A stretch of 26,225 nucleotides of DNA from a virus (IMGVR_UViG_3300045738_000385:1-26225), one strand, 5' to 3'. Positions 1 through 26,225 are shown, numbered from the stretch's first letter. Translations and numbers: made by a program. Notes: generated by a model from the letters alone, not told the origin.

Positions 1-239
1 GAATAGAGGGGAGTAACGGTTTATTCGACCCTCTACCATTGCATGATTGATGAAATAGGCCAACAATTGACGTAAACCCAACAACGACAAGGGTTTGACG
101 ATAATTGCACCCAAAACACTACGCCCGAAAACGGCTATTTATGCCATATTGGCATTGTATTGCTTTGATACGTATTGACGTAAACCGTTATGTGGCAAGG
201 GATAGAATCTTGCATAAATCTTGGTTGATATGTGTTGAT

Positions 240-342
240 ATCAATAGCGGCTTATGCGTTGTGGTGTGGGATAAGTGAATCAGGTGGACGCAAGCCGATC
301 GCCTTCGCTCACGTGAGCCACAACGCATAAGCCGCAATTGAT
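240..342. repeat. 25-bp inverted repeat around a palindrome
   Basis: The arms are 240-264 and 318-342. They are complementary except at one position (246 against 336), and the inner 18 bp (GCGGCTTATGCGTTGTGG at 247-264) are perfect. The 53-bp spacer ends in a perfect 12-bp palindrome, GCTCACGTGAGC, at 307-318. The structure could be an operator pair, a cruciform or part of an origin. No function can be proved from sequence. Confidence 0.75.
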
Positions 343-416
343 GCGTTTGGGGCTACAACGCATCGGAATAGGCTGATATCAGCCGGAATTGATGCATCGG
401 AATCAATTGATGCGTT
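254..416. repeat. Five ATGCGTT heptamers in alternating orientation
   Basis: ATGCGTT occurs at 254-260, 341-347 and 410-416, and its complement AACGCAT at 322-328 and 357-363. The orientations alternate +,-,+,-,+. AATTGATGC precedes or contains the motif at 336-344, 387-395 and 405-413. A perfect 14-bp palindrome, GGCTGATATCAGCC, lies at 371-384. The arrangement resembles protein-binding iterons or operators. Confidence 0.6.
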
Positions 417-417
417 C

Positions 418-504
418 TGGTGAATGGGGGGGGATTCGATCCGCGACCCCGCCCCCCGGTGACTAGGAGTCCCATGATAACCCCCGCACACCGCACCCCC
501 ATCC
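418..504 (-). other. Degenerate tRNA-Arg(CCT)-like sequence
   Basis: Read on the - strand, this stretch has an anticodon-loop-like CTCCTAG (anticodon CCT, arginine). It continues with a T-arm-like GTCGCGGATCGAATCCC and ends in ACCA. Bases 498-504 and 422-428 can pair as a 7-bp acceptor stem with one G-U pair. Against a working tRNA, no D arm can be folded, position 8 is not U, the anticodon stem has two mismatches, and T54 is not conserved. It could be a decayed phage tRNA, the tRNA-derived core of an attachment site, or chance. Confidence 0.3.
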
Positions 505-538
505 GGAGTATCCTTTTCGCTGTATTCCCTACATTCCT

Positions 539-635
539 GACTGCACGGCGACTGCACGGCGACTGCACGGCGACTGCACGGTGACTGCACGAGTCCTCAC
601 GGCGACTGCACGGGACCGCACGGTGACTGCACGGC
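539..635. repeat. Tandem 11-bp repeat array
   Basis: The unit GACTGCACGGC is exact at 539-549, 550-560, 561-571 and 625-635. Variants are at 572-582, 583-593, 604-614 and 614-624, and a degenerate unit sits at 594-603. Roughly nine units lie head to tail. The unit is not a multiple of three, so all reading frames through it are repetitive, which explains the spurious open frames here. It may be a protein-binding array or the result of replication slippage. Confidence 0.8.
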
Positions 636-732
636 TCCTCTGTTGTCCTCTGTGTCATTTCTTTGAGGAAGTTGCTTGCGTTTGTGTTTGGTGGTGGTGT
701 AGACTTTGTTTGTGGCTTCCCCGCCGCACCAG

Positions 733-782
733 AACCCTGGTCCTCCTCTTCGTGCCTGAAGCGTAGAGGGCCGGGGTTTTTT
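733..782 (+). terminator. Rho-independent terminator
   Basis: Arms 733-745 and 766-778 form a 13-bp stem containing two G-U pairs. The 20-base loop carries a small inner stem (748-751 with 758-761), and a run of six T follows at 777-782. This is a classic intrinsic terminator for + strand transcription. No gene lies upstream in the window, so it must end a non-coding transcript or one entering from the left. Confidence 0.75.
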
Positions 783-784
783 GG

Positions 785-813
785 TTGACACCTGTATTCT
801 TGTCGTGTAGAAG
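785..813 (+). promoter_or_regulatory. Sigma70-like promoter candidate
   Basis: A perfect -35 box TTGACA (785-790) is separated by 17 bp from TAGAAG (808-813), a 4-of-6 match to the -10 consensus. It starts two bases after the terminator T-tract, a logical place for a promoter driving the rightward genes. The first start codon is about 370 bases downstream, implying a long leader or further promoters. Confidence 0.5.
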
Positions 814-1181
814 TACCTGCACGAAGGCACGAAGAGTGGCTGTCTGACACAGTCCCGTCGCACTGCGGTGCATGTCAGTGGTTTACCCCGCCGTGGATAA
901 GGGGGTGCTGTTCTCAACCGCCAGTCGTGCGACCACGTCCGGGCTGGGTTTCAGGGGTTGAGCGTCGTGTCGGGGCCATTCGGTTGAACGACGTAAAAGA
1001 GTCACAACCGTAGGGTGTTTGCCGTCCCAGTGCGGAGCCAAGACACCGCCTTCCCTGTCTTCGGACGGGGTGGGTGCGTACCGAACCCGTACAGAGCCAA
1101 GTGGAATACTTTGGTGAATCTTTGGTAGAAAGGTCTGAAAGGTCTTGAGGGTTGGTGATGAGGGATTAGACTGGGTGTGTC

Positions 1182-1376
1182 ATGGACGATGATGTTATGG
1201 AGCCGATGCGTGACAGGCGGCGAGAGGGTTTCGAGTTTGGTGGTGAGACCCAGCGTCGTGAGGAAATGGAGTGGGTTGACGCGAAGATCGACTTGATGCG
1301 TGATCGTTGGGCAGCGGGGTTGGATATCTGGACAGGCGAGCCTGCTCCGGAGTCCGAGTTCTACCAGGGGGAGTGA
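1182..1376 (+). CDS. Small charged hypothetical protein
   Basis: This 64-residue protein is very rich in Arg, Glu and Asp, begins MDDDVMEPMRDRRREG and is probably helical. I do not recognise the family. It is the first gene of the rightward series and ends one base before the next start codon, which supports membership of the same transcript. The ribosome site before ATG 1182 is weak. ATG codons at 1197 and 1206 are in the same frame, so the start is uncertain. Small accessory proteins are common at this position in phage gene series, but nothing indicates a particular role. Confidence 0.55.
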   Translation: MDDDVMEPMRDRRREGFEFGGETQRREEMEWVDAKIDLMRDRWAAGLDIWTGEPAPESEFYQGE

Positions 1377-1377
1377 C

Positions 1378-1902
1378 ATGGCTCATCACTGGCATGAGAT
1401 TGCGGATCGATTCCGGGTGTGGGTTGAAGGCGGGAAGTGGTTGGACTTGGAGGAGGATGTTGCTTGGCTGATGAGTGAATTGAGTGTTTTGACGATGGAG
1501 CGTCATGAAATTGACAACCGGGACGCTCATCAGGCTTACGAGATCGAGTGGTTGAACGGTCGTTTGAAGACGTTGCAGGGTGTGGTTGACGGTTATGACC
1601 AGAAGTATATGGATCAGGATGCGGCATATGAGCGGTTGCGGGAGGCCATGTGGAAGTTGACTGACCGGAATGACGAATTGGAGCGTTGTTGCGAGGAATG
1701 CGAGTGGTTGGAATGTGAGGAGAAGCGTCATGGTGGCTGGCGTTTCTGCAAGGGCCACTTGAAGGCGAGTCGTGAGGAGATGAAGTCGGAGGGTTATTTG
1801 GAGTCGGTCCCGAGGAACGGGAGTTCTCGGACTGGCGAGATGATGGAGGACATCATGGACACGCAGGGCGGCTGGTCACCTTCAATGAAAGGGGTTTGCT
1901 GA
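1378..1902 (+). CDS. Cys-containing coiled-coil hypothetical protein
   Basis: This is a 174-residue protein. The ATG at 1378 was chosen because AGGGGGAG lies just upstream at 1366-1373 and it directly follows the stop of the previous gene. An in-frame ATG at 1300 would overlap that gene by 77 bases. Residues about 25-105 are strongly helical and charged, likely a coiled coil. A cysteine cluster follows (C104, C105, C108, C113, C124) that could bind a metal ion. The C-terminal tail is polar. No family is recognised. Its stop shares bases with the next start (TGATG), indicating translational coupling. Confidence 0.7.
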   Translation: MAHHWHEIADRFRVWVEGGKWLDLEEDVAWLMSELSVLTMERHEIDNRDAHQAYEIEWLNGRLKTLQGVVDGYDQKYMDQDAAYERLREAMWKLTDRNDELERCCEECEWLECEEKRHGGWRFCKGHLKASREEMKSEGYLESVPRNGSSRTGEMMEDIMDTQGGWSPSMKGVC

Positions 1903-2096
1903 TGCCTGACAAGATTGAGGTGATCGCCTGTACCATGAGCGAGGATTCGTTTGTTAATCCCGCCGACTTTGACAAGTTTCTGTGGCTGCTGGTGGAGTGC
2001 CAGCGGTTGATGAACGAGAACAGCCGACTTTTGGGTGGGACAATTTCAAGGGACCGGGAGATCCTGCGTCTATTGAAGAGGGTGGGTGATGCGTAG
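1902..2096 (+). CDS. Small helical hypothetical protein
   Basis: This 64-residue protein begins MPDKIEVIACTMSEDSF. ATG 1902 overlaps the previous stop in a TGATG arrangement and is preceded by AAAGGGG at 1888-1894, a good ribosome site. The middle (DKFLWLLVECQRLMNEN) is amphipathic and the C terminus is basic. It is not recognisable. It belongs to the chain of coupled small genes that continues to the terminase. A DNA-binding or accessory role would be a guess. Confidence 0.65.
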   Translation: MPDKIEVIACTMSEDSFVNPADFDKFLWLLVECQRLMNENSRLLGGTISRDREILRLLKRVGDA

Positions 2097-2148
2097 CTGT
2101 CTGCGTCGTGTTTTGGCTCGTTTATTGCGTTGGTTGAGGTTGGGGTAA
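2089..2148 (+). CDS. 19-residue Arg/Leu-rich mini-ORF
   Basis: ATG 2089 lies inside the end of the previous gene (8-base overlap) behind GAAGAGGGTGG. The peptide MRSCLRRVLARLLRWLRLG ends at TAA 2146-2148, whose last A is the first base of the next ATG. The peptide is strongly cationic and amphipathic. It could be a real micropeptide or a translated link passing ribosomes from 1902-2096 to 2148-2309. A frame this short could also be chance, but the exact fit between two neighbours, touching both, supports translation. Confidence 0.4.
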   Translation: MRSCLRRVLARLLRWLRLG

Positions 2149-2309
2149 TGGAAAGCATTGAAGATTCGTACAATCAGGTGATCGAATTGAAGTTGCGTGT
2201 GATTCACCTTGCGGCGAAAATTGAGCAATTGGAGCGAAGGTATGGCACGGAAGCCGAGGCTGTGCCCGAATTGCGGGGGGATCCCGAACATACTGGAGCG
2301 GATCCATGA
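2148..2309 (+). CDS. 53-residue hypothetical protein
   Basis: The frame begins MESIEDSYNQVIELKLRV at the TAATG junction with the preceding mini-ORF, with AGGTTGGGG upstream as a moderate ribosome site. The first 32 residues form a likely helix or coiled coil (IELKLRVIHLAAKIEQLERRYG). The C-terminal 20 residues overlap the next gene in another frame. The family is unknown. Start, spacing and helical character match a real small phage gene, but coding evidence is limited by length. Confidence 0.5.
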   Translation: MESIEDSYNQVIELKLRVIHLAAKIEQLERRYGTEAEAVPELRGDPEHTGADP

Positions 2310-2439
2310 ACCCGAGACGGGTTATTACCTTGGTGCGGTCAACTGCCCAAAGTGCCTGATCACGGCCCTGGGCGACACGACACAGATGGCGATAGAGGCT
2401 TGGGAAGTAGCTTGTGATGAAATTGAAAGGGAGCAGTGA
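2242..2439 (+). CDS. Lar-like zinc-ribbon protein (restriction alleviation type)
   Basis: This 65-residue protein has two cysteine pairs, CPNCGG (C8, C11) and CPKC (C35, C38), followed by an AIEAW segment (W54). That is the layout of the Lar restriction-alleviation family: CPxCGG, then a second C pair, then an Ala/Trp helix. In Rac prophage, Lar is known to reduce type I restriction. Whether this protein does so is inference, and many phage proteins of this fold are untested. ATG 2242 has GGAGCGAAGG in front, and an in-frame start at 2209 has no support. The start lies inside the previous gene. Confidence 0.65.
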   Translation: MARKPRLCPNCGGIPNILERIHEPETGYYLGAVNCPKCLITALGDTTQMAIEAWEVACDEIEREQ

Positions 2440-2669
2440 TGGATGCAAACGGTTATGTGAAGGTGACGCTTGAGGTGTTTTCGGAGGGTGAGAAGCGAAC
2501 TCATTCTGAGGAGTACGCTAGCGGGGATTGGACCCGTCATCCTTTGAATATTGCAACCGCGATTTATGGCTGCGTGAGCGGTGTGTTTGGTACGGAAGAG
2601 GACAGCAAAGACGTGAGGCTTGTCTTCGATAAACTTGATAGTTTCAGGAGTTGGAATGATGACAAGTGA
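2439..2669 (+). CDS. Small hypothetical protein
   Basis: This 76-residue acidic protein begins MDANGYVKVTLEVFSEGE. ATG 2439 overlaps the previous TGA by one base and has AAAGGGAGCAG upstream. Predicted beta strands at the N terminus (VKVTLEVF) are followed by a helical middle, suggesting a compact alpha/beta fold. I recognise no family. It sits between two Lar-like genes, so a role in the same early or accessory function is possible. Confidence 0.6.
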   Translation: MDANGYVKVTLEVFSEGEKRTHSEEYASGDWTRHPLNIATAIYGCVSGVFGTEEDSKDVRLVFDKLDSFRSWNDDK

Positions 2670-2874
2670 GTGGGAATTGCTGCCGTGTCCGTTTTGTGGT
2701 AAGCAGCCGGAGATGCGTGAGCAGGTGAGTGAGAAGTTGGATGGTAGCGAGGTGATGCATTACCAGTTGGCATGCCTGGGCGGTCGCACCCGTTGTCACA
2801 CGGTGTGGTACACGGACGAGACGAGGGCGGTTGGTGCATGGAACGGGAGGTTGTCTGATGCTGACGAAGGATGA
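2659..2874 (+). CDS. Second Lar-like zinc-ribbon protein
   Basis: This 71-residue protein begins MTSEWELLPCPFCGKQPEM. The CPFCG pair (C10, C13), a second cysteine pair (C39, C46) and the closing AVGAWNGR segment match the Lar/zinc-ribbon pattern more closely than the gene at 2242-2439. Two ATGs stand in tandem (2656 and 2659). The second was chosen because CAGGAG at 2645-2650 is then 8 bases away. It overlaps both neighbours by a few bases. Its likely role is a small zinc protein of the restriction-alleviation type. The biochemical role is unproven. Confidence 0.65.
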   Translation: MTSEWELLPCPFCGKQPEMREQVSEKLDGSEVMHYQLACLGGRTRCHTVWYTDETRAVGAWNGRLSDADEG

Positions 2875-3421
2875 GTTCTGGGCACACCTGAAGTCCGAGG
2901 GTCTGATGCAGGAGTTCAAGGACCGTCGTGAGGCGATCGAGTCTTCGGGTGTTACGAAGAAGGAGGCTTGGAATTCTGCGGCGAGCGAATTCGGTTTTGG
3001 CGGTGCTGCGAAGGGTCCAACGCCCGTGTCTCCGTTGAAGACGAGGGATGACACCCGAGCAAAGAAGGAGCAATTTCAGGGAAAGTCTGCTAGTTTGAGG
3101 GCAGAGTTTCAGTGGGTTTACGAGAACATCGCGGTTGCTGACGTGAATCCCGAGGATGCTCCGAGTTCCGGGGCATGGGGATTATTGGAATTTGCCAGGA
3201 GTGATCCAAGGACTTTCTATTCTCGGTGGTTGGAGATGGCCTCCAAGTCCGAGGACAGGGACTTGGTGATGGAAGGATTCAGAGAGGATGCCCGCCGCTC
3301 AACTGCTGAAATCGCGGAAATGCTCGAGTCCATCCAGTCTGCCGTTGTACAGCAAGGTTCCGAAGGATCTGAAGGAGAACTTGCGGTATCGGCAGGAGTT
3401 GCTGACAAGAGCCGGTTCTGA
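2858..3421 (+). CDS. Probable terminase small subunit
   Basis: This is a 187-residue protein. The small terminase recognises phage DNA and hands it to the large subunit. The call rests mainly on position directly before the large terminase, on size, and on an N-terminal helical segment (about residues 5-45, including FWAHLKSEGLMQEFKDRR and a KKEAWNSAASEFGF helix) that could be a helix-turn-helix. The C-terminal third is helical and acidic, as expected for oligomerisation and contact with the large subunit. ATG 2858 has GGGAGG upstream. An in-frame start at 2831 lies deep in the previous gene. The 3' end overlaps the large terminase gene. Confidence 0.5.
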   Translation: MLTKDEFWAHLKSEGLMQEFKDRREAIESSGVTKKEAWNSAASEFGFGGAAKGPTPVSPLKTRDDTRAKKEQFQGKSASLRAEFQWVYENIAVADVNPEDAPSSGAWGLLEFARSDPRTFYSRWLEMASKSEDRDLVMEGFREDARRSTAEIAEMLESIQSAVVQQGSEGSEGELAVSAGVADKSRF

Positions 3422-5057
3422 CAGGGATCTTCAGCGTGAGTTGTGGATTGCATCCAGCAGGGACATTCTCTACTGGGTGAACGCTTTCGCCTGGACGTAT
3501 GACCCACGGAAGATCTCCGATGGGATGACTCCCAAGATCCCGTTCGTGACATGGGAGTTTCAGGACGAGGCGTTCATGGCTCTCGATGAGGCGGTTGGGA
3601 ACACGGATGTCCTGATCGAGAAGTCACGGGACATGGGTGCAAGTTGGATTTGCCTGACGCTGTTCACATGGCGTTGGCTGTTCCGGCCCCTCGAGAGTTA
3701 CCTGATGGTCTCTCGGAAGGAGGCATTGGTGGACGGGTCCAGCGATTCTCTGTTCGCTCATGTGGACTTCATTCTCAAGGGATTGCCCGAGTGGATGAGG
3801 CCGAAGTTTCGCAGGAACAAGTTGAAGTTGATCAATCTCGAGAACGGCTCGAGGATCGAGGGCGAGAGTACGACGGACAATATCGGGCGTGGTGGCAGAC
3901 GGACGGCGATGCTGATTGACGAGTTCGCGGCTTTCGAGCAGGGTGGCTGGGACGTTCTGAGTGCCACGGCGGATACGACGAATACCCGCCTGTTCAACAG
4001 CACACCCGCCGGGACCGGCAATGCGTTCTATGCTCAAAGGCAGGCGGGCACATCGCGGTTGCGTTTTCACTGGAGCCAGCATCCAGAGAAGTCGGCTGGT
4101 CTCTACGAGAACGAGGAGGGGAAGCAGCGGAGTCCGTGGTACGACCGGGAGTGTACCCGCCGGGCACATGCGGTGGAGATCGCCACCCAGTTGGATATCG
4201 ATTACCAGGGAAGTGATTACCCGTACTTCGATCCTGACACGCTCCGGTCACTGATGCAGGAGTTCTGTTGCCCACCGATTTATCAGGGCACGTTGCATAT
4301 CGAGCCGGGTAACGAGGGACGCTTCGAGGATGCCGGTGAAGGGTTCCTGAAGATCTGGTGTGCGTTGGACGAGGAGGGTTCGCCACCGATGGACAGGGAC
4401 TACGTCATCGGTTGTGATATCTCCCAGGGAACGAGGGCGAGTGATTCGGTGTTGACGGTCGGTGACCGGCTCAGTGGTGAGAAGGTGGCCGAGTGGGCGG
4501 ACAATGAAACGAGTACTGTGAAGTTGGCAGAGATCGCCGTGGCCTTGTGTCGGATGTTCCGTGGACCCGGTGACCGGGCTGCGTATTTGATCTGGGAGGC
4601 AACGGGTCCGGGCCGGACTTTCGGCAAGACGGTGGTTGAGGAATTGCATTACGGGAACATTTATTACCAGACCCAGGACCAGAGATTGTCGAGGAAAGTG
4701 TCGGACAGACCGGGCTGGTACTCGACAAGTGACGGGAAAAAGGACTTGTTGGCGACGTATCGTGAGGCGTTGTTCAGTCGTGCTTTTATCAATCCCAGCA
4801 GAAAGGCACTTGAAGAGGCTGGCGAATACGTTTATCTTTCAAGCGGCAGAATAGAGCATGGGGGTTCAACCAGATCACCTGATCCGACAAACAGGGGCAC
4901 TGGGCACGGTGACCGTGTCATTGCAGATGCACTCTGTGCGAAGATACTTCGCGAACGTAAGGAAGAGACAAAGGAACCGGAAATTGTTATTCCGGTAATG
5001 TCTCTTGCGTGGCGTCGGCATCAACGGGAACTCGAGGTTTCCGACGAGTGGCATTGA
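3288..5057 (+). CDS. terL: Terminase large subunit (packaging ATPase-nuclease)
   Basis: This 589-residue protein drives DNA into the procapsid and cuts concatemers. The ATPase domain shows a variant Walker A (KSRDMGASW, K112-W120) and Walker B (MLIDEFA, D211-E212). The RNase H-like nuclease domain shows acidic residues D377 (VIGCDIS), E437 (IWEATGPG) and D542/D547 (GHGDRVIADAL). The length is normal for the family. The start is uncertain: ATG 3288 gives a 134-base overlap with the small subunit, and the first ~20 residues look unlike terminase. TTG 3345 or a nearby codon may be the real start. Confidence 0.93.
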   Translation: MPAAQLLKSRKCSSPSSLPLYSKVPKDLKENLRYRQELLTRAGSDRDLQRELWIASSRDILYWVNAFAWTYDPRKISDGMTPKIPFVTWEFQDEAFMALDEAVGNTDVLIEKSRDMGASWICLTLFTWRWLFRPLESYLMVSRKEALVDGSSDSLFAHVDFILKGLPEWMRPKFRRNKLKLINLENGSRIEGESTTDNIGRGGRRTAMLIDEFAAFEQGGWDVLSATADTTNTRLFNSTPAGTGNAFYAQRQAGTSRLRFHWSQHPEKSAGLYENEEGKQRSPWYDRECTRRAHAVEIATQLDIDYQGSDYPYFDPDTLRSLMQEFCCPPIYQGTLHIEPGNEGRFEDAGEGFLKIWCALDEEGSPPMDRDYVIGCDISQGTRASDSVLTVGDRLSGEKVAEWADNETSTVKLAEIAVALCRMFRGPGDRAAYLIWEATGPGRTFGKTVVEELHYGNIYYQTQDQRLSRKVSDRPGWYSTSDGKKDLLATYREALFSRAFINPSRKALEEAGEYVYLSSGRIEHGGSTRSPDPTNRGTGHGDRVIADALCAKILRERKEETKEPEIVIPVMSLAWRRHQRELEVSDEWH

Positions 5058-6796
5058 ATCCAAAAAAACACACGGACGTGACCCGACTCCGGTCGGCAAT
5101 GCATGCTTCCCGAAAGAAGTTGGAGCCATTCCGGACCCGTCATCGTCAGGCTCTTGAGCAGTACGTCGGTTCGTACTACTCGGATGACGGGAGCCAGAAG
5201 CCTGTTCATGTCAATCTGATGGAATTGGCAGCGAACATTTACGAGCGTCAACTCGTTGCTCGGCCTCCGCAGGTACTGGTGCTGACTCGCAACGAGCAAG
5301 TCAAGCCGTATGGCCTCGAGTTCGAGCAGGTGATCAACGACTCGTTGAAGGACTACAACGTCCACCGGGTCTTGCAGCGATGCGTGAAGAACGGCTTGTT
5401 CTCGATGGGCATCTGCAAGGTTGGGATTGAGGACAAGGGCACTGTCGAGCAGGGCGGTTACGACTTCTCGGTCACCAAGCCCTACTGCACTGACATCCTG
5501 CTGGATGATTGGGTGCATGACATGACGGCACGGGGCCAGGACGAGATCACCTATTGTGGTCACAGGTATCGGATGAGCCTGGAGGATGCCAAGGCGTTCC
5601 CCGGCTTCAAGAAGAGTGTTCGCGACAAGCTACAGCCTGCCGAAGACTTGAACTACAACGAGAGCGGTGACCAGCGGGTGCATACCCTTGCGAGCGGCTT
5701 CGGCGGCTACGACACGGAGTATGACGAGAAGGTGGAGTTGTGGGAGATCTGGCTCCCGAGAGAGAAGTTGCTGGTCACTCTCGGACCCAACGAGGGCGAG
5801 TTGCCACTGCGGGTGGTCGAGTGGAATGGACCGGACAGGCATCTTGGCCCGTTCCACCTGTTGTGGTTCTCCGAGGTTCCGGGTAACTCGATGCCGCTGG
5901 CTCCGGCAATGCTCTGGACCGGATTGCACAACATCGTCAATGGCTTGTACAGGAAGTTGGAGCGTCAGTCACAGCGAGCGAAGGTGGTTGGTCTGACTCG
6001 AGGCATGGATACGGGTGATGCCGAGCGGATTCGCAAGGCGAGTGATGGCGAGGTGGTGGCGGTTGATAATCCCGACTCGGTTGTTGAAAAGCAATTTGGT
6101 GGTATTGACCAGCGTAACTTCGCGTTCATGTTGCAGAGCAAGCAGTTGTTCTCCTGGTTGGCGGGGAACCTTGAGAGTCTTGGCGGATTGGGAGCGAGCA
6201 GCGAGACGGTCGGCCAGGACCGCATGATGCAGGCGAGTGCCAACCAGCGTATTGCCGGGATGCAGGATCAGGTGATGCGTTTTACTCGTGACATCATCAG
6301 TGACTACGGGTACTGGCTGTGGATCGACCCCATGCAGACCTACAACATGGAGTTGGATTTTCCGGACGTGCCCACGGTTCAGAGCGAGTTGACTCCCGCC
6401 GAGCGTCAGACTCACTCGTTTTATGAGCATGAGTTGGAGATCGAGCCGCACTCGATGCAGTATTTGTCACCGGGTCAACGGTTGCAGAGCATCAACCAGA
6501 TCGTCCAGAGCGTGATCATTCCGAGTCTCCCGCTGATGCAGCAGCAGGGGATGGGGATTGACATGGAGGCTTTGCTGGGCATCTATGCCAAGTACAGCAA
6601 CCTTCCCGAGTTGAATGACATCGTGACGACTGCTGCTGAACAGGCTCCGGCTCCCGATGACCCGAGGCAGAGTCCGGTCACGTCACGTCAGACCGAGCGA
6701 ATCAGCCGGGCTGGTGAGGCGACACCGGGCCGGAGCGAGCAGGAGATGATCCAGCAGATGATGTCTGGGTCCGAACCACAGATGACAGGAGCCTGA
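5048..6796 (+). CDS. Portal protein
   Basis: This 582-residue protein forms the dodecameric DNA channel at one capsid vertex. The pattern typical of podovirus-type portals is visible. There is an N-terminal helical region (ASRKKLEPFRTRHRQALEQY), a stem with LGPFHLLWFSEVPGNSMPLAPAM, and the long helix after GLHNIVNGLYRKLERQSQRAK. A region with repeated M/Q and acidic residues follows. The C-terminal tail is Gln/Met-rich (PAERQTHSFYEHELEIEPHS onward). I chose GTG 5048 (TCGAGGT upstream, 10-base overlap with terminase). GTG 5009 in the same frame lacks a ribosome site. Confidence 0.88.
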   Translation: MALNPKKHTDVTRLRSAMHASRKKLEPFRTRHRQALEQYVGSYYSDDGSQKPVHVNLMELAANIYERQLVARPPQVLVLTRNEQVKPYGLEFEQVINDSLKDYNVHRVLQRCVKNGLFSMGICKVGIEDKGTVEQGGYDFSVTKPYCTDILLDDWVHDMTARGQDEITYCGHRYRMSLEDAKAFPGFKKSVRDKLQPAEDLNYNESGDQRVHTLASGFGGYDTEYDEKVELWEIWLPREKLLVTLGPNEGELPLRVVEWNGPDRHLGPFHLLWFSEVPGNSMPLAPAMLWTGLHNIVNGLYRKLERQSQRAKVVGLTRGMDTGDAERIRKASDGEVVAVDNPDSVVEKQFGGIDQRNFAFMLQSKQLFSWLAGNLESLGGLGASSETVGQDRMMQASANQRIAGMQDQVMRFTRDIISDYGYWLWIDPMQTYNMELDFPDVPTVQSELTPAERQTHSFYEHELEIEPHSMQYLSPGQRLQSINQIVQSVIIPSLPLMQQQGMGIDMEALLGIYAKYSNLPELNDIVTTAAEQAPAPDDPRQSPVTSRQTERISRAGEATPGRSEQEMIQQMMSGSEPQMTGA

Positions 6797-6797
6797 T

Positions 6798-7364
6798 ATG
6801 GCTTTTCTCAGTAACATGCTTGGCGGCATGGACTTCTCGAGCCTGTACGGGAACATGGAGACCCAGCAGCAGCAGAACCAGCAGCAGTACTCCGGTCAGT
6901 CTCCCTGGAACAACTTCAGCAATTTCGGGTTGGGGTCAATGTGGGGAGGAGGTTCTGGTCAGAATCTTGGCCTGGGCAGTTGGGGTTCTCCCAGTTACTC
7001 CCCGTATGAAGCACCGTCATCTGAAAGCATTCAGGCGTCAGCCGCTAACCGGCAGATGCAGCAGCAGCAGCAGATGCAGCAGCAGCGGCAACAGGCGGAG
7101 CAGCAGAGGCAGCAGGGCATCGAACAGCAGCGGCAACAGAATCAGCAGATGCAGCAGGGAGGCCTGTCGTCGGGAATATCAGGGTTTGATCCTCTTGGCT
7201 CGCAGCGGCAACAGGCGCAGCAGATGCAGCAGATGCAGCAGATGCAGCAGCGGTCTGCTGCTGGTGGACTCATACCGTGGATGCAGCAACAGGCGCAGGC
7301 GCAGGCGCAGCCACAGCAGATGGATCGGTCCAGTATGCTCAATATGATCCAGGGACTTTTCTAG
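6798..7364 (+). CDS. Gln-rich low-complexity protein
   Basis: This 188-residue protein starts one base after the portal stop, with AGGAG upstream. The first 75 residues are Gly/Ser/Asn-rich. Most of the rest is Gln with interspersed Met and Arg, in tracts such as QMQQQQQMQQQRQQAEQQRQQ and QQMQQMQQMQQR. A short hydrophobic C terminus (SMLNMIQGLF) follows. It is predicted disordered and prion-like in composition. A second open frame on the same strand (6820-7347) results from the CAG repeats. No family is recognised. A virion or procapsid role is inferred from its place between portal and scaffold. Confidence 0.75.
   Translation: MAFLSNMLGGMDFSSLYGNMETQQQQNQQQYSGQSPWNNFSNFGLGSMWGGGSGQNLGLGSWGSPSYSPYEAPSSESIQASAANRQMQQQQQMQQQRQQAEQQRQQGIEQQRQQNQQMQQGGLSSGISGFDPLGSQRQQAQQMQQMQQMQQRSAAGGLIPWMQQQAQAQAQPQQMDRSSMLNMIQGLF
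7055..7255 (+). repeat. CAG-rich microsatellite, tandem 9-mers
   Basis: The DNA coding the Gln tracts is itself repetitive. CAGATGCAG is tandem at 7221-7229, 7230-7238 and 7239-7247. GCAGCGGCAACAGGC occurs twice, near 7083 and 7202. Such sequence is prone to slippage in multiples of three, so tract length may vary between relatives. Confidence 0.75.
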
Positions 7365-7398
7365 GCTTCAGCGAAATGCTCAGGTAAAGGAACATAAC

Positions 7399-8280
7399 AT
7401 GGCCCCTCCATATCCATTCCCTCCTTCTCTTCCCCCGGTCCCACCGAGGCTGGCAGGACAGTCTTCGAAAAGATTACAGGAAGTCCGCGACTATCGTACC
7501 GATTTTGACCGTGCAATGCAGCCGGTTCCGGGTCTGCCCGCCGTTCCCACTGGTCCGTATGACCCGCCGACGGATCCGAGGTATTGGGACGCATATTTGA
7601 ATCTTCAGCACGGTATCCAGCAGGGTGGACATTTGCTTGATGCTGCCGGTAACTACCCCGGACTGGGGGGGATATATCCACCAGTAGCGGGCGCAGCAGG
7701 CACGATTGACCCCGACGAAATAGACAGAATTTACGGCTCGAACCCTGGTGCTACGATTGGCAACGCACTTGGTGACTTTGGCACTGAATTTTGGAGGGGC
7801 GTAGGCGACACTGATTTGGGTCAGGGCATTTTTGAAGACGCAGCCGTAGCCAGTGGACACATTCCGCCACCGCCACTAACAGCGACTCCCGTGGCGGTCC
7901 CATTGCCCAACCCATACCCCGGCATGAACCCGCCCTACTCGCCCCAGCCACCCCCGACCAATACGCCGGGAGGATACAACCCAGACTTTCCGATTGGTCC
8001 GGGCAACGTGAGTCCGGGCGCACCGGGAATGCCCGGCTACGAGAGGCCATTTTATCCGCCCCCCGGAATGTCAACGCCGCTCCCTCGTCCCGATCTTTCC
8101 GGCTGGCCGACACTTCAGTATCCGCCAGGAAACTTGCCGCCTTCCTACCCTGCTACACCGCCGATAAACATTCCTCCGCGTGCCACTCCCCATCCCGAAC
8201 CCACGAGTGGGAGACCCGTCTGGGAAACGGGGTTTGGTTACGGGCCACTCGGTGATCCGCGAGGTTACGGACCACGCTGA
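7399..8280 (+). CDS. Pro-rich disordered protein A
   Basis: This 293-residue protein begins MAPPYPFPPSLPPVPPRL, with AAAGGAAC upstream of ATG 7399. Both ends are Pro/Gly/Tyr-rich. A less biased centre (about residues 100-150, TIDPDEIDRIYGSNP to FGTEFWRGVGDTDLGQGIF) may fold. There is no signal peptide or membrane segment. The architecture (Pro-rich, folded acidic/aromatic centre, Pro-rich) matches the next gene, suggesting paralogy or a shared function. It is unrecognised. Proline-rich virion proteins exist, but its place between portal and scaffold is unusual. Confidence 0.7.
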   Translation: MAPPYPFPPSLPPVPPRLAGQSSKRLQEVRDYRTDFDRAMQPVPGLPAVPTGPYDPPTDPRYWDAYLNLQHGIQQGGHLLDAAGNYPGLGGIYPPVAGAAGTIDPDEIDRIYGSNPGATIGNALGDFGTEFWRGVGDTDLGQGIFEDAAVASGHIPPPPLTATPVAVPLPNPYPGMNPPYSPQPPPTNTPGGYNPDFPIGPGNVSPGAPGMPGYERPFYPPPGMSTPLPRPDLSGWPTLQYPPGNLPPSYPATPPINIPPRATPHPEPTSGRPVWETGFGYGPLGDPRGYGPR

Positions 8281-8358
8281 TAATCCCTACTGCCACCCCG
8301 ACCTCAAACCGCCTATTTCTTCAAGCGATCTGCGCCGCCTAGATTAGGGACAAGAACA
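8281..8358. other. Gap between the two Pro-rich genes
   Basis: This 78-base gap has no hairpin and no recognisable promoter. The ribosome site before 8359 (GGGACAAG) is weak. I see nothing else in it. Confidence 0.5.
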
Positions 8359-9180
8359 ATGCCTCCACCCCGTATTCCTCTTATTCCTCATGATCCATTA
8401 GGTTCCTTTATTGGTAGTGCCGTAGTAGACAGATTGCCGCCCCTGCCGCCCTTTTTCCCGCCAACCAGTCCGACAGGCCCACAGCCTCCTGCTACTCCAC
8501 CCCCCCCCGGACAGTACCCTTCGCGTCCTCTGCCCGGACAACAACCGACTCGTGGCCCATTAGCTGAAGCATTGGACGCATTGTTGAGGGGCAATAGGTT
8601 AGCACAACCAGACGTACCATTTATGGGCATTCCTGGCGCGCCAGATTTTGGGAAAGTACCGGACTTGCTTGATTTGCAAACCGCCTATGGCGACCGTCCA
8701 ATCGGAAACTTCCCATACCCCGGACAAGGTTTCCCCGGAGCGGGACCGCCTCCTCCTGGTTACGACCCTAATATTCCCCAAATTCCTATTGGTGAATTGG
8801 GACGTTCGGATATTGGCACTCCTCGTGGGGACTTAGCCGACGAGTTAATGAGGGACGCGGAATGGGGTAGAGTGGGGGAAAATTGGGACAATTTTGTTGG
8901 AAATATCCCCAGCATGCCCTGGATAGGTAGGCCGGGTGACTGGCTCGGGATACCCCCGTACTCCGGTGGTCCTGCTCCCACGCCCCCGCCGCCGCAGCCG
9001 CAGCCACCAACCTACCAACGCCCGATTCCTCCCGTTTTCGGGATCCCCCCAAAATTGCGTCCTGGCACTCCGCGTCCACGACCGGGGCGTCCGTATCCCC
9101 CGCGACCACCAACACCGGGAATGTACGAGCCGGGCACAGCAATGGATCGATCCCAGCCGGGCCTATTTCCCCCCAGATAA
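8359..9180 (+). CDS. Pro-rich disordered protein B
   Basis: This 273-residue protein begins MPPPRIPLIPHDPLGSFIG. Long Pro tracts occupy residues about 25-60 and the last 80 (PPPPQPQPPTYQRPIPPVFG and following). The centre has a shorter acidic, Trp-containing part (LADELMRDAEWGRVGENWDNF). The composition and layout are like the preceding gene. The DNA is visibly richer in A/T-ending codons than the portal gene. No family is recognised. It is probably a disordered virion or assembly protein. The absence of stops over 273 codons, the consistent composition and the fit between neighbours support coding. Confidence 0.7.
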   Translation: MPPPRIPLIPHDPLGSFIGSAVVDRLPPLPPFFPPTSPTGPQPPATPPPPGQYPSRPLPGQQPTRGPLAEALDALLRGNRLAQPDVPFMGIPGAPDFGKVPDLLDLQTAYGDRPIGNFPYPGQGFPGAGPPPPGYDPNIPQIPIGELGRSDIGTPRGDLADELMRDAEWGRVGENWDNFVGNIPSMPWIGRPGDWLGIPPYSGGPAPTPPPPQPQPPTYQRPIPPVFGIPPKLRPGTPRPRPGRPYPPRPPTPGMYEPGTAMDRSQPGLFPPR

Positions 9181-9188
9181 CCGTGTCA

Positions 9189-9476
9189 ATGACAGTCATC
9201 TACAAGATCAACGGTTCAGAAGTCACTCAAAAGGAATTCGTGAAGGACTCCAAGGGGGCCGGTAACATCAGGCAACCCTATTCCACGAGTAAAGTAATCG
9301 TGTCAGAAGCGGCTGCTGTTCACCCAAAAGACCAGCAAGCGGCTAATGAACACGCGAGGAAACACGGCTTTGCTATTGATTTCGATGGGCATGGTCGGCC
9401 AAGATTCACTAGTCACCGTCAACAAAAGGCTTATTTGAAGACAATTGGCCTTCACAACAAGGACTCGAATTCGTAA
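9189..9476 (+). CDS. Small conserved-type protein upstream of scaffold
   Basis: This 95-residue protein begins MTVIYKINGSEVTQKEFV. The C-terminal pattern (DFDGHGRPRFTSHRQQKAYL then KTIGLHNKDS) resembles small basic proteins that sit near the scaffold and capsid genes in other phages; I cannot name a family. ATG 9189 was preferred over GTG 9183, and both lack a clear ribosome site, so coupling to the previous stop (9178-9180) is likely. The stop shares its last base with the next start (TAATG). Its function is unknown. Confidence 0.65.
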   Translation: MTVIYKINGSEVTQKEFVKDSKGAGNIRQPYSTSKVIVSEAAAVHPKDQQAANEHARKHGFAIDFDGHGRPRFTSHRQQKAYLKTIGLHNKDSNS

Positions 9477-9589
9477 TGCCAAGGGTTGGGAAGAAGCATT
9501 TCGCATATACGGCTAAAGGGAAGGCTGCTGCCAAGAAGTACGCGAAGACGATGGGCAACAGGGTTAGAAAAAAGAAAAAAGGGAAGTAA
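9476..9589 (+). CDS. 37-residue very basic protein
   Basis: The peptide begins MPRVGKKHFAYTAKGKAAAK and ends in a Lys/Arg run (NRVRKKKKGK). It joins its neighbours by TAATG at both ends (9474-9478 and 9587-9591). The opening VGKKHFAYTAKGKAAAKKYA is a pattern I recognise as typical of tiny phage proteins encoded next to structural genes. The net charge is strongly positive with no acidic residue, so nucleic-acid binding is plausible. It is too short for most gene callers. Confidence 0.65.
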   Translation: MPRVGKKHFAYTAKGKAAAKKYAKTMGNRVRKKKKGK

Positions 9590-10512
9590 TGCCAGAAGAA
9601 CAAGTAGCTGTTGAAGAGGAAGTCCAGCAGGACGTTGTCGAGGACGTTGTCGAGGAAGTCGTCAAGGAGACTCCCTCTGAGATCCTCGAGGAAGAGCCTG
9701 TAATTGACATGTCGCCCCCGGATCCGGAACCGGAAGCGAAAGTGGAGGATGAGACAGGATTTCGCACTGACCAGTACGCAACAGGCTCCAAATTGGGATT
9801 CAGCCCGGAACAGGTGGATGCTTTCGGTACTCCCGAGAACTTCGACCGGATGCTGGGCGCGATGCAGCACAACGCACAACAGCAGCACTACCAACAGCAA
9901 CAGCAACAGCAGCAGTACCAGCAGCAGCAATATCAGCAGCAGCAGCCCGGTCCTGTTGGCAATTTCCAATTCCAGAACCCTGATGATTTCGATGAAGGAA
10001 TTGTCGGGATGAACAATCACATGAATTATCGCATGATGCAGATGGAGTCGATGCTGGGTGCAATGCACCAGCAGAGCGGTGCAATGCAACAGCAGAACGA
10101 ACGCCTCCAGGCAGAAGCGATTGGCCGTTCATTGGAATCCACATTGGATGGAATGGACGAAGATCTTTTCGGTCGTGGTTCCCTGGATTCACTTTCAGGC
10201 GATCAGGCCAAGAACCGGATAGCCGTGGCGAATGAATTTGCTCGCGCGGGAGCCGGTTACATGCAGCAAGGTTTGGAGGCTCCAAGTATTCCGGAGTTAG
10301 CCAAACACGCTGCGAACGCTTTGTTTGCTGACAATTTCAAAGACAAGGCATTGAAGGAGGCTTCCGAACAAACCCGAGATGTTGCCAGTCAGGCTTCGGC
10401 CCGACCCACGCAGCAGGAGGAATCCCCCGGTTCGGGGACGGAAGCCGCAATTCGTGCCGCAGCCGAATGGCATCGGGAGCATGGAACAAATGCCCACGAT
10501 GCGTTCGGGTAA
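9589..10512 (+). CDS. Capsid assembly scaffolding protein
   Basis: This 307-residue protein organises capsid subunits into the procapsid and leaves before maturation. It sits directly upstream of the capsid gene. The N terminus is highly acidic (EEEVQQDVVEDVVEEVVKE and on). A Gln/Tyr tract lies at about residues 95-125 (HYQQQQQQQQYQQQQYQQQQ). A helical, Met/Gln-rich region and a helical C terminus with basic residues follow. Acidic N terminus, helical body and gene order are typical of T7 gp9-like scaffolds. The Gln tract is unusual. The start is at TAATG with the previous gene. Confidence 0.8.
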   Translation: MPEEQVAVEEEVQQDVVEDVVEEVVKETPSEILEEEPVIDMSPPDPEPEAKVEDETGFRTDQYATGSKLGFSPEQVDAFGTPENFDRMLGAMQHNAQQQHYQQQQQQQQYQQQQYQQQQPGPVGNFQFQNPDDFDEGIVGMNNHMNYRMMQMESMLGAMHQQSGAMQQQNERLQAEAIGRSLESTLDGMDEDLFGRGSLDSLSGDQAKNRIAVANEFARAGAGYMQQGLEAPSIPELAKHAANALFADNFKDKALKEASEQTRDVASQASARPTQQEESPGSGTEAAIRAAAEWHREHGTNAHDAFG

Positions 10513-10532
10513 CAATAAGGAAGGAGTAATCC

Positions 10533-11570
10533 ATGGCCTATCAAGGCGATGATTACGCTGATCTAGTAACCACCACCCTGCGTCATCTTGAAACGACGAC
10601 ATGGGCCGATATTGTTGTTGATAACCAGCAGCATATCGCCATGCCGCAGATCCTCAAGAAGAAGAAGGTCGAGTTCGGAAGCGGTTACGGACACCAATTT
10701 AACGTCAGAGTCCTGAGCAACAACGCTGCTAGGAACGTGAAGTTGAACGAGGTGGATAACCCGACAACTGCTGACACGCAGACCACGGGCAACATTCCGT
10801 GGCGTCACACCGAGACCCACTGGGCCTTGGAAGAGCGGATCATTTCGATGAACCGTTCACCCTCTCGTCTCGTCAATCTTCTCCAGAGCAGTCGCGTCGA
10901 TGCGATGACTGACCTCGCGGAGTTGATGGAGAGCAACTTCTGGGGCGCACCTTCGAGTTCGTCCGACACGCTGAAGCCTTACGGCGTTCCCTACTGGATC
11001 GTCTACAACGCTTCGACCGGCTTCAACGGCGGTCACCCCTCCGGGTTCTCCGACGTTGGCGGCATTAGTTCGACCACCTACCCCAGGTGGAAGAATTGGT
11101 CCGCGAACTACACCAACATCTCGAAGGCAGATTTGGTACGCAAATGGCGTGAGGCTGCGACGAAGACGGAATTCCGTCCTCCCGTCGATGGCCCCTTCTC
11201 AAACATGAAATCCAGCTACGGCTTCTACACCGACTACACGGTGTTGGGCACTCTGGAAGAATTGCTTGAGAGCCAGAACGACAATCTGGGCAACGACGTG
11301 GCTAGCAAAGATGGTAATACCGTCTTCCGCCGCACTCCGGTTGTCTGGGTTCCGTTCTTCGACAACAACAGTGGCACGGTTGACACGACCAACCCGATCT
11401 ACGGGATCAACTGGTCGGTGTTCAAGCCTTGCTTCCTCTCCGGTGAATACATGAAGGAGACCAAGGTGAGTCCTCACCCGCTCCATCACCGGACCATCAC
11501 GCAGTATACCGACTGCACCTACAACTTCTTCTGCGTTGATCGCCGGAGAAACTTCGTTCTGAGTAAGTAG
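10533..11570 (+). CDS. Major capsid protein
   Basis: This 345-residue protein begins MAYQGDDYADLVTTTLRHLE. It is preceded by one of the strongest ribosome sites in the window (AAGGAAGGAG), as expected for the most abundant virion protein. It lies directly after the scaffold. The sequence has the layout of a recognisable phage capsid family: an N-terminal helix, then NFWGAP with a following GVPYWIVYN, then YPRWKNWSANY, then a TEFRPPV motif. An HK97-like fold is expected from the family. No separate N-terminal delta domain is visible. Confidence 0.85.
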   Translation: MAYQGDDYADLVTTTLRHLETTTWADIVVDNQQHIAMPQILKKKKVEFGSGYGHQFNVRVLSNNAARNVKLNEVDNPTTADTQTTGNIPWRHTETHWALEERIISMNRSPSRLVNLLQSSRVDAMTDLAELMESNFWGAPSSSSDTLKPYGVPYWIVYNASTGFNGGHPSGFSDVGGISSTTYPRWKNWSANYTNISKADLVRKWREAATKTEFRPPVDGPFSNMKSSYGFYTDYTVLGTLEELLESQNDNLGNDVASKDGNTVFRRTPVVWVPFFDNNSGTVDTTNPIYGINWSVFKPCFLSGEYMKETKVSPHPLHHRTITQYTDCTYNFFCVDRRRNFVLSK

Positions 11571-11591
11571 TCGGTTGATTGAGAATGTTCA

Positions 11592-11634
11592 CCCCCTGCC
11601 CTGCCATCGTTGCCATGCAGGGCAGGGGGGTCAT
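11592..11634 (+). terminator. GC-rich hairpin after the capsid gene
   Basis: A perfect 13-bp stem (11592-11604 with 11617-11629, CCCCCTGCCCTGC) encloses a 12-base loop. Only a short T-containing stretch (TCATT) follows, so it may terminate partially, or protect the 3' end of the capsid mRNA. Confidence 0.7.
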
Positions 11635-11670
11635 TACCGGACTGGCAACACCAACAAGAAAGATTGAGAC

Positions 11671-12525
11671 ATGACTTCCAACATGCCGTACACGGGCCAG
11701 CACACGGCCAAACTTCTCAGTCCCAAGGTCTGGGGCCAATTCCCGGTCAAGCAGGCATCCTGCATGGTCGGCGGCGAGTACCGGATCGCGGACTTCAGCG
11801 ATGCTCACAGAGGCTTTATTGACGAACCGGGTCAGGACAACGATGCCGCCATATCGAGTGGTGACATTCGGGATCTGGACTCTGCCAAGGCCGATATCAT
11901 CATCAAGCGGTCACTGGGCGATGGCACGGCCGTCCTCGACTGGACCCCCGTCGATGGCGAGGATCTGGTTGTTGGTCCGCAGATCGTATTCGATATGTCA
12001 GCGGGACGACCGTGGGCATTCGAGTGCCGGATCTCCGATGCTGACGCATCTGCCAACTCGTTGTTCGCTGGCATTGTCAGCCTCAATGGGGCAAACGCGA
12101 CCACGTTCGATGCCTACACCACCAACAACATCTTGATTGATGGTGGCACACTCTTTGGAAACCGCGCACTGGTTGGTTTCCAAGCGACCGAGGCTGCTGC
12201 TGTTTACGGTGTCGTCAAGGCGCACGCTACCGCAGATGCCAGTAGCTACCAGGTGAGCGGTTCCAGCACCGCCATCAAGTCGGGCGCGACGATGTCGGCT
12301 GTTGCCACGATGGCAGACGACACGTTCGTCAAGTTGGGCCTGTACTCCGATGGCTCACGCATCCGCTGGTACGTTGACAATGCAGAAGTAGCCAACTTGG
12401 CTATGGGGTCCACCGAGTTGCCCACCGGCGACTACGACAGCAGCATGGTTCCCGTTGTGGCGTTTAACGCCGCAGGGACAACCTTGATGCAGATCCACTG
12501 GTGTGCCTGCGGATACCTGGTCTGA
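11671..12525 (+). CDS. Candidate capsid decoration protein (lectin-like fold)
   Basis: This 284-residue protein begins MTSNMPYTGQHTAKLLSPKV. It is made of beta-strand-like segments rich in Ala, Gly, Ser, Thr and Asp. The phrases IVFDMSAGRPWAFECRIS and YSDGSRIRWYVDNAEVANL recall concanavalin A/LamG-type jelly rolls found in phage capsid- and tail-attached proteins. It sits just after the capsid gene and is flanked on both sides by perfect hairpins. A head decoration or fibre-like surface protein is the best guess. A tail component is possible. The ribosome site (AAGAAAGA) is moderate. Confidence 0.6.
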   Translation: MTSNMPYTGQHTAKLLSPKVWGQFPVKQASCMVGGEYRIADFSDAHRGFIDEPGQDNDAAISSGDIRDLDSAKADIIIKRSLGDGTAVLDWTPVDGEDLVVGPQIVFDMSAGRPWAFECRISDADASANSLFAGIVSLNGANATTFDAYTTNNILIDGGTLFGNRALVGFQATEAAAVYGVVKAHATADASSYQVSGSSTAIKSGATMSAVATMADDTFVKLGLYSDGSRIRWYVDNAEVANLAMGSTELPTGDYDSSMVPVVAFNAAGTTLMQIHWCACGYLV

Positions 12526-12540
12526 GTCCTCGCGGGTTAA

Positions 12541-12578
12541 AACCGGGGGGGAGTAATCCTCACGACTCCCCCCCGGTT
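12541..12578 (+). terminator. Perfect 14-bp GC-rich hairpin
   Basis: The stem 12541-12554 (AACCGGGGGGGAGT) pairs perfectly with 12565-12578 around a 10-base loop. No T-tract follows (GATACC), so it is either a weak terminator or an RNA-stability or processing element. It ends 23 bases before the next start codon and sits 16 bases after the previous stop. Confidence 0.65.
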
Positions 12579-12601
12579 GATACCACGAAAGGAATACGAA
12601 C

Positions 12602-12775
12602 ATGAATGACGAATTGAAAGAACTTCTCGGTAACAAGGCTGACGCCTTCGAGAAGAACCACGAACTTGTTCAGTCTGTGATCGCAGTGTGCGGTGGCAAA
12701 TTGAGCCTGATCTTGCCAGCGGTGTTGACTTTGTCTGGTGGTTCCAAGAAGGCTTCCTCAAAGAAGAGTAAGTAG
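12602..12775 (+). CDS. 57-residue protein with hydrophobic centre
   Basis: The protein begins MNDELKELLGNKADAFEKNH, with GAAAGGAA in front. An acidic helix is followed by a moderately hydrophobic stretch, SVIAVCGGKLSLILPAVLTL, that contains one lysine, and then a Lys/Ser tail (GGSKKASSKKSK). The layout is compatible with a single membrane segment with a basic end, but hydrophobicity is borderline. No family is recognised. The stop codon is directly followed by the next ATG. Confidence 0.6.
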   Translation: MNDELKELLGNKADAFEKNHELVQSVIAVCGGKLSLILPAVLTLSGGSKKASSKKSK

Positions 12776-13150
12776 ATGGATGAACGGACGCGAGAACGCA
12801 TGGAGATCATGAACGGTGGGCCACTTCCCCCTGCTGCCGTGAGCCTCTACAACCAAGTTGTGACCATGTGCGAGAGAATCCACGGTCCATCAGAGTTGTC
12901 AACAATGTTGTCGGCTTTGATCTTGGCTATGCCCCGTGTCCAGGCTCCGGTGGAGCCACGACCGGGTCCATCCTCTGGGTCTCGGTCCTTGACCAAGGAG
13001 GATGCGGGTCGGGAGTTCCGTAGAAACGGTTCGGTCGGCACGTTTGTCGGTCGTGGCCCACGGGGTTTTTACAAGGTTGTCATTGACGAAGAAGAGCTTC
13101 TGTTGAATCCGGAAGTCTTCAGCAAGGAATGCGAGTTGATTGATGGCTGA
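12776..13150 (+). CDS. Hypothetical protein before the adaptor
   Basis: This 124-residue protein begins MDERTRERMEIMNGGPLPPA. The N-terminal half is helical, the middle (PVEPRPGPSSGSRS) is a flexible linker, and the C-terminal 50 residues (SVGTFVGRGPRGFYKVVIDEEE) look like a small beta barrel. I recognise no family. It starts immediately after the previous stop and overlaps the adaptor gene by 8 bases, so the three genes 12602-14150 are probably translated together. A minor virion or head-completion role is inferred from position only. Confidence 0.65.
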   Translation: MDERTRERMEIMNGGPLPPAAVSLYNQVVTMCERIHGPSELSTMLSALILAMPRVQAPVEPRPGPSSGSRSLTKEDAGREFRRNGSVGTFVGRGPRGFYKVVIDEEELLLNPEVFSKECELIDG

Positions 13151-14150
13151 ATCCACCCTGAGTCTGTCTTTCGAGGACTTGCGGGACGCGGTCTACGAAT
13201 ACCTACACGGCGGTGACGGTAACCATTCCGGTGAATCGGACGCCAACCGCAAGGGGCTTGTTGACCGGATTGTCTATTCCGGGCTGCGTCAATTCTACAA
13301 GCCGCCCCCGGTAGGTGGCCGGATTCACGACTGGTCATTCCTGATGCCGGTCACCACGCTCTCGATCAATGCCCCGTACACCACGGGGACGATAGCCGCC
13401 ACGAACGGTGTGGTCACGCTCAGTGCCGGGACATGGCCGACGTGGGCGGCGAGCGGGATGATCGAGATCAGCGGCACGGACTACTCGGTCGCCACCAGGA
13501 CCAGCGATAGCCAGTTGATTCTGGGTGACACGAGTTCCGGTTCCGACGTTGATGCCAGCACGGCGTACAACCTTCATCAGGATGATTACGACTTACCGGA
13601 CGACTTCGGCAGGATCTTGGGACCGTTCACTTTCGCTCAGTCTGACAACGCATGGTATACCACCAAGGTGGTAGGCGAGGCTCGTATTCGTGAGTTACGT
13701 CAAAGGGGCCGCTCTGGTAGCGGCGACCCGCAATTCGCAGCGATCCGTGCGAAGACGTTTACCGCATCGACGGGTACACGGCAGGAGGTACTCTTCTGGC
13801 CGCAGATCACGTCCTCCGCGACGGTGACGTACAAGTACCGTGTCCGACCGAACAAGCCAACATCGACCGGGCATGACGACGTGACCGGCGACTACCTTTA
13901 CGGTGGCAGTGATCACTCCGAGACAATCCTGTACTCGTGTCTAGCCGAAGCGGAACGTCGGCTGGAGGACGAGAAGGGTGTGATGTGGGCACGTTTCCAA
14001 GAGTGCTTGGCCTCGTCTGTCATGTTCGACAGCCGTGACAACCGTGCCGAGCATCTTGGCTACAACGGCGATGACTCTGACGGAATTCCAGTCTTCAACC
14101 GGAACCGTCAATTTCTGTATAGTGGGCAAGTCACCTACAAAAACGAGTAG
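13143..14150 (+). CDS. Head-tail adaptor (T7 gp11-like)
   Basis: This 335-residue protein would join portal to tail tube, as tubular protein A does in T7. The call is supported by a helical start (FEDLRDAVYEYL) with RIVYSGLRQFYKPP, and a YDLPDDFGRILGPFTF motif. The helical C terminus (LAEAERRLEDEKGVMWARF) and placement before the nozzle gene agree. Residues about 80-145 (13379-13578) are an inserted beta-rich module (TTGTI, WPTWAASG, STAYNL). The same module occurs twice in the nozzle gene. ATG 13143 overlaps the previous gene. Confidence 0.75.
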   Translation: MAESTLSLSFEDLRDAVYEYLHGGDGNHSGESDANRKGLVDRIVYSGLRQFYKPPPVGGRIHDWSFLMPVTTLSINAPYTTGTIAATNGVVTLSAGTWPTWAASGMIEISGTDYSVATRTSDSQLILGDTSSGSDVDASTAYNLHQDDYDLPDDFGRILGPFTFAQSDNAWYTTKVVGEARIRELRQRGRSGSGDPQFAAIRAKTFTASTGTRQEVLFWPQITSSATVTYKYRVRPNKPTSTGHDDVTGDYLYGGSDHSETILYSCLAEAERRLEDEKGVMWARFQECLASSVMFDSRDNRAEHLGYNGDDSDGIPVFNRNRQFLYSGQVTYKNE

Positions 14151-14167
14151 CGAGAAGGAGTAGATCA

Positions 14168-14392
14168 ATGTCTGAAAGACACAAGATGCAGGATGCGTCG
14201 GGCGTGGTGGCTGAGACAGCGACCGGAGAAGCTATCATTGTGGCTGGGACAGATCTCTCGGTCCACGAGGGAAAAGCCGGGTACGCCGTTGGTTGCCTTT
14301 TTATTCACACCGATGGTGCAGCCGGGTCTGCTCTTTACGTCAACGAGGGAACCAGCACGACTTCAAACTTCGATGAAGTCGGCACTATCTGA
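14168..14392 (+). CDS. Small beta-type structural protein
   Basis: This 74-residue protein begins MSERHKMQDASGVVAETATG, with GAGAAGGAG before the start. The second half (GYAVGCLFIHTDGAAGSALY then VNEGTSTTSNF) is a beta-strand pattern I associate with small phage structural proteins near the adaptor. A capsid or tail cementing role is possible but not shown. It is followed 16 bases later by another small structural-type gene. Confidence 0.65.
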   Translation: MSERHKMQDASGVVAETATGEAIIVAGTDLSVHEGKAGYAVGCLFIHTDGAAGSALYVNEGTSTTSNFDEVGTI

Positions 14393-14408
14393 TCGAAGGA
14401 GGTGATCT

Positions 14409-14807
14409 ATGGTTTCTTCGGTAACGACATCCTTGGCGGATCTCGGCAACACCGTGTTCGGCGGTGGCGGTCAGAAGTTTGCGTCTATTTCAGCGGCCCA
14501 GGGTGGTACAAGAGTAGTAGTCGCGGCTGTTACAGAAACAGTCGATGCAGTGGTCGTGGCTACCGGCAAGATCCGTGTCTTGGCTCTAGCAGTGACCCAG
14601 GCGGCTAATGCCTCAGCAACATTCGAGTTCAAGCAGGGCAGCACCGCCGTCATGGGCGTAGTTGCTTCTGTTGCACAGACTACGCTCGTGTTGCCCTTCA
14701 ATCCGGCTGGTTGGTTTGAAACGGCTGCCGGGGCGGCACTGAATGTGACCGTTGCCGGAACGAACCTTACTGGCTGTCTGGTGTATGAAGAAGTGGCTGG
14801 TACTTAG
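14409..14807 (+). CDS. Ala/Val-rich beta structural protein
   Basis: This 132-residue protein begins MVSSVTTSLADLGNTVFGGG. A perfect AAGGAGGTGAT ribosome site points to high expression. Alternating Val/Ala/Thr strands (TRVVVAAVTETVDAVVVATG, RVLALAVTQ, TTLVLPFNPAGWFETAAG) suggest a beta sandwich like many phage decoration or tail proteins. A family name cannot be given. It contains no signal peptide. It is likely a virion component because it lies between adaptor and nozzle genes. Confidence 0.65.
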   Translation: MVSSVTTSLADLGNTVFGGGGQKFASISAAQGGTRVVVAAVTETVDAVVVATGKIRVLALAVTQAANASATFEFKQGSTAVMGVVASVAQTTLVLPFNPAGWFETAAGAALNVTVAGTNLTGCLVYEEVAGT

Positions 14808-14820
14808 GGAAGGGTGATGG

Positions 14821-17800
14821 ATGCCTCCCAAAAGGCGCAGCGTAAAGTTGCCCTTTCCAGTAAAGGGACTGAACGAATCGTATGGCTACGAGGACCAGCC
14901 AGACGGTACGACTGTCGATGCGCAGAACGTCCGCTCGTTTCCGGCGAAGTCCACTGAACCGTCCAGTGGCAACTCGAAGGCGAGCGGCAGGGCCAGGGGA
15001 GGCCAGCGTCCCGGCCTGAGCAAGTACGTCTCGACAGCCCACTCCAGCGACACGTCGATCCAGAATATCAGCCACATGGCGTATTCTGAGTTCACGCCGC
15101 TTCGTGGTCGAGGCCACTCGGTGATCCGCGAGGACGTTGGTGGCTCCTTCACCATCATCGACAATGCCGGTGAGGTTGTGTCGATCCTGGGTGTGGTCAC
15201 CGAGACCTACAACCTTGGACAGTGGGGTCGTGACGGCTTCGTCTACACTGCCTGCGTGGACACTAGCCACAAGCTAATCATGCGGAAGCACAACAGTGTC
15301 GGGACCAAGCAGTGGGACTGGATTGATGCTGGCTCTCCGCTGGTGCAGTTGGTGTCGGCCACCCGTCAAGTGGTGGGCATGACCGTCTTCGGTGACTACG
15401 TCTACGTCTGGGTCCGCAGCCTCAGCGGCGTGACTGGCGAGGCTATCTACCGGGTGAATACTTCCGATGGTAACTTGAGGGATGCCATTAGCGGAGCGGG
15501 ACTCACGGTGGATTACTGGCTGGTTTCCGAGGACCAGACGACCAACGACTTCAAGGACTTCTACCCGAGTACGGGCGAGACCGGGCAACTCATCAATATT
15601 ATGATGTCCGGGAACGGCATGCTGACGATGGCCTGCTACAACGACAGCGGAGCCACGGCCTCATCGAGTACGAAGTCCAACGTGATCAATTACGACGACG
15701 ACGCAACCGAGGTCAGGGATGCAATCATCGGGATGAGCCACCTGACCGCAGACAATGTTACGGTTGCTGGCGGTGATTTGAATACCACCACCCCGATGAC
15801 GATCACGTTTGCGGACAATCTGGCGACACAGGACGTGGCTGTTTTCGAGAGGACTGATTTCGGTGCGTACACCACCGGCACGATTGAATACGACCACACT
15901 GGTTCCGCCAATGAGCTTGAGGTGACATTGAGCGGTGGGGGAACGTGGCCTGCCTGGGCGGCAACCGGAGTGATCACCATTCTCGGTGTGGAATACACCG
16001 TGGATGCCAGAATCAGTACTACGATCCTGACCTTGGATTCGTCGAGTAACCCCGGCGCAGACGTTGCTGCCAGCACAGCCTACAGTCTTGCAGACGGTGT
16101 GTTCTCGATGACCACCGCCCGTGGCGACAAGGACAACAGCACGGTTGTCAGTATCACCTGGACGGGTTCGGTTACCGAGCGGACGTTCAAGTTGGCTCAC
16201 GATGGCCGCATCTCGGTGCAGGCAATCAACATCGAGAACGGCAAGCAGATGTTCTGCCGTGAAGTGCAGGAAGCCGGACTTGGTCATCAAACAACCGGCA
16301 CGATTGCATACGATCACACTGGCGGGGCAAACGAGAGGATGGTGACGTTGAGCGGTGCTGTCTGGCCGTCGTGGGCCGCGACCAGCGGGGTGCTGACCAT
16401 AAGTGGCGTGGAATATACAGTGGACGCGAGGATCAGTGACAGCATCATAACATTGACATCAGGGAGCAATCCTGGCACGGACGTTGCTGGCAGTACCAGC
16501 TACGTCCTGTCTGGTAGTTATGCTGTTGAAACTTATGACAGCCAGAGTGAGTTGGACATTGCAATGGACGAGTTGGGGAACATCTTCACCCTGACCCGTT
16601 CCAAGAAGGGCACGAGTTCTTACAGTTACGCTTTGTCCAAGACAGATTCAAGCGGTGATGCCGTATCTGCGTTCAATGATTCCGACAGGGAGAATGCCGG
16701 AACGATCCGTGCCATTTGCTATGACTTTATCGGTCGCCGTATCGGTGCGGTGGGAGGTAACGTCTACGGTAGCGGGGACTCGTTCGCCACGATCAATGCC
16801 ACCACAGCGGCTGAGATCAATACCCAGGATGCGGGATCTCCCGCACAAACCAACTGGAACTCCATCTACCAGGACGAGAAGGGTGGATTTCGGCTGTTCA
16901 AGAATAGCGCGACCGATTGCTGCATAAGGATGACGGAGGCGGTGACTCCCGCCTACGACTGGACTATCAGCCCAGCATTGCAGGGTGACAACTTACAGAC
17001 GGGTGCAGCCTGTGCAGCCTTCTACGCATTCAATCCACAGAACAGTCTTGCTGTTCGTCAGACGAAGCAAGTCGCAGTTGCCGGTGGCGTGGTCAGGGAG
17101 TTCGACTCCATCCAGTGGTACGACTTGGCGAGTGGCGGCGGGACCACGGGCAACCCGTCTCTTGATCCTGGCCGGGATGTGATCTTCTCTGCCCAGTTGG
17201 GTTCACGGCTGTACTTTGCCGATGGCGCGAATGAGAAGTACTACGATGCTGCTGACGGTGAGTTGAAGGCGTGGACAACTTCGGCAGGCACGTTGCCGCA
17301 GGACAACAAGGGTCGCAAGCCGACGTTGATCGAGAATTGGGGTGACCGGATCGTGATGGCCGGGGTGATCGGTGACCCTCACGAGTACTACATGAGCAAG
17401 AGTGGGGACGGCACGGACTGGGACTACAACCCGGTGACGGTGACGGTCACCCAGGCCACCTCTGGGGTCAACTCTCCTGCCGGTCGATCACCGGACGTGA
17501 TTCGCGCGATCATCCCCCTGAACGACGACGTGTTGATATGGGGATGTGACCAGTCCATCTGGGCGATGACTGGTGACCCGATGGAAGAGGGGCGGATCGA
17601 CAACATCGTCGATGGCGTCGGAATGCCTTGGGGTCGTCCGTGGTGCAAGGACATGACCGGCTCGTTCTACTTCTTCGGTTCCAAGGGTGGCGTGTACCGT
17701 GGAGCGGTTGGACAGGGCATCCAGAAGATCACGGTCGGCTCCATCGAGGAGCGGATGAACGACATCGACTTGGACAAGAACATCATCCGGTTGTTGTGGA

Positions 17801-18393
17801 ACGAGAGGGACCAGGGTGTTCACGTCTACGTCACCCCGCTGAACGCCTACACCGCCACGACGCATTACTTCTACGACATCCGTGCCAACGCATGGTGGCT
17901 GGACAAGTTCGAGACAACCAGCAGTAACCAGTACATCCACAACCCGAAGGAGGTCCACGTCTTTGACGGCCTGGACCCGGATGACCGGGTTATTCTGATG
18001 GGTGGCTGGGACGGGTTCGTGAGGAAGTGGGATCTCTCGTCATCGAATGACGACGGGAACGCCATAGACAGTTACGTTTACTTCGGACCACTGGTTTCCG
18101 AGAACTTAGGTCTGGTCAGGCTCAAGGAGTTGCGAGTCCAGTTGGGCAAGAACTCCAGCGACGTGACAGCATCGGTGTTCACAGGCGACAATGCCGAGGA
18201 TGCGTATGCTCAGACCAGCGCACATTTCACGTCCACGTTCACAGCGGGCCGGAATGTGTCCGAGAGGCGTAGGGCAACGTCCCACGCCATGTACCTGAAA
18301 TTGGGCAACAACACGGTTGACCAGAGGTGGACGCTGGAGAGAGCCGAAGCCGACATTGCCCTGACCGCAAGGAAGTTTGCGAGGATTTACTGA
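14821..18393 (+). CDS. Tail nozzle-like protein with duplicated inserted module
   Basis: This 1190-residue protein is probably the tail nozzle, the counterpart of T7 gp12. The N terminus has the expected SYGYEDQPDGTTVDAQNVRS and a GQRPGLSKY motif. Beta-propeller-type repeats are visible (WGDRIVMAGVIGDPHEYYMS, DDVLIWGCDQSIWAMTGDP, GSFYFFGSKGGVYRG, FDGLDPDDRVILMGGWDGF). Residues about 295-340 hold a NVTVAGGDLNTTTPMTITF segment. Residues about 351-425 and 491-566 are two copies of the module also found in the adaptor. The length exceeds T7 gp12 because of these insertions. ATG 14821 follows GGGAAGGGTGATGG. Confidence 0.8.
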   Translation: MPPKRRSVKLPFPVKGLNESYGYEDQPDGTTVDAQNVRSFPAKSTEPSSGNSKASGRARGGQRPGLSKYVSTAHSSDTSIQNISHMAYSEFTPLRGRGHSVIREDVGGSFTIIDNAGEVVSILGVVTETYNLGQWGRDGFVYTACVDTSHKLIMRKHNSVGTKQWDWIDAGSPLVQLVSATRQVVGMTVFGDYVYVWVRSLSGVTGEAIYRVNTSDGNLRDAISGAGLTVDYWLVSEDQTTNDFKDFYPSTGETGQLINIMMSGNGMLTMACYNDSGATASSSTKSNVINYDDDATEVRDAIIGMSHLTADNVTVAGGDLNTTTPMTITFADNLATQDVAVFERTDFGAYTTGTIEYDHTGSANELEVTLSGGGTWPAWAATGVITILGVEYTVDARISTTILTLDSSSNPGADVAASTAYSLADGVFSMTTARGDKDNSTVVSITWTGSVTERTFKLAHDGRISVQAINIENGKQMFCREVQEAGLGHQTTGTIAYDHTGGANERMVTLSGAVWPSWAATSGVLTISGVEYTVDARISDSIITLTSGSNPGTDVAGSTSYVLSGSYAVETYDSQSELDIAMDELGNIFTLTRSKKGTSSYSYALSKTDSSGDAVSAFNDSDRENAGTIRAICYDFIGRRIGAVGGNVYGSGDSFATINATTAAEINTQDAGSPAQTNWNSIYQDEKGGFRLFKNSATDCCIRMTEAVTPAYDWTISPALQGDNLQTGAACAAFYAFNPQNSLAVRQTKQVAVAGGVVREFDSIQWYDLASGGGTTGNPSLDPGRDVIFSAQLGSRLYFADGANEKYYDAADGELKAWTTSAGTLPQDNKGRKPTLIENWGDRIVMAGVIGDPHEYYMSKSGDGTDWDYNPVTVTVTQATSGVNSPAGRSPDVIRAIIPLNDDVLIWGCDQSIWAMTGDPMEEGRIDNIVDGVGMPWGRPWCKDMTGSFYFFGSKGGVYRGAVGQGIQKITVGSIEERMNDIDLDKNIIRLLWNERDQGVHVYVTPLNAYTATTHYFYDIRANAWWLDKFETTSSNQYIHNPKEVHVFDGLDPDDRVILMGGWDGFVRKWDLSSSNDDGNAIDSYVYFGPLVSENLGLVRLKELRVQLGKNSSDVTASVFTGDNAEDAYAQTSAHFTSTFTAGRNVSERRRATSHAMYLKLGNNTVDQRWTLERAEADIALTARKFARIY
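15871..16518 (+). repeat. Duplicated 225-bp module inside the nozzle gene
   Basis: Copies at about 15871-16099 and 16291-16518 encode matching beta-rich blocks. Both begin TTGTI, with WPxWAAT in the middle, then GVEYTVDARIS, and end in an SNPG..V..ST.Y.L pattern. A third, more diverged copy is in the adaptor gene at 13379-13578. The DNA of the two copies is also similar, so duplication within the nozzle gene was probably recent compared with the adaptor copy. Confidence 0.75.
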
Positions 18394-18866
18394 TGACCAG
18401 TACAGTTACAGCCGCCACGATGACGGTCACCCTCACCGAGACGATCAGCCTTAACGGGGTGGATCAGGGTGGGACGAACACGTTGACGATTGCCTCGGTC
18501 AATGAGGTGAGCAAGCGCATCGTGACTGCCACGACCACCGAGCAGATTATCTTGGCATTTGGGACGGCGGTTGCTGCTGGTCAATTCCTTGAAGACAAGG
18601 TCGTCTACATCCGCATCACGAATCTGGACGACACGAACCACGTTGGATTGATCTTCCGAAACGAGAACAACGATGAGTTCAGCGTGAAGTTAGATAAGGG
18701 ACAGTCCTTCATCTACAACGGCGATCTGGCCGGTGGCGTGGTGGACACGATGGATGCTGTGGACAATTCGGGCCTGACTACGAACACGTTTGGCGACTTG
18801 GTGGATATTACGGCTGATGCCGACACCGCATCCTGTGATCTCGAAATCTTCGTAGCGAGCATCTGA
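18393..18866 (+). CDS. Fibre-associated structural protein
   Basis: This 157-residue protein begins MTSTVTAATMTVTLTETISL. ATG 18393 overlaps the previous stop by one base, with GAGGA upstream. An in-frame ATG at 18327 lies inside the nozzle gene and is rejected. The centre (KRIVTATTTEQIILAFGTAV then DKVVYIRITNLDDTNHVGLI) and the later DLVDITADADTASCDLEIF are patterns typical of small phage structural proteins beside fibre genes. It looks like an all-beta fold. The exact role is unknown. Confidence 0.7.
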   Translation: MTSTVTAATMTVTLTETISLNGVDQGGTNTLTIASVNEVSKRIVTATTTEQIILAFGTAVAAGQFLEDKVVYIRITNLDDTNHVGLIFRNENNDEFSVKLDKGQSFIYNGDLAGGVVDTMDAVDNSGLTTNTFGDLVDITADADTASCDLEIFVASI

Positions 18867-21800
18867 TGACAACAATCAAAGGATTCGGCCAGGACCGACA
18901 GCCTCTTGAAATGCACGGGGCGGGTACGGCTGGAAAACGTAGACGTGGCCGGTCTCAGAGCAAGTTGGCTGGTCAGCACTCCACGTTCCGAGAGATCGGC
19001 GTGGGGACCAACGCCCCAAAAAAGGCCACCCACATTCTCAGGGAGACAGGCGGTGCGGGAGTCCTTGTCGAGCGGATCGAGACATCAATAGGTGGTGGTT
19101 CTTTCCAGGGCCGCAAGTCTCGTGGAACGGAGTCGGCGCGCACAGCGGTTGTAAGCGGGGACCAACTCCTGAGCGTCGAGGGCGTTGCCTACGTCGGGGA
19201 GAACAAGGGATACCAGTCGGCTGCTCGTATTGGATACGAGGTGGACGGTTCCGTGAGTGATGCGGCGGTTGGTGCGCCAACCCGCATGGTATTCAAGGTA
19301 GCGACCGGCACTGGCGTAGCCCTGGCCGAGAAGATGCGGATCACGAGTACCGGCAAGGTGGGCATCGGGATGAATGATCCATCCACGCTGCTGACCGTGG
19401 AAGGTGCAGTCACCCTCAAAGAACAATCCACAGCCGATGCGGATGTAGCAGCCTACGGTCAGGTGTGGGTCAAGACTGCCACTCCGAACCAGTTGTATTT
19501 CACCACCGATGCTGGTGACGACATCCAGATAACGAGCGGTACGGCCCTGGCGTCTGCCTCGCTGACCCAAGAAGAGGTGGAGGATTTCGCGGGAGCAATG
19601 GTCGCGAGCGGTGGAACCAAGACTGGGATCGCGGTGACCTACCAAGACGGCACGGGGGACATGGACTTTGTCGTGTCGGACCTCACCGTAACCAGCGACT
19701 CCGGTTCTACCGCGATGACACCGGGGGACACCTTGACGGTTGCTGGTGGAACGAACATTTCCACGGCGATGAGCGGGGACACCCTGACGATCAACCAGAG
19801 CGGTGGTGGCGAGGCGAACGAGTCTTCCTTCAAGACGATCTCGGTATCCGGCCAGAGCGACGTGGTTGCGGATGCTGACGACGACACATTGACGCTGGTT
19901 GGTGGGTCGAACGTGACGATCACGACGACTGCCGGAACCGACACGATCTCGTTTGCAGCGACTGACACCAATACAACTTATTCAGCGGGAGACGGACTTG
20001 ACATCTCAGGAACAACATTCTCGACCGACCTCAAATCCAACGGCGGACTCGTCATTGAATCTACAGAACTTGCTGTCGATCTTGGGGCGTCCTCCGTTAC
20101 AGGTACTCTTGGAGTTGGAGATGGCGGATCTGGACAGACCAGCTACACCAACGGACAACTCCTCATCGGAAACACCACCGGAAATACCCTGACGAAAACT
20201 ACTCTCACGGCGGGAAGCAATGTCACGATCACCAACGGAACCGGGACGATCTCAATCGCAGCCGCCAACACCACCTACACCGCAGGAGACGGACTCGACC
20301 TCTCAGGGACCACCTTCTCCACAGATCTCAAAGCTAATGGTGGGCTTGTCATCGAGTCTACCGAAGCCGCCCTCGATCTCGGAGCATCCTCAATCACAGG
20401 CACTCTTGCGGTTGGTGACGGAGGTAGCGGACAGACTAGCTATACCAATGGACAACTCCTCATCGGAAACACCACCGGGAACACCCTTGCCAAGGCCACA
20501 TTGACTGCCGGGAGCAACGTCTCGATCACGAACGGAACCGGCACGATCACCGTCGCCGCGACAGACACGAACACGACCTACTCGGCAGGGACTCTGCTCG
20601 ACCTCGCGACCACCACGTTCAACGTGGATCTCACTGAGGCTGCTGAAGCGGTGATGGCAAACGGCGACTACATCCTGTTCCTCGATGGCGGGGCCACCGG
20701 ATCGCATGCGAAAGAGGCGATTGCGGATGTGGCAACCCTGTTTGCCGGTGACGGGCTGACTGCTTCGTCTTCGGTGATGGCGGTCAACGTGGACGGTTCG
20801 ACCATCGAAACGAACTCTGATGCGATCAGGGTCAAGGACAATGGGGTCACGCTGGCAAAGATGGCTGGACTGACCAGGGGCAGCATCATCTACGGAGATG
20901 CGAGTGGAGACCCTGCGGCCCTGGGCGTTGGCTCCAATACCTATGTCCTGACATCTGACGGGACTGATATCTCGTGGGCATCAGCCGGTGGAGGCAGCGG
21001 GGACATAACCAGCGTGGTTGCCGGTGCTGGCATGACGGGTGGTGCGACCTCTGGTGCTGCCACACTGAATGTCATTGGTGGCGACGGCATCACCGCCAAT
21101 GCTGACGAGATCGAAGCAACGGTGGACGATTCCACCATCGAACTTAGCGCATCGGATGGCAGCGGGACCATCAGGGTCAAGGACAACGGGGTTACGTTGG
21201 CAAAGATGGCTGGGCTGACCAGGGGCAGCATCATCTATGGGGATGCGAGTGGAGATCCTGCGGCTCTGGGCGTTGGATCCAATACCTATGTTCTGACATC
21301 AGACGGGACGGACGTTGCGTGGGCATCAGCGGGTGGAGGCGGTGGCAGCGGTGATGTCGAGGCTGGCAGTACCTTCACCACCGCCGGGGTCATCATGGCC
21401 TGCGATGGTGACGACAAGACCATCGACGAACCCACCGCCTTACTGACCACCAACGGCCAGGGGATGACAGTCAGTGCGTCGTTGGCAACACCATTCCAAG
21501 TCGATTCCAGCACGAGGGACGGCAACTCCACGTTCAAGTTCACCACGGGAAGCGGCGCGGGAACCAACAACCAAGCGTCCATACAGCTAATTGCGCAGAC
21601 AGCGGCCAACGCAAACTTGTATCTCGGTGACACGGCCAGTGCAACCAAGGGCGGATTGAAGTACAAGAACAGCGGCGACTCCATGCAGTTGATAGCATCC
21701 GGTGCTGCCGTTCTGGAACTCGACTCAGCCAAAGTCGTGGAGTTCAAGATAGCAGAGGATGATGATAGCAGTGGGTCAGGCTATATAGGCGCATATAAGA

Positions 21801-21883
21801 TGCTGAAGATAAAGGTCAATGGGACTGAATATTGGCTTCAACTTTATGAAGAGTCTGGCGGCGGCGGCGGAGGATTTCCGTAG
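18866..21883 (+). CDS. Tail fibre / appendage with internal repeats
   Basis: This is a 1005-residue protein. The N terminus is basic. Residues about 85-185 contain the motif FQGRKSRGTESARTAVVSGD and a KMRITSTGKVGIGM segment, known from many phage tail-fibre proteins. The shaft is Thr/Gly/Ser/Asp-rich with two repeat families (residues about 371-570, and 654-712 with 769-827). A Gly-rich C terminus ends after KVNGTEYWLQLYEESGG. It probably trimerises and binds the host or carries adhesin parts. No Peptidase_S74 chaperone is visible. The start overlaps the previous stop (TGATG). Confidence 0.8.
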   Translation: MTTIKGFGQDRQPLEMHGAGTAGKRRRGRSQSKLAGQHSTFREIGVGTNAPKKATHILRETGGAGVLVERIETSIGGGSFQGRKSRGTESARTAVVSGDQLLSVEGVAYVGENKGYQSAARIGYEVDGSVSDAAVGAPTRMVFKVATGTGVALAEKMRITSTGKVGIGMNDPSTLLTVEGAVTLKEQSTADADVAAYGQVWVKTATPNQLYFTTDAGDDIQITSGTALASASLTQEEVEDFAGAMVASGGTKTGIAVTYQDGTGDMDFVVSDLTVTSDSGSTAMTPGDTLTVAGGTNISTAMSGDTLTINQSGGGEANESSFKTISVSGQSDVVADADDDTLTLVGGSNVTITTTAGTDTISFAATDTNTTYSAGDGLDISGTTFSTDLKSNGGLVIESTELAVDLGASSVTGTLGVGDGGSGQTSYTNGQLLIGNTTGNTLTKTTLTAGSNVTITNGTGTISIAAANTTYTAGDGLDLSGTTFSTDLKANGGLVIESTEAALDLGASSITGTLAVGDGGSGQTSYTNGQLLIGNTTGNTLAKATLTAGSNVSITNGTGTITVAATDTNTTYSAGTLLDLATTTFNVDLTEAAEAVMANGDYILFLDGGATGSHAKEAIADVATLFAGDGLTASSSVMAVNVDGSTIETNSDAIRVKDNGVTLAKMAGLTRGSIIYGDASGDPAALGVGSNTYVLTSDGTDISWASAGGGSGDITSVVAGAGMTGGATSGAATLNVIGGDGITANADEIEATVDDSTIELSASDGSGTIRVKDNGVTLAKMAGLTRGSIIYGDASGDPAALGVGSNTYVLTSDGTDVAWASAGGGGGSGDVEAGSTFTTAGVIMACDGDDKTIDEPTALLTTNGQGMTVSASLATPFQVDSSTRDGNSTFKFTTGSGAGTNNQASIQLIAQTAANANLYLGDTASATKGGLKYKNSGDSMQLIASGAAVLELDSAKVVEFKIAEDDDSSGSGYIGAYKMLKIKVNGTEYWLQLYEESGGGGGGFP
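19976..20575 (+). repeat. Two tandem ~300-bp repeats in the fibre gene
   Basis: Copy A (19976-20272, 99 codons) and copy B (20273-20575, 101 codons) each start TTYSAGDGLD or TYTAGDGLD. Both run through GGLVIEST, VGDGGSGQTSYTNGQLLIGN and TLTAGSNV. A partial third copy begins at 20576. Leucine codons inside are almost all CTC or CTT, unlike the TTG-rich surroundings. Confidence 0.85.
20825..21348 (+). repeat. Second pair of repeats in the fibre gene
   Basis: About 175-bp units at 20825-21000 and 21170-21348, with a 345-bp period, encode near-identical blocks (IRVKDNGVTLAKMAGLTRGS then IIYGDASGDPAALGVGSNTY). They are different from the 300-bp repeats upstream. The DNA copies differ mainly at third codon positions, which shows selection on the protein. 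Confidence 0.85.
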
Positions 21884-21885
21884 AA

Positions 21886-22203
21886 ATGGGCGTAGTTACT
21901 CTCAACGCATGGGGCAAGGTAGCGACGATCACCTATCCCGACGACATGGACACCCTGGCCCCTATCGCATTCGGGGCAACGTATGGGTACGAGGAGATCA
22001 TCGAGGACCACAACACGGGCCTGGAGATCCCCAACCCACAGTCTCTGGAAGACTTCACCATCGAGAAGATATTCGATTACGTCGGTGAGATCATGCGAGC
22101 GTACAGCCTGAAGGATGCACAGGCAGCGGCGATGGTCGCGGCAACTACAGCGGCAGATGCGGCAATGGATTCAATCACGGTAGAGATAGAAGACTCACCG
22201 TAA
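21886..22203 (+). CDS. Small protein after the fibre
   Basis: This 105-residue protein begins MGVVTLNAWGKVATITYPDD. The C-terminal half (TIEKIFDYVGEIMRAYSLKD then an Ala-rich helix) is a helical oligomerisation-type segment. It starts two bases after the fibre stop. The GGCGGAGGATT upstream is a usable ribosome site. The pattern occurs in small phage proteins encoded next to fibre and internal virion genes. I cannot name a function. Confidence 0.65.
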   Translation: MGVVTLNAWGKVATITYPDDMDTLAPIAFGATYGYEEIIEDHNTGLEIPNPQSLEDFTIEKIFDYVGEIMRAYSLKDAQAAAMVAATTAADAAMDSITVEIEDSP

Positions 22204-22213
22204 GGAGGCAGGC

Positions 22214-23374
22214 ATGAGCCAATTTAGCGACTGGTTGTACCAGCAAACGGGTATTGGCAACCCCCCTGGTGGCGGTGGCGGTGATGATCAAGGGTATGCG
22301 AACATAGGCGGTCAACTTTCGTACATACCGGTTGGGCAGAGTTCGATGCAATTGTCGGATGCCCCCACGCTTGGTACTGCAATCGGTGGAGGAACCTACT
22401 CCACTGGTCTTCAGATCGAGTCACCGGATCTGTTCCCCGGACAATTCGCCCCGTTGACCTCGTACTCGCCCGGAGCGATTCCGGCTATCGCTAGTTCAAC
22501 CATATCCGGGTTGTTGCCGGGTGTCGGTGGGGCAGCGGTCCCCTACCAGACCCAATTTCTCGGTGCGGAAGCGGCGTTCCCGTCAGGGGAGATGCCTCCG
22601 GACCTAATGCAGCGTGTGTTCGAGATTGGCATGGAGGATACCCGCAATGCCAACAATTTCGCCGTTGCCGGTGCGACCGAGGGTCCGTATGCACAATTTG
22701 ATGCCGAGGGTGTAGACCGAACCGCTGGCGACGACGCCGTGTGGTCGAACAAGACTGACGAGGAGGTCAGGGCGTTCATATCAGGGTTGAGCAAGGAGGA
22801 AAGCGACCGGCGGTTCCCCGGCTGGATGACGATGGCGATGCTCGAGCACACCCAGGCAACGACCAACTACGCCACGCGAATCAACGAGACGATGGCCGCG
22901 AGTTCGTTGAGCCACGCCAAAACCACCACGGAGTTGATGGGCCTGCTGACGGGTGCGATGGGGATGAGCGAGTATGCCGATGTCTTGGACCGTTCCAAGC
23001 AGATGGGCGAACAGGTGTGGAGTAATTTCCGCAACCGTGGCTACGACACCTCCACCGCCTACTCTTCAGCGGCACAGGCGACGGAACAGGCGAAGAGCCG
23101 TATGATGAGTGACTTTTACGATAAGCAGTTGGCCCGTAGGCTTGGCTCATTGCAGATGGGCAACAACATCATGCAGCAGGCATTCCTTGGTGTTCAAAGA
23201 ACTCCTCCGGACCCGATGGCATTGGCCCAGATAATCTACGGGCAGGTATCAAGTGGTTCTGGTCAGCAGCAGGCCGAGGGTGCTGGTACAGGCTCGTACA
23301 TTGGTGCGATGCTTGGCGGCGGTGCTTTGGCCTGGGGCATGAAGGCACTGACCGGCTGGCTGAGTCCGACATAA
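22214..23374 (+). CDS. Probable internal virion protein
   Basis: This 386-residue protein begins MSQFSDWLYQQTGIGNPPGG, with a strong AAGGAGGCAGG ribosome site. The first 130 residues are Gly/Ser/Pro-rich. Residues 135-330 are helical and Met/Gln/Ala-rich (KTTTELMGLLTGAMGMSEYA and AAQATEQAKSRMMSDFYDKQ). The C terminus has GAMLGGGALAWGMKALTGWL, a short hydrophobic segment that could contact a membrane. That pattern and position suggest an ejection protein delivered with the DNA. It is not recognisable by catalytic motif. Confidence 0.6.
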   Translation: MSQFSDWLYQQTGIGNPPGGGGGDDQGYANIGGQLSYIPVGQSSMQLSDAPTLGTAIGGGTYSTGLQIESPDLFPGQFAPLTSYSPGAIPAIASSTISGLLPGVGGAAVPYQTQFLGAEAAFPSGEMPPDLMQRVFEIGMEDTRNANNFAVAGATEGPYAQFDAEGVDRTAGDDAVWSNKTDEEVRAFISGLSKEESDRRFPGWMTMAMLEHTQATTNYATRINETMAASSLSHAKTTTELMGLLTGAMGMSEYADVLDRSKQMGEQVWSNFRNRGYDTSTAYSSAAQATEQAKSRMMSDFYDKQLARRLGSLQMGNNIMQQAFLGVQRTPPDPMALAQIIYGQVSSGSGQQQAEGAGTGSYIGAMLGGGALAWGMKALTGWLSPT

Positions 23375-23388
23375 CAGTAGGGTGACCG

Positions 23389-25572
23389 ATGACACTTCAG
23401 ATCAACTACCAGCCGAGTGCCATGCTTCTGGGCCAGATGGCCCAGTCTGCCGGTAAGTCGGAATACAACCGCTGGTTGCAGGGATTCAACCAGCAGAAAT
23501 CGCAGAGCATCGCGAACGCCTTCATGGGTGGCTTCACCCAGATGGGCCTTCCGATGGCTCAGATGCAATCCCGCGAGAACATGCTGAAGCAGCAGATTGC
23601 TGCCAAGGGTCAGGCGTCTGCCGCGAAGGCGATGCAGGGTCTCAAGTGGAAGGATTCCAACTTGCCCCTGCTGCGTGACATGCATGCAGACAGGATGCAT
23701 TCCCGATACGGGGCGACTTGGGCAGAAGATCCCAACTTGCTGCAAGAGTGGAATGACAGTATCGCGAGTATGAACCCGGAGGATTCCCGCACCGCCGTCA
23801 ACGATTGGATGTTCCGCAAGCGACAGGACACCGGCCACAGTCTTGTGTCGAATCCTTCTTTCCAGAGGAGTCAGGCGTCGGGCCGGTATGCAGACGCGGT
23901 GGCCGGATCACAGCCCAATCCGGCACATGCGAGAGTATCCTCTAACATAGATAATGGTGCGTACAAGCCGGAGACCCAACGCAGGATGCGCGTTTCTCTG
24001 GACAAACAAGCGTCGAAAAATGCGAATCCTGCCGGTCGTCCTCAGACGAAGTACGAGCATGAGGATGAGAACGTAACGTGGGAACAGATGCCTAATTCCG
24101 ATATGGTCAGGCAAAGAACCAGAGACCCGAAAACCGGGAACATCAAGACTGAGATGTTCGACGTAAAAAAGGGCGACAGGGAGACACTGGATAAGTTGTA
24201 CGACGATTATGCGGAGTTTACTCAACCTCCCAGCAGCCCCGGAATCGGACTTCTCGATCTAGACGCCCCACAGAAGAGGGCGCGTGAGCAGCGAGCGAGA
24301 TCCATCCTGAAGAGGATTAGATTCTATGAAGACAGACTTCATCCGGGGATACACGGAGACACGAGCCAATCCGACGCCGAGGATTTGAAACGGGATGTGA
24401 AGCTTAGGCTTGATGAGTGGAACGAACTCGAGGGATTCGGAGGAGAGACCAACGAGACAATTTATGCTTACCAAAAGGAAGGTGGGACTATCGATCAATT
24501 CATGACAAAGCGAGGGGTGGACAGGGAAGAGGATCTCCCAGAGCAAGACTGGATCGGGATGGGGATGACCGGCGGTCGTCCGCACAAGGCTCCCGAAACC
24601 CCTTCGCAGAAAGAGGAAAGCACAAAGCGCAAGACAGAAGCAGGCTTGCAATCGATGAAAGATCCGAGCGGTGTGCCGCCGTCGCTGGCTGAACAGTCGC
24701 TCGAGGCGTCCCGCATCGGTTTCGTTGAGATCGACAGGGGTGGAGGTCGTGTCGAGAAGAAGCCGATCATGGGTAACACCCGTGCCGAGATAGAAGGCAT
24801 GCTGAGTGCGCAGCAGAAGGGCTTGCCCGATCCTGACACTTACGTCTTCGAGAACGGTGAACTCCGGCAGATGAGTAAACCGGAGATTATGGCGTCTAGG
24901 AATCAGGCGGCTCAGGCACAGGAGCAATATGATCAGTGGAAGGCATTGGAAGAAGAGAAGCAGTCCAAAGAGATCATCTTCGCCCAGGGTATGAAGGAGG
25001 CAATCGACACGCTGTCCCCTGAATGGGAGTCTGGGCAAGAAACTCCTGTTGGTTGGGTGAAGATGCAGTCAAGCGGAAGGCGCGCCGAGGGTGGACCCCC
25101 GATTCGAGAGTGGATCGTACCGAGTCCCAAGTTGATGGAGACCTTCAGGGATCTCGAAGCCCTTACCCGGACTGACATGATTGGCAAGTACAACAATCAG
25201 ATTCGCGATGAGAAGCAGGGGATCAAGTCTGCCCAAGGCAGAGATAGCCTGGACCGCATCAATGCGTTGTGGAAGGCTTACATCAATAACATGTGGGAAC
25301 CTCCCACCCGTGGCATACCAGAGAAGGACAAGGAGCGGGAAGTACTGTTGAGGACGGGATCGGCTGCTGCCATCTGGCTGGGTTACATGGATAAAGATCC
25401 CGACAACGTCATCGAGAAGTTCATGGCATTCGCACGGGATCCTAAAGGGCAGGCCATCCCGAAAGAACTCCATGAGATCGCTGACGCATACAGGGTTCTA
25501 GCCGCATCCGGTGTGTTCGAGAAGCCGGGTATGGATTTTAGAATGGGTGGGTCTCTTAGGCCGGGAATGTGA
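23389..25572 (+). CDS. Large internal virion protein candidate
   Basis: This 727-residue protein begins MTLQINYQPSAMLLGQMAQS. The opening INYQPSAxLxGxMAxxAG resembles the start of internal virion proteins in short-tailed phages. The first 90 residues are helical and Gln/Met/Ala-rich. The rest is charged and helical (EQYDQWKALEEEKQSKEII, KYNNQIRDEKQGIKSAQGRD). No lysozyme, peptidase or transglycosylase motif was found by eye. The ribosome site is weak (AGGGTGACCG). It lies between two similar proteins and probably forms part of the ejection core. Confidence 0.6.
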   Translation: MTLQINYQPSAMLLGQMAQSAGKSEYNRWLQGFNQQKSQSIANAFMGGFTQMGLPMAQMQSRENMLKQQIAAKGQASAAKAMQGLKWKDSNLPLLRDMHADRMHSRYGATWAEDPNLLQEWNDSIASMNPEDSRTAVNDWMFRKRQDTGHSLVSNPSFQRSQASGRYADAVAGSQPNPAHARVSSNIDNGAYKPETQRRMRVSLDKQASKNANPAGRPQTKYEHEDENVTWEQMPNSDMVRQRTRDPKTGNIKTEMFDVKKGDRETLDKLYDDYAEFTQPPSSPGIGLLDLDAPQKRAREQRARSILKRIRFYEDRLHPGIHGDTSQSDAEDLKRDVKLRLDEWNELEGFGGETNETIYAYQKEGGTIDQFMTKRGVDREEDLPEQDWIGMGMTGGRPHKAPETPSQKEESTKRKTEAGLQSMKDPSGVPPSLAEQSLEASRIGFVEIDRGGGRVEKKPIMGNTRAEIEGMLSAQQKGLPDPDTYVFENGELRQMSKPEIMASRNQAAQAQEQYDQWKALEEEKQSKEIIFAQGMKEAIDTLSPEWESGQETPVGWVKMQSSGRRAEGGPPIREWIVPSPKLMETFRDLEALTRTDMIGKYNNQIRDEKQGIKSAQGRDSLDRINALWKAYINNMWEPPTRGIPEKDKEREVLLRTGSAAAIWLGYMDKDPDNVIEKFMAFARDPKGQAIPKELHEIADAYRVLAASGVFEKPGMDFRMGGSLRPGM

Positions 25573-25573
25573 A

Positions 25574-26225
25574 ATGCCTGATAAGCCATCCGCCTTTGAC
25601 TTATTCAACTCGAAAGCAATCGACCCGGATGCTCTTGATGAAGCGATCCGTAAGGGCGAGGAGTTCCAGTCGAGATACGGAGCATCGGGTGAGGTCAACC
25701 GGGAGGCTCTTGAGAAGCTAAGGGGCCGTCCCAAGAAGACGCTGGCGGGCAAGATAGGCGAGGCTATCTTTTCTGAGGAAGGGCCGGTTCGTCAGGCGGC
25801 GGGTTGGCTCGGGTCCGCCCCTGACCGTCCGCTCGATGAAGGGACCGAGGAATACGATAGAAGGATAAGCAAGAATCGTCAGGAGTTGGAGGTACGGAAA
25901 CGGGAGTACTGGCAGGGTCGGTCTAAAGAACTTGACGAGGCTCTGGTTGGCTCGAAGGGCAAGGCCACCCGGATGGAGCGGATAGGGAAGTGGGCTGCTG
26001 AGACCGTCGAGAGCGAGGCGTTGTACAAGGAGTACGGCTACGAGCAGCCGGGCATTGCTGACCGTCTCGGGCAGGCTGGGATGTCGATGACTCGTGGATT
26101 CATGCATGGTGCTGTCGCCGGTAACCTAAAGGGTGGTGCGCTGGCATACTCCTGGCTGCACGACATCTTCAGCGAGGAGGAGGGTGGCCCAGCGGAGGGT
26201 TACGAGGCTTATCAACTCGGAGCAT
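25574..26225 (+). CDS. Internal virion protein, cut at window end
   Basis: This frame starts one base after the previous stop (TGAAATG) and stays open to the window edge, giving 217 codons. It begins MPDKPSAFDLFNSKAIDPDA. It is helical and highly charged, with a small less charged stretch late (GMSMTRGFMHGAVAGNLKGG). It probably continues as a large ejection protein. No domain can be identified in the visible part. Its Shine-Dalgarno may be GGGAATG inside the previous gene. Confidence 0.65.
   Translation, partial: MPDKPSAFDLFNSKAIDPDALDEAIRKGEEFQSRYGASGEVNREALEKLRGRPKKTLAGKIGEAIFSEEGPVRQAAGWLGSAPDRPLDEGTEEYDRRISKNRQELEVRKREYWQGRSKELDEALVGSKGKATRMERIGKWAAETVESEALYKEYGYEQPGIADRLGQAGMSMTRGFMHGAVAGNLKGGALAYSWLHDIFSEEEGGPAEGYEAYQLGA

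Follow-up and report, generated by a model that had tools for sequence, protein, structure and literature searches.

The window is a 26,225-bp virus record from IMG/VR (IMGVR_UViG_3300045738_000385:1-26225), taken here as the whole stretch of DNA analysed. It derives from an uncultured short-tailed phage, in which a module of ~70 residues occurs once in the adaptor and twice in the neighbouring nozzle protein (Table 1). A preliminary description had proposed three copies of one homologous beta-rich module at these places. All three copies were confirmed there, with ends within 1-2 codons, and their homology was borne out by BLASTP and profile scores.

Table 1. Coordinates of the adaptor and nozzle genes, the module copies and the predicted propeller in the window.
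Feature	Position	Strand	Remarks
Adaptor (head-to-tail, T7 gp11 / SU10 gp11 type)	13140..14150	+	ATG of MAES at 13143
Module, adaptor copy	13377..13574	+	ORF residues 80-145; first hairpin of fibre-dock-type beta domain
Nozzle-type protein, long form, 1190 aa	14821..18393	+	homologues; low-confidence fold hits
Predicted extra beta-propeller of long-form nozzle	15097..17040	+	residues about 93-215, 455-485, 575-740; interrupted by inserted domains
Module, nozzle copy 1	15868..16089	+	residues 350-423; short loop TDSGTLSGG here in orthologues L011, L085
Module, nozzle copy 2	16291..16509	+	residues 491-563; between predicted propeller blades; none in L084, L011, L085

BLASTP aligned the adaptor copy with nozzle copy 1 at 51% identity (E 3e-14) and with nozzle copy 2 at 49% identity (E 4e-13); at the DNA level, the nozzle copies share 69% identity with each other over 209 bp (E 9e-18). 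The composition of the module is simple, and beta-rich segments with many Gly, Thr and Ser residues are abundant in tail proteins, which might suggest chance or convergence. However, a profile trained only on the adaptor modules of other phages, with the nearest relatives of the window left out, gave 86.4 and 75.7 bits for the two nozzle copies, whereas 1000 shuffles of the nozzle gave at most 3.9 bits. These scores refute chance likeness. The BLASTP E-value between the two proteins and 147 relatives on viral contigs with the same motif order also argue against it, and its probability is practically nil. The profile comparison, which had been suggested as a check, strengthened the similarity. 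Both nozzle copies contain a YDHTGGANE-like stretch that is not found in the window's adaptor copy. Searching all ORFs of the window with the family profile gave no fourth copy at domain E < 1.

The adaptor and nozzle proteins

The adaptor ORF matched the Pfam family SU10_adaptor (PF24175) over residues 141-300, with 29.2 bits against a cut-off of 27. Its AlphaFold model (mean pLDDT 76.7) was compared by VIA with the solved podovirus adaptors of VP1, Pa223, A4, and SU10, which gave Z 10.6-11.4 (11.4 to 8zkk_B, 11.1 to 9k09_d, and 10.6 to 7z47_A). In this model, and by these matches, the adaptor consists of a helix bundle and a beta fibre-dock domain. The adaptors of SU10 (gp11), T7 (gp11), cyanophage A4, and VP1 have the same core and the same domain order. 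The match to the solved adaptors covers the core of ~200-230 aa; the window's adaptor differs from them by an extra inserted barrel.

This barrel is the module. In the structure prediction that had been proposed as a check, the adaptor copy was folded with confidence (pLDDT about 85-91) as a small beta-barrel of six strands (residues 85-88, 91-94, 107-110, 113-120, 125-128, and 137-141) and a short helix (101-105). Core strand 71-76 precedes it in the model, and a strand starting near the Y-D-L-P motif follows. The nozzle model was too poor for a similar reading of the nozzle copies; their fold was inferred from their ~50% identity to the adaptor copy, since the nozzle model has pLDDT < 50 there.

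The 1190-aa nozzle protein itself had no Pfam or PHROG match. The short nozzle homologues L119 and L037 likewise had none, so the nozzle group lies outside the reach of these profiles. The C-terminal third of the protein (380 residues) matched the 525-aa proteins of L045 and L048 (E 3e-29), of which that of L045 matched phrog_578 (head closure Hc3, 5e-5) and phrog_3287 (4e-5). A profile of the C-terminal part gave chance matches only in the PDB. The AlphaFold model of the nozzle has a mean pLDDT of 45, with about 70-87 at residues 121-230. The viral fold matches of this low-confidence model include P22 gp10-type and stabilization proteins. Taken together, the sequence and model comparisons suggest nozzle (T7 gp12 / P22 gp10 class) as the best name for this protein. 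In the same model (pLDDT 45), a propeller was found at about residues 93-740 only; VIA aligned about 145-160 residues of it with propellers of the BamB/WD40/PQQ type (Z 11-13, rmsd 2.4-3.3). As far as the low-confidence model goes, a beta domain interrupts this extra propeller, and a loop of that domain holds copy 1. In the SU10 nozzle, too, inserted domains separate propeller blades 2 and 3 (PMC9509320).

Occurrence of the module in related proteins

Adaptors were fetched through their nozzle genes, so that the module was not used as bait. Among them is a clade of 365-367 aa without the module, which has the short hairpin TTTLTTVAG-TDTYQLS; the module-less adaptors have only a short hairpin at the module site. 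In L054, five adaptor units stand in tandem within one ORF of 1311 aa, and four of the five have no module. The adaptor module is therefore an insertion in the adaptor core.

For the nozzle, 76 distinct homologues were collected, of which about 30 are long-form proteins that span the region; the alignment is shallow and the contigs are fragmented. The window's nozzle carries two copies, the orthologue of L084/L006 (the same contig) carries one, and the orthologues of L011 and L085 carry none. The single copy of L084 is copy 1; copy 2 is absent. The nozzles of L011 and L085 are 72-81% identical to that of the window in the main aligned segments, and have short loops at both sites. No module was found in the other long-form nozzles among the about 30 that span the region, and most long-form nozzles are without the module although their adaptors have it. 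With 0, 1, and 2 copies in close relatives, this is a case, caught partway, of a structural domain added to a working tail protein.

The DNA of the window and L084 nozzles was also compared. Over residues 270-485, which include copy 1, it is mostly 96-100% identical, with one 90-bp block at 92%, and this block of high identity stops abruptly where copy 2 begins. Identity is 59-73% over residues about 600-710, and mostly 79-98% in the remainder. Read from the DNA, this mosaic is the pattern left by recombination of segments. No target-site duplications were seen at the nozzle insertions in the DNA alignment, the flanks of which are too diverged to exclude short ones. Copy 2 would represent one later gain or loss; neither direction is favoured, since the two copies differ more from each other (68% identity) than copy 1 differs between the phages (91%).

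The module was also found at further sites. The adaptor of L026 has an extra module at a second hairpin of the core, and the adaptor of L179, from a bacterial genome, has two modules too. One module of L054 is nested in another; it interrupts the outer copy behind TVTLA and stops ahead of GGTFPAWA. Two forms occur together in the adaptor of a second, distant phage group: the WPxWA form (residues about 60-135) and a divergent form (about 220-290). The nozzle-like proteins of this group have the divergent module in a propeller hairpin (L039, L040, L049, L051, L056, L058, L059/L060, L066, L070, and L162); in those of L065, L068, and L074 the module is absent and a clean short loop is found. Profile-profile alignment of the module with the divergent form (a set of four sequences) gave a probability of 97.6 and E 2.7e-12. 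When the window copies were scanned with the divergent-form profile, the domain E-values were 0.0012 for the adaptor copy, and 0.015 and 0.86 for the nozzle copies. By the profile-profile alignment, the window form and the divergent form are one family. The sharing between adaptor and nozzle has thus happened at least twice, in the window's group and in the second, distant group.

Members of the family were related to tail fibres as well. L078 (7.3e-7), L162 (4.9e-6), and L071 (2.4e-5) matched phrog_24607, and these three match residues about 3-82 of tail-fibre/tail-protein PHROG profiles; the divergent copies of L040 and L056 matched tail-fibre/tail-protein PHROGs at about 1e-8. An N-terminal domain of ~75 residues in phrog_24607, phrog_28473, phrog_1980, phrog_9922, and phrog_17834 is kin of the module. 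These barrels stand at the start of the protein, whereas the window subtype is internal and has the WPxWA block. The window copies had no direct match to PHROG profiles at E 0.05.

A genome scan with a 3-row alignment gave two matches, one of them a giant bacterial protein. The window form occurs twice in tandem in a giant bacterial ORF, and the giant bacterial proteins with the module are apparently secreted. Members, mostly weak, were found in 8 of 294 genomes of the phylum of this bacterium, some of them in phage-type adaptors. With copies in a bacterial protein, the module is not limited to phages and does not require a tail neck. The profile of this unnamed, widespread tail domain links adaptors, nozzles, fibres, and giant bacterial proteins.

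Origin and possible role of the nozzle copies

The module tree was built from 80 columns; the modules are short, and many forks are open. The nozzle copies form their own clade (support 96/91), and the window's adaptor copy falls in a different supported clade of 23 rows (99/98). The nozzle copies are closer to some adaptor modules of other phages than to the window's own. As the nozzle copies do not join the window's adaptor copy in the tree, they probably came from the adaptor of another phage lineage. A direct donor was not found, and the adaptor modules nearest to the nozzle copies share about 60-70% identity with them.

A direct transfer between the window's own adaptor and nozzle genes, followed by duplication in the nozzle, would agree with the distance of about 0.7 kb between the genes and with the grouping of the two nozzle copies in the tree. 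However, the YDHTGG extension of the nozzle copies is not found in the phage's own adaptor copy, although it also occurs in adaptors such as those of L021 and L010. Moreover, forcing the nozzle copies together with the window adaptor clade was rejected (p-AU 0.0175); this is moderate evidence, as the tested group was chosen after the tree was seen, and a later replacement of the adaptor module could still hide such a transfer. Transfer between the phage's own genes is accordingly considered quite improbable. The preliminary description had suggested that adjacent tail proteins exchanged or duplicated a domain. The orthologues with 0, 1, and 2 copies are evidence of such movement between tail genes, with an adaptor-type module entering the nozzle; the p-AU value speaks against movement between the genes of this phage itself.

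The probable explanation is a self-contained insertion barrel, at home in the adaptor, which was inserted into nozzle loops by recombination, likely from another lineage. The barrel of ~70 residues would sit in surface loops of tail proteins and leave the host fold undisturbed. In this phage group its regular site would be in the adaptor, at the first hairpin of the fibre-dock-type beta domain. Related copies of the adaptor type would have entered the extra beta-propeller of the nozzle at two loops by recombination, most likely with another phage lineage as the donor, and copy 2 would then have been gained or lost once. The comparisons show a domain that stands by itself in loops and was gained repeatedly; ordinary illegitimate or homologous recombination may have spread it. 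A domain-sized mobile unit with fixed boundaries (YTTGT...Y-x-L), spread by a targeted route and not by rare illegitimate recombination, would account for the insertions at several sites, including the nested copy; this is thought very unlikely. Phages appear to use one and the same barrel as a spare part for outer loops at several places in the tail.

The role of the module can be suggested only tentatively: it may enlarge the contact surface at the periphery of the tail neck, towards fibres or neighbouring subunits. The module sites in the adaptor are both hairpins of the fibre-docking domain of T7/SU10-type adaptors, to which the tail fibres are attached in SU10 and P-SCSP1u (PMC9509320, PMC10575957). 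Given these sites, contact with a fibre or a neighbour is the simpler guess. Many fibre proteins also begin with a domain of this family, and for both reasons the added barrels would most likely be such a contact surface. Docking of module to module with a fibre of the same phage was considered and rejected; no module turned up in the fibre ORFs of the window. The paired alleles would let one ask how the barrel affects the tail machine, in fibre number, adsorption, and stability.

Two other roles were weighed against a peripheral contact surface; the preliminary description had raised both mutual contact and the binding of sugar as possibilities. The barrels of adaptor and nozzle might touch and lock the two rings, so that the module is selected in both proteins. 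The window and L084 have it in adaptor and nozzle alike, and the divergent form is present in both proteins of the second, distant group (L039, L040, L051, L056, L058, L066, L162, and others). However, the adaptors keep the module while most long-form nozzles lack it, and modules are found in unrelated proteins too. In SU10 and P-SCSP1u, moreover, adaptor and nozzle meet through the helix bundle and the platform, and the fibre-dock loops take no part in this contact (PMC9509320, PMC10575957). A ring lock therefore seems rather unlikely. The barrel might instead bind a host surface glycan or protein, with more copies giving more avidity; in phage OWB, tail tubular proteins have been described as binding a receptor (PMC7241545). 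Family members stand in the first ~75 residues of tail-fibre/tail-protein PHROGs and in giant bacterial proteins that are apparently secreted, which might be consistent with such binding. However, none of 34 members had a convincing match to a carbohydrate-binding Pfam family. The N-terminus of a fibre is usually its virion end and not its receptor end, which also counts against this role. Binding of sugar or receptor is regarded as unlikely, slightly more so than the ring lock.

Comparison with known domains

Pfam has no model that matches the module, and no Ig, FN3, or Big family was among the Pfam matches of 34 members at E <= 1. In a tblastn search of 50,697 phage records, the adaptor, the nozzle, and the module had no match in cultured phages; the more typical module of L061 gave three weak matches (E 0.2), and the divergent form gave none. 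A study of phage virion proteins described promiscuous Ig-like domains, domain shuffling, and recent mosaicism (Smug et al. 2023, PMC10684548). Like the module, those domains are small and common to unrelated structural proteins. However, its emphasis is on receptor-binding, neck, and lysis proteins and not on the adaptor-nozzle pair, and the module has no Ig/FN3 match. No description of the module in podovirus adaptors was found in the open-access literature searched; one may exist elsewhere. Promiscuous insertion domains are a known kind; within this literature, the behaviour of this module family appears undescribed.

The adaptor module model aligned with residues 490-563 of lambda gpJ (Z 7.4, rmsd 2.1 over 63 residues). 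An extra beta-sandwich at residues 483-569 of gpJ is inserted in HDIV relative to T5 pb3 (PMC10721106); the OB domain described in an HDIV loop of gpJ (PMC11101478) is probably the same segment. Like the module, this domain interrupts a hairpin in a tail protein, and it is absent from the T5 counterpart; the two share 18% identity and no sequence match. This likeness is a lead only, as a Z below 8 can reflect a common arrangement. Kinship with a barrel of yeast Uba1 (Z 6-7) was rejected, and that likeness was taken as the common arrangement of small barrels. A 124-residue chain of the Arthrobacter phage Bridgette matched the adaptor module with Z 6.4. Residues 2-73 of the distal tail protein gp20 (PDB 23gd) matched the module profile with E 0.013 and the same motif order; here the module-like part is the N-terminal domain of the protein.

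Nozzle mosaicism and a candidate beta domain

The nozzle genes of the window (14821-18393) and its nearest relative (L084:7437-10796) form a sharp mosaic at the DNA level. Identity is for the most part 96-100% across residues 270-485, 59-73% across residues about 600-710, and mostly 79-98% elsewhere. Nozzle residues about 299-348 look like a further reusable tail beta domain, which is listed as a candidate in the table. A stretch resembling these residues occurs twice consecutively in the related sequence L114.

Adaptor variants and a bacterial occurrence of the module

The related sequence L054 (2929-6861) contains a single 1311-aa ORF with five tandem adaptor cores. The module is confined to the last core, where one copy is nested within a second. 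The adaptors of the short-nozzle clade (L119-L158; 365-367 aa) carry an additional beta-rich N-terminal stretch (AEEGNGQYSVNLTAAEM...), fused ahead of the adaptor core. Two tandem modules were also found in a bacterial metagenome-assembled genome with the record title Kuenenia (L163, G001:C2:33339-33770); the open reading frame that holds them is 17,015 aa long, and they lie there among propeller-, leucine-rich- and LamG-like stretches.

Other repeats in the window

The tail-fibre ORF (18866-21883) contains two internal DNA duplications. ORF 6798-7364 has several short, imperfect direct repeats, part of which are also present at 9891-9952.

Candidate domain, repeats and palindrome in the window
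Feature	Position	Identity	Remarks
Imperfect palindrome, ~100 bp	240-342		Close to left end
Direct repeat, ORF 6798-7364	7052-7083 with 7220-7251	94%	
Candidate beta domain	15715-15865		Nozzle residues about 299-348; EVRDAIIGMSHLTADNVTVAGG...ATQDV
Tail-fibre duplication	19920-20314 with 20223-20614	73% (DNA)	
Tail-fibre duplication	20825-20995 with 21170-21340	90% (DNA)
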